From: Isosphaera sp.
GTDB lineage: Bacteria > Planctomycetota > Planctomycetia > Gemmatales > Gemmataceae
DNA: 60,381 nt
Direction of reading: 5' to 3'
Assembly (NCBI GenBank): GCA_013822345.1
Contig: PNKH01000040.1
Span: forward strand, 1-60,381
The notes beneath the pieces were generated by a model. That model was not told the origin of the DNA. It worked only from the letters and a program-made list of their open reading frames with translations, and did not search any database. Below, piece after piece: positions 1 through 60,381 of this stretch; positions within the stretch are counted from its first letter, which is position 1, and every line of letters begins with the position of its first letter. The position numbers and the translations under genes were made by a program.

Positions 1-1000
1 GTCGAACCCCTGGGCCTTGTTCGCCTCCCGGGCGGCGTACCGCAGGAGCGTCGGGCCGACCGTGCCGAACTCGGGTCCGATGCCGATCCCGGCGTGCCGT
101 CGCTGCCCGTCTTCGTCGTACGTTGCCCGGGCCTGGATGTACTCGTTGGGGAACGGCTCGATGTCCTGGAGCGTCAGCCGCTCGGCCTTGCGGGTGTTCT
201 GGACGCCGGCGGTGCGGAGGTTGTCGAGGATGGTGCGGACGAACCCGGTCGCGTCGCCGAGGTCCGCCCCGACCTCGCGCTCCGCCGCCTTCACCTCGTC
301 CCAGGTCGGCGGGGTGCCCGTCGGCAGCATCCGGTGCGGCGACAGACTCTCGACCGTGAACGGCCCGGTCACGCGGACGGTGTTCTTGTCCTCGTAGGGC
401 TGGTCGTACAGCGTCTCGGTCTCGGCGTGCCGCTTGATCGCCGCGTCGATCTCGGCCCGCGTCATCCCGTCCTTGATGTCCGGGTTGTTGGCGATGCTCT
501 TGAGGGTGACGTGCGGCACCCGCTTGCACACGAACCCCTGGCGGATGTCGTACCCGGTGATCGCCGACCCCGACGGGGCCTTGCCCGTCACCTCGTACTC
601 CTTCTTCCGGCCCTCCGCCGAGTCGGCGAGGAGGTAGTACGGGAACTTCGCCGCCATCAGCCGGGTGCGGGCGAGCGACAGCGCGACGCGGGACGTGTCG
701 ATGGTGATCCACCGCCGGCCCCACTGCTCCGCGACGTAGGCCGTGGTCCCCGACCCGCACGTCGGGTCGAGAACCAGGTCGCCGGGGTCCGTGGTCATCA
801 ACATGCAACGCTCGATGACCTTCGGAGTGGTCTGCACGACATACACCTTATCGACGGCCCCGCCCACGTCGTTCCAGGTCGGCGACAACGGGGTGACCGG
901 GAAGTCGGAGAAGTACTTCTTGAAGCGGATCATGCCCTTCTGCACGACCAACCGCCCCGCTACCCCGACCTTGGCGAGCGCGTCAACAGTGACTCCCCAG
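1..1000 (-). pseudogene. 5'-truncated type III-like DNA methyltransferase (Mod), continues off the left edge
   Basis: Reading the minus strand from about 1000 down to 1 gives an uninterrupted frame. It contains the AdoMet-binding motif LDPTCGSGTTAYVAEQWG (about 720-790) after a conserved FSDFPVTPLSPTWNDV stretch (about 870-930), then WITIDTSRVALSLARTRL. This is the C-terminal half of the large N6-adenine methyltransferases related to type III Mod subunits. In that class the catalytic DPPY motif lies N-terminal to motif I. No such motif occurs upstream: the frame stays open to beyond 1190, but the residues there are arginine/proline/histidine-rich and unrelated. Recognisable homology stops near 985-1000, so the N-terminal half appears lost. 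The gene also leaves the window, so its 3' end is unseen. The remnant would bind AdoMet at best and is unlikely to methylate DNA. Family assignment is firm; the pseudogene call is inference. Confidence 0.75.
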
Positions 1001-1017
1001 TGTCGTCCGCTGCCCGG

Positions 1018-1191
1018 GTGAACGCCGGGCCGTACATGGAGTTCAAGGGGAACGCGACGATCCCGGTGGGGTGCGAGATGTCGTCGCTGAAGTGCGAGAA
1101 GGGGGTGGTGCGGTGCCCGACCGGGGTCGGGTTCGGGGTGGCGGTCGAGGCGGACTTCGTCAAGAAGGCGTCGACGGTGAAGGTCGGCTGA
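1018..1191 (+). pseudogene. C-terminal fragment of an enolase-superfamily-like (mandelate racemase/MLE-type) protein
   Basis: The plus frame ending at the TGA at 1191 reads YMEFKGNATIPVG, then GVVRCPTGVGFGVAVEADFVKK. A 'G.v..PtGpGfGv..d..fv.k' ending is typical of the C-terminal capping segment of enolase-superfamily racemases and dehydratases. Upstream of about 1018 the same frame is only antisense to the methyltransferase remnant, so everything before the last ~57 residues is missing. There is no start codon or ribosome binding site that would make this a small gene. The fragment and the methyltransferase remnant meet head to head, each without its 5' part. Superfamily assignment rests on a short tail and is tentative. 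Confidence 0.4.
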
Positions 1192-1272
1192 CCCGGCGGT
1201 CGCCGACCTGGCGTTACCCGTCTTCGGCAGGTCTGGTTGATCTTTGGTTCGGCCCTACCCTCCGCTCCCCAG

Positions 1273-1992
1273 TCAGCAATGGTGCAGCCAGGCGAGAGTC
1301 GAGGTTTGCCCAGGAAGAACGCAAGCGTGGATATCGAGGCCGACACCCGCAGTTGCGCCGACAAGGTTCTTCGTGACCCACTCGGGCGGCGGGACTTCAG
1401 GGCGGCGCACGAAGTCAATGCCGAGACCTACAGAGTAGTCGCCACTCGGGATGGGGACTTCCCGAATCTTCGTTCGCGCGGGGTCGCGTGGCGGATTTGC
1501 GGGTTTCAACTCCGCGAACGGCTTGGAAACGAAGCGCACCCACGGCACCCGGCCCTCCTGCTCCAGCATGATCGCCACATCGGCGATGCCGGCCCAAAGC
1601 TCGTCCTTGGCGTTCTCGCGAAGATGGAAGTAAATCGGCGGGTGGAAGGTCAGATGTGGGTTCAGCACCGGTTCGAGGACCGCCGGTTCGTGGGCGACGT
1701 GGTACGCCAGGGTCACTCGGTTGTATGCGCTCCAAAGGAACTTCCTTGCCCGAAAATTCGGCGCGACAAAGGTGCGGTCCGAGAGCCCGACGGAGACCGC
1801 GCCGTCAGGCTGAAGGCTAACCCATCCGACCGAGCGCCGGAGATCACCGCAAGTTGCGACAACTTGCACGACCATGCGAAGCCCCGTTTCAGCACCGTGT
1901 GTTTGTGGGTGACAGTTACTGTGGCCGATTGGTTCGCTGTCGAAGCGGTCCGAACCGGGATAGTTTGTGAGTTGCCACAACGGATTCGGCAC
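1273..1992 (-). CDS. Hypothetical protein, 239 aa, lower GC than neighbours
   Basis: Start chosen at the GTG at 1992 because a strong Shine-Dalgarno run (GGGAGGAGG) lies 6 bases upstream; the open frame extends further, but only with low-complexity residues. The protein begins VPNPLWQLTNYPGSDRFDSE. It contains WVSLQPDGAVSVGLSDRTF, a central HLTFHPPIYFHLR segment and a C-terminal GLGIDFVRRPEVPPPEWVTKNL. No signal peptide or membrane segment is visible. I do not recognise the family. Codon use and GC are clearly lower than in the core genes, suggesting transfer, and it sits in the decayed left-hand zone between a truncated gene and a toxin-antitoxin pair. It converges with the enolase-like fragment. 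Confidence 0.7.
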   Translation of the reverse strand: MPNPLWQLTNYPGSDRFDSEPIGHSNCHPQTHGAETGLRMVVQVVATCGDLRRSVGWVSLQPDGAVSVGLSDRTFVAPNFRARKFLWSAYNRVTLAYHVAHEPAVLEPVLNPHLTFHPPIYFHLRENAKDELWAGIADVAIMLEQEGRVPWVRFVSKPFAELKPANPPRDPARTKIREVPIPSGDYSVGLGIDFVRRPEVPPPEWVTKNLVGATAGVGLDIHACVLPGQTSTLAWLHHC

Positions 1993-2143
1993 GCGGTGCC
2001 TCCTCCCAGTATTTCGTAGCCCACACACGTGGGCCACGCAAACAGGCGGGGTCGTCCGGTGTTCCAGCCCGGTGCCGATTACGGCATCCGTGGAGCGCCG
2101 CGTGAGCGTTGCGGCGGGGCCGTGGGCCGGGTAGCCTCTCGGC

Positions 2144-2572
2144 ATGGTGCCCACCGTCGTGCTCGACACCTGCGTGCTGGTCGCCGCCTTCCGGTCCGCG
2201 ACCGGGGCGTCGAACGCGCTGCTCGGGCTGGTCGGCGGCGGCCGGTTCGAGGTCGCCCTGACCACGCCCCTGCTGCTCGAGTACGAGGCCGTCCTCCTGC
2301 GGGCGCCCGAAGACCTCGGGCTGACCCCGGCCGATGTCGCCGACCTGATAAACTACCTGTGCCGGGTCGGCCGGCCGGCGGACGTCCGGTTCCGGGTCCG
2401 GCCGAGCCTGCCGGACCCCGGGGACGAGATGGTGCTGGAGGCGGCGGTGGCGGCCGGGGCAGGGTGGCTGGTCACGCACAACGTCCGCCACCTGGCGGCG
2501 GGCGCGGCCCGGTTCGGGGTCGAGGTGGTCACACCAAGGGAGGCGCTGCGGCGCCTGGGGGTGGGCCGGTGA
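2144..2572 (+). CDS. PIN-domain toxin (putative ribonuclease)
   Basis: A 142-residue PIN-fold protein of the COG1569 'putative toxin, PIN family' type. It starts VVLDTCVLVAAFRS with the first catalytic Asp at residue 8, has an acidic LLLEYEAVLLRAPE helix in the middle, and ends DEMVLEAAVAAGAGWLVTHNVRHL, which holds the later acidic residues and the conserved T-x-N. These Asp/Glu residues coordinate Mg2+ for RNA cleavage in the family. A TAGCCT box at 2132-2137 ends 6 bases before the ATG, so the message may be leaderless. Its stop overlaps the start of the downstream gene, which is the presumed antitoxin, giving a toxin-first order. Confidence 0.75.
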   Translation: MVPTVVLDTCVLVAAFRSATGASNALLGLVGGGRFEVALTTPLLLEYEAVLLRAPEDLGLTPADVADLINYLCRVGRPADVRFRVRPSLPDPGDEMVLEAAVAAGAGWLVTHNVRHLAAGAARFGVEVVTPREALRRLGVGR

Positions 2573-2835
2573 GCGAACTGGTGGTGGCGCTGCCGCCCGA
2601 GGTGAGGGCGGAGGTGGCCCGGCGGGCCGGGGCGGAGCCGGGGGCCGAGGCGGCGTGGGTGGCCGAGGCCGTCCGCGAGCGGCTGGCCGCGTGCGCGGCC
2701 CGGGAGTACATGGCGGCGCGCGGGGCGAAGGGGAGCCGCGAGGCGTTCGAGCGGGTGCTGGCCAAGGCGGCCGACGCCCCGCCGGTCCCCGGCGACGAGT
2801 GGACCCCCGCCGACCCGGGCGCCGCACCCGAGTAG
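2569..2835 (+). CDS. Putative antitoxin of the PIN toxin, 88 aa
   Basis: GTG start at 2569 overlaps the TGA of the PIN gene (GTGA), so translation is probably coupled. The product begins with SELVVALPPEVRAEVARRAG, which resembles the strand-helix start of ribbon-helix-helix style antitoxins. An Ala/Glu-rich helix follows (AWVAEAVRERLAACAAREYM), then an acidic tail (VPGDEWTPADPGAAPE). Size, overlap and the DNA-binding-like N-terminus followed by a disordered acidic tail fit an antitoxin that represses its own operon and wraps the toxin. The pairing is inferred from position; I cannot name the antitoxin family. Confidence 0.55.
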   Translation: MSELVVALPPEVRAEVARRAGAEPGAEAAWVAEAVRERLAACAAREYMAARGAKGSREAFERVLAKAADAPPVPGDEWTPADPGAAPE

Positions 2836-2868
2836 AACCAGTCGGGCGCGGCGCTCCGGAGGGCAACC

Positions 2869-3050
2869 GTGCAGGCGATCCACGCGACCGGGACCACCGG
2901 CCCCGACGGCACCCTGACCCTGTCCGTCCCCGTCGGCCGGACGCGAACGGCTCGGACCCGCCGGCCGCCCACTCCCTCAGCGGGTCGGTCGTCCGGTACG
3001 ACCGGCCCACAGACCCGGTCGCCGAGGCCGACTGGGACGCGCCGCGGTGA
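2869..3050 (+). pseudogene. Frameshifted VapB-like antitoxin
   Basis: A GTG at 2869 follows a good GGAGGG site (about 2857-2862) and encodes QAIHATGTTGPDGTLTLSVPV, the usual beta-strand start of short planctomycete antitoxins. At about 2940 the natural reading moves to another frame, which continues RPDANGSDPPAAHSLSGSVV and RYDRPTDPVAEADWDAPR to the TGA at 3050. This tail is typical of the same antitoxins. The stretch 2869-3050 is 182 bases, one short of a multiple of three, so a single missing base explains the break. No intact toxin follows; a coupled GTG at 3047 opens only a 30-codon frame. Confidence 0.5.
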
Positions 3051-3138
3051 CCATCGACCGGTTGACCCAGGCCTACCCGCACGTCAGCCCCTTGACCAAG
3101 CGGTGGGGGCGGGCCGCCCGATCGGGCTGGAGACGCTG

Positions 3139-3954
3139 ATGCGGGCGTTCCTCTTCAACCGCCGGCACACCGAGGTCTACGAACTCGTGGACCAGGTCTT
3201 CCTGTTCATGGAGTGCCGCGAGGACGAGGTCTCGGACTTCAGCCACATGTTCGGCGGCGGGGGCGAGCGCGAGGGCGAGGTCCCGCCGGGGTGCAAGAAG
3301 CCGGTCCACCTGTTCTTCGACCTCGACCTCCGCGACCCGCGGGTCGGCGTCACGTTCCCGGACCCCTACGCCCGCTACCTGCCGCTGTACTACCCCCTCG
3401 GGAACGTCGGCGGGCCGTTCAAGTACCGGGTCGCGGACCCCGACACCGTCGTCATGTACAGCCAGCCGTACCCGCCGAAGTGGCGGGCGCACGCCATGAA
3501 GAACTACCCGCCGCCGTTCGAGCCGGCGCAGCTCGAGCTGGTGCCCCGCGGGTACGACCCGAAGGACGTGAACGACGTCTTCTTCTGCGGCGGGGTGCTC
3601 GGCATCGCCGGCCTCACCGCCCGGCAGAAGGCGAAGCTCAAGAAGGACTTCCTGAAGTTCTACCGGGACGAGATCGGCGTCGACCTGATCGCCGAGGACT
3701 ACGACGGCGACGCCGGCGTGACGATGGACGAGATCGCCGCCGGGTACACCCCGTACACGCAGGGGACGCCGGAGCACCCGTGCCCGAACCCGGACTGCGA
3801 GAACCGCGCGACGCCGCTGCCGGTGCTGGTTGTCCTGGACCCCGACAAGGACGACCCGTTCTACGCCCGCATCGCCGGCGGGGACAGCGGGCAGCTCGTC
3901 TGGCAGGTGTGCGAGCGGTGCGGCGGCGTGGTCGTCACGAACCCGGCCACGTAG
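3139..3954 (+). CDS. Hypothetical protein with C-terminal zinc-ribbon-like cysteines, 271 aa
   Basis: Start taken at the ATG at 3139, which has GGAGA 6 bases upstream; the frame remains open upstream without coding character. The product starts MRAFLFNRRHTEVYELVDQV, has no signal peptide or membrane segment, and is rich in aromatic residues and proline (YLPLYYPLGNVGGPFKYRV). The last 50 residues carry two cysteine pairs, CPNPDC and later VCERCGG, spaced as in a zinc ribbon. A Zn-binding cytoplasmic protein is likely. I do not recognise the family. It is followed 29 bases later by marC on the same strand, with no sign of shared function. Confidence 0.7.
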   Translation: MRAFLFNRRHTEVYELVDQVFLFMECREDEVSDFSHMFGGGGEREGEVPPGCKKPVHLFFDLDLRDPRVGVTFPDPYARYLPLYYPLGNVGGPFKYRVADPDTVVMYSQPYPPKWRAHAMKNYPPPFEPAQLELVPRGYDPKDVNDVFFCGGVLGIAGLTARQKAKLKKDFLKFYRDEIGVDLIAEDYDGDAGVTMDEIAAGYTPYTQGTPEHPCPNPDCENRATPLPVLVVLDPDKDDPFYARIAGGDSGQLVWQVCERCGGVVVTNPAT

Positions 3955-3983
3955 GTTTCCGAGGGGCTTACGGGGGGCCGGCC

Positions 3984-4601
3984 GTGTGGCAGGAGATCGT
4001 CGCCGAGGCCGTCACCCTGTTCGTCATCATCGACCCGATCGGCGGGTCCACCCTGTTCCTCGCCCTCACCACGGACCACACCCCGGCCGAGCGCCGCCGC
4101 GTCGCCCTGAAGAGCGTCGCCGTCGCGGCCGGCATCCTGGTCGCCTTCCTGTTCGCCGGCGGGATGCTCCTGCACGCGATGGGCATCTCGGTCACCGCCT
4201 TCCAGATCGCCGGCGGGGTCATCCTCCTCCTGTTCGGGCTGAGCATGATCTTCGAGTTCGGGCCCGCCGCGAAGCCGCCCGGCGGCCCGGAGTCGGGTGA
4301 CGTCGCCGTCTACCCGCTGGCGATGCCGGCGATGGCCGGCCCGGGCACGATCATGACCGTCGTGCTGCTGAGCGACGACGACCGGTACCGCCTCGTCGGG
4401 CAGCTCACGACGGTCCTGGTGTTGTTGGCCGTCCTCGCGCTCACCTACGTCCTGTTCCGCCTGGCGATCGTCTTCCAGCGGTTCCTCGGCGCGACCGGCG
4501 CCAGCATCGTGAAGCGGGTCATGGGCCTGCTCCTGTGCGCGGTCGCGGTCGACAAGTTGCTGGCCGGGGTCGCGGACTTCTGCCGCGGACTGCCGGGGTA
4601 G
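3984..4601 (+). CDS. MarC-family integral membrane protein
   Basis: 205 residues with about six hydrophobic segments and the MarC/UPF0056 signature: TLFVIIDPIGGSTLFLALT near the N-terminus, then ERRRVALKSVAVAAGILVAF, and AMPAMAGPGTIMTVVLL at mid-length. The conserved 'P.a.Pl..gPg' loop of this family is clear. Members sit in the inner membrane; despite the historical name, a role in multiple antibiotic resistance is not supported and the transported substrate is unknown. A GTG start at 3984 is used, as it begins right before the first helix. The length matches the family (about 200 residues). Confidence 0.85.
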   Translation: MWQEIVAEAVTLFVIIDPIGGSTLFLALTTDHTPAERRRVALKSVAVAAGILVAFLFAGGMLLHAMGISVTAFQIAGGVILLLFGLSMIFEFGPAAKPPGGPESGDVAVYPLAMPAMAGPGTIMTVVLLSDDDRYRLVGQLTTVLVLLAVLALTYVLFRLAIVFQRFLGATGASIVKRVMGLLLCAVAVDKLLAGVADFCRGLPG

Positions 4602-4634
4602 GTCCGTCCGCCGACAACCCCAAGGGGAGACGCC

Positions 4635-5405
4635 GTGAGCGACACCTCGCTGACCGTCGGGTTCCGGGACGTCGACGCCGCCGCCCTCGACAACATCCTC
4701 CGCTGCCTCGAACACATCCCGGCGATGGACGCGGGCCGGGCGTACAAGGCCCGGGCGCTCGAACTCCTCGGGCTCACCCCGGGGTCGGCGGCCCTCGACG
4801 TGGCCTGCGGGCTGGGCGACGACGTCGCCCGGATGAAGGCGGTCTGCGCGCGGGCGGTGGGCGTCGACCGCAGCCGCGAGCTGATCGACCGGGCCCGCGC
4901 CCGCCACCCCGGGTGCGAGTTCGCCGTCGCCGACGCCGACGCCCTGCCGTTCGCCGACGAGACGTTCGGCGCCGTCCGCGTCGACCGCTCGCTCCAGCAC
5001 GTCGCCGACCCCGCCCGGGTCGTCCGGGAGATGGCCCGGGTCGCCCGCCGCGGCGCGGTGGTGCTGTGCGCCGAGCCGGACTGGGGGACGTTCCTGATCG
5101 GCGGCCGGCACACCCCGGTGACCGAGCGGATCCAGCACGACTGGGTGCGGACGTTCCGCAACCCGTGGGTCGGCCGCGAGCTGTCGGACCTCTTGGCCGA
5201 AGCGGGGGTCGGCGACCGCCGGCAGGAGGCGGTCTGGCTGCCGACCCGCGGGTTCGCCGAGTCGGACCTCCTCTTCGAGATCGACGCCAACGCCCGGCGG
5301 CTGTCGGCCGAACTCCCCGACGCCCTCGCCTGGCTCGACGCCTACCGCCGCGGCGAGGCGACCGCCGGCGTCCTGATGCTGACCTGCTGGGGCCGCAAGA
5401 CCTGA
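4635..5405 (+). CDS. Class I SAM-dependent methyltransferase
   Basis: 256 residues, GTG start with AAGGGGAG upstream. The Rossmann motif I is ALDVACGLGDD (residues 54-63), followed by an acidic strand end (AVGVDRSRELIDRAR) and the DADALPFADETFGAVRVDRSLQHV segment typical of the Methyltransf_11 fold. The substrate cannot be read from the sequence: these proteins act on small molecules such as quinones, sterols or arsenite, and nothing adjacent specifies a pathway. It lies 33 bases after marC and could be co-transcribed. Confidence 0.85.
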   Translation: MSDTSLTVGFRDVDAAALDNILRCLEHIPAMDAGRAYKARALELLGLTPGSAALDVACGLGDDVARMKAVCARAVGVDRSRELIDRARARHPGCEFAVADADALPFADETFGAVRVDRSLQHVADPARVVREMARVARRGAVVLCAEPDWGTFLIGGRHTPVTERIQHDWVRTFRNPWVGRELSDLLAEAGVGDRRQEAVWLPTRGFAESDLLFEIDANARRLSAELPDALAWLDAYRRGEATAGVLMLTCWGRKT

Positions 5406-5417
5406 GCCCGGTCCGCG

Positions 5418-5446
5418 TTGGCACGCCCCCCGCCCCCCGGTAGAAT
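5418..5446 (+). promoter_or_regulatory. Predicted sigma70-like promoter for the TPR gene
   Basis: TTGGCA at 5418-5423 and TAGAAT at 5441-5446, separated by 17 bases, 29 bases before the ATG at 5475. The spacing is ideal and both boxes are close to consensus in a region where such AT-richer words are rare. Confidence 0.5.
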
Positions 5447-5474
5447 CCGGCGTCCCGCCCCGCGGAGGTCGCCG

Positions 5475-7730
5475 ATGGTCCTCGCGTTGATCCTCGCCCT
5501 CGGCTTCCCCCCGCCCGCCGAACCACCGGGGGCTCACGCCCCCGGCTCGCCCAGGCTCGACGCCCACAAGGACGCCGTCGCCCGGTTCGGGGCCGCCGTC
5601 CTGAACGCCCGCCGCGACCGCCTCCTCACCGCCGCGAAACAGCTCGAAGCCGCCGCCGCGGCCGACCCCGACGCCACCGCCCCCCTCCGCGAACTCGTCC
5701 GCGTCTACACCCGCGCCGGCCGCGAACCCGACGCCATCCGCGTCGCCCGCCGGGTCCTCGACAAGGACCCCCACGACATCGAGACGGCCCACACCCTCGC
5801 CAAGCTCCTGGCCGACGCCGGCGATCTGAAGGAGGCGGTCGCCGTCGCCAAACTCGCCGCCGACGCCCCGACGACCGCCGCCCGCGCCGACCAGGCCGTC
5901 GCCGTGTTCCGCGACCTCGCCACCCTGTGCGAGCGGGCCGGCGACCACGCCGCCGCCGAGGCCGCGCTGAAGCGGGCGATCGGGTGGCTGACCGACCGCC
6001 GCAAGGAGGTGGTCGCCGCCGGCGCGTTCACCCCCAAGGAGGCCGACACCGCCGCCGCCGAGTGCCACGAGCGGCTCGGCAAGGTGCTCACCGCCCTCGG
6101 CCAGTTCGACCCCGCCGGGGACGCCTTCGCCGCCGCCGCGAAGCTATACGCCGACCCGCTCAAGGCGAACGACCCGGCCGCCGCCGCCCGCCTCGGGTGG
6201 AACCTGTCCGGCGTCCTCCAGGCGAAGGGCGACCCGGTCGCCGCCCTCGCCCGGCTCGAGCCGTTCCTCAAGCTGAAGCCCGCCTCCCCCGACCCGTACG
6301 CCCGCCTGGCGAAGTTGCTCCGCGAGGCCGGCCGGGACGGCGAGGCGGTCCCGGCCCTCCGCAAGCTCGCCGCCGCCGACCCGAAGAACATCCACCTGCG
6401 GGCGGTGCTCGCCGCCGAGCTGGCCCGCGACCCGGTCACCCGGGCCGACGGGGACGCGCTGCTCCGCGAGGTCGGCGCCGAGACGAACGACCCGAAGGTG
6501 GTCGGGGTGGTGGTCCGGTCGCACCTGGAGACCGGCCGGCCGCGGGAGGTGGTCGCCGACCTGGACCGGGCGTTCCTGGTCCTGAAGGACCCCGAGGACA
6601 AGTCCGAGCCGCGGCCGGTCGACACCCCGGAGAAGGCGGCCGAGCGGGCGTTCGCCGGGGAGAAGGCGCGGGCGATCGGGGAGGTGCTGCGGGCCGACCG
6701 GGAGGCGGCCGTCGCCCTGCTCGGGGCGGCCGCCGACGACATCCGGGCCGGGACGAAGCGGACCCACGCGGTCCACTACTTCCTGGCCCAGCTGGCGGCC
6801 CGGCACCGGCACCTGGGGCTGGCCGCCGACCACTTCCAGCACGCCCTGTCCCGGGCCACCCGGGAGACGGTCGGGGACGCGTACGGCGGGCTGCTGACCG
6901 TCCTGGTGACGGCCCGGAAGCCGGCCGAGGTGGCCCGGGTGTGCCGGGAGGCGCTGCGGACCCTCGACACCCTGCCGCTCGCCCCGCACTACTTCAACTA
7001 CTACCTGGCCGGGGCCCTCGCCGACCTGGGCCAGGAGAAGGAGGCCCTGGCCGCCGCCGACGCCGCCATCCTCCAGACCGCCGACGGGGACCGGCTGACC
7101 GTCCGGCTGCAGAAGGTGTACGTCCTCCGCGCCCTGGGGAAGTGGGACGAGGCGGTCGAGGCGGGGAGGAAAGTGTACGACGAGTTCCCCGGGCGGGCCG
7201 ACCGGCTCCGGGTTCGGTACGCGCTGGCCGGGGCGTACTGGGGGGCGAAGAAGCCGGCCGAGGCGGAGGCGGAGCTGCGGGCGATCCTGGAGGTCGACCC
7301 GGACCACGCGGGGGCGGCCAACGACCTCGGGTTCCACCTCGCCGACCAGGGCCGCGACCTCGCCGAGGCGGAGCGCCTGGTCCGCCACGCGCTGGCCGCC
7401 GACCGCCTCGACCGCCGGCGGTCCGGGGACGCGGAGCCGGAGAACGCCGCGTACCTCGACAGCCTCGGGTGGGTGCTGTTCCGCCGGGGTCAGTTGCCGG
7501 AGGCGCGGGCGGAGTTGGAGAGGGCCGCGGCGCTGCACGCCGGGGCGACCGACCCGGTGGTGTGGGACCACCTCGGGGACGTGCTGTTCCGGCTCGGGGA
7601 GAAGGCGAAGGCGAAGGCGGCGTGGGAGAAGGCGTCGGAGCTGTACGAGGCGGACGCCCGGGCCGGGGGCCGCGGCCGCCGCGACGGCCGGGCGGACGAG
7701 GTGAAGCGGAAGCTGAAGCGGGTGCCGTGA
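5475..7730 (+). CDS. Large secreted tetratricopeptide-repeat protein
   Basis: 751 residues. The ATG at 5475 follows GGAGG by 6 bases and opens a hydrophobic leader (VLALILALGFPPPAEPPG), so export or envelope anchoring is likely. The rest is almost wholly helical, with many degenerate 34-residue TPR units, for example APLRELVRVYTRAGREPDAI, PDPYARLAKLLREAGRDGEA and NDLGFHLADQGRDLAEAERL. The C-terminal repeat set LGWVLFRRGQLPEARAELER resembles the tail of large bacterial TPR scaffolds. TPR arrays mediate protein-protein contact; the partner is unknown. A near-consensus promoter lies just upstream. Confidence 0.85.
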   Translation: MVLALILALGFPPPAEPPGAHAPGSPRLDAHKDAVARFGAAVLNARRDRLLTAAKQLEAAAAADPDATAPLRELVRVYTRAGREPDAIRVARRVLDKDPHDIETAHTLAKLLADAGDLKEAVAVAKLAADAPTTAARADQAVAVFRDLATLCERAGDHAAAEAALKRAIGWLTDRRKEVVAAGAFTPKEADTAAAECHERLGKVLTALGQFDPAGDAFAAAAKLYADPLKANDPAAAARLGWNLSGVLQAKGDPVAALARLEPFLKLKPASPDPYARLAKLLREAGRDGEAVPALRKLAAADPKNIHLRAVLAAELARDPVTRADGDALLREVGAETNDPKVVGVVVRSHLETGRPREVVADLDRAFLVLKDPEDKSEPRPVDTPEKAAERAFAGEKARAIGEVLRADREAAVALLGAAADDIRAGTKRTHAVHYFLAQLAARHRHLGLAADHFQHALSRATRETVGDAYGGLLTVLVTARKPAEVARVCREALRTLDTLPLAPHYFNYYLAGALADLGQEKEALAAADAAILQTADGDRLTVRLQKVYVLRALGKWDEAVEAGRKVYDEFPGRADRLRVRYALAGAYWGAKKPAEAEAELRAILEVDPDHAGAANDLGFHLADQGRDLAEAERLVRHALAADRLDRRRSGDAEPENAAYLDSLGWVLFRRGQLPEARAELERAAALHAGATDPVVWDHLGDVLFRLGEKAKAKAAWEKASELYEADARAGGRGRRDGRADEVKRKLKRVP

Positions 7731-7755
7731 GTGGCGAGCGTCGGGGAACCGTCCG

Positions 7756-8178
7756 ATGATCCTGTACCGCCCGGTCGGGCTGAAGGAGCTGGAACTGATC
7801 GCGGCGAGCGGGTTCCGGGAGTTCCCGCCGCGCCTCGCCTGGCAGCCGATCTTCTACCCCGTCCTCACCCGCGACTACGCCCGCCAGATCGTCACCCAGT
7901 GGAACTCGAAGGAAGGCCAGGCCGGGTTCTGCGGGTTCGTCACCGAGTTCGAGGTCGACGACACGTTCGCCGGCCGGTATCCGGTCCGGCAGCTCGGCGG
8001 CGGACCGGTCTACCGCGAGCTGTGGGTGCCGGCGGAGGAACTGGCCGAGTTCAACGCCCACATCCGTGGCCCGATCCGGGTGGTCGAGTCGGTATACGGC
8101 GACGGGTTCACCGGCGAGCGCGACCCGGAGTCCGGGCTGCCGCTGGGCGTGGTCGAGGCCGGCCGGGGCGGGGGGTGA
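7756..8178 (+). CDS. Conserved hypothetical protein (often annotated ADP-ribosylation/crystallin J1-like)
   Basis: 140 residues starting MILYRPVGLKELELIAASGF, followed by FPPRLAWQPIFYPVLTRDYA, a GFVTEFEVDD core and RELWVPAEELAEFNAHIRGP. This arrangement is common to small bacterial proteins labelled ADP-ribosylation/crystallin J1 in databases, but no catalytic function has been shown for them and the name may be misleading. Cytoplasmic, no signal or membrane segment. It lies 25 bases downstream of the TPR gene and 50 upstream of yebC. Confidence 0.65.
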   Translation: MILYRPVGLKELELIAASGFREFPPRLAWQPIFYPVLTRDYARQIVTQWNSKEGQAGFCGFVTEFEVDDTFAGRYPVRQLGGGPVYRELWVPAEELAEFNAHIRGPIRVVESVYGDGFTGERDPESGLPLGVVEAGRGGG

Positions 8179-8228
8179 GGCCGTCCGCTATACTGGTGGC
8201 ATTCGAGACACCGACGAGGTCGAGGCAC

Positions 8229-8966
8229 ATGGCCGGGCACAGTCACGCCAAGAACATCATGCGGCACAAGGCCGTGGTGGACGCGAAGCGGGGCAAGCTG
8301 TTCAGCAAGCTCAGCCGGTACATCATCATCGCCGCCCGGGCCGGCGGGGGCGACCCGGCCATGAACCTGCCGCTCCGGTACGCGATCGACAAGGCCCGGG
8401 CGGTGTCGATGCCGAAGGACAACATCGAGAAGGCGATCAAGCGCGGGACCGGCGAGCTGGAGGCGGTGAACTACGACGAGGTGCTGTACGAGGGCCGGCT
8501 CGGCGGGGTGGCGGTCCTGGCCGAGGTGACGACCGACAACCGGAACCGGACGAACGGCGAGATCCGGAAGATCTTCGACCGGGCCGGGGCGACGGTCGGG
8601 GTCCCCGGGTCGGCCGCCTACCTGTTCGACCGGAAGGGGTACTTCGCGGTCGACGCGGCGAAGCACCCGGACGAGGACGCCCTGATGGCGGTCGCCCTGG
8701 AGGCCGGGGCCGAGGACCTGCGGCGCGACGGGGACGTGTTCGAGATCACCTGCGACCCGACCGCCTTCACCGCGGTCCTCGGGGCGCTGAAGGCGGCGAA
8801 CGTCGAGACGGTCGAGGCGGAGGTGCAGTACCTGGCGAAGACGCCGACCGACGTGGACGTGGAGACCGGGAAGCGGGTGGTGAAGTTCATGGACGCGCTG
8901 GACGACCACGACGACGTGCAGAACGTGTACACCGACGCGAACCTGACGGACGAGATGGCCGAGTGA
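8229..8966 (+). CDS. yebC: YebC/PmpR (TACO1) family protein
   Basis: 245 residues starting MAGHSHAKNIMRHKAVVDAK, the hallmark of this family (usually MAGHSKWANIKHRK). It continues with LRYAIDKARAVSMPKDNIEK, YEGRLGGVAVLAEVTTDN, and a C-terminal domain ending FMDALDDHDDVQNVYTDANL. Length is normal (about 240-250). YebC proteins were long described as DNA-binding transcriptional regulators; more recent work links the family to relief of ribosome stalling at polyproline, similar to TACO1. A TATACT box lies at 8189-8194. A 24-bp-stem inverted repeat starts 8 bases after the stop. Confidence 0.95.
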   Translation: MAGHSHAKNIMRHKAVVDAKRGKLFSKLSRYIIIAARAGGGDPAMNLPLRYAIDKARAVSMPKDNIEKAIKRGTGELEAVNYDEVLYEGRLGGVAVLAEVTTDNRNRTNGEIRKIFDRAGATVGVPGSAAYLFDRKGYFAVDAAKHPDEDALMAVALEAGAEDLRRDGDVFEITCDPTAFTAVLGALKAANVETVEAEVQYLAKTPTDVDVETGKRVVKFMDALDDHDDVQNVYTDANLTDEMAE

Positions 8967-8974
8967 CCTTCCCC

Positions 8975-9087
8975 CTGGACCGCGGCCGTCCCGGCCGCTG
9001 CCACCTGCCCCACCCCGTCCGCTCCCGGGCGGACCGTTGACGTCCCCGCGCCGGGCCGGCGGTGCGGCCGGGACGGCCGCGGTCCAG
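8975..9087. repeat. Family A inverted repeat, copy 1 (24-bp perfect arms)
   Basis: Arms at 8975-8998 and 9064-9087 are exact reverse complements, built on CCGCGGCCGTCCCGGCCGC, with a 65-base spacer. The same arm sequence recurs at 47,898-48,011 with a different spacer, so the arms are a dispersed repeat and not a chance palindrome. It lies 8 bases after the yebC stop, where it could end or stabilise the transcript. Confidence 0.85.
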
Positions 9088-9159
9088 GAGGAGCGCAACC
9101 CGCGGCCCGGCCGGCGTTCCCCGGGTAGCCCGCCGCCCGCACCCCCGGAGGCCGCACCC

Positions 9160-9495
9160 GTGACTCCGTTCCTCGTCGCCCTCGGCCTGTCCGCCCCGGC
9201 CCAGCCGCCGCTGCCGCAGCCGGTGCCGTTCCCGCCGCAACCGGTTCCAGTCGCCCCGCCGGCGGTCACCCTGGAGGTCTTCTCCCGGGTGTTCGCCCCG
9301 CTCCCCGGCAAGCACGAGGTGTGGTTCGTCCACCCGTGCACCGGGCAGGTGGTGAAGGTCTGCTTCGCGCTGCCGCCCGGCCGGCTGAGGAAGTGGGAGA
9401 CCGGGAAGGACTGGGTCGAGTTCCGGTTCGACAAGGGCGAGGTGCGGCTCGACTTCCGGAAGAACGGGCGGGTGGACGTGGACTACGACGACTGA
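9160..9495 (+). CDS. Small secreted proline-rich hypothetical protein, 111 aa
   Basis: GTG at 9160 with GGAGG about 9 bases upstream. The leader VTPFLVALGLSAPAQ is a likely signal peptide, followed by a proline-rich linker (PPLPQPVPFPPQPVPVAPP) and a compact domain, VTLEVFSRVFAPLPGKHEVW ... VWFVHPCTGQVVKVCFALP ... WVEFRFDKGEVRLDF. The ending in a basic/acidic NGRVDVDYDD is compatible with a small beta-rich secreted domain. I do not recognise the family. Confidence 0.6.
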   Translation: MTPFLVALGLSAPAQPPLPQPVPFPPQPVPVAPPAVTLEVFSRVFAPLPGKHEVWFVHPCTGQVVKVCFALPPGRLRKWETGKDWVEFRFDKGEVRLDFRKNGRVDVDYDD

Positions 9496-9515
9496 CGCCG
9501 GGTGCCCGCCGACGC

Positions 9516-9628
9516 CGCCCGGGGTTCGCACCCCGGGCTATTCCCTCTCCGCCCCTTCGGGGCTACAGCCCCGGCCTTGAACCCCGAAGGGGTGGGCAGG
9601 AAATAGCCCGGGGTGCGAACCCCGGGCG
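9516..9628. repeat. Composite inverted repeat (27-bp outer stem with inner hairpin)
   Basis: Outer arms 9516-9542 and 9602-9628 are perfect reverse complements (core CCCGGGGTTCGCACCCCGGG, itself partly palindromic). An inner stem pairs CCCCTTCGGGG at 9552-9562 with CCCCGAAGGGG at 9582-9592. The element starts 21 bases after the stop at 9495. The rest of this 311-base gap (9629-9806) shows no convincing gene, only a TATCCT box at 9754-9759 that may serve the next gene. Confidence 0.8.
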
Positions 9629-9817
9629 CCTCCGGCGGAACGCGATCGCCCACCACGACTTCACGCGGGTCGGCGGCCGGGTGCTGCGGGTCGCCCAGGT
9701 GCGGCGGTGGCGGGCGTCGTGCGACCGCCTCGCGTCGGCCTTCGACCGGGTGCTATCCTTACACCTGCGACAGAAGACCGGGTCGGCCCCGTGGTAGGAG
9801 GTGGCGATGCCCCGGAA

Positions 9818-10030
9818 ATGGACGGAGCCGAAGGCCCCCCCCCCAAGTACCGGGTCGGGGACAAGATCAAGATTCACTGGGGCACGACTCTCGTCATCGG
9901 TGAGGTGACCGAGGACCGCGGCCCGCTCGGCGTCGGGGGCCGCCGCCTCTACGGCGTCCGCTTCACCCTGACCGACGACGAGCCGTCGTACATCGAACTG
10001 CCCGAGGTGGAGATGGAGCCGGCGACCTGA
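9818..10030 (+). CDS. Small conserved protein with a C10 tract at its N-terminus; frame may be shifted
   Basis: The readable product KYRVGDKIKIHWGTTLVIGE ... YGVRFTLTDDEPSYIELPEV is about 65 residues, with a beta-rich look like a small RNA- or DNA-binding barrel. The in-frame ATG at 9818 has no ribosome site. A better start, ATG 9807, has GGAGG at 9798-9802 (TAGGAGGTGGCG then ATG) and encodes MPRKWTEPKAPPP. It reaches the domain only if the run of ten C at 9835-9844 had eleven. So either the assembly lost one C, or slippage in this tract switches the gene. Function unknown. Confidence 0.55.
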   Translation: MDGAEGPPPKYRVGDKIKIHWGTTLVIGEVTEDRGPLGVGGRRLYGVRFTLTDDEPSYIELPEVEMEPAT

Positions 10031-10057
10031 CCCGGCCGCCGGCCGTATCATGTCCGC

Positions 10058-10876
10058 ATGACCCCACCCGACCGCCCGCAGCTCGCCGCGTACCTCGCCG
10101 CCGCCACCGAGGCCGCCCGCCGCGGGGCCGCCGAACTCAAGTCCTGGCGCGCCCGCTTCTCCTTCCGCGAGAAGTCCCGCGCCGACCTCGTCACCGACGC
10201 CGACCACGCCTCCCAGAAGGTCGTCAAGGACTACCTCCTGTCCGCCTTCCCCGACCACCTGTTCGTCGGCGAGGAGGAGTGCGTCGGGAAGTCGCCCGAG
10301 GACACCCGCCCGCCGGCCGACGCCCCGCCGGTCTGGGTCGTCGACCCGCTCGACGGCACCGCCAACTACGTCCACGACGTGCCGGCGTACTGCGTCTCGG
10401 TCGGGCTGTGGGCCGGCGGGAGGCCGGCCGTCGGGGTGATCCACGACCCGCGGCAGAACGAGGTGTTCGCCGCCGCCGCCGGCCTCGGGGCGACCCTCAA
10501 CGGCAAGCCGATCCGCGTCAGCGCCGTGCCCGACCTCGCCGGCGGGATGATCTCCACCGGGTTCCCCGCGGACTACGCCAGGCAGGTCCGCAACCTGGAG
10601 GCGTGGGCCCGGCTCGCCGCCCACGCCCAGTCGATCCGCCGGACCGGCTCGACGGCCCTGAACATGGCCTACCTCGCGGCCGGCCGGTTCGACGGGTACT
10701 GGGCGTACGACAACTACCCGTGGGACGTGATGGCCGGGGCGGTGCTGGTGTCCGAGGCCGGCGGCGCCCTCACCACCATCGACGGGCTACCGTACGACCC
10801 GTTCCGCCCCGACATCCTCGCCACCAACGGCCGGTTCCACCACGAGTTGCTGGCGGCGCTGGGCGAGGCGAAGTAG
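10058..10876 (+). CDS. Inositol monophosphatase family protein
   Basis: 272 residues with all metal-binding motifs of the family: GEEE (residues ~69-72), WVVDPLDGTANYVH (~95-108) and YPWDVMAGAVLVSEAGG (~221-237). These bind the Mg2+ ions that hydrolyse inositol-1-phosphate, 3'-phosphoadenosine phosphates or sugar phosphates; the substrate cannot be chosen from sequence alone. Cytoplasmic, normal length. A TATCAT box at 10046-10051 lies only 6 bases before the ATG, suggesting leaderless transcription. The gene is followed after 5 bases by a perfect 29-bp stem. Confidence 0.9.
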   Translation: MTPPDRPQLAAYLAAATEAARRGAAELKSWRARFSFREKSRADLVTDADHASQKVVKDYLLSAFPDHLFVGEEECVGKSPEDTRPPADAPPVWVVDPLDGTANYVHDVPAYCVSVGLWAGGRPAVGVIHDPRQNEVFAAAAGLGATLNGKPIRVSAVPDLAGGMISTGFPADYARQVRNLEAWARLAAHAQSIRRTGSTALNMAYLAAGRFDGYWAYDNYPWDVMAGAVLVSEAGGALTTIDGLPYDPFRPDILATNGRFHHELLAALGEAK

Positions 10877-10881
10877 CGAAC

Positions 10882-10948
10882 CCCGTCCGAGCCCGAGCGC
10901 GAGCGAGGGTTGACGCCGGACCCTCGCTCGCGCTCGGGCTCGGACGGG
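10882..10948. terminator. Perfect 29-bp inverted repeat with 9-base loop
   Basis: Arms 10882-10910 and 10920-10948 are exact reverse complements (core GAGCCCGAGCGCGAGCGAGG). It starts 5 bases after the IMPase stop. There is no U-tract, so it is a terminator-like or 3'-end-protecting hairpin and not a textbook terminator. Similar CGAGC/GAGCG-rich hairpins follow the genes ending at 21,709 and 22,877. Confidence 0.7.
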
Positions 10949-10960
10949 AACGCCCGCCCC

Positions 10961-10990
10961 TGGACACCCGCCGCGCCGCCGCGGTATGCT
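10961..10990 (+). promoter_or_regulatory. Predicted promoter for the CBM9/PQQ-dehydrogenase gene
   Basis: TGGACA at 10961-10966 and TATGCT at 10985-10990, 18 bases apart, 40 bases upstream of the ATG at 11031. Confidence 0.4.
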
Positions 10991-11030
10991 CATTCCACCC
11001 CGCCCTGTCCCACCTCCGTTCGGGCCACGC

Positions 11031-14000
11031 ATGCGCCGCACCCTCGCCGCCGTCGCCCCCGCCGCGCTCGCCGCCGTCCTCGCCGGCGCGGCCGCCGACC
11101 ACCCGGTCCCGGAGCCGCTGAAGCAGCCCCCGCCGGCGAAGTTCGAGTGCCGCTGGGCCGACTCCCCGATCACCCTCGACGGGGTCGCCGACGAGGAGGC
11201 GTGGAAGCACGCCCAGGAGGTCACCGCGTTCCACCTGCCGTGGCTCGGCGACCAGGCCCGGATGGCCCGCACCCGCACCGCCGCCCGGCTCCTCTGGGAC
11301 CGCGAGCACCTCTACTTCTTCGCCGAGATGGAGGACTCCGACCTGTTCGCCGACATCAAGGACCGCGACGGCGACACCTGGACGAACGACGTGTTCGAGC
11401 TGTTCTTCCGGCCGGCCGCCGACAAGACCGGGTACTACGAGTTCCAGGTCAGCGCCGCCGGCACCGTCTTCGACGCCTTCTACCCGAAGTGGGACCTCGA
11501 CGGGATCCGGAGGCACGCCAAGGCCGCCGACTTCCGTCTCGACGCCAAGGTGAAGCTCCGCGGCACGTTGAACGAGCGCGGCGACGCCGACAAGGGGTGG
11601 AGCGTCGAGGGCCGCCTCCCGTGGACCGACTTCGCCCGGACCGGCGGCCGCCCGGTCCCCGGCGAGGAGTGGAAGCTCAACCTCTGCCGGTACGACTACC
11701 ACGCCGACTGGAGGCAGCCCGAGTTGTCGTGCGTCGCCCCCATCAAGAAGCGCGTCCTGCCGGCGTTCTTCCACCAGACCGACGACTACGCGACGGTCAC
11801 CTTCGTCGGCGCCGACGCGACCACCGCCAGGCCGTTCGGGATCGAGACGTACGAGCCGGTCCGGACGAGCACCGTCGTCGGCTTCCCGGACCCGCCGCCG
11901 CCGTACCGGGCGGCCCGCGCGCTGCCCGACTTCCGCCCCGAGTACCCGATCCAGATCGCCCGCATCCCCGGCACCGCCGACGCCCTGCTCCTGACCCAGC
12001 CGCGGAGCTACGGCCCGACCACCCTCCACCGCGTCTCCCTCGCCGCCGGGGCGAAGGAGGCGGTCAAGCTGTTCGACACCCCGGACGGCGGCACCGCCTA
12101 CGACCTCGCGTTCCACCCGAAGTTCGCCGAGAACGGGTTCGTGTACGTCGGGTGGAACGGCAAGGCGACGGACGGCGGGAAGGGGAAGCGGTCGCGGGTC
12201 ACCCGGTACACGATGGCCACCAGGCCGCCGTTCACGGTCGACGAGGCGACCGCGAAGACCGTGATCGAGTGGGAGTCGGACGGGCACAACGGGGCGGCGG
12301 TGTGCTTCGGCGGCGACGGGATGATGTACGTCACCAGCGGGGACGGGACGTCCGACTCGGACACCAACGTCACCGGCCAGCGGACCGACCTGATGCTCGC
12401 CAAGGTGCTCCGGATCGACATCGACCGGCCGGCCGGCGGCAAGGCGTACTCGGTCCCGAAGGACAACCCGTTCGTCGGGGACGGACGGTTCGTCCCGGAG
12501 ACGTGGGCGTACGGGCTGCGGAACCCGTGGCGGATCAGCTTCGATGCGAAGACGAACCAGCTCTGGGTCGGGAACAACGGGCAGGACCTGTGGGAGCAGG
12601 CGTACCTGGTGCGGAAGGGCGACAACTACGGGTGGAGCGTGAAGGAGGGGAGCCACGACTTCTACCCGGAGCGGAAGCTCGGGCCGACCCCGGCGGTGAA
12701 CCCGACGGTCGAGCACCACCACTCGGAGGCCCGGTCGCTCACCGGCGGGGTCGTGTACCACGGCGACAAGCTCCCCGACCTGAAGGGGACCTACGTCTAC
12801 GGCGACTACAGCACCGGCCGGGTGTGGGCGGCGAAGCACGACGGGACGAAGCTGGTGTCGCACCGCGAGGTCGCGTCGACCAACCTGAAGATCACCTGCT
12901 TCGCCCTCGACGCCGCCGGCGAGCTGCTGATCGGCCACCACGCCGGGAAGGGCGACGGCGGGTTCTTCACCTTGGAGCCGAACCCGGACCAGGCCGCCGG
13001 CACCTTCCCCCGCAAGCTGTCGGAGAGCGGGCTGTTCGACTCGGTGAAGGGGCACAAGCTGAAGCCGGGGGTCATCCCGTACTCGGTGAACGCCCCGTTC
13101 TGGTCGGACGGGCTGTACAAGGAGCGGGCGGTGATGGTCCCGCCGGGCGAGACGATCGGGTTCACCCGCCACCGGGCGTGGGACTTCCCGGACAAGACCG
13201 TCATCGTGAAGAGCTTCGCCGTGGAGGAGACGGAGGGCGACCCGGCGACGCGGCGGTGGGTCGAGACGCGGTTCCTGACGAAGCAGGGCGGGGAGTGGTA
13301 CGGGTACAGCTACGAGTGGGACGCGGACGGGACGGACGCCAAGCTGGTCGGGGCGAAGGGCCTCGACCGCACGTTCGCGGTCAAGACGCCGGGCGGGGTG
13401 CGGGAGCAGACCTGGCACTACCCGAGCCGGGCGGAGTGCATGGTCTGCCACAGCCGGGCGCAGAACTTCGTCCTCGGGCTGTGCGAGCTGCAGGCGAACA
13501 AGGACCACGCCTACCCGTCCGGCCGGACCGACAACCAGCTGCGGGTGTTCGAGCACCTCGGGCTGCTGAAGGTCGACTGGTACGCGGAGGCGAAGGGCGG
13601 GGTGAAGGGGGCCGGGAACGCCCCGCAGCCGGACCAGCGGGCGGCGAAGCCGGGGCCGCTCCTGCACCAGCCGCCGGCGGCGTTCAAGCGGCTCGTCGAC
13701 CCGTACGACCCGAAGCAGGACCTCGACGCCCGGGCCCGGTCGTACCTGCACGCGAACTGCGCGTCGTGCCACGTCGGGGCCGGCGGCGGGAACGCCCAGT
13801 TCGAGGCCGAGTTCGGCACGACCCTGGAGAAGGCCCGGCTTGTCGACGCCGCCCCGGTCCACCAGGGGTTCGGGCTGAAAGACGCGAAGCTCGTGGCCCC
13901 CGGGGCGCCGGAGCGGAGCGTGCTGGTTCACCGGGTCGGGCTGCGGGGGCCGGGGCAGATGCCGCCGCTGTCCTCGTCGCGGGTGGACGAGGCCGGGGTG

Positions 14001-14036
14001 GCACTGCTGCGGGACTGGGTGCGGTCGCTGAAGTAG
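11031..14036 (+). CDS. Secreted CBM9-like + PQQ-dependent sugar dehydrogenase-like + dihaem cytochrome c fusion
   Basis: 1001 residues. Start taken at ATG 11031, which gives a clean signal peptide (MRRTLAAVAPAALAAVLAGA). Residues ~30-260 look like a family 9 carbohydrate-binding module (SPITLDGVADEEAWKHAQEV ... LWDREHLYFFAEMEDSDLF). Residues ~295-660 form a six-bladed glucose/sorbosone dehydrogenase-like propeller (LRNPWRISFD, NNGQDLWEQAY, SLTGGVVYHGDKLPDLKGTY). The last third carries two haem c motifs, CMVCH (C803) and CASCH (C910), in a region like the HNE_0200/SO2930 family. The likely role is periplasmic oxidation of a bound sugar with electrons passed to haem c. The order of domains is clear; the substrate is not. 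Confidence 0.8.
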   Translation: MRRTLAAVAPAALAAVLAGAAADHPVPEPLKQPPPAKFECRWADSPITLDGVADEEAWKHAQEVTAFHLPWLGDQARMARTRTAARLLWDREHLYFFAEMEDSDLFADIKDRDGDTWTNDVFELFFRPAADKTGYYEFQVSAAGTVFDAFYPKWDLDGIRRHAKAADFRLDAKVKLRGTLNERGDADKGWSVEGRLPWTDFARTGGRPVPGEEWKLNLCRYDYHADWRQPELSCVAPIKKRVLPAFFHQTDDYATVTFVGADATTARPFGIETYEPVRTSTVVGFPDPPPPYRAARALPDFRPEYPIQIARIPGTADALLLTQPRSYGPTTLHRVSLAAGAKEAVKLFDTPDGGTAYDLAFHPKFAENGFVYVGWNGKATDGGKGKRSRVTRYTMATRPPFTVDEATAKTVIEWESDGHNGAAVCFGGDGMMYVTSGDGTSDSDTNVTGQRTDLMLAKVLRIDIDRPAGGKAYSVPKDNPFVGDGRFVPETWAYGLRNPWRISFDAKTNQLWVGNNGQDLWEQAYLVRKGDNYGWSVKEGSHDFYPERKLGPTPAVNPTVEHHHSEARSLTGGVVYHGDKLPDLKGTYVYGDYSTGRVWAAKHDGTKLVSHREVASTNLKITCFALDAAGELLIGHHAGKGDGGFFTLEPNPDQAAGTFPRKLSESGLFDSVKGHKLKPGVIPYSVNAPFWSDGLYKERAVMVPPGETIGFTRHRAWDFPDKTVIVKSFAVEETEGDPATRRWVETRFLTKQGGEWYGYSYEWDADGTDAKLVGAKGLDRTFAVKTPGGVREQTWHYPSRAECMVCHSRAQNFVLGLCELQANKDHAYPSGRTDNQLRVFEHLGLLKVDWYAEAKGGVKGAGNAPQPDQRAAKPGPLLHQPPAAFKRLVDPYDPKQDLDARARSYLHANCASCHVGAGGGNAQFEAEFGTTLEKARLVDAAPVHQGFGLKDAKLVAPGAPERSVLVHRVGLRGPGQMPPLSSSRVDEAGVALLRDWVRSLK

Positions 14037-14038
14037 GG

Positions 14039-14677
14039 TCAGTCTTTCTTTGCGGGCAGCATTTCGCTGAACTTGTCGCGGGGGATCAGGAACACGGTGT
14101 CGGGCTTGTCGAGGTGTCGGGCCAGTTCGACGTAATACTCCTGGGCCGCCGGGTGGGGCCGCGGGATCGCGCCGCTGATGGTGAAAGACTTGCCGGCGGC
14201 GAGTTCCCGGTCGCCGCCGCCGAACTTGACCTCAACGGGGTGTCGGCCGGGTTCGTTGAAAAAACCGGCCCCGGCCAGCCTGGTTGCCCAAAAGGTCGCC
14301 GGGATCGGTGTGTCCGCTGATGTGTTCGTGACGGTCAGGTGCAACCACTGCTTGCCTTCGTCTTTGGCGTGAACGATTTTCAAGAAGGAGTACTTCAGGA
14401 TGCCTTCGTCGAGGGTTTCGCCCTTGCCGAAGTCGATCACCTTCGGCGCCTTCGGCAGGAGGTTGAGGAGGACAACCGCGCGGGAGATTCGAAATCGCTC
14501 GCCGGCGTCCTTCGAGTCCCGGGCAGCGAGTCCGAGATCCTTGGTCGCCCTCGCCACGGCGTCCTCTGCGTGAACCTTCTCACCGCCCGGTTGCCGGGCG
14601 GGGGTTGCCGGCGACCGCGGCGCCAAGGAACTAGCGACGACTACGAGCAACCCCGCGAGCAGCAAAAAAAGACGCAC
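14039..14677 (-). CDS. Secreted hypothetical protein, 212 aa
   Basis: GTG start at 14677 with GGAG about 9 bases upstream. The leader RLFLLLAGLLVVVASSLA is a signal peptide. The mature part has KAPKVIDFGKGETLDEGILK, KQWLHLTVTNTSADTPIPAT and a beta-rich HPVEVKFGGGDRELAAGKSF, as in a small immunoglobulin-like domain that modifies a ligand or protein. It ends 3 bases from the convergent CBM9/dehydrogenase gene, with no hairpin between them. Family not recognised. Confidence 0.65.
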   Translation of the reverse strand: MRLFLLLAGLLVVVASSLAPRSPATPARQPGGEKVHAEDAVARATKDLGLAARDSKDAGERFRISRAVVLLNLLPKAPKVIDFGKGETLDEGILKYSFLKIVHAKDEGKQWLHLTVTNTSADTPIPATFWATRLAGAGFFNEPGRHPVEVKFGGGDRELAAGKSFTISGAIPRPHPAAQEYYVELARHLDKPDTVFLIPRDKFSEMLPAKKD

Positions 14678-14732
14678 GGGAAACTCCGGGGTGAGTGAAG
14701 GTGCAGTTCGGTGGCCGGCCAGCCGGCCCGGG

Positions 14733-15338
14733 TCAGCCCTTCCGCCGGCTCCTCGGCGGGCCGAGGACCTCCTGCAGCACGACCGCGGTCGCCAGCCCGT
14801 GCCCGCTGGCCAGGAGCGCCGTCAGGCTCTTGGCGAACGGGGTCTTGGCCACCGGGCGGGGGCGGTCCACGAACCGCGTCACCCGGGTGGCCGCCGGGGC
14901 CCCGGTCCCGCCCGCCGGGGTGACCACGCTGGCCACCGGCAGGTCGGCGGGCCGGGGGCCGGGCGGGGCGGCGAACCCGTGGTCCGCCTTGGGCGGGTCG
15001 GCCGGCTCGGCCGTCACCCGCGGCCGCGGCCGGTCCGGCCGCTTCTCCGGCTGCGCCGCCGGGGCGGCCGGGGCCTGGTTCGGCGGCGGGGCGTCGGCCG
15101 ACTTCTTCCGGAGCCGGTCGATCTCGGCCAGGAACCGGTCCATGTCGGAGCTGGCCTGCCGCCCGCCGCCCCCGTTGCCGTTCCCGGGCCGGGCCGGGCC
15201 CGGCGGCCGCGGCCGGGCGCCGGCGGGCGGGTTCGCGGCCGCGTTCATCTCGGCGAGGTTGTTCAGCAGCTTCGCCACCGCCCCGACCACCGTGGAGATG
15301 ACGACGACGGCGATCAGGATCCAGATGAGGTTGCCCAT
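14733..15338 (-). CDS. Single-pass membrane protein downstream of floA
   Basis: 201 residues. One N-terminal transmembrane helix (NLIWILIAVVVISTVVGAVA) is followed by a short helix and a long Pro/Ala/Arg-rich disordered region, then a C-terminal helix pair (PFAKSLTALLASGHGLATAV). Last gene of the nfeD-nfeD-floA cluster, starting 92 bases after the floA stop. Position suggests a membrane-microdomain accessory; no family was recognised. Confidence 0.6.
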   Translation of the reverse strand: MGNLIWILIAVVVISTVVGAVAKLLNNLAEMNAAANPPAGARPRPPGPARPGNGNGGGGRQASSDMDRFLAEIDRLRKKSADAPPPNQAPAAPAAQPEKRPDRPRPRVTAEPADPPKADHGFAAPPGPRPADLPVASVVTPAGGTGAPAATRVTRFVDRPRPVAKTPFAKSLTALLASGHGLATAVVLQEVLGPPRSRRKG

Positions 15339-15377
15339 CGGCGGACACCGGGGTTGGCGGGCCGGGATCGAAGGTCC

Positions 15378-15412
15378 CGGTTAGCGACGCGTCTGCGACG
15401 CGTCGCTAACCG
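15378..15412. terminator. 15-bp stem hairpin after floA
   Basis: CGGTTAGCGACGCGT (15378-15392) and its reverse complement (15398-15412) with a 5-base loop, 17 bases beyond the floA stop. The core GCGACGC.TC also occurs in the larger palindrome at 40,731-40,809. It sits inside the operon, so it may act as an attenuator. Confidence 0.6.
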
Positions 15413-15429
15413 TGGAGCGAAACTGCCTC

Positions 15430-16533
15430 TCAGCTGTTCCGGCCCGGGGCGTTCTCGCTCCCGCCGGTCATCGACGCGATGTTGTTCCGCATCGACGTGT
15501 CGGACTGCACGTTCCGCATGTTGTAGTAGTCCATCACCCCGAGGTTCCCCTTCTGGAACGCCTCGGAGATGGCCTGCGGGACCTGGGCCTCGGCCTCCAC
15601 CACCTTGGCCCGGTTCTCCTCCACCAGGGCCCGCATCTCCTGCTCCCGGGCGACCGCCGCCGCCCGCCGCTTCTCGGCCTCCGCCTGCGCCACCCGCAGG
15701 TCCGCCGCCGCCTGGTCGGCCTGCAGCTTCGCCCCGATGTTCTCCCCGACCTCGATGTGGGCGATGTCGATCGACACGATCTCGAACGCCGTCTGGGCGT
15801 CCAGGGCGTTGTGCAGCACCGTCTGCGAGATCATCCCGGGGTTGGCCAAGACCTCCTTGTGGTCGTGGGCCGACCCGATCGCCTTCACGATCCCCTCGCC
15901 GACCCGGGCGATGATCGTCTCCTCGGTCGCCCCGCCGACCAGCCGCTCCAGCTTCGTCCGCACCGTCACCCGGGCCTTCGCCAGCAGCTGGATCCCGCTC
16001 CGGCACACGGCGTCGAGGAACTGCTTCCCCTTGGCCGGGTCCGGGCAGTCGATCACCTTCGGGTTGACCGACGTGCGGACGGCTTCGAGCACGTCGCGGC
16101 CGGCCAGGTCGATGGCGGCGGCCGTCTTCCACGGCAGCTCCAGCCCGGCCTTGTGGGCGGCGATCACCGCGGTCGCCGTCTTCGGGACGTTCCCGCGGGC
16201 CAGGAAGTGGCTCTCCAGGTCCGGGGTGGTGACCTTCACCCCGGCCTGCACCAGGGCGATCTTCTGGCGGACGACCATCGCGTAGTCGACGTTCCGCAGC
16301 TTCATCCCGATCAGGCTCCCGAGGCCGATGTCGGCCTTGGTCAGGAGGGCCTGGATCCACAGCCGGATGAAGCTGAAGAAGATGAACAGGAAGACGAGGA
16401 AGATCAGCACCGCGACCAGGGCGACGCCGATCAGCCACATGTTCTGGGTGCTCAGGCCGGTGCCGTTCGCCCCCGGGGCGGCCTGGCCGGCCTTGCCCTG
16501 GGCGAACAGGGCCAGAGAGGTGGTCCACGTCAC
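15430..16533 (-). CDS. floA: Flotillin-like protein FloA
   Basis: 367 residues of the UPF0365/FloA family. GTG start with AAAGGAA upstream. An N-terminal membrane hairpin ([20 protein letters not shown]) is followed by the signature [20 protein letters not shown], then [20 protein letters not shown]-like and [20 protein letters not shown] segments of the PHB domain, and an Ala/Glu-rich coiled coil ([20 protein letters not shown]). FloA organises membrane microdomains and fluidity. It is preceded on the same strand by two NfeD-type genes, the typical partners of stomatin/flotillin proteins. Confidence 0.95.
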
Positions 16534-16649
16534 GGGTGCGGTTCCTTTCGGGAGGGCCCGGGCCGCGGGGTCCGGGGTCGTACGTCCGATTGCGGTTGTT
16601 GTATGTGCCGCGGTGTCAACGGGCGGCCGGCCCCGACTTCGACCGGGGA

Positions 16650-16755
16650 CCGGAGGCGTTCACCGGCGCCCCGGGCGAACTTGTTCGCGCGGGACGCAGG
16701 TCGGCTCAGCTCGAGCGAACAAGTTCGCCCGGGGCGGAACGAACAACGCCTCCGG
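16650..16755. repeat. Two-part inverted repeat between nfeD and floA
   Basis: Outer arms 16650-16660 and 16745-16755 (11 bp) enclose inner arms 16668-16688 and 16715-16735 (21 bp perfect, core GGGCGAACTTGTTCGC). The element occupies most of the 312-base gap between the short nfeD stop and floA. Nothing else was seen in that gap. Within an operon it could uncouple floA expression. Confidence 0.7.
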
Positions 16756-16845
16756 GGACGCAATCGCAGGCAACCTCACCCGCGGCGGAGCGCCGCAGGA
16801 CGTTTGGGTCTCGGATGCCGGCCGCCCGAAGTTCTGTGACCCGGC

Positions 16846-17481
16846 CTATTTTAGCCCCAGATCCAAATCCAGGTCGTCGAAGTCGTCCGCCGGCCGCCGC
16901 GGCGGGGGCGGAGGGCTCGCCGGCGGCTCGGCGGGCCGGGGTTCCGGCGGGGCGGCCGCGGGCGGCGCGTCCGGGTCGATCTCGGCGATCCCGGCGGGGG
17001 TGTCGATCTGCCGGACGATCACCACCGTCCCCTTGACCGCGACGCACCGGACCCACACCCCGGCGTCGAGCATCACCCCCTCGGTCATGGCGTCGATCCG
17101 CCGGCCGTCGAACTCGACCGACCCGGACGGCCGCATCGGGGAGACGGTCCTGCCGGTGCGGTTCTTCAGGGCGTCCAGCTCGGCCTGGCCGGACACCGGG
17201 ATCACCCCGCCGGCCTCGCCCACGTCCAGCTCCCCGCCGATCGACATCCGGCGGTACGCGGCGACGGCGACGTACCCGGCGGCCGGGAGCCCGACGGCCA
17301 GGGCGGCGGTGGCGACCACCGCCTCGGTGGTCGTCCCCTGGGCCAGGATGATACCCACCCCGAGGGCGAAGAACAACAACGAGCCGACGACCAGGACGCC
17401 GCCGGTCGGGAGGAGCACCTCGGCCAGCAGGCACACCACCCCGAGGGTGAACAGGATCAGCGCGATCGTCAGGTAGTCCAT
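16846..17481 (-). CDS. Short NfeD-like membrane protein
   Basis: 211 residues. Three to four transmembrane segments (LTIALILFTLGVVCLLAEVL ... VLVVGSLLFFALGVGIILAQ ... AVVATAALAVGLPAAGYVAV) are followed by a small beta-barrel of the NfeD C-terminal type (RTVSPMRPSGSVEFDGRRID ... GVWVRCVAVKGTVVIVRQID). The tail is Pro-rich and then Asp-rich (DDFDDLDLDL). NfeD proteins bind stomatin/flotillin partners. Located between the long NfeD gene and floA, all in one direction. Confidence 0.85.
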   Translation of the reverse strand: MDYLTIALILFTLGVVCLLAEVLLPTGGVLVVGSLLFFALGVGIILAQGTTTEAVVATAALAVGLPAAGYVAVAAYRRMSIGGELDVGEAGGVIPVSGQAELDALKNRTGRTVSPMRPSGSVEFDGRRIDAMTEGVMLDAGVWVRCVAVKGTVVIVRQIDTPAGIAEIDPDAPPAAAPPEPRPAEPPASPPPPPRRPADDFDDLDLDLGLK

Positions 17482-17540
17482 AGAGTCGTGCGGAGTCGGT
17501 ATCGGGCTTGCTCGCCAGGCCGTCGTCCCCGGCCCCGAAC

Positions 17541-17668
17541 CCGGGTCGGTGGCACCCAGGCCGTTGGCCTGGGCTGAGGGAGGACGGCCCTTCGGGCCTC
17601 AGAACAGAAAGCCCCGGAGGGGCGATCTTCCTCAGCCCGGGCCAACGGCCTGGGCGCCACCGACCCGG
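17541..17668. repeat. Family D long inverted repeat between the two nfeD genes
   Basis: Arms of about 39 bases at 17541-17579 and 17630-17668 pair with only two mismatches (core CCCAGGCCGTTGGCCTGGGC, itself palindromic), with a GC-rich spacer holding smaller hairpins. It lies 35 bases after the long nfeD stop. Confidence 0.8.
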
Positions 17669-17703
17669 ACCCGGGTTCGACCGGCCCGGGCCCGGCCCGT
17701 CGG

Positions 17704-19905
17704 TCACACTTCTTTGACCACGATCCGGGTCCCCTCGACCTGGATCGCCTGGACGCGGGTGCCGGCCGGGACGAACCCGCCGTCGCTCACCACGTCCACG
17801 AACTTGTCCCCGAACCTCACCACCCCGGCCGGGCGGAGCGGGGTGCTCGTCGTCCCGATCGCCCCGAGCAGGGCGGCCGCCTCCCCGGCCCCCGGCAGCG
17901 CGTCGGCCGGGCTCCCGGTGTCGGACGGGCCGGCCAGCACCAGCCGGTTCGCCCCCGGCAGGCTCGGCAGGTACCGGGCGATGACGAACGCCAGGGCCAG
18001 GGCCCCCATCATCGCGAACAGGTAGATCGACACCCGCCCGCCCAGCCCGCCCCACTCGGCCGGGGTCTGCGGCACCCGGTCCAGGGTCACCAGCCCGAGC
18101 CCGGCGATCATCGCCAGGATGCCGCAGATGCCGGACACCCCGAACCCCGGCAGGACGAAGATCTCCAGCCCGACCAGCACCAGCCCGAGCAGGAACAGGA
18201 GCAGGGCCAGGACGAACGTCTGCCCGCTGAACTTCGAGTGGGCCCAGAACACCAGGATGAAGCACAGGGCGGCCAGGATCCCCGGGACGGTCAGCCCCGG
18301 CAGCTTCAGCTCCAGGATCAGCCCGGTGAACCCGATCACCACCAGGAGCACGGTGACCGCCGGGATCTTCAGGAAGTCGGCGAACTTGTCCAGCCACCCC
18401 GGCTCCGGGTCGAGCGGGTCGGCCCACCCGTACGCCGCCGTCACCGCCCGGGCGTCCGCCCCCTCGACCACCGTCCGGGCCAGCCCGTACTCGACCGCCT
18501 CGGTCGCGGTCAGCTTCAGCAGCTGGCCCCTCGGCTTGACCACCTTCACCTCCTCCCACTCCGGCTTGAACTTGTCCTTGTTCGCCAGGTCGAACTCCTC
18601 CCGGGTGACCAGCCGCCGCTGGTTCGCCCGGTCGTCGGCGGCGGGCCGGACCCGGACGATCTCGAGGTCCTTCTTGAACATCCCGTCGACCAGCAGGCCG
18701 GGGTGCCCCTGCTCCTCGGCCAGCCGGCGGATGCTCACCAGCTGGGCGTCGGCGTCGGCCGGGCGGGTCACCTTCGGGTTCAGGTACCCGGAGAAGTCCC
18801 CGATCTCGGCCTCCTTCACCTCCCCGGCGGCGTCCGGCTTGGGCCGGGTCATGACGATCTCGGAGCACCCGAGGGCGACCACGGTGCCGGCCGCCGGGGC
18901 CGACTCGGGGACGAACGCGATCACCTTGACCGGGTCGTCCCCGGCCTGGGCGGCCCGCAGCTCGTCGGCCAGCTCGCGGGCCGCCACGAGGTCGTTCCCG
19001 CCGGCCTGGATGACCAGGATCAGGACGTTCCCGCCCCGCTTCCGGACGTCCTTGATGACCCGCCCGACCGACTCCCGGGTGGACCCGTCGATGTCCTTCC
19101 GCAGCTCCCACCGGAAGACCCGCGCCTGGGCCCCGCGGAGCGGGTCCGCCCGGAGCGGCGGCAGCCCGTACTCGGCGGCCACCTCCGGCACGGTGTTGAG
19201 GGTCCACTTGCTCAGCCCGATGTTCCGGGCGTCCTCGGCCGAGTACAGCCCGACCTGGCCGTCCTGCGCCCACGGCACGGCGGCCGGCTGGCCGGCCACC
19301 CGGGCGAGGTCGGCCGGGTTGGCGGCGTCGATGAACACCTTCGCCTGGCCGGCCCGGTCGATCCCGGACCGGAGCTGGACGGCCGGGTCGAACATCTTCC
19401 GCACGACCGCCCACAGGGGCGCCCGGCCGCCGGCCTCCAGCGTGCTCCGGTAGAACCCCTTCTGCCCCTCGTCCAGCGGGGGGACGGCGCCGCCGACGAC
19501 CTGCCCGAGGGCCGCCCCCCGGGCCATCACCACCTCCTGGCAGGCCAGGACCGGGAGGACGGTGTGGCCGGTGACGTTGGCCCGGACGAACGCGACGGTC
19601 GTCTTCCCGTGCTTGGTCTTCAGCCCGGCGATGAAGTACTGGAGGTCGAGGCACGCGCCGAAGGTGTCGCTGGCGGCCGGCTTCCCGTCCGGGTTGAAGT
19701 CGAACACGACGTGGCTGACCGGCGGGGCGCCGGACTCGAGTCGGGGGTTGACCTGGGCCTTGATGTTGTTGACCGCGTCGGTCGAGATCGGGTTGGGGAC
19801 GACGACGAACAGGCCCTCGGCGGTCTGGGCGGGGGCGGCGGACAGCACGGACCAGGCGAGAACCCCGGCGAGGGCGCGGGCCGGGAGGCGGACCGGGGTC
19901 GACAT
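17704..19905 (-). CDS. Long NfeD / ClpP-class membrane protein with altered active site
   Basis: 733 residues. ATG with AAGGAA upstream; signal peptide to about residue 28. Two ClpP/crotonase-like domains (about 30-240 and 260-490), then four or more transmembrane helices (IPAVTVLLVVIGFTGLILEL ... LVLVGLEIFVLPGFGVSGIC) and a C-terminal NfeD barrel ending VEGTRIVVKEV. In related proteins the second domain has an A-x-S-A-G motif with the catalytic Ser. Here it is APAAG (A338 in place of Ser), and the first domain has the usual non-catalytic form. So it is probably an inactive protease acting as a scaffold. First gene of the nfeD-nfeD-floA operon. Confidence 0.85.
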   Translation of the reverse strand: MSTPVRLPARALAGVLAWSVLSAAPAQTAEGLFVVVPNPISTDAVNNIKAQVNPRLESGAPPVSHVVFDFNPDGKPAASDTFGACLDLQYFIAGLKTKHGKTTVAFVRANVTGHTVLPVLACQEVVMARGAALGQVVGGAVPPLDEGQKGFYRSTLEAGGRAPLWAVVRKMFDPAVQLRSGIDRAGQAKVFIDAANPADLARVAGQPAAVPWAQDGQVGLYSAEDARNIGLSKWTLNTVPEVAAEYGLPPLRADPLRGAQARVFRWELRKDIDGSTRESVGRVIKDVRKRGGNVLILVIQAGGNDLVAARELADELRAAQAGDDPVKVIAFVPESAPAAGTVVALGCSEIVMTRPKPDAAGEVKEAEIGDFSGYLNPKVTRPADADAQLVSIRRLAEEQGHPGLLVDGMFKKDLEIVRVRPAADDRANQRRLVTREEFDLANKDKFKPEWEEVKVVKPRGQLLKLTATEAVEYGLARTVVEGADARAVTAAYGWADPLDPEPGWLDKFADFLKIPAVTVLLVVIGFTGLILELKLPGLTVPGILAALCFILVFWAHSKFSGQTFVLALLLFLLGLVLVGLEIFVLPGFGVSGICGILAMIAGLGLVTLDRVPQTPAEWGGLGGRVSIYLFAMMGALALAFVIARYLPSLPGANRLVLAGPSDTGSPADALPGAGEAAALLGAIGTTSTPLRPAGVVRFGDKFVDVVSDGGFVPAGTRVQAIQVEGTRIVVKEV

Positions 19906-20419
19906 CGGTGCGTGTTCCTTCGGGCGGAAGCGGGCCTGCGGGCCGGGCCGCCCGCAGTCAGATTATAACGGTCCCGCGAACGGGGGCAAAAAACCTTTCC
20001 CGCCCCGCCGGGCGGCGGGGCACGGGCGCTGCAAGTTCTCCGCCGGAGGGCGTCAACCCGGGTGGCGTTATCTTCCGCCACCCCCCGCGTCGCCGCGACC
20101 CGGAGTCTTCGGAGGGGAGCGCGGCGACGCGGGGGGTGGCGACAGAGCACCCGTCGGGGAGAGGCGGAGGCCCGGAGGCGGCCCCGAGATGTCCGGTTGT
20201 AACGGGTATGCCGGTGCGGGCCGCGCCACCTGGTTCGCCCGCGCCGTCCGGCCGGGTCCGGGGGATTGCGGGGTAACGGAGAGGGAACTAGAGTTGCAGA
20301 GGTTAGATAAGCTGGGAGGTTGGGGAGACCTGACACCTGTGGGGCGGGTGTCGGGGGCGGGCGGCGGGACGCCCCGGCTCCGCGAGGACGCGGCCGGGCC
20401 GGGCGGGCGGGGAAGCGCG
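19906..20419. other. Divergent intergenic region, no gene seen
   Basis: 514 bases between the outward-facing long nfeD gene and the FabF-like gene, so it should contain both promoters. A palindrome sits at 20077-20140. The AT-richer stretch at 20275-20325 (GAACTAGAGTTGCAGAGGTT) is the best candidate for the rightward promoter. No tRNA or small ORF with coding character was found. Confidence 0.5.
20077..20140. repeat. Family E inverted repeat, copy 1
   Basis: Arms 20077-20097 and 20120-20140 (21 bp, perfect; core CACCCCCCGCGTCGCCGCG). The spacer with its flanks (CGCGACCCGGAGTCTTCGGA then GGGGAGCGCG) matches the core of the element at 31,377-31,449 on the opposite strand, with two changes. It is the only palindrome in the window not next to a stop codon. 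Confidence 0.75.
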
Positions 20420-21709
20420 ATGCGCAGGGTCGTCGTCAGCGGGGTCGGGGTGGTGGCCCCGAACGGGGTCGGGCGGGAGGCGTTCTGGCAGGGGTGCGTG
20501 GACGGGCACAGCGGGGTCGGCCCGATCCGGTCGTTCGACGCCTCCAACCACCCGATCCGGGTGGCCGGGGAGGTGCACGACTTCGACCCCGCCCCGTTCC
20601 TCCCGGAGAAGTTCCGGAAGTCGGTCAAGGTGATGGGCCGGGCCGCCCGGTTCGGGGTCGGGGCGGCCGGGCTGGCGGTCGCCGACAGCGGGCTCGACCC
20701 GGACCGGACCGACCCGGACCGGCTCGGGGTGGTGATGGGGACCGGGCTGGTGCCGATGGACCTCGGCGAACTGGCCCCGCTGCTGGCCCGGGCGTGCGAC
20801 GAGACCGGGTTCGACGCCACCCGGCTGCCGGACCCGGCCCGCCCCGACTCCCCGCTGTACCCGCTGTGGCTGCTGAAGTACCTGCCGAACATGGTCGCCG
20901 CCCACGTCTCGATGGCGTTCGACTGCCGCGGCCCGAACAACACGGTGGTGACCGCGTGCGTGGCCGGCACCCAGGCGGTCGGGGAGGCGTACCGGCTGGT
21001 CGCCCGGGGCGACGCGGACGTGATGCTGGCCGGCGGGGCGGACAGCCGGATCGACCCGCTGATGCTCCTGGCGTACACCGCGCTGGGGACGCTGAGCAAG
21101 CGGGCCGACCTGGCCCCGGAGGAGCGGTCCCGGCCGTTCGACCGGCTGCGGGACGGGTTCGTGATCAGTGAGGGGGCGGCGGTGCTGGTGCTGGAGGAGT
21201 ACGAGCGGGCGAAGGCCCGGGGCGCCCCGATCTACGCCGAGGTGCTCGGGTGGGGGAGCAGCTTCGACGCGTACTCGGTGACGAAGCCGGACCCGGACGG
21301 CCGCGGCGGGGCGCGGGCGATCGCGGCGGCCCTGACCGAGGCCCGGGTGGATCACCGGGACGTCGGGTACATCAACGCCCACGGGACGAGCACCAAGCTG
21401 AACGACGCGATGGAGACGGCGGCGGTGAAGCGGGTGTTCGGGGACGGGGCGAAGGAGGTCCAGCTGTCGAGCATCAAGTCGATGATCGGGCACTCGATCG
21501 GGGCGAGCGGGGCGATCGAGGCGGCGGCCCTGGCCCTGAGCCTGCACACCCAGGTGTACCCGCCGACGATCAACCTGACGAACCCGGACCCGGCGTGCGA
21601 CCTGGACTACATCCCGAACACCGCCCGGCAGGGGCGGGTGCGGTACGGGCTGTCGACCAGCTTCGGGTTCGGCGGGCAGAACGGGGCCCTGGTGATGGCC
21701 GCGGTGTGA
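20420..21709 (+). CDS. fabF: Beta-ketoacyl-ACP synthase II (FabF-like)
   Basis: 429 residues starting MRRVVVSGVGVVAPNGVGRE. Thiolase-fold condensing enzyme with an intact Cys-His-His triad: C180 in VVTACVAGTQ, H321 in INAHGTSTKLND and H358 in MIGHSIGASG. It elongates acyl chains by decarboxylative condensation with malonyl-ACP. FabF is usually about 410-420 residues, so the length fits. No acpP, fabG or fabZ gene is adjacent, so a dedicated role in a secondary or specialised lipid pathway is possible; the name fabF reflects family only. Confidence 0.88.
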   Translation: MRRVVVSGVGVVAPNGVGREAFWQGCVDGHSGVGPIRSFDASNHPIRVAGEVHDFDPAPFLPEKFRKSVKVMGRAARFGVGAAGLAVADSGLDPDRTDPDRLGVVMGTGLVPMDLGELAPLLARACDETGFDATRLPDPARPDSPLYPLWLLKYLPNMVAAHVSMAFDCRGPNNTVVTACVAGTQAVGEAYRLVARGDADVMLAGGADSRIDPLMLLAYTALGTLSKRADLAPEERSRPFDRLRDGFVISEGAAVLVLEEYERAKARGAPIYAEVLGWGSSFDAYSVTKPDPDGRGGARAIAAALTEARVDHRDVGYINAHGTSTKLNDAMETAAVKRVFGDGAKEVQLSSIKSMIGHSIGASGAIEAAALALSLHTQVYPPTINLTNPDPACDLDYIPNTARQGRVRYGLSTSFGFGGQNGALVMAAV

Positions 21710-21718
21710 CCGGCCGGG

Positions 21719-21775
21719 CGAGCCGGGAGCGTGAGCGACGGCTTTAGCTTTCCCGTCGCTCACGCTCCCGGCTCG
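21719..21775. terminator. 23-bp perfect hairpin after fabF
   Basis: Arms 21719-21741 and 21753-21775, 11-base loop, 9 bases after the stop at 21709. Core CCGGGAGCGTGAGCGACGG. Resembles the hairpins at 10,882 and 22,881 in being GAGCG-rich. Confidence 0.7.
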
Positions 21776-21854
21776 GACGGAACGAACCGGTCGCTCGCGC
21801 CCCGGCCCGTATCATCTCCGGTGACACTCACCCGTCACCTTCACCCGGCCCGCC

Positions 21855-22877
21855 ATGCCCGACCTCGCCGCCGCGGTGAACGCCGCGTTCGCCTACGCCC
21901 ACGAGCCGGCCGACCTCCCCACCCTCCTCGCCCCGCCGTCCGCCAGCTTCTCCCACCCGGCGGTCCGCGGCCTCCTCGACCTCGCCGGGTCGGGCGACTC
22001 CCTCGACGAACTCCTCCGCCGCGTCGCCCCGACGGTCGGCGCCCCGGACCCGTTCAAGGCGGCGATCCTGGCGATGGTGTGCGGCACCCTGATCGAGTGG
22101 GGGGCGGACCCGGCCGGGGTCGCCGACCTCCTCCTCGCCCGGTTGCCGGGATTCCTCGCGCAGGCCGAGTCCGTCGCCGACCGGCCGGACGCCGAGGAGT
22201 TCGCGGCGAACCCGGACGGGTTCCGGGCCGCACAGGCGCTGTCGCTGATGCTCCTGCCGGTGATGGCGGTGCTGGCCCGCGGGATGCGCTACCGCCAGGC
22301 GGCCCGGGCGAACCCCGACCTGGTGCGCGGCGTCGAGGCGCTGCGCGAGCGGAACCGGGAGGCGGACTTCGTGGCCACGACGCTCGGGTTCACCGACGGG
22401 ATGGAGTTGGTGGTGCTGCACCCGGGCGAGGGGAAGGGGTTCCGGGTCGAGCTGGAGGCGGTGCACAAGAACTTCCACCTGTTCACGCTGCTGCAGGGCG
22501 AGTTGATCGGCGGCGGGCACCTGCCCGGCGAGGCGGTCGACCCGGCGGTGATCGCGGTGGCGACGGGCGAGGCGGCGCCGGAGGGCCCGGTGCACGACCA
22601 CGCCCGGTTCCACTACTACACCTGGGGCGGGCTCCGGCCGACCGACGGGACCGCCCGGGCCGACCTGGCGAACTGGGTGTGGGGCGAAGGGGTGCCGGCC
22701 GACATCCCGGAGCTGGGCGGCGAGCGGGTGGTGGTACTGACCCCGCCGGTGCTCGACCGGTCGTGGAACGGCGGCTTCTTCGCGAACATCCACGACGCCC
22801 TGCGGTCGGCGGCCCGGGTGGTCGGGGTGCTGACGGCGGACGAGGTGGCCGGGTACGTGGGGCGGGCCCGGGGCTGA
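21855..22877 (+). CDS. Hypothetical protein, 340 aa
   Basis: ATG start; TATCAT box at 21820-21825. The N-terminal half is helical (PDLAAAVNAAFAYAHEPADL, AQALSLMLLPVMAVLARGMR). The C-terminal half is richer in beta and aromatic residues (ELEAVHKNFHLFTLLQGELI, VHDHARFHYYTWGGLRPTDG, VLDRSWNGGFFANIHDALRS). There is no signal peptide. I do not recognise the family. Downstream it is separated from the membrane protein gene by a 25-bp-stem hairpin. Confidence 0.65.
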   Translation: MPDLAAAVNAAFAYAHEPADLPTLLAPPSASFSHPAVRGLLDLAGSGDSLDELLRRVAPTVGAPDPFKAAILAMVCGTLIEWGADPAGVADLLLARLPGFLAQAESVADRPDAEEFAANPDGFRAAQALSLMLLPVMAVLARGMRYRQAARANPDLVRGVEALRERNREADFVATTLGFTDGMELVVLHPGEGKGFRVELEAVHKNFHLFTLLQGELIGGGHLPGEAVDPAVIAVATGEAAPEGPVHDHARFHYYTWGGLRPTDGTARADLANWVWGEGVPADIPELGGERVVVLTPPVLDRSWNGGFFANIHDALRSAARVVGVLTADEVAGYVGRARG

Positions 22878-22880
22878 CTC

Positions 22881-22940
22881 ACAAGCCCGCGGCGCGAGCA
22901 AGGGCTTTGGCCTTCGCCCTTGCTCGCGCCGCGGGCTTGT
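22881..22940. terminator. 25-bp perfect hairpin after the 340-aa gene
   Basis: Arms 22881-22905 and 22916-22940, 10-base loop, 3 bases after the stop at 22877. Core CCCGCGGCGCGAGCAAGGGC. The 18 bases between it and the next start carry the ribosome site, so the next gene needs read-through or its own promoter. Confidence 0.7.
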
Positions 22941-22957
22941 CCGGCATTGAGGTGGGC

Positions 22958-24535
22958 ATGAGGCGCGGCGGGCCGGTCCGGCGGGCGGTGCGGGCGTTCG
23001 CGGCGGTGGCGGCCCGGCGGCGGCTGGCGGTCGCGCTGGTCGGGCTGCTGGCCGCCGGCGGGGCGGCCGCCCGGTGCGCCCTGGCCGGCCCGCCGCTCGC
23101 CAGCATCCACGACGAGTTCAGCTACCTGCTCGGGGCCGACACGTTCGCCCGCGGCCGGCTGACCAACCCGCCGCCCGCGGCGTGGCCGGCGCTCGAGTCG
23201 ATCCACATCCTCGTCCGGCCGACGTACTCGTCCAAGTACCCGCCGGGCCAGGCCCTGTTCCTGGCCGCCGGGCAACGGCTCGGCCACCCGGTGGTGGGGG
23301 TGTGGGCGAGTCACGCCCTGGCGTGCGCGGCGCTGTGCTGGCTGCTGCAGGGGTGGGTGTCGGCCCGGTGGGCGCTGGCCGGGGCGGTGACCGCGACCGC
23401 CCGGCTGACGTTCGGCGGGGAGCCGTTCCTGTCCGCCGGCGGGACGTGGGCGTACGGGTACATGGGCGGGTCGGTGGCGATGCTCGGCGGGTGCCTCGTG
23501 TACGGGGCGTACCCGCGGCTGACGACCCGGCCGCGGGCGTGGCACGGGCTGGCGCTCGGGGCCGGGCTGGCGCTCCTGGCGGTGACCCGGCCGTTCGAGG
23601 GACTGGTGACGAGCCTGCCGGCGGCCGCCGGGCTGTTCGCCCACCTGGTCCGGCGGCGGCCGCCGCGGCGGGTGGTCGTCCGGTGCGCCGCGGCGGCCGC
23701 CGTCCCGCTGGCGGCGACGGCGGGGTTCGTGCTCGCCCACAGCCGGGCGGTGACCGGGGACCCGCTGCTGCTGCCGTACCAGGAGCACGCCCGGCAGTAC
23801 GAGCCGGCCCCGGTGTTCCACTTCCAGCCGCCGCGGCCGGAGCCGGAGTACCGGCACGCGTCGATCCGCGGGCTGCACGCGGAGTGGGCGTATGGGGTGT
23901 ACGAGACCCAGCGGTCGGCGGCCGGGCGGGCGGTACTGGCGGGCGAGAAGCTGGGCCTGCTGTGGGAGTTCTTCCTCGGTCCGGTGCTGACGGTTCCGCT
24001 GCTGGCGGTGCCGTGGGCGTGGGGCCGGCGCGGGGTGCGGCTGGCGGCGGCCGTGGTCGGGCTGCTCTTGGTGACGTTCGCCGCGGTCAGCGTGTGGAGC
24101 GCGAACCACTACGCGGCGCCGGCGGCCGGGGTGACCTACCTGCTGGTGACCCGGGGGCTGGAGCGGCTGGCCCGGTGGGGCGGGTGGCGGCGGTGGGCTG
24201 TGGCGGCGGTGCTCGGGTACTCGTGGGTGGGGCTGCCGGCGTGGCACCTGTCGCACACATGGCCGCCGGGGCCGGGGTGGCCGCGCGACCGGACGGTGAT
24301 CGCGGACGACTTGGCGGCCGGCGGCGGGCGGCACCTGGTGGTGGTGCGGTACGGCCCGGGCCACAGCCCGCACACCGAGTGGGTGTACAACGCGGCCGAC
24401 CCGGCCGGGGCGGCGGTGGTGTGGGCGCACGACCTGGGGCCGGAGTGGAACGCCCGGCTGCGGGAGGCGTACCCGGGGCGGCGGTACTGGCGGCTGTACG
24501 CCGACGAGGAGCCGCCGCGGCTCGAGGAGTGGTAG
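22958..24535 (+). CDS. Polytopic membrane protein, glycosyltransferase-like (GT-C fold?)
   Basis: 525 residues; ATG at 22958 with GAGG upstream. About ten transmembrane segments follow a basic N-terminus. An Asp/Glu motif lies in the first periplasmic loop (SIHDEFSYLLGADTFARGRL), followed by RPTYSSKYPPGQALFLAAGQ, an arrangement seen in GT-C/ArnT-like lipid-linked sugar transferases. The C-terminal soluble part (HLVVVRYGPGHSPHTEWVYN) is compatible with that. The GT-C call is inference from layout; no substrate can be given. A DoxX gene follows directly. Confidence 0.6.
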   Translation: MRRGGPVRRAVRAFAAVAARRRLAVALVGLLAAGGAAARCALAGPPLASIHDEFSYLLGADTFARGRLTNPPPAAWPALESIHILVRPTYSSKYPPGQALFLAAGQRLGHPVVGVWASHALACAALCWLLQGWVSARWALAGAVTATARLTFGGEPFLSAGGTWAYGYMGGSVAMLGGCLVYGAYPRLTTRPRAWHGLALGAGLALLAVTRPFEGLVTSLPAAAGLFAHLVRRRPPRRVVVRCAAAAAVPLAATAGFVLAHSRAVTGDPLLLPYQEHARQYEPAPVFHFQPPRPEPEYRHASIRGLHAEWAYGVYETQRSAAGRAVLAGEKLGLLWEFFLGPVLTVPLLAVPWAWGRRGVRLAAAVVGLLLVTFAAVSVWSANHYAAPAAGVTYLLVTRGLERLARWGGWRRWAVAAVLGYSWVGLPAWHLSHTWPPGPGWPRDRTVIADDLAAGGGRHLVVVRYGPGHSPHTEWVYNAADPAGAAVVWAHDLGPEWNARLREAYPGRRYWRLYADEEPPRLEEW

Positions 24536-24537
24536 TC

Positions 24538-24975
24538 ATGCCGACGGTCCGGGCGGCGTCGCGGTGGCTGCTCGGGGTGCTGCTGGCGGCGGCCGGGGTG
24601 AACCACTTCGTGAACCCGGACCTGTACGCCCGGATCATGCCGCCGTACCTGCCGTGGCACCGCGAGTTGGTGCTGGTGAGCGGGGCGTGCGAAATCGCGT
24701 GCGGGCTGGGGCTGCTGATCCCGCCGCTGACCGTCGCGGCGGCGTGGGGGACGATCGCCCTGCTGGTCGCGGTGTTCCCGGCGAACGTCCACATGGCGCT
24801 GAACCCGGAGCCGTACGCGGACATCGCCCCGCCGTGGGTGTGGTGGGCTCGGTTGCCGCTGCAGCTCGTGTTGATCTGGTGGGCGTACCGATTCACCCGG
24901 GGGGAGCCGCGTGCCGACCGACCGCAAGCCGACGCGGGCCGACCTGCTGGCGGCGAAGAACCGTCCGCTGCCTGA
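24538..24975 (+). CDS. DoxX-family membrane protein
   Basis: 145 residues; ATG 3 bases after the previous stop. Four hydrophobic segments of the DoxX/MauE type (RWLLGVLLAAAGVNHFVNPD, LVSGACEIACGLGLLIPPLT, AAWGTIALLVAVFPANVHMA, WWARLPLQLVLIWWAYRFTR). The GVNHF motif at the end of helix 1 is typical of the DoxX-like branch. It acts in the inner membrane, possibly with a redox partner. The last 65 bases overlap the mug gene in another frame, so the basic tail after residue ~124 may be set by that overlap. Confidence 0.75.
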   Translation: MPTVRAASRWLLGVLLAAAGVNHFVNPDLYARIMPPYLPWHRELVLVSGACEIACGLGLLIPPLTVAAAWGTIALLVAVFPANVHMALNPEPYADIAPPWVWWARLPLQLVLIWWAYRFTRGEPRADRPQADAGRPAGGEEPSAA

Positions 24976-25486
24976 CGTGATCGGGCCGGGCCTGGCGGTG
25001 CTGTTCTGCGGGATCAACCCGGGGCTGTACTCGGCGGCGGTCCGGCACCACTTCGCCCGCCCGGGGAACCGGTTCTGGCCGGCGCTGTTCGCGTCCGGGT
25101 TCACGCCGCGGCTATTCGCCCCGAGCGAGGAGCACGAGCTGTTGGCGCTCGGGTACGGGATCACGAACGTGGCGTCCCGGGCGACGGCGGCGGCCGACGA
25201 GCTGAGCCCGAAGGAGTTGGTGGCCGGCGGTCGGGTGCTGCGGCGGAAGGTGAAGGAGTACGGGCCGCGGTGGCTGGCGGTGCTGGGGATGGGGGCGTAC
25301 CGGGTGGCGTTCGACCGGCCGAAGGCGACGCTGGGGTTGCAGGACGTGGTGGTGGGCGGGGCGCGGGTGTGGGTGCTGCCGAGCCCGAGCGGGCTGAACG
25401 CCCACTACCGGCCGGCGGACCTGGCCAGGGTGTTCGGCGAGTTGCGGGCGGCGGTCGAGGCGGACCGGGCCGCGCATCCGGGGTAA
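24911..25486 (+). CDS. mug: G/U mismatch-specific uracil-DNA glycosylase (Mug/TDG family)
   Basis: 191 residues, GTG start inside the end of the DoxX gene. Motif 1 GINPG (residues 34-38) supplies the catalytic Asn, then the HHFARPGNRFWPAL segment typical of Mug, and the C-terminal minor-groove motif VLPSPSGLNAHY. The enzyme removes uracil or ethenocytosine opposite G in base-excision repair. Family length is about 165-190. The 65-base overlap with DoxX implies co-transcription with the two membrane genes. Confidence 0.92.
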   Translation: MPTDRKPTRADLLAAKNRPLPDVIGPGLAVLFCGINPGLYSAAVRHHFARPGNRFWPALFASGFTPRLFAPSEEHELLALGYGITNVASRATAAADELSPKELVAGGRVLRRKVKEYGPRWLAVLGMGAYRVAFDRPKATLGLQDVVVGGARVWVLPSPSGLNAHYRPADLARVFGELRAAVEADRAAHPG

Positions 25487-25509
25487 GATGGGTTCGGGAG
25501 GTGCCGGCC

Positions 25510-25800
25510 GTGAACCCGACCGAAGACGTGATCGACGCGACGCTCGAAGCCGACGGCACGCTGCGGCTGGCGCACCCGCCGCGCGTCGCCCCCGGGCCGG
25601 TCCGGGTGACGATCCGAACCCCGGCCGCGGGGCGGGGGCTGGCCGACGTGCTCCGCGAGATCGCCGCGGACCAACGTACCCGCGGCGACGCCGGGCGGAC
25701 CGCGGAGGAGCTGCGGGCCGGGGCCGAAGAGCAGTCGGCCGAAGACGAGGAGCGGGACCGGGAGTTGGCCGCCGCCCGCCGACCGTCCGGGGGCCCGTAA
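25510..25800 (+). CDS. Putative antitoxin (VapB-like), 96 aa
   Basis: GTG at 25510 with GGGAGG upstream. Starts NPTEDVIDATLEADGTLRLA, a beta-hairpin 'dG.l.l..P' start common in planctomycete antitoxins, then LADVLREIAADQRTRGDAGR and a charged tail. It ends immediately before the GTG of a PIN toxin gene (TAA then GTG), so the two are co-translated. Expected to neutralise that toxin and bind the operator. The toxin partner is currently frameshifted. Confidence 0.6.
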   Translation: MNPTEDVIDATLEADGTLRLAHPPRVAPGPVRVTIRTPAAGRGLADVLREIAADQRTRGDAGRTAEELRAGAEEQSAEDEERDRELAAARRPSGGP

Positions 25801-26237
25801 GTGCTCTACTACCTCGACACGGTGGTCGTCATCTACGCGGTCGAGGGCGTGGCCGTCAACCAGCAGCGGGCGACCAACCACATCGGGGCGTTGGAGCGGG
25901 CCGGGCACCGGTTCGCGGTCAGCGACCTGACGCGCACGGAGTGCCTGGTCCCGGTCCTCGGCCCGGGGGCCGGCCAGCGGCGTCGGACTTCCTCCGCTTC
26001 TTCCACGGCCCGAACGTCCGGACCGTCCCGCTGACCGCCGCGGCCTGCGCCCGGGCCGCGGCGATCCGGGGCAGTTGGTACTACCCCGCGGCGAGCCCAC
26101 AGGTCCAGCCGAGGCGGTACGGGTTGGCCGACGCCCTCCACCTCGCCGCCGCGATCGAGTCCGGCTGCGACCGCTTCCTGACCAACGACGGGCAACTGGC
26201 GAACTTCACGGACTTGGCGGTCGAGGAGTTGCCGTGA
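25801..26237 (+). pseudogene. Frameshifted PIN-domain toxin (VapC-like)
   Basis: The first frame, from GTG 25801, reads MLYYLDTVVVIYAVEGVAVN and SDLTRTECLVPVLGPGAG, with the catalytic Asp and Glu of the PIN fold. At about 25970-25985 the natural reading moves to another frame: ASDFLRFFHGPNVRTVPLTA, then YGLADALHLAAAIESGCDRF and LTNDGQLANF to the TGA at 26237. Both halves are clearly one VapC protein. The region is 437 bases, one short of a multiple of three, with a G5 run in the break zone, so a single lost base accounts for it. If real, the toxin is dead and the antitoxin is free. Confidence 0.7.
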
Positions 26238-26280
26238 CCGACGGACCCCGGTCGCGGGCCGGCGGACCGCAGCGTGCGGC

Positions 26281-26562
26281 CTACTTCCCCACCGCCCGCT
26301 CGCCGGTTAGCAGAGGCACGTCCTGGTAGCACTCGTCCGGGTTGCAGTTCCCGGTGAGGGCGTCGAGGGTGCCGAGCAGGATCTGGTCGGCGTCCTCGGT
26401 CAGGACGGCGGACGTGCGGACGGCCCGTGCCAGCGGCAGGAGGGCGGCGAACACCTCGGCCGTCGTCCGCCCGGCGGCCAGTCGGGACCGCACGAGCCGG
26501 TCCAACTCCCCGGCCGGGTCGGCGGACGTGACCGCCGCACGGACCTCGTCAACCGTCATCAT
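26281..26562 (-). CDS. Small hypothetical protein, 93 aa, second of a coupled pair
   Basis: ATG at 26562 (ATGATG) overlaps the stop of the upstream gene (ATGA). Sequence MMTVDEVRAAVTSADPAGEL, then LVRSRLAAGRTTAEVFAALL and LDALTGNCNPDECYQDVPLL. Mostly helical with a C-terminal Cys-containing loop. No family recognised. Tight coupling with a 134-residue partner suggests the two work as a complex. Confidence 0.55.
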   Translation of the reverse strand: MMTVDEVRAAVTSADPAGELDRLVRSRLAAGRTTAEVFAALLPLARAVRTSAVLTEDADQILLGTLDALTGNCNPDECYQDVPLLTGERAVGK

Positions 26563-26963
26563 GGCCCGTCCCCTTCTGGAACTCGCTGCCAGTGGTCCCG
26601 CGTCCCGGTCAGTGCCCGCTGGTACTCGGCCAGCGGCAGGTCGCGGGCCGGCCTGATGACCGCGTGCGGCGGGCGGTCCGGTTCGACCGCCAGGTCCCCG
26701 CCGAGCACCGCCCCGGGATTGTCGTCCGGCACGTCGAGCACCCACAGCACGAACTCGTCACCCGCCGGCTGCGGAACCCGGGTCGCGTCGGCGTTGACCG
26801 ACATCCCCTTGGGTGCGGCCGCCGGGACCACGTCCGTCGGCAGGGCGGCGTCCACGTCGGACCGACCCGGCTTCCCCTTCGGCCGGACGCCGAGCATCCC
26901 GAACCGGTCGCCGGCGAGCGGCTTGCCGTCCGCGGCGGCGAGCATCCGGCGGTACAGCTTCAC
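26559..26963 (-). CDS. Hypothetical protein, 134 aa, first of a coupled pair
   Basis: Starts MKLYRRMLAAADGKPLAGDR, continues FGMLGVRPKGKPGRSDVDAA and ends in PHAVIRPARDLPLAEYQRAL. No signal peptide or membrane segment. The GMLGVRP segment near the start is distinctive but I cannot assign a family. It overlaps the 93-residue gene by four bases and has only an 82-base gap to the HD gene upstream. Confidence 0.55.
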   Translation of the reverse strand: MKLYRRMLAAADGKPLAGDRFGMLGVRPKGKPGRSDVDAALPTDVVPAAAPKGMSVNADATRVPQPAGDEFVLWVLDVPDDNPGAVLGGDLAVEPDRPPHAVIRPARDLPLAEYQRALTGTRDHWQRVPEGDGP

Positions 26964-27045
26964 GGGCGACGCGCTCCGGCGGGCACCGGACTACCTCCAG
27001 CTTACCGGCGGCCCCGGCCCGCGCGAAGCCGGTCGTGAGGACCGA

Positions 27046-27552
27046 TCACCCGACCCCCCACGCCGCGAGCACCTCGGCCGGGGCGTGCCAGCCGACCGCC
27101 CGGGGGCGTGACCACGGCAGCAGGGCGCGGGCGGCGTCGGTGCAGAGGCGGTCCGGCTCCGGGGTGATGCCGACCCGGCCGAGGTCGAGCCGGTCCGCGT
27201 CCCAGCACGCCAGCAGGGTCGGGTCGCCGGCCGTGTGCCCGTCGGTGTGGAGCCGGCACGCCTCGAACAGCAGGTCGAACCGGGCGTCGTCGAGGTGGAC
27301 GAGGGACCCGCGGAGGGACCGGGCGAGTTCCCCGCCGCGGAGGCCGTGCCCGGGGTCCCAGTCCCCGTTGACCCGGCGGCTGTCGTGGAACACGGCGAAC
27401 AGGGTGACCACCTCGCAGTCGGCCCCGGTGGCGTCGGCCACCCGCAGCCCGTTCTCGAGCACCCGGGCCCAGTGGGCGACGCCGTGGGCACCCCGCCGCC
27501 GCAGGGCGTACCCGCGGAGGACCGCGCCGAGGATCGCCGCCAGGTCGTGCAT
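27046..27552 (-). CDS. HD-domain protein (putative metal-dependent phosphohydrolase)
   Basis: 168 residues from ATG 27552; a GTG at 27561 that overlaps the upstream stop (GTGA) is an alternative adding three residues. Contains HGVAHWARVLENGL, the adjacent His-Asp pair in LFAVFHDSRRVNGDWDPGHG, and a later LLFEACRLHTDGHT and LACWDADRLDLGRVG, matching the H...HD...D metal ligands of the HD superfamily. These enzymes hydrolyse nucleotides or phosphoesters. It is translationally linked to the UDG-like gene, which suggests a shared nucleic-acid or nucleotide task. Confidence 0.75.
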   Translation of the reverse strand: MHDLAAILGAVLRGYALRRRGAHGVAHWARVLENGLRVADATGADCEVVTLFAVFHDSRRVNGDWDPGHGLRGGELARSLRGSLVHLDDARFDLLFEACRLHTDGHTAGDPTLLACWDADRLDLGRVGITPEPDRLCTDAARALLPWSRPRAVGWHAPAEVLAAWGVG

Positions 27553-27557
27553 GTCGG

Positions 27558-28241
27558 TCACCCGCCGTCCGACGAAGGTGCGGTGGCGGCACCGTTGCGG
27601 TCTCCGCCCCGCTTTTCCTGGAGTTTGATTACGATCTTCCGCCAACTCTCCTTCGCTTTCGGACTCGCGCCGCGCGGAGGGGCCGCCGCGTCCACCTCGA
27701 CCAGATCACGCCACTCGCGCAACCGGCCCGCCGCCTTCCTCCCAAGAGCCACGACGAGCGCCCGAGGAAACAGCCCGAGTTGGGCCTCGAGGTAACGGTC
27801 GCGACACTCCCGCCCCACCGCTACGGGGACCGGCCCACACTCGTTCTCGGCCGAGCACAGGACTGACTCGGTTATCCAGGCGCGACGCATCTGCTCGTCA
27901 AAGTCCGCTCCCGAAAAGCAGGAGTCCAGGATGAAGCGGACGTTTCGGTGGAACAAGTCCTTACCGCTCTTGTGGCAGTTGTACGCATACGCACACGCCG
28001 ACCGGAGTTGGTCCGCGGGAGACCCCTTCGGGGCGTGAACCTCACCGGGATGGGGATCCCCCGGCTCGGCACAAACCAGCACGAGCTCGACCTCTTCGAG
28101 GGAGCCGGTCGCCCCGCAGAAGCCACGCGGTACGTGCCCCTGTTCCGGACTCCAGCGCATGCGGCGGCAGGTCCCTGCGAATGCCGGGCAAGGAGCGTAC
28201 GCGGCCAAGAGAGTCGTCACGAGGTCGGGATGAAGCTCCAT
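27558..28241 (-). CDS. Uracil-DNA glycosylase superfamily-like protein
   Basis: 227 residues. Has the outline of the UDG fold: a GHVPRGFCGATG loop, strand VELVLVCAEPGDPHPGE (motif 1 position), then WITESVLCSAENECG, a Cys plus aromatic pattern, and FPRALVVALGRKAAGRL, which matches the 'P..ivaLG..A' strand of family 4/5 UDGs. Cysteines at the N-terminus (APCPAFAGTCRRM) could bind metal, but no full Fe-S set is evident. Base composition is lower in GC than the flanking genes, hinting at transfer. Assignment is from motif pattern only and activity is unproven. Confidence 0.5.
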   Translation of the reverse strand: MELHPDLVTTLLAAYAPCPAFAGTCRRMRWSPEQGHVPRGFCGATGSLEEVELVLVCAEPGDPHPGEVHAPKGSPADQLRSACAYAYNCHKSGKDLFHRNVRFILDSCFSGADFDEQMRRAWITESVLCSAENECGPVPVAVGRECRDRYLEAQLGLFPRALVVALGRKAAGRLREWRDLVEVDAAAPPRGASPKAKESWRKIVIKLQEKRGGDRNGAATAPSSDGG

Positions 28242-28286
28242 CGCATTCGTACTCCAGGTCGCGATCGCCCGCGCCGCCTGACGCCG

Positions 28287-29204
28287 TTACCCGACGAACT
28301 GCTCCAGGAACTTCCGGCTCTGCCGCAGCGCCCGCCGGCGGTCGGCCAGCGACTCCTCGTACGCCCGGTCCTCCACCTCCACGCACACCGGACCCGAATA
28401 CCCCGCGTCCGTCAGCGCCGCGAAGAACTCCCCCCACCGCACGTCCCCCAGCCCCGGCAGCTTCGGGATGTGCCACCCCAACCCCAAAGCCCCCACCTCG
28501 TACAACCGGTCGCGGTCGATCCGCTCGTCCTTCGCGTGGACGTGCACCAGGTACTTCCCGAACTCCCGCACCGCCCGCCCGCAGTCGATGAACTGCCACA
28601 CCAGGTGCGACGGGTCGAAGTTCAGCCCCACCACCCCCTCGGCCGCCGCGTCGAACGTCCGGAACAGCTCCCGCCACACCGCCGGGCTGCTCGCCACGTT
28701 CTTCCCGCCCGGCCACTCGTCGTCCGAGAACAGCATCGGGCAGTGCTCGATCCCCACCCGCACCCCCGCCGCCTTCGCCTCCGACACCACCGGCAGCCAC
28801 ACCTCCGGCACCGCCGCCAGGTTCGCCGACACCCCCTTCGTGTGGTCCCGGCCGACGAACGTGTTCACCACGTTCACCCCGATCCGCGGGGCCGCCCGGA
28901 TCACCTTCTTCAGGTGCTCGACCACCGTCTGCCGGTGGGCCGCGTCGGCGTCCAGCGGGTTCGGGTAGTACCCCAGCCCGGAGACCCGCACCCCGTGCAG
29001 CGCGACCAGGTCCCGCACCCGCCCCGCCTTCTCCTCGGTGAAGTCGGACACGTCCAGGTGCGTCACCCCGGCGTACCGCCGGTCCGCCTTCCCCGGCGGC
29101 CAGCACATCAGCTCGACGCACGGGAACCCCTCGTCCGCCGCGAACGCCAGCACCTCCTCCAGCGTCAGGTCGCCGAGGATCGCGGACACGAACCCGAGTT
29201 GCAT
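28287..29204 (-). CDS. Sugar phosphate isomerase/epimerase (xylose-isomerase-like TIM barrel)
   Basis: 305 residues from ATG 29204, GAGGAG upstream. Begins MQLGFVSAILGDLTLEEVLA, and has the TIM-barrel landmarks CVELMCWPPGKADRR, GVRVGIEHCPMLFSDD (metal-binding Glu), VGLNFDPSHLVWQ (Asp/His), YLVHVHAKDERID and GPVCVEVEDRAYEES. These ligands bind a divalent metal in AP-endonuclease-2-like isomerases. It is downstream of a Gfo/Idh/MocA dehydrogenase on the same strand, a common pairing for oxidation and epimerisation of inositols or sugars. Confidence 0.88.
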   Translation of the reverse strand: MQLGFVSAILGDLTLEEVLAFAADEGFPCVELMCWPPGKADRRYAGVTHLDVSDFTEEKAGRVRDLVALHGVRVSGLGYYPNPLDADAAHRQTVVEHLKKVIRAAPRIGVNVVNTFVGRDHTKGVSANLAAVPEVWLPVVSEAKAAGVRVGIEHCPMLFSDDEWPGGKNVASSPAVWRELFRTFDAAAEGVVGLNFDPSHLVWQFIDCGRAVREFGKYLVHVHAKDERIDRDRLYEVGALGLGWHIPKLPGLGDVRWGEFFAALTDAGYSGPVCVEVEDRAYEESLADRRRALRQSRKFLEQFVG

Positions 29205-29220
29205 GGTAAGAACTCCTCGC

Positions 29221-29271
29221 GGTGGGGCAGACATTCTTGTCTGCCCGGCAGGCAGGAATGCCTGCCCCACC
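29221..29271. repeat. Imperfect 25-bp inverted repeat in the isomerase/oxidoreductase operon
   Basis: Arms 29221-29245 and 29247-29271 (GGTGGGGCAGACATTCTTGT against its near-complement) pair with three mismatches. It starts 17 bases upstream of the isomerase ATG and ends 11 bases beyond the stop of the oxidoreductase, so it separates two co-directional genes. Confidence 0.65.
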
Positions 29272-29282
29272 TGGAACTACTT

Positions 29283-30425
29283 CTAAACGGTGACCCAGCG
29301 CTGCTCCCGGTGGCTCGTCAGCACCGCCTCGCACACCTGCACCTCGCGGTGCCCGTCGGCGAACGTCGGGACGAGCGGGTTCGGCTCCCCGCTCGCCACC
29401 GCCCCGTACACCGCCCGGTACAACTGCTTGAACGTGTCCGGGAACCCCTCCGCGTGCCCGCCCGGGTAGTTCGCGTACGGCCGGACCGCCGCCGACAGTA
29501 GCGCCGGGTCCCGTCCCAACGCCTCGTTCGCCCGGTCCCGGTGGCCGACGTGCAACACGTTCGGCTCCTCGCTGTCCCACGCCAGCGCCGCCTTCGACCC
29601 GGCCAGGTCGAACCGCAGGGCGTTCTTCCGCCCCGCCGTCACCTGCGACACCGTGAGACACCCGCGTGCCCCGCCGCGGAACCGCACCAGCACCGACGCG
29701 TAATCCTCCGTCGTGACGGCGACCGGCTCCGCCGGCCGGTCCTTCGCCGCCGACCCGGTGAACGTCTCGCTCCCGCCGGCCGGCCGCCGCCGCACCGGGT
29801 GGACCGTCCGCAGGTCGGCACACACCGCCTCCACCTCCAACCCCGTCACGAACGTCACCAGGTCGAGCCAGTGGGTGCCGATGTCGGCGACCGCCCGCAG
29901 CGCCCCGCCGGCGTCCGCCGACACCCGCCAGTTGAAGTCGGTCGGGTACAGCAGCCAGTCCTGCAGGTACGAACCGGTGACGTGGTACACCTCGCCGATG
30001 TCCCCGGCCCGCGCCCGCTCCCGCGCCTCCAGGCACAGCGGGTAGAACCGGACGTTGTAGTTCACCGCCGTCACCTGCCGCGGGTGCGCCGCCGCGAGCC
30101 GCACCAACTCCGCCGTCTCCGCCGCGGTCATCGCCAGCGGCTTCTCGCACACGACGTGCTTCCCGGCCGCCAGCGCGGCCTGGCACTGCCCGAAATGGTC
30201 GCGATTCGGGGTCGCCAGGTGGACCACCTCGGCCGCCGGGTCGGCGAGCAGGTCGGCGAACGCCGCGTACCCCTTCTCGACCCCCAGGGCGTCGGCCGCT
30301 GCCCGACTCTTGTCCGGCGACGACCCGAGCACCCCGACGACGCGGTGCCCGAGCCGGCGGATCGCTTCGATGTGAACCGGCCCGATGAACCCGGTCCCGG
30401 CCACCGCCGCCCCGATCACTCTCAT
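29283..30425 (-). CDS. Gfo/Idh/MocA-family oxidoreductase
   Basis: 380 residues, ATG 30425 with GGGGAG upstream. N-terminal Rossmann fold with GTGFIGPVH (10-18), the invariant EKPLA (94-98), and the C-terminal half with SADAGGALRAVADIGTHWLD, whose D-x-x-x-H pair is catalytic in this family. Uses NAD(P) to oxidise sugars or inositols. Operon partner of the isomerase gene 78 bases downstream. Confidence 0.9.
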   Translation of the reverse strand: MRVIGAAVAGTGFIGPVHIEAIRRLGHRVVGVLGSSPDKSRAAADALGVEKGYAAFADLLADPAAEVVHLATPNRDHFGQCQAALAAGKHVVCEKPLAMTAAETAELVRLAAAHPRQVTAVNYNVRFYPLCLEARERARAGDIGEVYHVTGSYLQDWLLYPTDFNWRVSADAGGALRAVADIGTHWLDLVTFVTGLEVEAVCADLRTVHPVRRRPAGGSETFTGSAAKDRPAEPVAVTTEDYASVLVRFRGGARGCLTVSQVTAGRKNALRFDLAGSKAALAWDSEEPNVLHVGHRDRANEALGRDPALLSAAVRPYANYPGGHAEGFPDTFKQLYRAVYGAVASGEPNPLVPTFADGHREVQVCEAVLTSHREQRWVTV

Positions 30426-30527
30426 CCGGTTCTCCCCGGTTCTCGCCTGGACTCGCCGCCCGGCGCGGTCGATACTAACGGAAGAACCGCCCGGCGGAAA
30501 CAGACCACCCGAATTGGGGGGACGGCG

Positions 30528-31376
30528 ATGCGGCACCGGAACCGGCTGGCGTGGGCGGTGGTCGGCGTCCTCGGGCTGACGGCCGGCCCGGCGGCCGCCC
30601 AGCAGATCGGCGGGATCAACACCGGCGGCGGTGGGGGCCTCGGCGGCGGGGGCCAGGGCGGCGGTGGGCTCGGCGGGGGCGGGTTGGGCGGCCAGTCGAT
30701 GGGCGGGGCGGCCGGCGGCTCGACCGGCAGCTTCCAGTCCATCCAGATCCAGGCCCCGCCGCAGATCACCGCCCCGACCGGGAGCAACGCCGGGGCCCTG
30801 AGCCAGTCGAACTTCCTGTCCGGGTACTACACCAACCCGATGGCGATGGGCCTCATCACCAACACCGGGATGGGGGCCGGCGGCACCGTCTCCGGGCCCG
30901 GGTTCGGCACCCCGCTGTTCGGCAACGCCCCGTCCGGCGGCGGGACGATCGGGTTCGCCGGGAACCAGACGACCGGGACCGGGGTCGCCCGGCAGACCGG
31001 GGCGGCCGGCCTCGGCAGCCTCGGCGGGCAGCGGTCCGGCCTCGGCGGGACCGGCCTGGCCAGCAACACGTCCGCGGTGGTGGTCCCGCTCCCGGTCCAG
31101 TTCTCGTTCCCGACCATGCCGGCGTTCCCGACCGCCCCGGCCGCCGCCCCGCAGCTGCGGGCCGACATCACTGGCATGCTCGCCCGGTCCGCCGGGGCGA
31201 TCAGCAACCCGGCCGGGGTGCAGGTCCTGACCGAGGCCGGCGCCGTCGTCCTCCGCGGGGCGGTCGCCAGCCCGGACGAGGCCCGGCTGGTCGAGGGGAT
31301 GGTCCGCCTCACCCCCGGGGTCCGGGCCGTCCGGAACGAGCTGACGTTCCCCACGGCGGCCGTGCTCCCGCGGTGA
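30528..31376 (+). CDS. Secreted Gly-rich protein with C-terminal BON-like domain
   Basis: 282 residues. Signal peptide (RHRNRLAWAVVGVLGLTAGP), then a long Gly-rich region (GGGGGLGGGGQGGGGLGGGG) and a Gly/Thr/Pro linker. The last ~75 residues (LRADITGMLARSAGAISNPA, VLTEAGAVVLRGAVASPDEA, GMVRLTPGVRAVRNELTFP) fit a BON domain, which binds phospholipid or other envelope ligands. Located in the periplasm or envelope. It is divergent from the oxidoreductase, with 102 bases between. Confidence 0.75.
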   Translation: MRHRNRLAWAVVGVLGLTAGPAAAQQIGGINTGGGGGLGGGGQGGGGLGGGGLGGQSMGGAAGGSTGSFQSIQIQAPPQITAPTGSNAGALSQSNFLSGYYTNPMAMGLITNTGMGAGGTVSGPGFGTPLFGNAPSGGGTIGFAGNQTTGTGVARQTGAAGLGSLGGQRSGLGGTGLASNTSAVVVPLPVQFSFPTMPAFPTAPAAAPQLRADITGMLARSAGAISNPAGVQVLTEAGAVVLRGAVASPDEARLVEGMVRLTPGVRAVRNELTFPTAAVLPR

Positions 31377-31449
31377 CCGACCCCGTTTAGCCGCGACCCG
31401 GAGGCGCGCTCCCCTCCGCCGACTCCGGGTCGCGGCTAAACGGGGTCGG
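31377..31449. terminator. Family E inverted repeat, copy 2 (27-bp perfect arms)
   Basis: Arms 31377-31403 and 31423-31449, 19-base loop, starting at the base after the BON-gene stop. Core CGTTTAGCCGCGACCCGGAG. The inner part is shared, in opposite orientation, with 20,077-20,140. Confidence 0.75.
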
Positions 31450-31497
31450 TCAGGGGCGTAGAATGCGGGTGAGCCCCCGTTCCCCGCGAGGCCCCCG

Positions 31498-31920
31498 ATG
31501 GGCGGCGTCAACCCGTACATCCGCAAGGTCCCGCTCACCCCCCCCGACCGGCCATTCAAGGTCACCTTCGTCGACGAGGAGACCGGCGCGTCGACCACCT
31601 ACCTGGTGGACCCGGCTACCTTCCCGTACGGGCACATCGGGCTGGACGGGAGTCTGCTGGCGATCGCCGAGGAGGCCGGGGTCGAGATCAACCACACCTG
31701 CGGCGGGGTGTGCGCCTGCTCCACCTGCCACGTCTACGTCACCGGCGGGGCGAAGTCCTGCCCGGCGGCGACCGAGGACGAGGAGGACCAGCTCGACACC
31801 GCCCCGGCCCTCACCCCCGACTCCCGGCTCGCATGCCAGTGCGTCCCGGACGGGTCGGCGGACGTGGTGGTCGTCGTCCCGAAGTGGAACCGGAACCAGG
31901 TCAAGGAAGGGCACCACTGA
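31498..31920 (+). CDS. [2Fe-2S] ferredoxin, adrenodoxin type
   Basis: 140 residues with the cluster ligands CGGVCACSTC (C68, C74, C77 in C-x5-C-x2-C) and a final Cys in LACQCVPDG (C113/C115). The length and YEEDQLDTA-like acidic loop (TEDEEDQLDTAPALTPDSRL) agree with adrenodoxin-type ferredoxins. It may pass electrons to a P450, a hydroxylase or iron-sulfur assembly proteins; no iscS or hscA is next to it. A TAGAAT box lies at 31459-31464. Confidence 0.9.
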   Translation: MGGVNPYIRKVPLTPPDRPFKVTFVDEETGASTTYLVDPATFPYGHIGLDGSLLAIAEEAGVEINHTCGGVCACSTCHVYVTGGAKSCPAATEDEEDQLDTAPALTPDSRLACQCVPDGSADVVVVVPKWNRNQVKEGHH

Positions 31921-31927
31921 TTCGCCC

Positions 31928-32043
31928 GTTGCCAGTGGCCAGTGGCCAGTTGTTGGGGCCGGCCGGGCCGTTCTCGCTCGACCCCGGTCCGTTCAGGCAC
32001 CCCACCCACTCAGCCCTTCAACTGGCCACTGGCGACCGGCAAC
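31928..32043. repeat. Inverted repeat after the ferredoxin gene
   Basis: Arms 31928-31951 and 32020-32043 pair over 24 bases with two mismatches (core CAGTGGCCAGTT, with the CAGTGGC unit also repeated in tandem), 68-base spacer. It starts 8 bases after the ferredoxin stop. The related GTGGCCAGTGGGGAGTGG arms at 33,276 share the GGCCAGTGG word. Confidence 0.65.
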
Positions 32044-32124
32044 GTAGTGGCATGCCGTTCGCAAACGGCGTATGATCCAGTTACGTTCCCGGTTCGACAG
32101 CCACCCCTCCCGCGAGGACCCGCC

Positions 32125-33267
32125 ATGCGCCGCCGGATGGTCGCACCGCTCGCTTTCGCCGCGGCCGCCGCCCTGCTGCTGCCCCCGTCCGCTCCCCGGT
32201 CCGGGGCCCAGGACCCGCCGCCCCCGCCGGCCCCGGTCGAGGAGACGTTCCTGACCGCCGACGGGGTCAAGCTCCGCGGGCTGTTCCACAAGTCGGCCAA
32301 GAACCCGGTGACCGACCCGGTGGTGATCCTGCTGTACCCGCCCGGGACGGGCAACGACATGACCAAGGGGGAGTGGAAGAGCCTCGCCGGGAAGCTCCAG
32401 ACCGAGGGGTACCACGTCTTCCGGTTCGACTGGCGGGGGCACGGGAAGAGCACCGACATCAGGGACACGAAGGAGTTCTGGACGAACCCGTGGACCGGGC
32501 CGGCGAACAACAAGTTCATCTTCGGGGCGAACAAGAAGCCGCTGAAGAACGACCTGTTCATGAAGGACCTGGGGGCGAACGCGGTCAAGTACGCCCCGGT
32601 CCTGTTGAACGACCTGGCCGCCGCCCGGGCCCACCTGGACCAGAAGAACGACGCCGGGGACCTGAACACCAGCTCGGTCTACCTGATCGGGTCCGAGTCC
32701 GCCGCCACCGTCGGGTTCGCGTGGCTGACCGCCGAGTGGAACCGCCCGGCCGTCCACCCGGTGCTGCCCATGGGGCGGATGTACGGCGTCGTCCCGGAGC
32801 CGGACATCCAGGTCCGGTTGGAGGCCGGGGCGGACATCGCCGGGGCCGTCTGGCTGTCCGCCGCCCGGCCCGACACCGTCCCCGTCGCCACCGTCAAGGT
32901 GTGGACCAGCAAGCTCGCCCCGAAGCTCCGGGAGAACAACCCGATGCTGTTCCTGTACGGGGACAAGGACGCGAAGGGGAAGGCCCAGGCCGAGTTCTTC
33001 TTCAACGAGGTGCTGGTCGCCAACCCGCCCAAGGGGGCGACCCTCCAGAAGCTCGACCAGACGTTCCTCAAGGACATGAAGGGGACCAACCTGTCCGGGG
33101 CGGCCCTCCTCGGGAACGCCAAGGACATCGGGACCGAGCAGCGGATCGTCGCGTTCCTGAACGCGATCCAGGCGGAGCGGGCCAAGATCACCGTCAAGAA
33201 GCGGAACTACGCCTCCCCGTACTACATCGACCTGCGGGCGTTCGGGGTGATGCCGCCCGGGCTGTGA
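32125..33267 (+). CDS. Secreted alpha/beta-hydrolase-fold protein
   Basis: 380 residues with a signal peptide (RRRMVAPLAFAAAAALLLPP). The fold begins EETFLTADGVKLRGLFHKSA, has an oxyanion-type segment VVILLYPPGTGNDMTKGEWK, then VFRFDWRGHGKSTDI, and a nucleophile elbow at LIGSESAATVGF, probably G-x-S-x-A. Asp/His for the triad can be placed near LFLYGDKDAKGKAQ and the C-terminus but are not certain. Likely a periplasmic esterase or lipase-like enzyme; substrate unknown. Confidence 0.7.
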   Translation: MRRRMVAPLAFAAAAALLLPPSAPRSGAQDPPPPPAPVEETFLTADGVKLRGLFHKSAKNPVTDPVVILLYPPGTGNDMTKGEWKSLAGKLQTEGYHVFRFDWRGHGKSTDIRDTKEFWTNPWTGPANNKFIFGANKKPLKNDLFMKDLGANAVKYAPVLLNDLAAARAHLDQKNDAGDLNTSSVYLIGSESAATVGFAWLTAEWNRPAVHPVLPMGRMYGVVPEPDIQVRLEAGADIAGAVWLSAARPDTVPVATVKVWTSKLAPKLRENNPMLFLYGDKDAKGKAQAEFFFNEVLVANPPKGATLQKLDQTFLKDMKGTNLSGAALLGNAKDIGTEQRIVAFLNAIQAERAKITVKKRNYASPYYIDLRAFGVMPPGL

Positions 33268-33275
33268 CGCCGAAG

Positions 33276-33366
33276 AGTGGGCGGTGGCCAGTGGGGAGTG
33301 GACAGTCGAAGACGGCGGCCGAAACCCCTCTTCTGACTGTCCACTCCCCACTGGCCACCGCCCACT
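33276..33366. terminator. 32-bp perfect hairpin between convergent hydrolase and hisI genes
   Basis: Arms 33276-33307 and 33335-33366, 27-base loop, core GGCGGTGGCCAGTGGGGAG. It begins 8 bases after the hydrolase stop and its other arm overlaps the hisI stop codon (33365-33367) by two bases. A bidirectional terminator for the two converging genes is the simplest reading. Confidence 0.75.
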
Positions 33367-33745
33367 ACTTCCGGCCGTACACCGCCTTCGGGTCGAACAC
33401 CCGCTCCCCGACGACCGCCAACTCCCCGCCGTCGAGCTTGCGGAAGAAGCAGCTCGTGTACCCCTCGTGGCACGCCGCCCCGCCGACCTGCCGGACCTTC
33501 AGCAGGACGGTGTCGGCGTCGCAGTCGACGTACACCCCGGCCACCTCCTGGACGTGCCCGCTCTCCTCCCCCTTCCGCCACAGCCGCCCGCGGCTCCGGC
33601 TGAAGTACACCGCCCGGCCGGTCCGGACCGTCTCCTCGAACGCCTCCCGGTCCATCCACGCGAGCATCAGCACCTCGCCGGTGTCCGCGTCCTGGGCGAC
33701 CGCCGGGACCAGCCCGCCGGCCTTGTCGAAGTTCAGCGCGGTCAT
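33365..33745 (-). CDS. hisI: Phosphoribosyl-AMP cyclohydrolase
   Basis: 126 residues. Hallmarks: [20 protein letters not shown], the DCDAD metal motif (D74, D76, D78) and zinc cysteines C75, C92, C99 ([13 protein letters not shown]). It opens the adenine ring of PR-AMP in step three of histidine synthesis. Monofunctional length (about 110-130) with no HisE part. The histidine gene stands alone here, next to apt, instead of in a his operon. Confidence 0.95.
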
Positions 33746-33843
33746 TGGTCATTCGTCCTCGGTCATGAGTCGTTGGTCGTTGGACGTCGGCCCGGCACCA
33801 GCCCGGGGCCGTGGCAAAGGACCAATGACCAAGGACCAATGAC
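33741..33843. repeat. Imperfect inverted repeat of CATTGGTC units between hisI and the 188-aa gene
   Basis: GTCATTGGTCATT at 33741 onward and AAGGACCAATGACCAAGGAC with CAATGAC up to 33843 are imperfect complements, each made of repeated ATTGGTC/GACCAAT words. The right end touches the stop of the 188-residue gene and the left end covers the hisI start. Confidence 0.5.
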
Positions 33844-34409
33844 TACCGCAGGTAGTGGGCGTCCGGGTCGGCGGGCGGCCCGGCGGTCCGGCGGGCGGCG
33901 AACGCGGCCTTGGTCTCGGGGCGGGCGAGCACGATCAGGCCCCACAGGCCGAACGGGATGCCGGTGACGCAGCACCCGGTGGCGAACGGGACCAGGGAGA
34001 CGAGCGTCCCGGCCATCGCCAGCCGGTACCCGGACACCCGGGCCAGGGCCACCCCGCCGGCGGCCGCCAAGAGGTCGAGGGCGGCCCCGCCGCCGAGCAG
34101 CAGGGCGTTCTGCCGGACGTACCCGTCCCGGTCCTGGTTCAGGGCGGCCTCGAACTCCGCCACCTTCTGCTCCAGCTCCTGCCGCTCCGGCCCGGGCGGC
34201 TGCTTGGCCACCTGGCCCTTGAAGAACGCCACCATCGCGTCCGGGTCGAACACCAGCGGGCCGCTGAGCAGCCCGAGGACGACCAGCCCGAGCAGGGCGT
34301 TGACGACCAGGAAGACGCCCGGGGCCTGGGCCGCCGCCCGGACCCGCTCCAGGTCGCGGGGGTCGGCGGGGCGCGGGTCGTCGGGGGCGTCGCCGGGGTA
34401 CCCGGACAT
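33843..34409 (-). CDS. Membrane protein, 188 aa
   Basis: About four transmembrane helices: GVFLVVNALLGLVVLGLLSG near the start and LLAAAGGVALARVSGYRLAM, AGTLVSLVPFATGCCVTGIP, FGLWGLIVLARPETKAAFAA at the end, separated by a charged helix (KQPPGPERQELEQKVAEFEA). No recognised family. It begins 19 bases after the apt stop on the same strand, so it is likely in an apt operon. Confidence 0.65.
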   Translation of the reverse strand: MSGYPGDAPDDPRPADPRDLERVRAAAQAPGVFLVVNALLGLVVLGLLSGPLVFDPDAMVAFFKGQVAKQPPGPERQELEQKVAEFEAALNQDRDGYVRQNALLLGGGAALDLLAAAGGVALARVSGYRLAMAGTLVSLVPFATGCCVTGIPFGLWGLIVLARPETKAAFAARRTAGPPADPDAHYLR

Positions 34410-34428
34410 CGCGGCCTCGGGCGGGGCG

Positions 34429-34941
34429 TCAGTAGGTGAGGAGGCTGAAGCAGTCCCGCCCGGCGAGCGGGGCCCGGCCGTTCAGGAACGACAGCTCCAT
34501 CAGGAACGCGCACCCGGCGACCACCCCGCCGGCCCGCTCGATCAGGCTGCACGCGGCGGCCATCGTCCCGCCGGTGGCGAGCACGTCGTCGACCACCAGG
34601 ACGCGGGCCCCGTGGGCGACCGCGTCGGTGTGGACGTGCAGCTCGGCCGACCCGTACTCCAGGTCGTACCGGAAGCTGTGGGTGCCGGCCGGCAGCTTGC
34701 CCGGCTTGCGGAGCGGGATCAGGGCCTTGCGGAGTTCCAGCGCGAGCGGGGCGGCGAACAGGAACCCGCGGGCCTCGGCCGCGGCGATCGCGTCGAGCGG
34801 CCAGGTGGAGTAGTGGGCGGCCAGCTTGGCGACGGCGTAGGCGAACGCCGCCGGGTCGGCCAGGAGCGGGGTGATGTCCTTGAACAGGACGCCCGGCTTC
34901 GGGAAGTCGGGCACGTCGCGGATGTACGCCTTCAGGTCCAT
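34429..34941 (-). CDS. apt: Adenine phosphoribosyltransferase
   Basis: 170 residues with DFPKPGVLFKDITPLLADP, EARGFLFAAPLALEL, YDLEYGSAELHVHTDAV and the PRPP-binding VLVVDDVLATGGTMAA (residues 114-129). Salvages adenine to AMP. Length and all landmarks are normal. Followed by a membrane protein gene and hisI. Confidence 0.95.
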   Translation of the reverse strand: MDLKAYIRDVPDFPKPGVLFKDITPLLADPAAFAYAVAKLAAHYSTWPLDAIAAAEARGFLFAAPLALELRKALIPLRKPGKLPAGTHSFRYDLEYGSAELHVHTDAVAHGARVLVVDDVLATGGTMAAACSLIERAGGVVAGCAFLMELSFLNGRAPLAGRDCFSLLTY

Positions 34942-34998
34942 GTGCGGCCCCCGGGTGCGGTTGTCATAGCGGCCGGGGGCTCGCGGGACAGGGGCGGG

Positions 34999-35721
34999 TC
35001 ACGGCGGGGGCGGGGACCACGGGTTGCCGGCCAGCTCCCGCTTCCACAGCTCCTTGCCGTCCTTCAGGGCGGTGAGGGTGACCGCCGTCACCCGCGGGCC
35101 GCCGGGCTTGAACCCGGGCACCTGCTCGGCGAACCGGAACTCCAGGCCGCCGACCTTCGGCCCGACCGCCCCGAAGTCGGCCGCCTTCGGCTCGCCGTCC
35201 TTGGCGGTCACCTTCCCGGTCTTCAGGTCGACGACCGCGACCCCGGCGGCGGCCTTCCGGGCGGCCGCCTCGACCTCGGGGGTCGGCCGGGCCCCGCCGG
35301 CGTAGAACGCCCCGGCCCACCACCCGACCACGGCGGCGTCGCCGTCGACCCGGGCGGCGGCGCGGAACGTCCGGCCCCAGGTCTTGGCCGTGGTCGCCCA
35401 GTCCGGGAGGGCGATCGGGTCGGACGTGGTCACCGTCTTGCCGGTCGCGGCGTCGATGACGGCGACGCGGAAGGTGTTCGCCTTCTTGGGGTCGGCGGCC
35501 CACGCGAGCACGAACGTGTCGGACGCCCCGGCGGGGCGGTCGGCGTCCGTGTTCGCCCAGAGCGGCTTGCCGGTGGCGGGGTCGAGCGCCTCGACCCCCC
35601 CGTCCTTGGCCCGGACGACGACGAGTTTGGCCCCGGGCGGGACGACGGCGTCGTCCGCGACCCGGTGGCCGGCCGCGGGCGGGTCGGCGGCGAGGACCGC
35701 CGCGAGCAGCAGCAGCGACAT
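34999..35721 (-). CDS. Secreted PQQ-like beta-propeller fragment protein, 240 aa
   Basis: ATG 35721 follows GGAG. Short leader (MSLLLLAAVLAADPPAAGHR). Two or three PQQ-type repeats: GVEALDPATGKPLWANTDAD, AVIDAATGKTVTTSDPIALP, VAVVDLKTGKVTAKDGEPKA. This is too few blades for a full propeller, so it is either a partial propeller or a small sugar-binding beta sandwich. Function unknown. Confidence 0.65.
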   Translation of the reverse strand: MSLLLLAAVLAADPPAAGHRVADDAVVPPGAKLVVVRAKDGGVEALDPATGKPLWANTDADRPAGASDTFVLAWAADPKKANTFRVAVIDAATGKTVTTSDPIALPDWATTAKTWGRTFRAAARVDGDAAVVGWWAGAFYAGGARPTPEVEAAARKAAAGVAVVDLKTGKVTAKDGEPKAADFGAVGPKVGGLEFRFAEQVPGFKPGGPRVTAVTLTALKDGKELWKRELAGNPWSPPPP

Positions 35722-36059
35722 GAGGTTCTCCACGTACGGGGTCGGTCGTCCTCCCCGACAGGATACCGCCGTCGCGGGAAGAGGCGAAGCCGGATCCACA
35801 GAGGCCGGGCCGTGACCTGGACCGGGCGGCGGGCGGCGGCGCGGACTTCCGCCCCGACCGGCGCGTCGAGCTCGGCCTGGTCGGCCGCCGCCGCGCCAGC
35901 AGGGCGGCCGTGAACGGGTCGTCCGGGGCCATCGGTCGGACGCCCGCGGGTCGGGTCCGCGCCGGGCGACCGGAGCGCGGAGCGGCTGACGGCCTCGGCC
36001 GCGTCGGCCGGGGTTCACCGAGCGGGCGAACGCGACCGTTCCCCATCGCTGTTCGCGGG
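35722..36059. other. Gap with a weak gene remnant
   Basis: 338 bases between two leftward genes. On the minus strand an ATG at 35932 begins MAPDDPFTAALLARRR, and a natural continuation DQAELDAPVGAEVRAAARRP appears only after a one-base shift near 35880. This may be a decayed short gene. No hairpin, promoter box or RNA gene was seen. Confidence 0.3.
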
Positions 36060-36962
36060 TCAGTCCCAGTCCCAGACCAGCACCTTGCCGGTGTGGCTGC
36101 CGACCGCCGCCCGCGCCCCGTCCGGGCTGACCGCCACCGCCCACAGTTTCCCGACGCCCCACTCGATCACCCGCCCGGGGGTCAGGGTCTCCGCGTCCCA
36201 CACCCGCACCAGGCGGCCGTCGTCCACGGTCAGCAGCGCCCCGTCGGGGTGGAACGCCAGCGACAGGAAGTCCCGGCCGGCCGGGTTGGCGGCGGTGACC
36301 GGCGGCCGGTCCGGGTCGCCGACCGCCCAGCACACCAACTCCGCCTCGCACCGCCCGACGAGCCGCGCCCCGTCCGGGGAGAACCGGTACTGCCTCTGGA
36401 CCCACATCGGCCGGGCGGTGAACGCCGGGGCGAGGACGGCGAGTTGCCCCCCGGTGTCGGCCGACCGGACGGTGACCCGGTGGGCTCCCTCCAGGGCCGG
36501 GGCCGCCGCCTGCTCGACCGCGAACACGGCCCCGTCCGCGGCGAACGCGGCGTGGGCGAAGTACGTCCCGCGGACGGAGACGGTTGGCCCGGCGGCGACC
36601 CCGTCGGGGTCGATCCGGTACGTCCGGAGCGGGGTCCACTCGCGCTGGCGGACGACCCGGGTGCCGTCCGGGGAGACCGCCGCCGACCAGTACCGGTCGG
36701 TGGCGACCCGGGTCGGTCGGCCGCCCTCCGGGTTGAGGACGTACCAGCTGGATGTGGTGATGTAGAACAGCCGGCCGTCGCGGCGGAAGGCGAGGTGCCC
36801 CGCCCGGCCGTACCGCGCGGCGTAGACCTGCCGGGCCGCTGCCCCGGGGTCATGGGTGTCCCACAGGTGCAGATGGCCACGCCCGCCGGCCGCGAGCCAC
36901 CGCCCGCAGTGCGAGAACGCCAGCTCCTCCACCCGGTGCCGCCGGCCGCTCAGGATCTGCAT
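36060..36962 (-). CDS. WD40 beta-propeller protein, paralogue 3
   Basis: 300 residues, ATG 36962, no signal peptide. Begins MQILSGRRHRVEELAFSHCG. WD units are recognised by their ends: HLHLWDTHD, RYWSAAVSPDGTRVV, LLTVDDGRLVRVWDAE, and a final AAVGSHTGKVLVWDWD. About six or seven blades, one propeller. Scaffold function, partner unknown. Follows the nitrilase gene by 13 bases on the same strand. Closely related in length and ending to the genes at 37,957 and 38,876. Confidence 0.8.
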   Translation of the reverse strand: MQILSGRRHRVEELAFSHCGRWLAAGGRGHLHLWDTHDPGAAARQVYAARYGRAGHLAFRRDGRLFYITTSSWYVLNPEGGRPTRVATDRYWSAAVSPDGTRVVRQREWTPLRTYRIDPDGVAAGPTVSVRGTYFAHAAFAADGAVFAVEQAAAPALEGAHRVTVRSADTGGQLAVLAPAFTARPMWVQRQYRFSPDGARLVGRCEAELVCWAVGDPDRPPVTAANPAGRDFLSLAFHPDGALLTVDDGRLVRVWDAETLTPGRVIEWGVGKLWAVAVSPDGARAAVGSHTGKVLVWDWD

Positions 36963-36975
36963 GGTGACCGCCGGC

Positions 36976-37806
36976 TCACTTCGCCAGCTTCGCCGCCTCG
37001 AGCAGGTGCGTGTGGAACTCGCGGGCGCTGAACAGTGACCGGCCGACGCCCCACGCCTTGTCGGTCGCCGCCGGGTCGACATCGGCGAGGATGAAGTCCT
37101 CGCGGAGCCGGCGGCTCCGGGCCACCATCTCGCCGGACGGGTCGAGGACGTAGCTGTCCCCGTACCCGACCCCGTCGAAGCTCAGCCCGGACTCCTTCCC
37201 GAGCACCACGTTGTTCCCGCGGACGAACCACACGTCGTTCTCGACCGCCCGGGCGACGTGGTCGGCCCGGACCTTCTGGAAGTGGTCGATCAGCCCGCGC
37301 GGGCCGATGTAGTTGAAGTGCGGGGCGAAGACGATCCGGGCCCCCTTCAGCGCCAGGATCCGGGTCGGCTCGATGTACCCGCCGTCCGAGCAGATCACCA
37401 CCCCGAACTTCACCCCGTCCCGCTCGAACACCGGGAACTCGCGGCCCTGCTTGTGGAACGGCATGTAGGCGGTGCACTTGCTGTACGTCCCGAGCAGGTG
37501 CCCCTTGTGGACGACCGCGGCGGTGTTGTACAGGTCCTTCCCGCGGGCCTCGTTGAACCCGACGACGAACGTCGCCTCGAACTTGGCGGTGCGGTCGAGC
37601 AGCTTCATCACCTGCGGGGAGTCGGCCGCGAACGCCGACCGGCGGGCCGCGTCCTCCTTGTCCGGGTAGCCGGTGAGGAAGCACTCGGGGAAGGAGACGA
37701 CCGCCACCCGCTCCTTGTCGGCCCGCTCCAGCCCCTTGACCACCTTGTCGAGGTTGGCGTCGAAGTCGCCCGTCTTCGACTCGAGCTGGCAGTGCCCGAT
37801 CCGCAT
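36976..37806 (-). CDS. Carbon-nitrogen hydrolase (nitrilase superfamily)
   Basis: 276 residues from ATG 37806; a GTG immediately before it is possible but GGGGAGGG is better spaced for the ATG. Complete Glu-Lys-Cys triad: E41 in SFPECFLTGY, K110 in LGTYSKCTAY, C139 in VVICSDGGYIEP. Hydrolyses amides or nitriles through a cysteine acyl-enzyme. The substrate cannot be told from sequence. It lies between two WD40 genes, all leftward. Confidence 0.88.
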   Translation of the reverse strand: MRIGHCQLESKTGDFDANLDKVVKGLERADKERVAVVSFPECFLTGYPDKEDAARRSAFAADSPQVMKLLDRTAKFEATFVVGFNEARGKDLYNTAAVVHKGHLLGTYSKCTAYMPFHKQGREFPVFERDGVKFGVVICSDGGYIEPTRILALKGARIVFAPHFNYIGPRGLIDHFQKVRADHVARAVENDVWFVRGNNVVLGKESGLSFDGVGYGDSYVLDPSGEMVARSRRLREDFILADVDPAATDKAWGVGRSLFSAREFHTHLLEAAKLAK

Positions 37807-37889
37807 CACCGTACCCTCCCCGGGAAGCCGTACCGGGTGCCATCCTGACGCCTGGTTCGGCGGGGGTCAACCACCTTCCGACTGGGTGT

Positions 37890-37947
37890 GGGAGGGCGAG
37901 GCTCCCGCCGAGCCGGGGCGAAGGCTCGGCGGGAGCCTCGCCCTCCC
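37890..37947. repeat. Family B (REP-like) palindrome, copy at 37.9 kb
   Basis: Arms 37890-37914 and 37923-37947, 25 bp perfect, 8-base loop. Unit GGGAGGGCGAGGCTC, variable CCGCC, then GAGCC; GGCTC and GAGCC also pair inside one unit. It starts 83 bases upstream of the nitrilase start and ends 9 bases from the stop of the WD40 gene at 37,957. Same family as 39,852, 54,461 and the clusters around 57,832. Confidence 0.85.
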
Positions 37948-37956
37948 GGCGGCCGC

Positions 37957-38871
37957 CTAAAGGTCCAGGTCCCACACCACGACCCGGCCGTCCCCGCTGG
38001 CGGCCGCGAGTGCCCCGTCCGGGCTGACGGCGACCGCTCGCAGCTTCCCGACATCCCACCGGAACGCAGTCACCTCGGCGAGTTGGTCCGCGTCCCACAC
38101 CCGGACCGTGCCGTCGGCCGAGCCGGTCAGGAGCCACCGCCCGGACGGGTGGAACACGGCGTCGGTCGGGTCCGCGGCGGGAACCTCGCCGACCGGGTCG
38201 CCGGTCGCCGCGTCCCACGCCCAGATGCCGCCGGCCCGGACCGCCAGCACCCGTGCCCCGTCCGGGGAGAGGCGGAGCCGGTCCGACGCGTCCCACCGGC
38301 CGAGGTTCTGGGTGACCCGGCACACCTCCGCCCCGTCGGCCGCGGACCGCACGACCACCGACAGGGCCAGCCGCACACTGCGGCCGGGGCCGAGCTCGGT
38401 GTGGGCGACGAGCCGCCCGTCCGGGCTGGCGGCCAGCCCGAACGTCATCCGGCCGTCCGCGAACGGGTGGGACCAGGCGACCGCGTACCCCCGGCGACCT
38501 CCGGGCCGCCGGCAGACGACCCGGGCCGGGGACCGGCCGTGGGTGGTGAAGACGGCCCCGCCGGCGACCGCCACCCCGCCGGCCGGCCCCAGCTCGCCGC
38601 CCGGGAACTCGGTCCCGTACCGCCCGGTCTGGTCCGGGTCGATGACCTGGAGCGGGTGCCCGCCGACGCACGCCACCACCCGTCCGTCCGGCAGGAACCC
38701 GAGGTCGGTGACCGTCGAAAACCGGGTGTGCCACGCGTCGGCCTGCCGCCCGGTCGCCGCCTCCCACACGTCCACCCGGTTGCGGCCGTGCGCGGCCGCG
38801 GCGAGCCGCTCACCTGGCCCGAACGCCAGGAGGTCGATGTCGTCCCGGATCTCCCCGCGGAGGATTCGCAT
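37957..38871 (-). CDS. WD40 beta-propeller protein, paralogue 2
   Basis: 304 residues, ATG 38871 set 4 bases after the upstream stop. Begins MRILRGEIRDDIDLLAFGPG. Blade ends include NRVDVWEAATG, GIWAWDAATGDP, VRVWDADQLAEVT and the final GDGRVVVWDLDL. One propeller, cytoplasmic by lack of signal. Translationally coupled to paralogue 1. Confidence 0.8.
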   Translation of the reverse strand: MRILRGEIRDDIDLLAFGPGERLAAAAHGRNRVDVWEAATGRQADAWHTRFSTVTDLGFLPDGRVVACVGGHPLQVIDPDQTGRYGTEFPGGELGPAGGVAVAGGAVFTTHGRSPARVVCRRPGGRRGYAVAWSHPFADGRMTFGLAASPDGRLVAHTELGPGRSVRLALSVVVRSAADGAEVCRVTQNLGRWDASDRLRLSPDGARVLAVRAGGIWAWDAATGDPVGEVPAADPTDAVFHPSGRWLLTGSADGTVRVWDADQLAEVTAFRWDVGKLRAVAVSPDGALAAASGDGRVVVWDLDL

Positions 38872-38875
38872 TCCC

Positions 38876-39805
38876 TCACCCGTCAACGTCCCACACCACC
38901 AGCCGGCGGTCGCTCCCGCCGGCGGCACAGGTCGTCCCGTCCGGGCTGAACGCCAGGCACCGGACCCGCACCGCCTTCCCGGGGCCGGCGTCCCACCGGA
39001 ACCGGTTCACCTCCTCCCCGGTCGCCGCGTCCAGGAACCGGACCACCCGCCCGTCCGGCCCGCCGACCGTCGCCACCGCCACCAGGCCCCCGGACGGGTG
39101 GACGGCCACCGCCCAGACGAACACCTCCTGCCGAACCGACCACCGCGGGGCCCCGGCCGGCAGGTCCCAGAGGGTGACCGCCCCGTGCCGGCGGATCTGG
39201 GCCCCCACCAGGAACCGGCCGTCCGGGGGGAAGGCGAGCAGCGGGTACCGGCGGCCAGGCGGGGTGCGGGCGACCAGCCGCGGGACCGGGTCGCCGCGGC
39301 CCCACACCAGCAGCCGGCCGTCGGACACGACCGAGACGGCGAACGTCCGGTTGTCCGGGGCCAGGACCGGGTGGTAGCGAAGGTTGGTCGCCCGGCCGGG
39401 CGGCAGGTCGAAGTGCTCCGGCAGCGGGGCGGCGGCGGCCACGTCCCACAGCCGCAGCCGGAGCGACCGCGGCTCGTTCACCACCGCCAGGGTGCCGTCC
39501 TCGGACGCCTCCGCGACCCGCCCGGCCGACGGGTCGAGGCCCGGCAGTGCGGTCCGGGCGGCGAGGTCGAACCGGTGGAACCCCTCCGACGTGAGCACCC
39601 CGACGTGGCCGGCCGGCGACCGGAACCCCTTCAGCAGGGCCCACCGGTGCGGCTCGTCGGCCGGCACCCCGCCGACCTGGTCCGGCCGCCCGGCGGCCAC
39701 GTCCCAGGCGGTCAGCCGGGCCTTGGTGTCGAGGGCCAGGACCCGCCCGTCGGCGGCGTACCCGATGCTCTGGAACCCGCCCGCCGGGTTGTAGAAGGTC
39801 CGCAC
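38876..39805 (-). CDS. WD40 beta-propeller protein, paralogue 1
   Basis: 309 residues from the GTG at 39805; the open frame extends to 39916, but those residues are translation of a family B repeat. Begins RTFYNPAGGFQSIGYAADGR; blade ends include LTAWDVAAGRPD, AVTLWDLPAG, VVRFLDAATGEE and the final GGSDRRLVVWDVDG. It stops 4 bases before paralogue 2. Confidence 0.8.
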   Translation of the reverse strand: MRTFYNPAGGFQSIGYAADGRVLALDTKARLTAWDVAAGRPDQVGGVPADEPHRWALLKGFRSPAGHVGVLTSEGFHRFDLAARTALPGLDPSAGRVAEASEDGTLAVVNEPRSLRLRLWDVAAAAPLPEHFDLPPGRATNLRYHPVLAPDNRTFAVSVVSDGRLLVWGRGDPVPRLVARTPPGRRYPLLAFPPDGRFLVGAQIRRHGAVTLWDLPAGAPRWSVRQEVFVWAVAVHPSGGLVAVATVGGPDGRVVRFLDAATGEEVNRFRWDAGPGKAVRVRCLAFSPDGTTCAAGGSDRRLVVWDVDG

Positions 39806-39851
39806 CGCCGGCCCCCGCGCCCCGGTCGTCTCGTTCCCGAGGGGTGCCGGA

Positions 39852-39911
39852 CGGGAGGGCGAGGCTCCCGCCGAGCCGAGGCGTAGGCTCGGCGGGAGCC
39901 TCGCCCTCCCG
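39852..39911. repeat. Family B (REP-like) palindrome, copy at 39.9 kb
   Basis: Arms 39852-39877 and 39886-39911, 26 bp perfect, 8-base loop, same unit as 37,890 (CCGCC variant in both arms). It begins 46 bases upstream of the WD40 start and ends 31 bases after the stop of the PPC-domain gene. Confidence 0.85.
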
Positions 39912-39942
39912 AACACCGCCGGGTTACCTCACGGGCCGCCCG

Positions 39943-40704
39943 TCACCCCTCCGGACGGACCACCAGCCGGTACCCGAAGTTCGCGCCGCCCAGGTCGTTC
40001 GCGTCGGTCACCGCGACGAAGTACGTCCCGTCCCGCGGCAGCGCCACCACCAGCACCGGGTCGGCGGTCCCGTCCGTGTCGTCGGCCGAGTCGAGGACGC
40101 GCCGGTCCGCGTCGTACACCACCACCCGCGGGTCGGCCGGCGACCCGTGCCGGGCCGCCCGCACCTCCACCCGCACCCGGTCGCCCTTCTTCCCGGCGAA
40201 CCGGTACACGTCCGGGTCGCGCTCCTGCCGCACCGTCCCCTCGACCGCCGACGGCACCGGCACCGGCTGGGCCTGGTCGAACCCGTCGTTCGGCTCCTTC
40301 TCGGCGACCGCCGGGGTGTCGTCCCGGACGAGCAGGGCGTAGGCGTTCGACCCGGCGGCGGTGAGCGTCACCGCGCCCGGCTTCGCCCCCTTCGGCAACT
40401 CCAGCTCGACCTCGACCTCGGAGTCCCCGACCCGGTCGGCCGAGTAGTTGTTCGGCACCGGCACCGCCTTCGCCCCGAGTACCTTTACTTTCGCCCCGTC
40501 CGCCCCGCCGACCGTCACCTCCCTGACCGCCGCCAGGTTCTTGCCGCGGAGGGCGAGCTTCTGCGTCTCGCCGGGCCGGGCGACGAGCGGGACGGCGTAG
40601 AGGACCTTCGGGGCGTCCTTCTTCTCCGGCGGCTTCTTGTCCTGCGACCCGACGGGCGCCGCGAGGACGAACGAGACGACGATGAGGGCGACGTGGCGGG
40701 GCAT
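39943..40704 (-). CDS. Secreted protein with IPT/TIG-like and PPC domains
   Basis: 253 residues. Signal peptide (PRHVALIVVSFVLAAPVGSQ). An Ig-like part (YAVPLVARPGETQKLALRGK ... VREVTVGGADGAKVKVLGAK) is followed by a pre-peptidase C-terminal domain marked by EKEPNDGFDQAQPV, DPDVYRFAGKKGDRVRVEV and GTYFVAVTDANDLGG. PPC domains accompany secreted enzymes in planctomycetes; none is fused here, so it may be a stand-alone wall or binding protein. Downstream of a DUF1501 gene on the same strand, as in many planctomycete clusters. Confidence 0.78.
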   Translation of the reverse strand: MPRHVALIVVSFVLAAPVGSQDKKPPEKKDAPKVLYAVPLVARPGETQKLALRGKNLAAVREVTVGGADGAKVKVLGAKAVPVPNNYSADRVGDSEVEVELELPKGAKPGAVTLTAAGSNAYALLVRDDTPAVAEKEPNDGFDQAQPVPVPSAVEGTVRQERDPDVYRFAGKKGDRVRVEVRAARHGSPADPRVVVYDADRRVLDSADDTDGTADPVLVVALPRDGTYFVAVTDANDLGGANFGYRLVVRPEG

Positions 40705-40730
40705 GGTACGCCGCGGGAGGAATGACGCGA

Positions 40731-40809
40731 CCGGTCAGCGACGCATCGGAGATGCGTCCGCCCCACGACCCCGGTGGGGCGGACGCATCTCCGATGCGTC
40801 GCTGACCGG
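40731..40809. terminator. 36-bp perfect palindrome after the DUF1501 gene
   Basis: Arms 40731-40766 and 40774-40809, 36 bp perfect, 7-base loop. Contains the smaller GCGACGCATCGGAGATGCGTC palindrome in each arm, so one arm is itself a hairpin. It starts 11 bases from the stop of the DUF1501 gene. The longest exact stem in the window. Confidence 0.8.
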
Positions 40810-40820
40810 CGCGGGTCGGG

Positions 40821-42143
40821 TTACGCGAACAGCTCGCGGACCGGCTCGCCGGCGTCGAGGATCTCGATCGGCCGCCCGTCCGGCGCCTTCAGCATCGTCC
40901 GCGGATCGATGCCCAGCGCGTCGAAGATCGTGAACGCCACGTCCGCCGGCGACACCGGCCGCTGGGTGGTGAACGCCCCGTGCTTGTCGGTCTTGCCGAG
41001 CACGAACCCGCGCTTGACGCCCGCCCCGGCGAACAGCAGCGACCCGGCCGGACCCCAGTGGTCGCGGCCGGCCTCCTTGTTGATCTTCGGCGTCCGCCCG
41101 AACTCGCCCATCACCACCAGCAGCGTCTCGCCCAGCGTCCCGCGGGCGTCCATGTCCTCGACCAGGGCCGACACCGCCCGGTCGAACTCCGGCAGCTTCT
41201 TGTCCAGGCCCTCGAAGATCTTCCCGTGGTGGTCCCACCCGGCGTAGTTCACCGTCACGAACCGCACCCCGTTCTCGACCAGCCGGCGGGCCAGGAGCAT
41301 CGACTGCCCGGCCGTCGTCCGCCCGTACCGGTCGCGGAGCCTCTCCGACTCCTGGTCGATGGCGAACGCCCGCCGGGCCTCGCTCGACAGCACCATCTCC
41401 CGGGCCCGGGCGTGGAACTCGTCGTAGGTCGCCACCTGGTCGTTCCCCTCGACCCGCTTCGCCAGCCCGTCCACCGCCTGCAGGAGCGACTCCCGGCGGC
41501 CCGCCTGCCGGAGGTCCACCCCGGCGGCCGGCTGCAGGTCCTGCACCCGGTAGCCCGGCTGGTTCGGGTCGCCGGCCTTGAACGACTCGTACCGCCCGCC
41601 GAGGAACGCGCTCTTGCCGAGCTCCCAGGTGAACGACGGGTTCCGCGGGACGGCGACGTACGGCGGGACGGTCCCGGTGAACCCGGCCTCGTGGGCGACC
41701 ACCGCCCCGACCGCCGGGTAGTCGCCGAACGGGGTGCCGAACCGCCCGGACAGCACCCAGTTCGTTGCCGTCTCGTGGTGGTCGTTGTTGTGCGCCCCGG
41801 ACCGGACCAGGCTGACCCGGTCCATCACCTTCGCCGTCAGCGGCAGCCTCTCGCCGACCCGCAGCCCGGAGACGGCCGTCGGGATGGTGGCGTACTTCCC
41901 GCGGATGTCGTCGGGGGCGTCCGGCTTCGGGTCGAAGGTGTCGTGGTGGGAGAGCCCGCCGCCGAGGAACACCAGGACGACGGACTTCGCCCGGGCCCCG
42001 GACTTCTTCCCCGCCGCCTCGGCCCGGAGCAGCCCGGGGAGCGTCACCCCGGCCAGGCCGAGCGACCCGGCCCGGAGGAAGTCCCGGCGGGTGGCCCCGG
42101 AACAGTCCCGGGTGCGGCGGGTGTCGAAGACGATGTCGAGCAT
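40821..42143 (-). CDS. DUF1501 protein (Tat-exported sulfatase-like)
   Basis: 440 residues, ATG 42143 with GGAG 9 bases upstream. Starts with a twin-arginine leader (ATRRDFLRAGSLGLAGVTLP). Family landmarks: FLGGGLSHHDTFDPKPDAPD, DRVSLVRSGAHNNDHHETAT, VTVNYAGWDHHGKIFEGLDK, VVMGEFGRTPKINKEAGRDH. The alkaline-phosphatase/sulfatase-like fold is assumed for DUF1501; the reaction is unproven. Usually encoded beside DUF1549 or PPC genes, and here it precedes a PPC gene. Confidence 0.9.
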   Translation of the reverse strand: MLDIVFDTRRTRDCSGATRRDFLRAGSLGLAGVTLPGLLRAEAAGKKSGARAKSVVLVFLGGGLSHHDTFDPKPDAPDDIRGKYATIPTAVSGLRVGERLPLTAKVMDRVSLVRSGAHNNDHHETATNWVLSGRFGTPFGDYPAVGAVVAHEAGFTGTVPPYVAVPRNPSFTWELGKSAFLGGRYESFKAGDPNQPGYRVQDLQPAAGVDLRQAGRRESLLQAVDGLAKRVEGNDQVATYDEFHARAREMVLSSEARRAFAIDQESERLRDRYGRTTAGQSMLLARRLVENGVRFVTVNYAGWDHHGKIFEGLDKKLPEFDRAVSALVEDMDARGTLGETLLVVMGEFGRTPKINKEAGRDHWGPAGSLLFAGAGVKRGFVLGKTDKHGAFTTQRPVSPADVAFTIFDALGIDPRTMLKAPDGRPIEILDAGEPVRELFA

Positions 42144-42423
42144 CGGGGGGGGCTCCGGGCGGCGGCGGGACGAAGGTCGGGGCTGCGTACCCTTACCTTC
42201 GGCGGGGCGGGGGGGCCGGCTCGCGCGGGCGGAGAGAACTCGCCCGCTTCGTCATCTTACCGACCCCGCGCGGCCGGGGAAACGAGAAACCCCGGCACGG
42301 GCCGCGAGACCGACCGCGGGCGGCGGGGTTCCGGCCGACTCCCCTCAAGTCCGAAGTGGTGCACGGGGCGGGCCGCCCGGCGGGGCCGGTCCGCCGGCCG
42401 TACGGAACGCGGAACTTCCCGAC

Positions 42424-42843
42424 TCACCACAGCCGCCGGCCGCGGGCGTCGTACTCGGCCGGGCCGTACCCGAGGAGCGGGTAGAGGACGAACCCGAACA
42501 CCGACAGCCCGACCCCGAACGCCTCGGTCCGGCCGAACCGGCGGGCCACCTCGACGTTCACCAGGATGGTGGCGATCAGGTTCACGGGGGGGAGGAGGAC
42601 GAGCAGGACCCAGAGCGGGCTGAGCCCGGCCACCCGGACCACCAGGACGTAGATGTTGTACCCCGGGACCAGGGCCGCCCACCGCGGCTGGCCGGCCTTC
42701 GGGAACAGCCCGAACCACCCGGCGACGATGGCCGGGACGGTGACCACCAGCCACGCCGCCAGGAACGGGACCAGCCAGTCCAGGTTGTCCGGGACGAACG
42801 GCGACTCCCCCGGGGCGGGGAGGTTCGGGATGGGGGCGTCCAA
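42424..42843 (-). CDS. Small DUF5684-like membrane protein
   Basis: 139 residues from a TTG at 42843, chosen because GGAGA lies 7 bases upstream and no ATG or GTG fits. After a short polar start, helices LVPFLAAWLVVTVPAIVAGW, PLWVLLVLLPPVNLIATILV and FGVGLSVFGFVLYPLLGYGP. The AALVPGYNIYVLVVRVAGL segment and the final GPAEYD agree with DUF5684 proteins. Function unknown. It is 280 bases from the DUF1501 gene; nothing was seen in that gap beyond GC-rich sequence. Confidence 0.68.
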   Translation of the reverse strand: MDAPIPNLPAPGESPFVPDNLDWLVPFLAAWLVVTVPAIVAGWFGLFPKAGQPRWAALVPGYNIYVLVVRVAGLSPLWVLLVLLPPVNLIATILVNVEVARRFGRTEAFGVGLSVFGFVLYPLLGYGPAEYDARGRRLW

Positions 42844-43009
42844 CGGGGTTCTCCGCCGAGTGGCGACGGTATCGAATGTACCGCACGGCCGGCCGGCGGG
42901 CAACTCGGCGTAACCGCCCCAGCCCGCGCCACCCGCCGATACAATCCCACCCCCGCCGTCCCCCGTCGGTACGGTAGTGTCGGCCCGCCTCCCGGTCCGG
43001 AGGGTTCCC

Positions 43010-45082
43010 GTGCGCACCGCCGTCGCGTCCGCCGTCGCCCTGCTCCTCGCCGCCCCGGCCGCGGCCGACGACCCGCCCCCGGTTCTGAAGCTCCGCACCG
43101 AGCTCGGCGGCGGGGACCTGAACTGGGCCCAGCTCGGGGCGTACGCCCCGGACGGCAAGACGGTGTTCGTCGCCGCCGGCGGGCCGAACACCGGACTGGT
43201 GTACGTCGTCGACCTGGCCCGCGGGGAGAAGGTCGCCACCCTGAAGACCGACCCGCCGGCCGGGGTCGCCCGACGCTACCCGTCCGACTTCGCCGTCAGC
43301 CCGGACGGGAAGTACGTCGCCGTCGCGTACAGGCTGATGGACCCGAACGCCGGCGCCGGAGCGAAGGAGGCCGGGTGGGAACTGGTCCTGTGGGACGTGG
43401 CCGGGCGGAAGGTCGCCGGGCGGCAGCGCGGCGACCGGTGGCCGCTAACCCGGCTGACGTTCGGCCCGGGCAGCAAGCAGTTGGCCGGGAACGCCGCCGG
43501 GTTCGCGGAGGAGGCCGACGGGTACAAGTCGGTGGCGCTGGTGTGGGACGTGCCGGCGCTGGCCCAGAAGCACGCCTTCGACATCCGCGGGCATGCGTTC
43601 GGGGCGCTGGGGTTCGCCCGGGAGAACGGGGCCGAGGTGCTCCGGGCGTACCACCACACCGGCACGATGCACCGCTGGGACCTCGCCACCGGCAAGCCGG
43701 TGGAGGGCGTCACGTTCCTGAACCGCGACCGCCCGGCCGGGTGGGTCTCCGCGTTCAGCCCGGACGGCCGGACACTCGCCGCCGTCTCGGTGGTGAGCAG
43801 CGACGCGAACGGGCTTGCGGTCGGGGCGGAGGTGTCGCTGTACGACGCGGGGAAGGGCGGGAAGGCCCGGGCGGTCGCCCGCGGCCACAAACGGGACGCC
43901 GACCGGGTCGTGTTCAGCCCGGACGGCAAGCTCCTGGCCACCACCAGCACGGCCGGCGACACGATCCTCTGGGACGCCGACAACCTCGCGGTGCTGACCA
44001 CCCTCCCGACCTACGGGCAGGTGGCGTTCGCCCCGGACGGGAAGTCGTTGACGGTCGGCGGCACCGGGTACTGGGGCGTCGACGGCCGGCACCTGTTCAC
44101 CCTCGGCCGGCACCCGACGCAGGTGTTCGCGGTGGCGGTGAACCCGAAGTCGGGGGAGATCGCGACCGGCCAGAACGCCCCGGTGGTGCGGGTGTGGAAC
44201 CCGCGGTCCGGGAAGAACTTCCTGAACGTCCCGCTCGACCCGAACGGGCGGACGATCCGGTCGGTCGCGTACAGCCCGGATGGGCTGACGCTGGCCGCGG
44301 TGGACGGCGCCACGGTGAAGTTCGCGAACGCCGACGGCGGGTGGGTGCGGGCGACGCTGACCGGGCACACGAGCGGGGTGAACGCGGTCGCGTTCAGCCC
44401 GGACGGCAAGCACTGTGCGTCGGCGAGCGGGTCCGTCCGGTGGGTGCGGGACGAGCCGAAGCAGGACCCGGGCGAGGTCATCATCTGGGCGTGGGAGCGG
44501 GAGGGCGGGGCGACGGCGGTCCACACGCTGAAGGCCCACCCGGCCGGGACGTTCGGCCTGGCGTGGAGCCCGGACGGGAAGACGCTGGCGACCGGCGGCG
44601 GGGAGCCGAGATGGGGTGAGGTGGAGGCGCCGGCCGGGGCGACGAGGGAGGCGGTGCGGCTGTGGGACGTGGCGACCGGGAAGCCGACCGCGGCGTTCCC
44701 GTGCGACCCGCGGCACCACGTGAACGCCTTGGCCTGGAGCCCGGACGGGAAGACGCTCGCCCACACCGGGGTCGACGGCACCCGGGTCCGGCTGCTCGAC
44801 CCGGTCACCGGGAAGGAGCGGTTCCTGCTCCCCGCCCCGACCCAGGGGTTGGCGTTCAGCCCGGACGGGTCGCTGCTGGCGGCGGTCGGGTACGGCGGGG
44901 CCGGCAACCGGCAGGGCCTGGTCGAGCTGTGGGACCCGGCGACCGGGAAGAGGGTGGCCGCGGCGGTCGGCCACGAGGAGGGGGTGAACGCGGTGGCGTT
45001 CGGCCCGGACGGCCGGACGCTGGCGACCGGGAGCGGCGACGGGGTGCTGAACCTGTGGGACGTGGCCCCGCCGCGGCGGTGA
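43010..45082 (+). CDS. Secreted double WD40 beta-propeller protein
   Basis: 690 residues from GTG 43010, GGAGGG 6 bases upstream. Signal peptide (RTAVASAVALLLAAPAAADD). WD units continue to the end, including FAVSPDGKYVAVAYRLMDPN, SAFSPDGRTLAAVSVVSSDA, AVAFSPDGKHCASASGSVRW, LAWSPDGKTLATGGGEPRWG and VAFGPDGRTLATGSGDGVLN. About twelve to fourteen blades, so two propellers. A TACAAT box is at 42940-42945. Unlike the cytoplasmic paralogues at 36-39 kb this one is exported. Confidence 0.85.
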   Translation: MRTAVASAVALLLAAPAAADDPPPVLKLRTELGGGDLNWAQLGAYAPDGKTVFVAAGGPNTGLVYVVDLARGEKVATLKTDPPAGVARRYPSDFAVSPDGKYVAVAYRLMDPNAGAGAKEAGWELVLWDVAGRKVAGRQRGDRWPLTRLTFGPGSKQLAGNAAGFAEEADGYKSVALVWDVPALAQKHAFDIRGHAFGALGFARENGAEVLRAYHHTGTMHRWDLATGKPVEGVTFLNRDRPAGWVSAFSPDGRTLAAVSVVSSDANGLAVGAEVSLYDAGKGGKARAVARGHKRDADRVVFSPDGKLLATTSTAGDTILWDADNLAVLTTLPTYGQVAFAPDGKSLTVGGTGYWGVDGRHLFTLGRHPTQVFAVAVNPKSGEIATGQNAPVVRVWNPRSGKNFLNVPLDPNGRTIRSVAYSPDGLTLAAVDGATVKFANADGGWVRATLTGHTSGVNAVAFSPDGKHCASASGSVRWVRDEPKQDPGEVIIWAWEREGGATAVHTLKAHPAGTFGLAWSPDGKTLATGGGEPRWGEVEAPAGATREAVRLWDVATGKPTAAFPCDPRHHVNALAWSPDGKTLAHTGVDGTRVRLLDPVTGKERFLLPAPTQGLAFSPDGSLLAAVGYGGAGNRQGLVELWDPATGKRVAAAVGHEEGVNAVAFGPDGRTLATGSGDGVLNLWDVAPPRR

Positions 45083-45094
45083 CCCGTCTCCGTA

Positions 45095-45129
45095 GCCGTC
45101 GAGGGCCGCGAAGCGCGGCCCTCGACGGC
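45095..45129. terminator. 16-bp hairpin with 3-base loop between convergent genes
   Basis: GCCGTCGAGGGCCGCG (45095-45110), loop AAG, complement 45114-45129. It is 12 bases after one stop and 20 from the other. Shape of an intrinsic terminator, without a U run. Confidence 0.7.
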
Positions 45130-45149
45130 ACCCTACGGCCCCGAAACCC

Positions 45150-45839
45150 TCAATCCTCCGGCCGCCACCCGCGGCCGCGGTCGCGGTCGCGGTCGTCCGA
45201 CCCGCGCCGCTCCCGCGGCTCGGCGGTGTTGAGGGCGAACAGCAGCAGGTGGACCACCCCGGCCGGGGCCCAGACGATCAGCAGGGCGAGCATCGCCTCG
45301 GTCATCGACGCGTCCGCCTCCTTCTGGAACAGGTTGACCAGCAGGAGGGTGAACGTGAACAGGGTGACCAGCAGGCAGAGGGCCAGCCGCCCGCCGACGA
45401 ACACCCGCCGGACCGCCCGCCGGGACCCGTCGTTGGTCCCGACCAGGAGGGCCCAGAACCCGCCGCCGAACAGCGCCCCGCTGGCGATCAGGGCGGCGGC
45501 CACCCGCTGGGTCTCGTTCGGCCCGTCCTGGGCCCGGGCCGCGGGGGCGGGCCTGGGGGCGCCGCGGCCGGCCCCGCCGCCGAGCGTGTCCCGCATGGCG
45601 TCGACCATCAGCGCCGACAGCCCGCCGAGGACGAGCAGGACGGCGGCCGTGTGGATGGTGTGGAACGCCGTCTTCAGCCCGAGTTTCGGGTCCGGCGTCT
45701 CGTGCCGGGCGTCCTGCACCCGCAGGGCGACGTACGCCAGGGCCACCGGGAGCAGGGCGGACGCGGCGAAGATCAGGCCGAAGACCAGGCCGGTGGCCAC
45801 GGCCAGACCGGCGAACACGTTGCCGAGGTTCGGATTCAT
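45150..45839 (-). CDS. Membrane protein, 229 aa
   Basis: Five or so transmembrane helices (GLAVATGLVFGLIFAASALL, FHTIHTAAVLLVLGGLSALM, AALIASGALFGGGFWALLVG, LALCLLVTLFTFTLLLVNLF, MTEAMLALLIVWAPAGVVHL) and a charged Arg/Asp tail (RRGSDDRDRDRGRGWRPED). Family not recognised. It is 93 bases from the mqnE stop on the same strand, so it may share its transcript. Confidence 0.65.
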   Translation of the reverse strand: MNPNLGNVFAGLAVATGLVFGLIFAASALLPVALAYVALRVQDARHETPDPKLGLKTAFHTIHTAAVLLVLGGLSALMVDAMRDTLGGGAGRGAPRPAPAARAQDGPNETQRVAAALIASGALFGGGFWALLVGTNDGSRRAVRRVFVGGRLALCLLVTLFTFTLLLVNLFQKEADASMTEAMLALLIVWAPAGVVHLLLFALNTAEPRERRGSDDRDRDRGRGWRPED

Positions 45840-45932
45840 CGCGCACCGGGGCGATCGAGGGAGTGGGGGCGAAACCGCCGGATTGTAACCGTCGGGCGGC
45901 CGGACGCGAGCGAAATCCGCCCCGGGCGGGGT

Positions 45933-47075
45933 TCAGCCCAACACCACCAACTCCCGCCCGGCGGCCCACCGCCGCCCGGCCGGCTCCGGCCGCACCACCT
46001 CGCGGTACAAGGTGTCGCGCTCGACCGGCACCCGCCCCGCCTCTTCGATCAGCCGCCGCAGCTCCGCCACGCCCATTTCCTGCGGCGAGTCGCTGCCGGC
46101 GGCGTGGTAGATCTTCTCGTGGACGACCGTCCCGTCGAGGTCGTCGGCCCCCCAGCTCTGGGCCACCTGGGCGGTCTTGATCCCGAGCATCTGCCAGTAC
46201 GCCTTGACGTGCGGGAAGTTGTCCAGCATCAGCCGCGACACCGCCATCATCTTCAGGTCGGTGAGGCCGGACGGCTTCGGGATGCCCTGCCCGAGGGTGT
46301 TGTTCTCCGGGTGGAAGGCGAGCGGGATGAACGTCTGGAACCCGCCCGTCTCGTCCTGCAGCCCGCGCAGCCGCAGCAGGTGGTCGATGCGGTGCTCGGG
46401 CCGTTCGACGTGGCCGTACAGCATCGTGGCGTTCGACTTCCCGCCGAGCTCGTGCCACTCGCGGTGGACCCGCAGCCACTGGTCGGCGTCCGCCTTGTAG
46501 TCGCAGATCTTCTCGCGCACCTCCGGGTGGAAGATCTCCGCCCCGCCGCCCGGCAGCGACCCGAGGCCGGCGGCCTTCATCTCGGCGAGCAGCTCCCTCG
46601 TCGGCCGCTTCGTCAGCCGCTCGAACCAGTCCCACTCGACCGCCGTCCACGCCTTGAGGTGGAGGTCGGGGAACTCGCGGTGGATGTTGGCGATGATGCC
46701 GAGGTACCACTCGTACGGGAGCTGGTGGTGCAGCCCGCCGACGATGTGGAGCTCGGTGCAGCCGCGCTCCGTCGCCTCCCGGGCGCGGGCGAGGATCTGC
46801 TCGTCGGTCATGACGTAGGCGGTCGGGCCCTTGAGGTCGGACCGGAACGAGCAGAACATGCACCGGTAGACACAGACGTTGGTCGGGTTGAGGTGCGTGT
46901 TGACGTTGTAGTAGGTGACGTTCCCGTTCTTCCGCTCGCGGACGAGGTTGGCGAGTTCGCCCATGGTGAACAGGTCGGCGGATGCCTCCAGGGCCAGGCC
47001 GTCGTCGAACGTGAGGCGCTCGCCGGCGCGGACCTTGTCGACGATGTCGGCCAGCCGGCGGGCGGTGGCGGTCAT
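45933..47075 (-). CDS. mqnE: Aminodeoxyfutalosine synthase (radical SAM)
   Basis: 380 residues, ATG 47075 with AGGA upstream. Radical-SAM motif CVYRCMFC (C68, C72, C75) preceded by NVNTHLNPTN; also HIVGGLHHQLPYEWYLGIIA, WTAVEWDWFERL and GSLPGGGAEIF, which separates MqnE from MqnC. It couples a chorismate-derived enolpyruvate to SAM to give aminofutalosine, early in the futalosine route to menaquinone. Other mqn genes are not in this window. Confidence 0.92.
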   Translation of the reverse strand: MTATARRLADIVDKVRAGERLTFDDGLALEASADLFTMGELANLVRERKNGNVTYYNVNTHLNPTNVCVYRCMFCSFRSDLKGPTAYVMTDEQILARAREATERGCTELHIVGGLHHQLPYEWYLGIIANIHREFPDLHLKAWTAVEWDWFERLTKRPTRELLAEMKAAGLGSLPGGGAEIFHPEVREKICDYKADADQWLRVHREWHELGGKSNATMLYGHVERPEHRIDHLLRLRGLQDETGGFQTFIPLAFHPENNTLGQGIPKPSGLTDLKMMAVSRLMLDNFPHVKAYWQMLGIKTAQVAQSWGADDLDGTVVHEKIYHAAGSDSPQEMGVAELRRLIEEAGRVPVERDTLYREVVRPEPAGRRWAAGRELVVLG

Positions 47076-47261
47076 GGGCGTGTTCCTGTGGCGGCCCGGC
47101 CTGTTCTATCGGCCACCGGGGCAACCGCAATCCGCGCCGCGCGGACAACCGGCACGGCCGGCCCGCGGCGGCGGGGCAAACGGGGCGAACCGGGTTGCGC
47201 CGGCAAGGGGGACGGGTAGAGTCGAGTGTGTCGGGTCACCGGGGCGCGAGGAGGGCGGGCC

Positions 47262-47888
47262 GTGCGGAAATTGTTGCTGCTGGGGGCGCTGGCGGTCGGC
47301 GGGGTCGGGGCGACCGGCGGGTCGGCCGGGGCGTACCACTACGGGCACTTCGGGCCGTGGGCGCAGACGGCGTCGTTCCCGAGCGCGAACCCGCCCGGGT
47401 ACTACACGAACACGTACTCGTACGCGTGGCAGTACCCGTGGTACGCGTACTACAACTCCAGCCACGGGCCGTACGCGAACTGGGCGTCCGGCGGCGGGTA
47501 CGCCTACTACACCACGCTCGGCAGCGGCCACCCGGTGACCCACGCCCCGAACGTCTTCATGCCGGGCGGGACCGGCATCACCCCGTCCCCGAACCTCCCC
47601 CCGATGGGCGGGCCGGGCGGCGCCCCGGCGGGCTGCACCGTGACCGTCAACCTGCCGGCCGACGCGACGCTGAAGTTCAACGGGGCAGTGGCGACCGCGA
47701 CCGGGGCGGTGCGGACGTTCACCACCCCGCCGCTGGAGCCGGGCCGGGAGTACGGCTACGACCTGACGGCCGAGGTGGTGCGGGACGGGCGGACGGAGCG
47801 GGTGACGGAGCGGGTGGTGGTGCGGGCCGGCGGGGCGGCCACGGTCACCCTCGCCCCGGGCGGCGTGCAGACGGCCGGGGCGAAGTGA
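47262..47888 (+). CDS. Secreted TIGR03000-type planctomycete protein
   Basis: 208 residues from GTG 47262 with GAGGAGGG upstream. Signal peptide (RKLLLLGALAVGGVGATGGS), then a Tyr/Ser/Pro-rich region (NTYSYAWQYPWYAYYNSSHG). The C-terminal ~75 residues (TVTVNLPADATLKFNGAVAT, TPPLEPGREYGYDLTAEVV, DGRTERVTERVVVRAGGA) match TIGR03000, a domain found mainly in planctomycetes. Surface or envelope role suspected. It converges with ileS. Confidence 0.85.
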   Translation: MRKLLLLGALAVGGVGATGGSAGAYHYGHFGPWAQTASFPSANPPGYYTNTYSYAWQYPWYAYYNSSHGPYANWASGGGYAYYTTLGSGHPVTHAPNVFMPGGTGITPSPNLPPMGGPGGAPAGCTVTVNLPADATLKFNGAVATATGAVRTFTTPPLEPGREYGYDLTAEVVRDGRTERVTERVVVRAGGAATVTLAPGGVQTAGAK

Positions 47889-47897
47889 GGCGCGGTT

Positions 47898-48011
47898 CCC
47901 TGGACCGCGGCCGTCCCGGCCGCTGCTACCCCCGGTCGGGAGGCAACACGGTCATCCCGCAGACGACCGGAGCTGTGCCGGTGGAGCGGCCGGGACGGCC
48001 GCGGTCCAGGG
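47898..48011. repeat. Family A inverted repeat, copy 2 (27-bp perfect arms)
   Basis: Arms 47898-47924 and 47985-48011 are exact complements, the same sequence as at 8,975-9,087 extended by three bases, with a 60-base spacer unlike copy 1. It fills the gap between two convergent genes, ending one base before the ileS stop. Confidence 0.85.
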
Positions 48012-48012
48012 G

Positions 48013-51000
48013 TCAAACCTTCCGCAGGGCGATCGTGAGCGGTTGGCCGTCAACCTTCACGGTCGCGGTGTGGGCGGCGCCGTTGAGCGGGGCGTCGCTC
48101 CACTCCGTGGCCTGCACCGCGGCGGCGATCGTCTGGCGGTGGGCCGCGATCGCCTGGCCGAGTTCCGGTGACCCCGGGGCCAGGTGCAGGGCGATCCGGT
48201 CGAGCAGGTCGAGGCCGGCCGCCTTCCGGGTGTCCTGCACCTGCCGGATGACGACCCGGGCCAACCCTTCGAGCCGCAACTCCTCCGTGATGGTCGTGTC
48301 GATCGCGACCTGCGTCCCCTTCTCGGCGACCCCGGCCCACCCCGGCGCGGCGGCGAACTCGCGGATCAGATCACCCGGTTCGAGTTCGACCCCCGCGAGG
48401 ACGAGCGGCCGGGCGTCGCGCTCGGCCGGCGTCATCGCGGCGAGGGCGGCCTCCGCCTCCTTGAGCTTCGCCCCGAGCTTCGCGGCCGCCGTCTTCTTGT
48501 TGAGCCGGGCGGTCTCGGTGAGGAGCGGCCCGGCCGCCGGGTCGTGGAGGCGGACGGCCTTCACGTTCAACTCGTCCACGATCAGGTCGCGGAACCGCTC
48601 GACCGCCCGCCGCTCCGCGTCCGACGCCGGAGACACGACCAGGGCCGCGAGCGCCTGCTTGACGCTGAGTTTGGCCTGCTGCCGGGCCGACAGTCCCAGC
48701 GTGATGACGGCCCGCACAGCGTCCGTATCCTTCGACAGTTGCTCATCGACAAGCGCCGCGTCGGGGGCCGGGAAGTCGCACAGGTGGACCGACTCCGGGT
48801 CGGTCGGCCGGCGGAGGTTCTGCCACATCGTCTCGGTGACGAACGGGACGCACGGGGCCATCACCTGGCAGAGCGTGGTGAGGGTCGTGTAGAGCGTCTG
48901 GTACGCGGCGAGCTTGTCCTTCTTCCCGGCGGCGTCGAGGTCGGCGTTCTTGCTGTGGAGGCGGTCCTTGTTCCGCCGGACGTACCAGTTCGACAGGTCG
49001 CTCTCGACGAACGCCTCACACTTGAGGGCGAACGCCATCACGTTGTACGTCCGGTACGCCTCGCGCGCCGTCGTGATGAGGTGTTGCAGGTTCGACAGCA
49101 GCCAGCGATCGACGTCCGGCCGCTCGGCGACCGGCACCGGCGGCGTGGCCGGGTCGAACCCGTCGCCGGCGGCGTAGTTGCAGAACATGGCGTAGGTGTT
49201 CCACAACTTGAAGAACAGTTTGGAGCGGACTTCGTCCGCGGGGCCAGGGCCGAAGTTCAGGTTCGCCGCCGGGTTCTGCCGGACATACAGCCACCGCATC
49301 ACGTCCGCGCCGATGGGGGCGTACAGGGCATAGACCCGCTTGAACGGCTTGCCGTCCTTACTCTCCACGGCTTCCTGGCGGGTTCCCAGGAAGCCCTTCG
49401 GTAACTTCCCGAGTGCCAGGGTGAGTTCCTGTGCAAGCTCCTTCTGCGGCTCGACGTCGGAGAAAAGCTCATACCCGGCACTCCCCTCGACCCCAGCCGC
49501 GCTGTTGAACTCGATCGCATTGCCGTCGCTCTTGTGCATCGGCTTCCCGAACTGATCCAGCACCGTCGCGAAGCCGAGCAGCGCCCGAAACGGCGGTGCG
49601 CCGTCGGCCATCATCGTTGACATCGCCAGCAGCGCGTAGAACCAGTTCCGGAACTGGCCCGGGAAGCTCTCGGTGATGAAATCGGCCGGGTACCACTTCT
49701 GCCAGTATGCGCGGTCGGTGTTGTACTTCATCGTGGAGAACGCCACGATGCCGGCGTCGAGCCACGGGTTGCCGACGTCCGGGACGCGCGACATCAGGTT
49801 CCCGGTCTTCCGGCTGCGGATCTTTACCTTGTCCACCCACGGCCGGTGCGGGGTGTGCCCGTCGAACTCTTCCCACCCCGCGACCGCCCGCTCCTTCAGT
49901 TCCGCATAACTGCCGATCACCTCGAAGTCGTTCGGGTCGTTGTCGGCCACCCAGATCGGCAGGGCGAGGCCCCAGAACCGCTTCTTCGAGATCATCCAGT
50001 CGCCCATGTTCCACAGCCAGTCGCGCTCCCGGGCCTTGCCGTTGATGCTCTCCGGCAGGAACGTGACTTGGTCCACCACCTTCATGATGTCGCCGCGGAA
50101 CCCCTCCTCCGTCTGCTTCGGCCCCATGTTGATGAACCACTCGTCAACCAGCCGGTATAACAGTTCCGTCTTGCACCGCCAGCAGTGCGGGTACCGGTGG
50201 ACGTACCGCTCGGTGGCGAACAACCGGTCCTTCGCCTTCAGTTCCTCGAACACGGCGTCGGCGGTGGCCGGGTCAGCCGCGTTCCTCCCGGTGAGCGGGC
50301 CGAACCCGTCCACGAACACGCCGTCGTCGCCGATCGGGGCGACCGGCGGGAGGCCGTTCGCCCGGCCCCACACGTAGTCGATCGCCCCGCACCCCGGGGC
50401 GGTGTGGACAATCCCCGTCCCCTCCGTCTCGGTCACGTTGGGCTTCCCGTCAACACTCTTCCCCCCGTCGATGACGTGGTGCGACAGCGCCGCGGTCTTC
50501 GCCGGCCACCCGCTTTGTTTCGTGACCCGCGCCACCTCCTCCGGGAACCCGTACTCGTGGTTCTGCGCGGGGAGGTCGTCGAACGGCCCGGCGTACTCCC
50601 ACCCGAGCATGTCGCGGCCCTGCACCTCGCCCACGATCTCGTACGTCGCGCCCTTCCCTGCCTTCGACTTGAAGTGCTGCTCGATGGTGACGAGCGCGGG
50701 GACGTTCGGCAGCCACTCGCGCCGCTTGCCGCCCTTCGCGTCCGCCGCGCCCCCGTCGCCGTCCTCGTCGCCGCCTGACTCCACCATCCTGTCGTGCTTG
50801 AATGCCCCCTTCGCGACGTAGTACACCTCGCCCTTCAGCTTCACCTTCAGGTAAGTGAGGTCCGGGTTCACCGCCGCGCCGACGTTGCTGGTCAGCGTCC
50901 ATGGCGTCGTCGTCCAGACCAGCAGGTTCTCGCCGGGCTTGTCTTTCAGAGGGAGCTTCACGAAGCACGCCCGGTGCTCCACCGACTTGTACCCCTCCTT

Positions 51001-51645
51001 CATCTCCTGCTCGGAGATGCCGACGCCGCACCGCCCGCACCACGGCATCACGTCGTACCCGCGGTGCACCAGTCCCTTGTCGTGACACTTCTTGAGGAAC
51101 GCCCAGATCGTGTAGTTGTTCTCCTCGCTCATCGTGAAGTACGACTTCCGCTCGTCGGGCGCCTTCGCCCAGTCCGCGTCGGTGCGGTCCCAGTCCATCC
51201 AGTACCCGAGGCGGACGCTCTGCTCCGTCTGCACCCGGGCGAACTGGTTCACGCGGTCCTTGCACGCCTGCACGAAGCGGTCGATGCTCGCCTCGGGGTC
51301 GCCCGGGACGAGGTTCTCGATGTCGCGCTTGCTCTTCAATCCGAGGGCCTTCTCCACCTCCACCTCGACCCACAGCCCCTGGCAGTCGAACCCCTGCTGG
51401 TACCGCAGCTCGTGTCCGGCCATCGCGAAGTAGCGGTTGTACACGTCTTTGTATGTGCGGCCCCAGGCGTGGTGCACGCCCATCGGGTTGTTCGCGGTGA
51501 TCGGGCCGTCGAGGAAGCTCCATCGCGGCTTCCCGGCGTTCAACGCCCGCCGCTTCGCGAAGATGCCGCTCTCGTCCCAGAACCTCAGCACGGCCCGCTC
51601 CAGCGCGGGGAAATCGACGGACGTCTCGACCTTCTCGAACGGCAT
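48013..51645 (-). CDS. ileS: Isoleucyl-tRNA synthetase, divergent class I type
   Basis: 1210 residues. Class I start PITANNPMGVHHAWGRTYKD (HHAWG at 58-62 where HIGH is expected), editing domain with TEGTGIVHTAPGCGAIDYVW, zinc-type YPHCWRCKTELLYR, and FGKPMHKSDGN near residue 703 in place of KMSKS. The tRNA-binding C-terminal domain ends HTATVKVDGQPLTIALRKV. The overall order is that of IleS rather than ValS or LeuS, and the length is above the usual ~930-1050. Charges tRNA-Ile. Assignment to Ile is by overall layout. Confidence 0.9.
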   Translation of the reverse strand: MPFEKVETSVDFPALERAVLRFWDESGIFAKRRALNAGKPRWSFLDGPITANNPMGVHHAWGRTYKDVYNRYFAMAGHELRYQQGFDCQGLWVEVEVEKALGLKSKRDIENLVPGDPEASIDRFVQACKDRVNQFARVQTEQSVRLGYWMDWDRTDADWAKAPDERKSYFTMSEENNYTIWAFLKKCHDKGLVHRGYDVMPWCGRCGVGISEQEMKEGYKSVEHRACFVKLPLKDKPGENLLVWTTTPWTLTSNVGAAVNPDLTYLKVKLKGEVYYVAKGAFKHDRMVESGGDEDGDGGAADAKGGKRREWLPNVPALVTIEQHFKSKAGKGATYEIVGEVQGRDMLGWEYAGPFDDLPAQNHEYGFPEEVARVTKQSGWPAKTAALSHHVIDGGKSVDGKPNVTETEGTGIVHTAPGCGAIDYVWGRANGLPPVAPIGDDGVFVDGFGPLTGRNAADPATADAVFEELKAKDRLFATERYVHRYPHCWRCKTELLYRLVDEWFINMGPKQTEEGFRGDIMKVVDQVTFLPESINGKARERDWLWNMGDWMISKKRFWGLALPIWVADNDPNDFEVIGSYAELKERAVAGWEEFDGHTPHRPWVDKVKIRSRKTGNLMSRVPDVGNPWLDAGIVAFSTMKYNTDRAYWQKWYPADFITESFPGQFRNWFYALLAMSTMMADGAPPFRALLGFATVLDQFGKPMHKSDGNAIEFNSAAGVEGSAGYELFSDVEPQKELAQELTLALGKLPKGFLGTRQEAVESKDGKPFKRVYALYAPIGADVMRWLYVRQNPAANLNFGPGPADEVRSKLFFKLWNTYAMFCNYAAGDGFDPATPPVPVAERPDVDRWLLSNLQHLITTAREAYRTYNVMAFALKCEAFVESDLSNWYVRRNKDRLHSKNADLDAAGKKDKLAAYQTLYTTLTTLCQVMAPCVPFVTETMWQNLRRPTDPESVHLCDFPAPDAALVDEQLSKDTDAVRAVITLGLSARQQAKLSVKQALAALVVSPASDAERRAVERFRDLIVDELNVKAVRLHDPAAGPLLTETARLNKKTAAAKLGAKLKEAEAALAAMTPAERDARPLVLAGVELEPGDLIREFAAAPGWAGVAEKGTQVAIDTTITEELRLEGLARVVIRQVQDTRKAAGLDLLDRIALHLAPGSPELGQAIAAHRQTIAAAVQATEWSDAPLNGAAHTATVKVDGQPLTIALRKV

Positions 51646-51856
51646 GACGGACCCCTCGGCCGGCGGCGAACGACCGGTTCAGTCTAGCAGCGACACCGGC
51701 GGCCGTCCGAGGGCTCGCGCCGACAACGGACCTGTGTACGCCCGCCCACCGCGGCTACACTCCCCACACTTCACCACTTTTCCATTACCGGGGTCGGGCG
51801 GCGCGAGCTACAGTGTCGGCACCAACTCCGCCCACTCCCCCGCGAGGTCCACCACG

Positions 51857-54454
51857 ATGGCGAAGACCGCCGCCGCGAAGACGGCCGCCCCGAAGGCCCC
51901 GGCCAAGCCGCGGGCGAAGAAGGCCGCCCCGGGCACCCCGGAGGCGGCCCCGACCGGGGCGGCCCTCGCCCGGCCCAGCCCGCGGAGCAAGTTCACCCTG
52001 TTCAACCTTCTCGGCAAACCGCGGGCGTACTACCTGGTCGAGCCGGCCGACCTGCCGCGCGAGCCGGCCAGCACCAAGAAGGCCGTCGCCCACAGCATCA
52101 TGGTCGTGGACCGGTCCGGGTCCATGTACTCCGACCTCCCGGCCACGAAAGAAACGCTCCTCAAGATCCTCACCCTCGACGAGTACGCCCAGTACGACAT
52201 CATCGTCACCCTCATCTCGTACTCCAGCGAGGGGGACGTGACGTGCCACTTCGAGCGCGCCCCGATCCGCGAGATCATGAAGAAGGACTCGAAGTACCAG
52301 AAGGACATCAAGTCCATCCGCACGTCGTGCGCCACCTGCATCTCTCAAGGGCTGCGGTTGGCGGCCGAGAAGGTGAAGGACGGCGAACTCACCGCCATCA
52401 CCTTGCACACCGACGGGTACGCCAACGACCCGTCGTCCACGTCCGAGGCGGCAACGTTGTTGAAGCTGTGCGACGGGCTGAAGACGAAGGACGTGTTCGT
52501 CAACACCCTGGCGTACGGCGACTACAGCGACTTCCGGCTCCTGTCGCGGGTGGCGAACGCCGGCAGCGGGGCGTGTATCCGCGCCGGCAAGATCATCGAC
52601 GTGTACAACTCGTTGTACAGCAGCACCAAGACGCTCGGCTCGTCCGTCACCCCGCCGGTCGAGGTGCCGCTCGACGGGGCCGACTACCAGGTGTTCCTGT
52701 CGCGGTCGGCGGGCCGCGTCCTCGGCGCCGCCGACACGCTGGGCGTGCGCGGCCTCAAGAGTGAGGACGACGCGACGGTGTACAAGTTCCGCAAGGTGTC
52801 GAAGGCGGAGTACGACAAGCTCAAGGACGTGCCGGAGGAGCAGACGACGGAGGCGGTGTTCGCGTTCGCCAAGGCGAACCTCACGGAAGGCAACCTCAAC
52901 ACCGCGAAGTACGCCCTGGCGAGCACCTACGACGCCACCCTCGTCGGGGCGCACGGCCGGGCCCTGACCAACAACCAGGTGGCGGCGTTCGCCCAGGACC
53001 TCGACGCCCTCGTTCTCAGCGACCCCGGGCAACTCAGCCAGCACACGGTCCTGAACGAGGTGCCGGTCAACAAGCGGATCCCGTTCCTCGACCTCATCAC
53101 CGTCCTCGACGCGAACCGCGGCCAGTTCGTCATCAACCGGCAGGCGCTGCAGGACGTGTACGTCCGCCGCGGGCTGAAGCGGCTCCAGGGGACCCGCGAC
53201 GAGAACGGCAAGCTGGTCGAGCCGACCCTGAAGACGGAGTTCGTGAACGAGGACAAGTACCTGCCGATCTCGTCGTTCGACGTCAACCGGAACACGGCGA
53301 CGATGAACATGATGCTGACCCGCAAGGTCCGGCTGGTGCCGGCCGCGGGCGGGAAGCCGATCACCGAGGTCGCCGGCATCAAGCTGGACAACCTCTGCAC
53401 GTTCAACAACTACACGCTGGTCGGCGACGGCGAGCTGACGGTGCCGTACCTCAAGGTGAAGATCTCCGACAAGTCGTTGTTCGAGAAGCTCAACAACGAG
53501 GGCGTGCTGGAGGTGGGCGGGCAGCCGGCGACGAAGTTCGACAAGGAGCAGGAGTACACGCTGCGGCTCGACCAGCTCCCGATCGTGCCGCCGTTCGAGG
53601 GGGCCGTGGACCTCAACGGGGTGTTCGACGACCTGGCCCGGCTGAAGGTGCTGTCGAGTCTGTGCGGGGCGCACCTGAAGGAGGAGGCGGCCGACCTCAC
53701 CCCGGAGCAGGTGGAGGAACTCAAGAAGCACTACCTCTCCAAGAGCCTGTTCCTCAACTTCCCGACCACCAACCCGTATGTGAAGCTCGAAGACGCCCTC
53801 TCGGACGGGAGCGTCGACACCCGCACCAGCTACAAGATCGATGTCGGCAACAAGCACATCCTCAACCTGTCGAAGCTGCACTCGGCGAACAAGTTCCTGG
53901 AGCGGATGTACGAGGTGGTCGGGGCGGACGGGAAGCCGGTGGAGAAGCCGGCGTTCGAGGACGTGTTGGACGGGAACGTGACGTACAAGCACAAGCAGCT
54001 GTCGGCCCGGACGAAGGTGACGAAGGTGGACGAGTTCATGAAGGGGCTGTTCGACGACTTCCTCGGGCTGCGGGCCGGCGGGGAGGCGGTGAAGGTGCTG
54101 GAGTCCGTCGGGGCGGACAAGCTGGCGGCGATCGTCAAGGACCGGGCGAAGGGGAAGCAGCCGGCGCGGAAGGCGTTCGTGGAGGCCCTGGCGGACGCCC
54201 GGAAGAAGCTCGACGCCCGGAGCGACGAGGTGTTCGCGAAGCGGCTCAGCCCGCTGGTGTTTTACGTCGGGGCGACGGGGCTGCTGCCGGACGAGGTGGA
54301 CGCGAAGGCCCAGCCGGCGGACGCGCTGGCCCAGAAGTACCCGGAGCTGGCGTTCTCGAAGGACGAGAAGGAGGGGACGTTCTTCGAGGTCGGGGACGCG
54401 ATCCTGAGCGTGTACGCGAAGACCGAGTACTTCTCCCGCGACGTGGCGAAGTGA
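51857..54454 (+). CDS. Large cytoplasmic vWA protein with histone-H1-like N-terminus
   Basis: 865 residues. N-terminal ~40 residues are Ala/Lys/Pro-rich (MAKTAAAKTAAPKAPAKPRA), like histone H1 or TolA tails. A vWA domain follows with a full MIDAS: IMVVDRSGSMYSDL (D85, S87, S89) and LHTDGYAND further on, and an internal CATC pair (RTSCATCIS). The remaining ~600 residues (NRQALQDVYVRRGLKRLQGT, NMMLTRKVRLVPAAGGKPIT, LEDALSDGSVDTRTSYKID, DEFMKGLFDDFLGLRAGGEA) are not recognised. No signal peptide or membrane helix. It stands alone, divergent from ileS. Adhesion-type vWA proteins are exported, so this must have a different, internal role. Confidence 0.75.
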   Translation: MAKTAAAKTAAPKAPAKPRAKKAAPGTPEAAPTGAALARPSPRSKFTLFNLLGKPRAYYLVEPADLPREPASTKKAVAHSIMVVDRSGSMYSDLPATKETLLKILTLDEYAQYDIIVTLISYSSEGDVTCHFERAPIREIMKKDSKYQKDIKSIRTSCATCISQGLRLAAEKVKDGELTAITLHTDGYANDPSSTSEAATLLKLCDGLKTKDVFVNTLAYGDYSDFRLLSRVANAGSGACIRAGKIIDVYNSLYSSTKTLGSSVTPPVEVPLDGADYQVFLSRSAGRVLGAADTLGVRGLKSEDDATVYKFRKVSKAEYDKLKDVPEEQTTEAVFAFAKANLTEGNLNTAKYALASTYDATLVGAHGRALTNNQVAAFAQDLDALVLSDPGQLSQHTVLNEVPVNKRIPFLDLITVLDANRGQFVINRQALQDVYVRRGLKRLQGTRDENGKLVEPTLKTEFVNEDKYLPISSFDVNRNTATMNMMLTRKVRLVPAAGGKPITEVAGIKLDNLCTFNNYTLVGDGELTVPYLKVKISDKSLFEKLNNEGVLEVGGQPATKFDKEQEYTLRLDQLPIVPPFEGAVDLNGVFDDLARLKVLSSLCGAHLKEEAADLTPEQVEELKKHYLSKSLFLNFPTTNPYVKLEDALSDGSVDTRTSYKIDVGNKHILNLSKLHSANKFLERMYEVVGADGKPVEKPAFEDVLDGNVTYKHKQLSARTKVTKVDEFMKGLFDDFLGLRAGGEAVKVLESVGADKLAAIVKDRAKGKQPARKAFVEALADARKKLDARSDEVFAKRLSPLVFYVGATGLLPDEVDAKAQPADALAQKYPELAFSKDEKEGTFFEVGDAILSVYAKTEYFSRDVAK

Positions 54455-54460
54455 TCACCT

Positions 54461-54519
54461 GGGAGGGCGAGGCTCCTGCCGAGCCGGAGCCCCCGGCTCG
54501 GCAGGAGCCTCGCCCTCCC
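54461..54519. repeat. Family B (REP-like) palindrome, copy at 54.5 kb
   Basis: Arms 54461-54487 and 54493-54519, 27 bp perfect, 5-base loop. Same unit as 37,890, but the loop bases are CTGCC and the other arm has the matching GGCAG, so the change is compensated. It begins 6 bases after the vWA stop. Confidence 0.85.
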
Positions 54520-54655
54520 GGCCCGACCCGTTCGGGTCGGCGCCGAATCCGCAACAACCCCCTCGCATTCCGCCGACGGGCACGGTAGCATCTTCTCCAG
54601 CCCGCCCGCCGGCCCGCCACCCGCCGACCGCCCGCCACAACCAGGGGTCCCGCCA

Positions 54656-56257
54656 ATGCCCCTCTCCCGCCTCGGCCTCGCTCTCACCGCCCTCGCCCTC
54701 GCCGCCGGCCCCGCCCCCGCCGACGAGCCGCTCCGCGCGGTCATCGACCGCGAACTGAAGGCCGCCTGGCAGCGCGAGGGGATCACCCCCGCCGCCAGGT
54801 CGACCGACTCCGCGTTCCTCCGCCGCGTCTACCTCGACCTCGTCGGCACCGTCCCGACCTACGACGAGACGGCCGCGTTCCTCGGCGACGCCGATCCGAA
54901 GAAGCGCGAGAAGCGGGTCGACGCGCTCCTCGCCGACCCGCGGTTCGCCAAGGCCCAGGCGGACGTGTGGGACCTCGTCCTGTTCGGCCGGCAGCCGGCG
55001 AACTACGACTCCGTCTACCGCCGGCCCGGGTTCAAGGACTGGCTCCGGAAGCAGTTCGCCGACAACGTCCCGTACGACGCCTGGGTCCGCGAGTTGCTGG
55101 AGGCCGAGAAGCCCGGGCCGGAGACGTTCTACGTCCAGTTCCGCGGGCAGAACGAGGAGGCGGCGGTCGCCGTGTCGCGGATCTTCCTCGGCACCCAGAT
55201 CCACTGCGCCAAGTGCCACGACCACCCCTACGACGTGTGGACCCAGAAGGACTTCTACGGCATGGCCGGGTTCTTCGTCCGGGTCGTGGTGCAGGACGGC
55301 GGCACGAAGGACGGGGTGCGGTCGTTCACGATCGGCGAGCGGGGCACCGGCGAGGTGCTGTTCAGCGGGAGCGCCAAGGACCAGGTACCGGGCCGCAAGG
55401 GCGACCCGGTCAGGCCGAAGTTCCTCGGCGGGCCGGTGCTCGACGAGCCGCCCGCGCCGAAGGACGCCAAGGAGCCGCCGGCGGCCGCGAACGCGAAGCT
55501 GCCGAAGCCGGCGTTCTCCCGCAAGGCGAAGCTGGCGGCGTGGGTCGCGTCGGCCGAGAACCCGTTCTTCGCGAAGGCGGCGGCGAACCGGGTGTGGGCG
55601 CAGTTCATGGGCCGCGGGGTCGTCCACCCGGTGGACGACTTCACGAAGGAGAACGCGGCGTCGCACCCGGACCTGCTGAAGGCGATGGCCGAGGGGCTGG
55701 TCGCCCACAAGTTCGACCTGAAGTGGCTGGTCCGCGAGATCGTGACCAGCGACGGGTACCAGCTCGCCCTCGCCGGGCCGTCGAAGGACGCGCTGCCGAA
55801 GTGGTTCGAGCAGGCCCGGGTCCGGCCGCTGTCCGCCGAGGAGATCCAGGCGGCGATGCGGGCGGCGACCGCGTTCGACCCCGACCCGAAGAACCCGGTC
55901 AAGCTGCAGAACGCCGGCGACGAGTACTTCCTGCGGTACTTCGGGTCGCCGACGAACGGCCTCGGCGACTTCCAGGGGGGCCTGGCCGAGCACCTGTTCC
56001 TGAACAACGCGGAGCACGTCCGCGGGTTCGTCCGGCGGAAGAAGGGGAACCTGACCGACACGCTCCTGGCCATGTCCGGCTCACCCGAGAAGACCGTCGA
56101 GCGGCTGTTCCTGTCGGTGCTGCAGCGGCCGCCGAAGCCGTCCGAGACGGAGCTGTTCGTGAAGTACCTGGCCGCCGGCGGGGCGAAGCCCGAGGCGGCG
56201 GTGGAGGACGCCGTGTGGGCGCTGCTCAACGGCAGCGAGTTCCGGTTCAACCACTGA
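54656..56257 (+). CDS. DUF1549/DUF1553 cytochrome-like secreted protein
   Basis: 533 residues with a signal peptide (PLSRLGLALTALALAAGPAP). N-terminal DUF1549 (SAFLRRVYLDLVGTVPTYDE, LADPRFAKAQADVWDLVLFG) with one haem-c-like CAKCHDHP (C184, C187, H188), and C-terminal DUF1553 (NPFFAKAAANRVWAQFMGRG, VVHPVDDFTKENAASHPDLL, LTDTLLAMSGSPEKTVERLF). Shorter than the ~700-1000 residues of the common PSCyt forms, because the N-terminal cytochrome module is absent. First gene of a DUF1549-DUF1501-WD40 cluster. Confidence 0.88.
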   Translation: MPLSRLGLALTALALAAGPAPADEPLRAVIDRELKAAWQREGITPAARSTDSAFLRRVYLDLVGTVPTYDETAAFLGDADPKKREKRVDALLADPRFAKAQADVWDLVLFGRQPANYDSVYRRPGFKDWLRKQFADNVPYDAWVRELLEAEKPGPETFYVQFRGQNEEAAVAVSRIFLGTQIHCAKCHDHPYDVWTQKDFYGMAGFFVRVVVQDGGTKDGVRSFTIGERGTGEVLFSGSAKDQVPGRKGDPVRPKFLGGPVLDEPPAPKDAKEPPAAANAKLPKPAFSRKAKLAAWVASAENPFFAKAAANRVWAQFMGRGVVHPVDDFTKENAASHPDLLKAMAEGLVAHKFDLKWLVREIVTSDGYQLALAGPSKDALPKWFEQARVRPLSAEEIQAAMRAATAFDPDPKNPVKLQNAGDEYFLRYFGSPTNGLGDFQGGLAEHLFLNNAEHVRGFVRRKKGNLTDTLLAMSGSPEKTVERLFLSVLQRPPKPSETELFVKYLAAGGAKPEAAVEDAVWALLNGSEFRFNH

Positions 56258-56269
56258 GGGCGACGGGGA

Positions 56270-56360
56270 TCGGGGGTGTCGGGTATCGGGTATCGGACAA
56301 ACCCGGAACCTGCACCCCGTCTTCCCGACATCCGGTATACCCGATACCCGACACCCCCGA
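56270..56360. repeat. 24-bp inverted repeat between the DUF1549 and DUF1501 genes
   Basis: Arms 56270-56293 and 56337-56360, 24 bp perfect, made of GGGTATC repeats (TCGGGGGTGTCGGGTATCGG), 43-base spacer. It begins 12 bases after the DUF1549 stop and ends 17 before the DUF1501 start, inside a likely operon. Confidence 0.75.
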
Positions 56361-56377
56361 CTCCCGCCGAGCACGCC

Positions 56378-57634
56378 ATGCACGCCGCCGCACACCTCTC
56401 CCGCCGGGCGCTCCTGAAGGGGGCCGCGGTCACCGGGTCCGGCCTGGTCCTGCCGAACTGGGGCGGGCTTGCCCACGCCCGGGCCGCCGCCGAGGCCGCG
56501 ACCAAGGCCAAGAAGCGGTGCATCCTGCTGTGGATGAACGGCGGGGCGAGCCAGCTCGACACGTTCGACCTGAAGCCCGGCCGGCCGACCGGCGGGCCGT
56601 TCCGGCCGGTCCCGTCCAAGGTCGCCGGGATGCCGGTGTGCGAGTACCTGCCGAAGGTGGCCGGCCACGCCGACAAGCTGGCGGTCGTCCGGAGTCTGAA
56701 GACGGAGTCTCCGGACCACCCGGACGGCATCTACCACATGCACACCTGCTACAAGATGAGCGAGCGGACCCCGCACCCGGAGCTCGGGGCGGTGATCGCC
56801 CGGTACAACGGCAACCCGGACGCCGACCTGCCGACGTTCGTCCGGATGGGGCCGTGCGGGAACGGCGGGGCCGGGTACCTGGGGCCGGCCCACGAGCCGT
56901 TCTCCATCGACCGGACCGGCCGGCTCCCGAACTTCTCCGGGTCGTACCTCACCCCCGAGGCCGAGGACCGGCGGGCGGAGCTGTTCCGGTCGGTCGAGAA
57001 GGAGTTCGCCGCGGGCCACGACGCGACCGTCTTCCAGAGCCACCGGACGGCGAAGGAGCGGGCCTGGCGGCTGCTCCGGGCGAAGGGGGTGTTCGACATC
57101 ACGAAGGAGTGGGCGGGGGCGAAGGAGCGGTACGGCGACACCGGGTTCGGCCGCGGGTGCCTGCTCGCCCGGAAGCTGGTGGAGGCGGGGGTACCGTTCG
57201 TGGAGGTGGGGCAGGACAACTACGACAGCCACGGGGACAACTTCGTTATCCACAAGGCGAACCTGCAGGTGCTGGACCCGGCGTGGAGCGCCCTGCTGGC
57301 CGACCTCGCCGACCGCGGGCAGTTGCAGGACACGCTGGTGATCTGGATGGGGGAGGTGGGGCGGACGCCGAGCATCAACAACCGGGCGGGCCGGGACCAC
57401 TACGTCCGGGCGTGGACGGTGGTACTGGCCGGCGGCGGGATCAAGGGCGGGCAGGTGTACGGCTCGACGGACGCGGACGGCCGGGACGTGAAGGACGGGC
57501 TGGTGACCGAGGGCGACCTGTTCGCGACGGTGTACGCGGCTTTGGGGATCAACCACCGGGCGAAGCACTACCACGGGGTGCGGCCGATCTGGCTGACGCC
57601 CGAGGGGGCGAAGCCGGTGCAGGCGCTGCTGTGA
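56378..57634 (+). CDS. DUF1501 protein, second copy
   Basis: 418 residues from ATG 56378, start of the leader HAAAHLSRRALLKGAAVTGS (twin-arginine). Family landmarks: LLWMNGGASQLDTFDLKPGR, EVGQDNYDSHGDNFVIHKAN, VIWMGEVGRTPSINNRAGRD. The earlier codons in this frame are translation of the repeat before it. It should work with the DUF1549 gene just upstream; DUF1549/DUF1501 pairs are the usual planctomycete arrangement. The repeat cluster begins 3 bases after its stop. Confidence 0.9.
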   Translation: MHAAAHLSRRALLKGAAVTGSGLVLPNWGGLAHARAAAEAATKAKKRCILLWMNGGASQLDTFDLKPGRPTGGPFRPVPSKVAGMPVCEYLPKVAGHADKLAVVRSLKTESPDHPDGIYHMHTCYKMSERTPHPELGAVIARYNGNPDADLPTFVRMGPCGNGGAGYLGPAHEPFSIDRTGRLPNFSGSYLTPEAEDRRAELFRSVEKEFAAGHDATVFQSHRTAKERAWRLLRAKGVFDITKEWAGAKERYGDTGFGRGCLLARKLVEAGVPFVEVGQDNYDSHGDNFVIHKANLQVLDPAWSALLADLADRGQLQDTLVIWMGEVGRTPSINNRAGRDHYVRAWTVVLAGGGIKGGQVYGSTDADGRDVKDGLVTEGDLFATVYAALGINHRAKHYHGVRPIWLTPEGAKPVQALL

Positions 57635-57637
57635 CGG

Positions 57638-57811
57638 CGGGAGGGCGAGGCTCCCGCCGAGCCGGGCCGCCGGGGGCGGAGGCGACGACGGCTTTTCCGG
57701 GAGGGTGAGGCTCCGGCCGAGCCGGGGCGGATTTGGGAGGGCGAGGCTCCGGCCGAGCCGTCTTCGCCCCCACACACAACACTCGGCTCGGCGGGAGCCT
57801 CGCCCTCCCGG
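57638..57811. repeat. Family B cluster, left of the RAYT gene (four units)
   Basis: Units at 57638-57666, 57697-57727 and 57735-57760 run in the plus sense, and 57784-57811 is inverted. Unit 1 and the inverted unit share the CCGCC loop; units 2 and 3 share CGGCC. It starts 3 bases after the DUF1501 stop and ends 21 bases before the RAYT ATG. Confidence 0.85.
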
Positions 57812-57831
57812 GCGCGACCAGGAACCGCACC

Positions 57832-58301
57832 ATGGACGACCAGCCGCTTCTGCCGCAGCGAAAGCACCCGGCCCACGGGGTCCTCATCGACCCCGACCGC
57901 CCCACGGTCGTGTTCCTGACGGTCTGCACGGAGGGCCGCAGGCCGTGGCTCGCGACGGCGGACAACCACGCCCTGCTCCGCGCCGTGTGGTCGGCCGCGA
58001 CCGCGTGGCGGGTCGGTCGGTACGTGCTGATGCCGGACCACCTGCACCTGTTCGCCGCCCCCGGCGAGCCCCGGTCTCGTTCGACAACTGGGTGCGGTAC
58101 TGGAAGTCGCAGTTCCGGAAGGGGCACGCGGACAAGTCGCTCCGCTGGCAGGTCGACCACTGGGACACCCGCCTCCGCCGCACCGAGAGTTACGACGAGA
58201 AGTGGGACTACGTCGTGAACAACCCCGTCCGGCACGGGCTCGTCGGCCGCGCCGGGGAGTGGCCGCACCAGGGCGAGCTCCACGAGCTGCGGTGGGACTG
58301 A
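57832..58301 (+). pseudogene. REP-associated tyrosine transposase (RAYT, Y1/HUH), frame interrupted once
   Basis: From ATG 57832 the frame reads LIDPDRPTVVFLTVCTEGRR, HALLRAVWSAATAWRVGR and YVLMPDHLHLFAAPGE, whose HLH (H70, H72) is the HUH metal-binding motif of single-stranded DNA transposases. At about 58065-58075 the natural reading moves one frame: VSFDNWVRYWKSQFRKGHAD, then ESYDEKWDYVVNNPVRHGLV, the Tyr-containing C-terminus of RAYTs, to the TGA at 58301. The region is 470 bases, one short of a multiple of three; one extra base near GAGCCCCGG would give an intact 156-residue protein. RAYTs nick and join REP palindromes. It is bracketed by four family B units on each side. Confidence 0.82.
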
Positions 58302-58306
58302 GCTCG

Positions 58307-58483
58307 CCGGGAGGGCGAGGCTCCCGCCGAGCCGGAAAGCTCGGCCGGGCCGCGGCGGCCCTGGGAGGGCGAGGCTCCGGCCGAGCCGCGCGCCCCGGCT
58401 CGGCCGGAGCCTCGCCCTCCCGGAAAGCCGTCTCCGCCCCCGCCCCCCGACGGCCCGGCTCGGCGGGAGCCTCGCCCTCCCGG
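58307..58483. repeat. Family B cluster, right of the RAYT gene (four units)
   Basis: Units 58307-58335 and 58363-58388 in the plus sense, 58395-58423 and 58455-58483 inverted. Outer units share the CCGCC loop, inner units share CGGCC, so two nested palindromes are formed, each with matched arms. It begins 5 bases after the RAYT stop and ends 23 bases before the WD40 gene. Confidence 0.85.
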
Positions 58484-58506
58484 AAACCGCCCGCCCGGAG
58501 AACACC

Positions 58507-59601
58507 ATGCCCGACTTCGCCAAGGCCGCGCTCGCCTGGACCCTGCCGTGGGACGCCGACTGGGTGACCGCGGTCGCGTTCCTCGGCCCGACGCGCCGCG
58601 TCGCCGCCGGGAACAACCGCGGCCAGATCCTCGTCTGGGAGTTGCCGGACCAGCCCGGCGGCGACCCGCCGAAGCCGGTCCTCCGGCTCGACGGCCACAC
58701 CAACGTCGTCTCGCGGCTCCTCGCCATGCCGGACGGCAAGGTGCTGGTCTCGGCGAGTTACGACCACACGGTCCGCTACTGGGACGGGGCGGCGACCGCC
58801 GAGCCGACCGAGACGGTTGCGCTGAACGCCGCCGCGGTCGCGAGCGCCAAGGCGCGGTCCGGCAAGGTGCCGGCGGCGGTCGAGGCGAAGGTCGGGGTGG
58901 TGAAGCCGGCCCGCACCCTCGACGCCCACAAGGAGTGGGTGACCGGCCTGGACCTGACGCGGGACGGCAAGTGGCTCCTCACCGGCGACGACGGCGGGCA
59001 CGTGGTCGTCTGGGACCGGGCGGCCGGCACGGTCGCGAAGCGGTGGCAGGTGAAGGGCTGGAGCTACGGGGTGGCGCTGTCGCCGGACGGGAAGCAGGCG
59101 TGCGTCGGGGAGCGGCTGCCGCTGGTGTTCGACTCCGGCCGGCACGCCGGGCTGCGGCTGTGGGACGCGACCGCGGGCACGGTGCAGCACGACCTGTCGG
59201 CGGCGTACAAGGGCCAGCACGTCGCGGCGGCGGCGTACTCGCCGGACGGGAAGCTGCTGGCGGTCGGCCGCGGCGGGGAGACGGACGCGAACGGCGGCGG
59301 GGTGGTGTCGCTGATCGACCCGGCAGGCGGGAAGAAGCTGCGGGACCTGGCCCCGGGGCACCAGTACGGGGTGACGGACCTGATGTTCCACCCGGACGGC
59401 AAGCACCTCGCGTCGGCCGGCCGCGACACGGTGGTGCGGGTCTGGGACCCGGCCGCGGGGAAGTTGGTGGCGGAGATCGGGAAGCCGCGCGGCGGGCAGT
59501 TCAAGGACTGGGTGCACGCGATCAGTTTCTCGGCCGACGGGCTGTGGATGGCGGTCGCCGACATGGCCGGGGCGGTGCAGGTGTGGCACCTCCCGGGGTG
59601 A
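58507..59601 (+). CDS. WD40 beta-propeller protein of the DUF1549 cluster
   Basis: 364 residues, no signal peptide. Begins PDFAKAALAWTLPWDADWVT. Blade ends: QILVWELPDQ, DHTVRYWDGA, HVVVWDRAAG, GLRLWDATAG, VVRVWDPAAG and VQVWHLPG. One seven-blade propeller. WD40 genes commonly follow DUF1549/DUF1501 pairs, so it is likely the third member of that cluster, now separated by the RAYT insertion. Confidence 0.85.
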   Translation: MPDFAKAALAWTLPWDADWVTAVAFLGPTRRVAAGNNRGQILVWELPDQPGGDPPKPVLRLDGHTNVVSRLLAMPDGKVLVSASYDHTVRYWDGAATAEPTETVALNAAAVASAKARSGKVPAAVEAKVGVVKPARTLDAHKEWVTGLDLTRDGKWLLTGDDGGHVVVWDRAAGTVAKRWQVKGWSYGVALSPDGKQACVGERLPLVFDSGRHAGLRLWDATAGTVQHDLSAAYKGQHVAAAAYSPDGKLLAVGRGGETDANGGGVVSLIDPAGGKKLRDLAPGHQYGVTDLMFHPDGKHLASAGRDTVVRVWDPAAGKLVAEIGKPRGGQFKDWVHAISFSADGLWMAVADMAGAVQVWHLPG

Positions 59602-59625
59602 ACCCTCCGTCCACCTTCCTTGGCG

Positions 59626-60252
59626 TCAGCCGCCGGCTCGGGTCAACAGTTCGGCCAGTTCCGGGTGGCCGGCGGCGCGGGCGATCTCGACGGCCGAGCG
59701 GGCCGGGACCGGCGGGCTGAACCGGGGCGGGCTCCCGCTGAACCCGGACGGGAGGGGTGCGGCGGGGATGTCGTACGTCTTCGCCGCCGGATCCGCTCCC
59801 GCCTTGATCAGGATCTTCGCGATCTCGGTGTGCCCAAGGCAGGCCGCCACGTGCAACGGCGTCCGCCCCTCGTACCCCCTGGCGTTCGGGTCCGCCTTCG
59901 CAGCCAGAAGCAGGCGGACCACGTCGGGCTTCCCGGACGCCACCGCCCGGTGCAGCGGCGTGAACTCGTCCCGGAAGTTCGGCTTGCGCTCTTCCGGCGG
60001 GATCAGCCTCCGGTTCACCAGATCGGGGTGAGCGGTCAGGACCGCCGTCACCGCCCGGGCGTCCCCTTTCAGCGCGGCCTCGTGGAGCGAGGCGGTCCGG
60101 GCCTCCTCGGGGGTACGTGGGGGCGGCGGGGCCGGGGGGCCACCCGTGCCCACGCCGGGCATCACGAGGCCGCCGGCCGGGTGCGGGCCGAACCCGCCGT
60201 AGGGGACGGGCTGGGCCGGCACCGGCTGCAAGGCGACGAGCAGGAACACCAT
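59626..60252 (-). CDS. Secreted ankyrin-repeat protein
   Basis: 208 residues with a short leader (VFLLVALQPVPAQPVPYG) and a Gly/Pro-rich linker. Ankyrin units: TASLHEAALKGDARAVTAVL, TPLHRAVASGKPDVVRLLLA, RTPLHVAACLGHTEIAKILI, SAVEIARAAGHPELAELLTR. Protein-binding module, likely periplasmic. It converges with the WD40 gene, 24 bases apart. Confidence 0.85.
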   Translation of the reverse strand: MVFLLVALQPVPAQPVPYGGFGPHPAGGLVMPGVGTGGPPAPPPPRTPEEARTASLHEAALKGDARAVTAVLTAHPDLVNRRLIPPEERKPNFRDEFTPLHRAVASGKPDVVRLLLAAKADPNARGYEGRTPLHVAACLGHTEIAKILIKAGADPAAKTYDIPAAPLPSGFSGSPPRFSPPVPARSAVEIARAAGHPELAELLTRAGG

Positions 60253-60313
60253 CCCGACCTCCGCGCAGCCCGGCGGGGACTGCGGCGGCAGGTTACCGAC
60301 CCCCGGGCCGGTG

Positions 60314-60381
60314 TCAACGCGGAGTCGCCGGCAGGAGATCGAACGGCCCGGGCGCCGCGAGCCGCTCCCCGTCGTAACGCT
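60314..60381 (-). CDS. C-terminal end of a leftward gene, cut by the right edge
   Basis: The minus-strand frame ending at TGA 60316-60314 reads RYDGERLAAPGPFDLLPATP plus R, a plausible protein end. Too short to name. It would lie upstream of the ankyrin gene on the same strand. Confidence 0.35.
   Translation of the reverse strand, partial: RYDGERLAAPGPFDLLPATPR

Follow-up and report, generated by a model that had tools for sequence, protein, structure and literature searches.

The window analysed here, the whole stretch of 60,381 nucleotides of contig PNKH01000040.1 from Isosphaera sp. (Gemmataceae), carries on its forward strand a DUF1501 gene (56276..57634; Pfam PF07394, 309.8 bits) and a WD40-repeat gene (58507..59601; Pfam WD40), both members of a host operon. 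The 872-bp gap between them is filled by a gene for a REP-associated tyrosine transposase (RAYT; 57832..58301, forward strand), which is split over two frames by a frameshift near 58060-58080, and by eight copies of a short repeat unit. This unit, GGGAGGGCGAGGCTCCNGCCGAGCC, had 14 matches in the window at up to three mismatches, against none in 100 dinucleotide-preserving shuffles. Eight of them flank the RAYT, four on each side, in the orientation +++- upstream (57640..57663, 57700..57723 with one mismatch and 57736..57759 on the forward strand, 57785..57808 on the reverse) and ++-- downstream (58310..58333 and 58364..58387 forward, 58397..58420 and 58457..58480 reverse). The remaining six form three inverted pairs, or REPINs, located between called genes at 37890..37947 and 39853..39910 (8-bp spacers) and at 54461..54519 (9-bp spacer). 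The preliminary description of this DNA was correct in placing four copies on either side of the gene, and mistaken in taking the outlying copies for simple palindromes.

Read through the break, with an X at that position, the window RAYT scored 85.8 bits against the NCBIfam model NF047646 (cut-off 80). The Pfam model Y1_Tnp reached 12.9 bits, under its cut-off of 23, and Pfam scans of the two halves, each taken alone, gave no match. The HUH motif DHLH (codons at 58036..58047, forward strand) and a RAYT-type Y..NP motif, YVVNNP, are both present; by the family's example, the tyrosine of the latter (58209..58211, forward strand) is presumed to be catalytic, and alignment with PDB 4er8 puts a threonine (58167..58169, forward strand) in the place of His101 of E. 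coli TnpAREP. The HUH half (PDHLH) and the tyrosine half lie in different frames, whereas in intact relatives they share one, and near 58060-58080 the gene differs from those relatives by net one base; this copy has probably been silenced by the frameshift. The profile match of the RAYT to 4er8 had an E value of 4.9e-15. An AlphaFold model of the protein of an intact relative (L061; 30 sequences, pLDDT 88.9, pTM 0.81) retrieved 4er8 as the first PDB match (E 1.8e-9, TM 0.68, rmsd 6.1 over 158 columns), followed by IS200/IS605 transposases. The family model, the motifs, the TnpAREP fold and the flanking REPs confirm the gene as a RAYT, the type of HUH transposase to which it had been assigned at the outset; the MPDHLH motif and C-terminal Tyr cited for that assignment both exist, in separate frames of a broken gene. 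Intact RAYTs of the same clade were found in five other Gemmataceae genomes. In its own genome (G000) the window RAYT was the only copy of its clade found, next to two distant RAYT-like matches on C49 and C14.

The order DUF1501 then WD40 was common to all 11 genus relatives compared, with a gap of about 7-284 bp, and no RAYT was present between the two genes in any of the 11. It should be added that this comparison used DUF1501 orthologues at 75-80% identity, and that seven further members of the genus had no orthologue at the threshold used. The RAYT cassette may be an insertion into a conserved operon, or the pattern may reflect loss from the 11 relatives rather than gain here. A cassette that breaks an operon intact in 11 relatives, along with the differing gene neighbourhoods of clade RAYT genes, also fits a reading of the RAYT as an insertion sequence with the eight units as its ends and the dispersed pairs as degraded remains (MITEs).

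The unit consists of the foot GGAG followed by GGCGAGGC, the loop TCCN and GCCGAGCC, i.e. a 20-nt hairpin 5'-GGC-GA-GGC-TCCN-GCC-GA-GCC-3' with 8-nt arms, a 4-nt loop and two neighbouring G.A mismatches in tandem within the stem. The repeat of about 26 bases first reported was real, and is better defined as this 4-nt foot plus 20-nt hairpin. Within a sample of 0.84 Mb (the window and 40 genome stretches, 839,622 bases in total, with units accepted at up to three mismatches), the foot was GGAG in 59 of 60 units and GGCG in one. The unit lies outside the GTAG superfamily, in which the second foot base is a pyrimidine, as it is G here. Among relatives, the inner three base pairs covary while the G.A mismatches are kept: GGC/GCC in the window, CGC/GCG and GCC/GGC at L080, GCC/GGC at L077, GCG/CGC at L081 and AGC/GCT at L076. 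Other relatives, including L079, L083, L087, L089, L091 and L095, have perfect stems of 7-8 bp behind GGAG. Across 37 units from relatives, pairing amounted to 88.2% against 57.2% in shuffled sequences and covariation to 0.676 against 0.156, values biased by the preselection of units for pairing. An unpicked control on the RAYTs of 50 loci compared the vicinity of the gene with sequence 1.2-3 kb away. GGAGGG occurred at 5.31/kb near RAYTs (225 occurrences, 167 of them followed by a hairpin) and at 0.56/kb far from them (83 and 21), and perfect hairpins were preceded by GGAG in 68 of 164 cases near RAYTs versus 6 of 66 far away. The window unit alone, folded as single-stranded DNA, had a predicted energy of -5.0 kcal/mol and a z score of -0.29, with 75 of 200 shuffles folding as well, and we dropped its predicted stability as an argument for a hairpin; in some relatives, units with a perfect stem do fold better than shuffles (z -4.1 and -3.4). 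Both the GGAG-strand and the reverse reading of the window unit stay open, so that REPs can lie in coding frames. RAYT frames at L072, L075, L080 and L085 are extended at the N terminus by REP units read as protein (REGEAPAEP, GRARLLPSQ).

With up to two mismatches, the whole genome contained 142 forward and 138 reverse matches to the unit, 280 altogether, and none to the reversed-pattern control. The 60 units of the 0.84-Mb sample were arranged as 26 inverted pairs and the two sets of four that flank the RAYT; none stood alone in these 839,622 bases, all 52 units off the RAYT being paired. The pairs point their feet outwards, and their spacers measure 8-10 bp in 24 of 26 and 26 and 28 bp in the other two. 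The one freely varying base of the loop agrees between the arms in 26 of 26 pairs (the best of 20,000 shuffles reached 20), and the arms are identical in 22. Twelve ten-base spacers yielded 14 spacer pairs with at least 7 identities, against a shuffled mean of 0.89, a comparison from which four nine-base and two long spacers were omitted. Loop-base agreement within pairs and spacer resemblance between REPINs fit the copying of whole REPINs. This is the REP/REPIN architecture that the preliminary description had proposed, with dispersed units as short-spaced inverted pairs and a RAYT flanked by REPs, and the hundreds of paired copies for which it had called are there. In some REPINs (C5:82473, C8:51035, C5:239) the inverted repeat extends past the units, as GGTGTG...CACACC or AGTTTG...CAAACT, and the mobile element may accordingly be a few bases longer. 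An insertion sequence decaying into such pairs is very improbable, since a single clade RAYT was found in the genome against about 280 units, since the spacers of 8-10 bp are not shrunken gene remnants and since both arms are nearly always identical.

Gene calling by simple codon usage (614 genes, 82.5% coverage) placed 26 of the 28 clusters between called genes; of the other two, one fell within a called gene and the other on the edge of a contig. Judged against 417 gaps of at least 70 bp, a background not matched for length, clusters were rare between divergent genes (1/26 vs 95/417, Fisher p 0.02) and common between convergent ones (9/26 vs 60/417, p 0.01). This placement suits a host element, in which the pairs would be kept for a role in RNA as hairpins at 3' ends (terminators or mRNA stabilisers) and the RAYT would merely lie among them. 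Extragenic positions downstream of genes are, however, also the rule for REPs, as stated in the abstract of PMC3733652. Moreover, the foot is constant while lying outside the hairpin, and it varies with the type of RAYT.

Co-occurrence of unit and RAYT was followed in 95 Gemmataceae genomes, with units counted at up to one mismatch. All six genomes with the RAYT clade of the window had the unit (G000, that of the window, 274 copies; G080 306, G003 166, G073 111, G475 48, G041 4), as did 13 of the 89 without the clade, only four of which had 30 copies or more (Fisher p 3e-5, phylogeny not corrected). Equal frequency of the units in genomes lacking this clade, which had been named beforehand as evidence against the proposal, was not what we observed. 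The unit was absent from all four genomes with a sister RAYT of GTAG type (G476, G062, G037, G072), and the 13 genomes containing it were found among the 85 with neither RAYT, at counts of 157, 102, 43, 32, 22, 17, 9, 7, 6, 4, 3, 1 and 1. The unit thus persists where the clade RAYT was not found, and can be maintained without it. Some clade RAYTs may be missed in draft genomes, and the four highest counts (G065 157, G036 102, G061 43, G026 32) may represent REPIN populations outliving their transposase or RAYTs missing from the drafts. The sister unit, GTAGCCGGCCTCNNNGAGGCCGG, numbered 179 copies in G476, 55 in G062, 6 in G037 and 4 in G072, compared with 6 in G000 and 20 in G080. There is a double dissociation: G476 and G062 are rich in GTAGCCGGCCTCNNNGAGGCCGG and have no GGAG units, whereas the window's genome has 274 GGAG units and six of GTAGCCGGCCTCNNNGAGGCCGG. 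The window's genome, in which no sister RAYT was found at the threshold used, contains the sister GTAG unit in two exact copies (C12:45941 and C23:22537). Of 392 genomes of the phylum, 12 had the unit, with top counts in G000 (274) and in G151 (44), the latter likewise with a close RAYT; G424 and G364 combined a strong RAYT match with a unit count of zero, and another GGAG hairpin flanks the RAYT of G424. One genome, G041, has an intact clade RAYT with flanking units (L033, L062), yet only the four copies genome-wide. The association between unit and RAYT clade is strong and not exclusive. The persistence of units without the clade RAYT would suit the host-element explanation, which we nevertheless consider improbable, as copy number ranges from 0 to about 300 within a single family and follows the RAYT clade.

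Units also flank the intact RAYT relatives in G003, G041, G073, G080 and G475. This bears on a further alternative, in which the units are spread by another HUH transposase, such as one of the two distant RAYT-like genes on C49 and C14, with the broken RAYT as a bystander. The frameshift of the local gene and the presence of those distant genes speak for it; in relatives, however, the unit type at the RAYT flanks follows the GGAG-clade RAYT, and of all the explanations weighed here we give this one the least credence.

We consider it very probable that the locus is a REPtron, consisting of a RAYT and its cognate REP units, with a population of REPINs between the genes of the genome. The unit, its pairing, the covariation of its hairpin, the homology of the RAYT, the co-occurrence and the interruption of the operon are all read directly from sequence. 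Binding, cutting and movement of the units by the RAYT are proposed on the model of E. coli TnpAREP and of IS200/IS605. In such a scheme, the unit would fold when single-stranded, for example on the lagging-strand template, an intact RAYT of the clade would bind hairpin and foot, its HUH/Tyr centre would cut beside the unit, the foot acting as guide to the site, and the inverted pair would be moved or copied as one element. Given the probable silencing of the window RAYT, today's REPINs may be a relic, or may be maintained in some other way. As mobile DNA that is retained vertically and may be of use, REPINs and RAYTs are known mainly from gammaproteobacteria; a GGAG-footed family with a RAYT clade of its own widens their known range.

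A scan of 84,980 named species genomes gave 54 RAYT loci, 53 of which were read for feet, several by eye (L114, a match of 45 residues, stands outside the 53). They belong mainly to Planctomycetota, Verrucomicrobiota, Kiritimatiellota and Lentisphaerota, with single loci labelled Hydrogenedentota, KSB1, Myxococcota/Deltaproteobacteria, Proteobacteria and others; these labels may err, as nearly all are metagenome assemblies. Feet were GGAG at 45 loci, GGCG at one (L090) and GTAG or GTGG at seven, namely L080, L082, L085 and L101 and the more distant L102, L110 and L111. In E. coli, the residues contacting GTAG include Q95, E100, H101 and R104, according to PMC6006769 and PMC8266576, and the 4er8 alignment puts the GTAG-contact residues in the stretch W94-R104. 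The final tree had 52 RAYT rows and was built without the motif columns; it omits L101, L103, L107, L108, L112 and L113 (broken or truncated), L109 (broken and on a long branch), L115 and L116 (repeats of the L104 and L093 genes), L117 (frame unresolved), L133 (the L073 gene again) and the E. coli row. His101 was present in 11 of the 52 RAYTs, all with GTAG or GTGG feet, and the other 41 had Thr, Ser, Val or Arg at this place, with 40 GGAG feet and one GGCG. L080, L082 and L085 are nested in the GGAG clade on supported branches, and this verrucomicrobial subclade shares its hairpin with the GGAG clade, but has the foot GTAG and a RAYT with His101.

Exact genome-wide foot counts were made for 25 of the 54 loci. 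In 21 genomes with a RAYT lacking His101, the hairpin was preceded by GGAG 1,551 times and by GTAG twice (five of the 21 had neither), as opposed to once and 260 times, respectively, in three genomes with a His101 RAYT; the genome of L101, where the break in the RAYT falls at the motif, had 0 GGAG and 11 GTAG. These counts make the foot a property of the whole genome. The tree requires two changes of foot and two of His101, in step, and a sign test on independent pairs had only two pairs (p 0.5), so that the correlation between foot and residue 101 falls short of significance when descent is taken into account. Residue 101 was also ruled out as a complete code for the foot, as Arg101 accompanies GTAG at L047 and GTGG at L043, L045, L046, L050 and L059; PMC6006769 likewise mentions Arg in place of His101 in some GTAG subclasses. 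At most, His101 goes with T and Arg is permissive, and nearby positions such as Trp99 may matter for the foot. The correlation of foot and protein is a lead rather than a result. L127, with Arg101 and a foot scored as GGAG in the scan, was rejected as a second origin of GGAG: its flanking repeats, in which the hairpin follows a stretch resembling CTGGGA or CCGGGA, are those of another RAYT group. That planctomycete group with Arg101 (L040, L041, L049, L122, L123, L124, L127) has CCTGGGA-like stretches, not GTAG, before its palindromes, some of which lie inside the ends of reading frames, possibly one more type of foot.

A wider reading is plausible, if tentative, and we lean slightly against it. 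GGAG REPs would form a third large superfamily beside GTAG and CGTC, served by a RAYT clade spread over the PVC group and a few other phyla; the loop 99-101 would read the second foot base, Trp99 with Thr, Ser, Val or Arg101 specifying G and His101 specifying T, and RAYTs may follow a protein-to-guide code. As part of that same conjecture, the verrucomicrobial subclade with GTAG and His101 would amount to a natural one-base swap experiment. Matched natural pairs, with one hairpin, a foot of either GGAG or GTAG and RAYTs differing at a known contact site, turn the guide choice of RAYTs into a direct question of binding and cleavage.

As for the literature, the main text of PMC3733652 reported REPs in planctomycetes in 2013, and the phylum is thus not the new part. 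The preliminary description, which knew of no such planctomycete family as a REPIN system, has to be narrowed to the GGAG foot with its dedicated RAYT clade, which we did not find described in the main texts consulted, figures and supplements being possible places for it. GGAG is absent from the main text of PMC3733652, PMC6006769 and PMC2817692 (figures and supplements lying outside this scope), and none of the open-access papers searched contained the unit's sequence or the peptides read from it, or brought the words RAYT, REP and GGAG together. The REP/RAYT searches described in the main text of PMC6006769 used GTAG/GTGG descriptors, which would miss a GGAG family.

Several known systems come close to the one described here. 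GTAG-tagged REPs of Planctomycetes and Verrucomicrobia (R. baltica, O. terrae) share with it the PVC group and the inverted dimers, and differ in their feet, given in the main text of PMC3733652 as GTAG, GYAG, GYRG, GTRG, GTMG and GTGG, with no G in second place. Class 3 TnpA-Y1 of Planctomycetes and Acidobacteria likewise combines planctomycete HUH proteins with high-copy REP-like hairpins, but has, in the main text of PMC6006769, NHVH, Y....Q and the foot CnGA, where the window clade has DH[LI]H, Y..NP and GGAG; membership of the window RAYT in Class 3 is ruled out by its DHLH, YVVNNP and GGAG. TIRYTs and TIRtrons, too, have a RAYT-like gene and flanking repeats without GTAG, although their TIRs share GGGGWSAS (main text of PMC3733652), while the window units are foot-tagged hairpins that form REPINs. 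The sister GTAG-type RAYT of the four Gemmataceae genomes, at 35-39% protein identity and with flanking REPs, differs by His101, by its unit GTAG-CCGGCCTC-nnn-GAGGCCGG (GTGG in G072) and by the lack of GGAG units in its genomes. Finally, the system shares with the gammaproteobacterial RAYT/REP/REPIN systems (E. coli TnpAREP, Pseudomonas) the HUH-Tyr fold, with 4er8 as the best match, flanking REPs, foot-outward inverted pairs, high copy number and extragenic position; it differs from them in the foot, GGAG instead of GTAG or GTGG, in position 101, which is Thr rather than His, in a window stem with 8-nt arms and a tandem G.A mismatch, and in belonging to another phylum.
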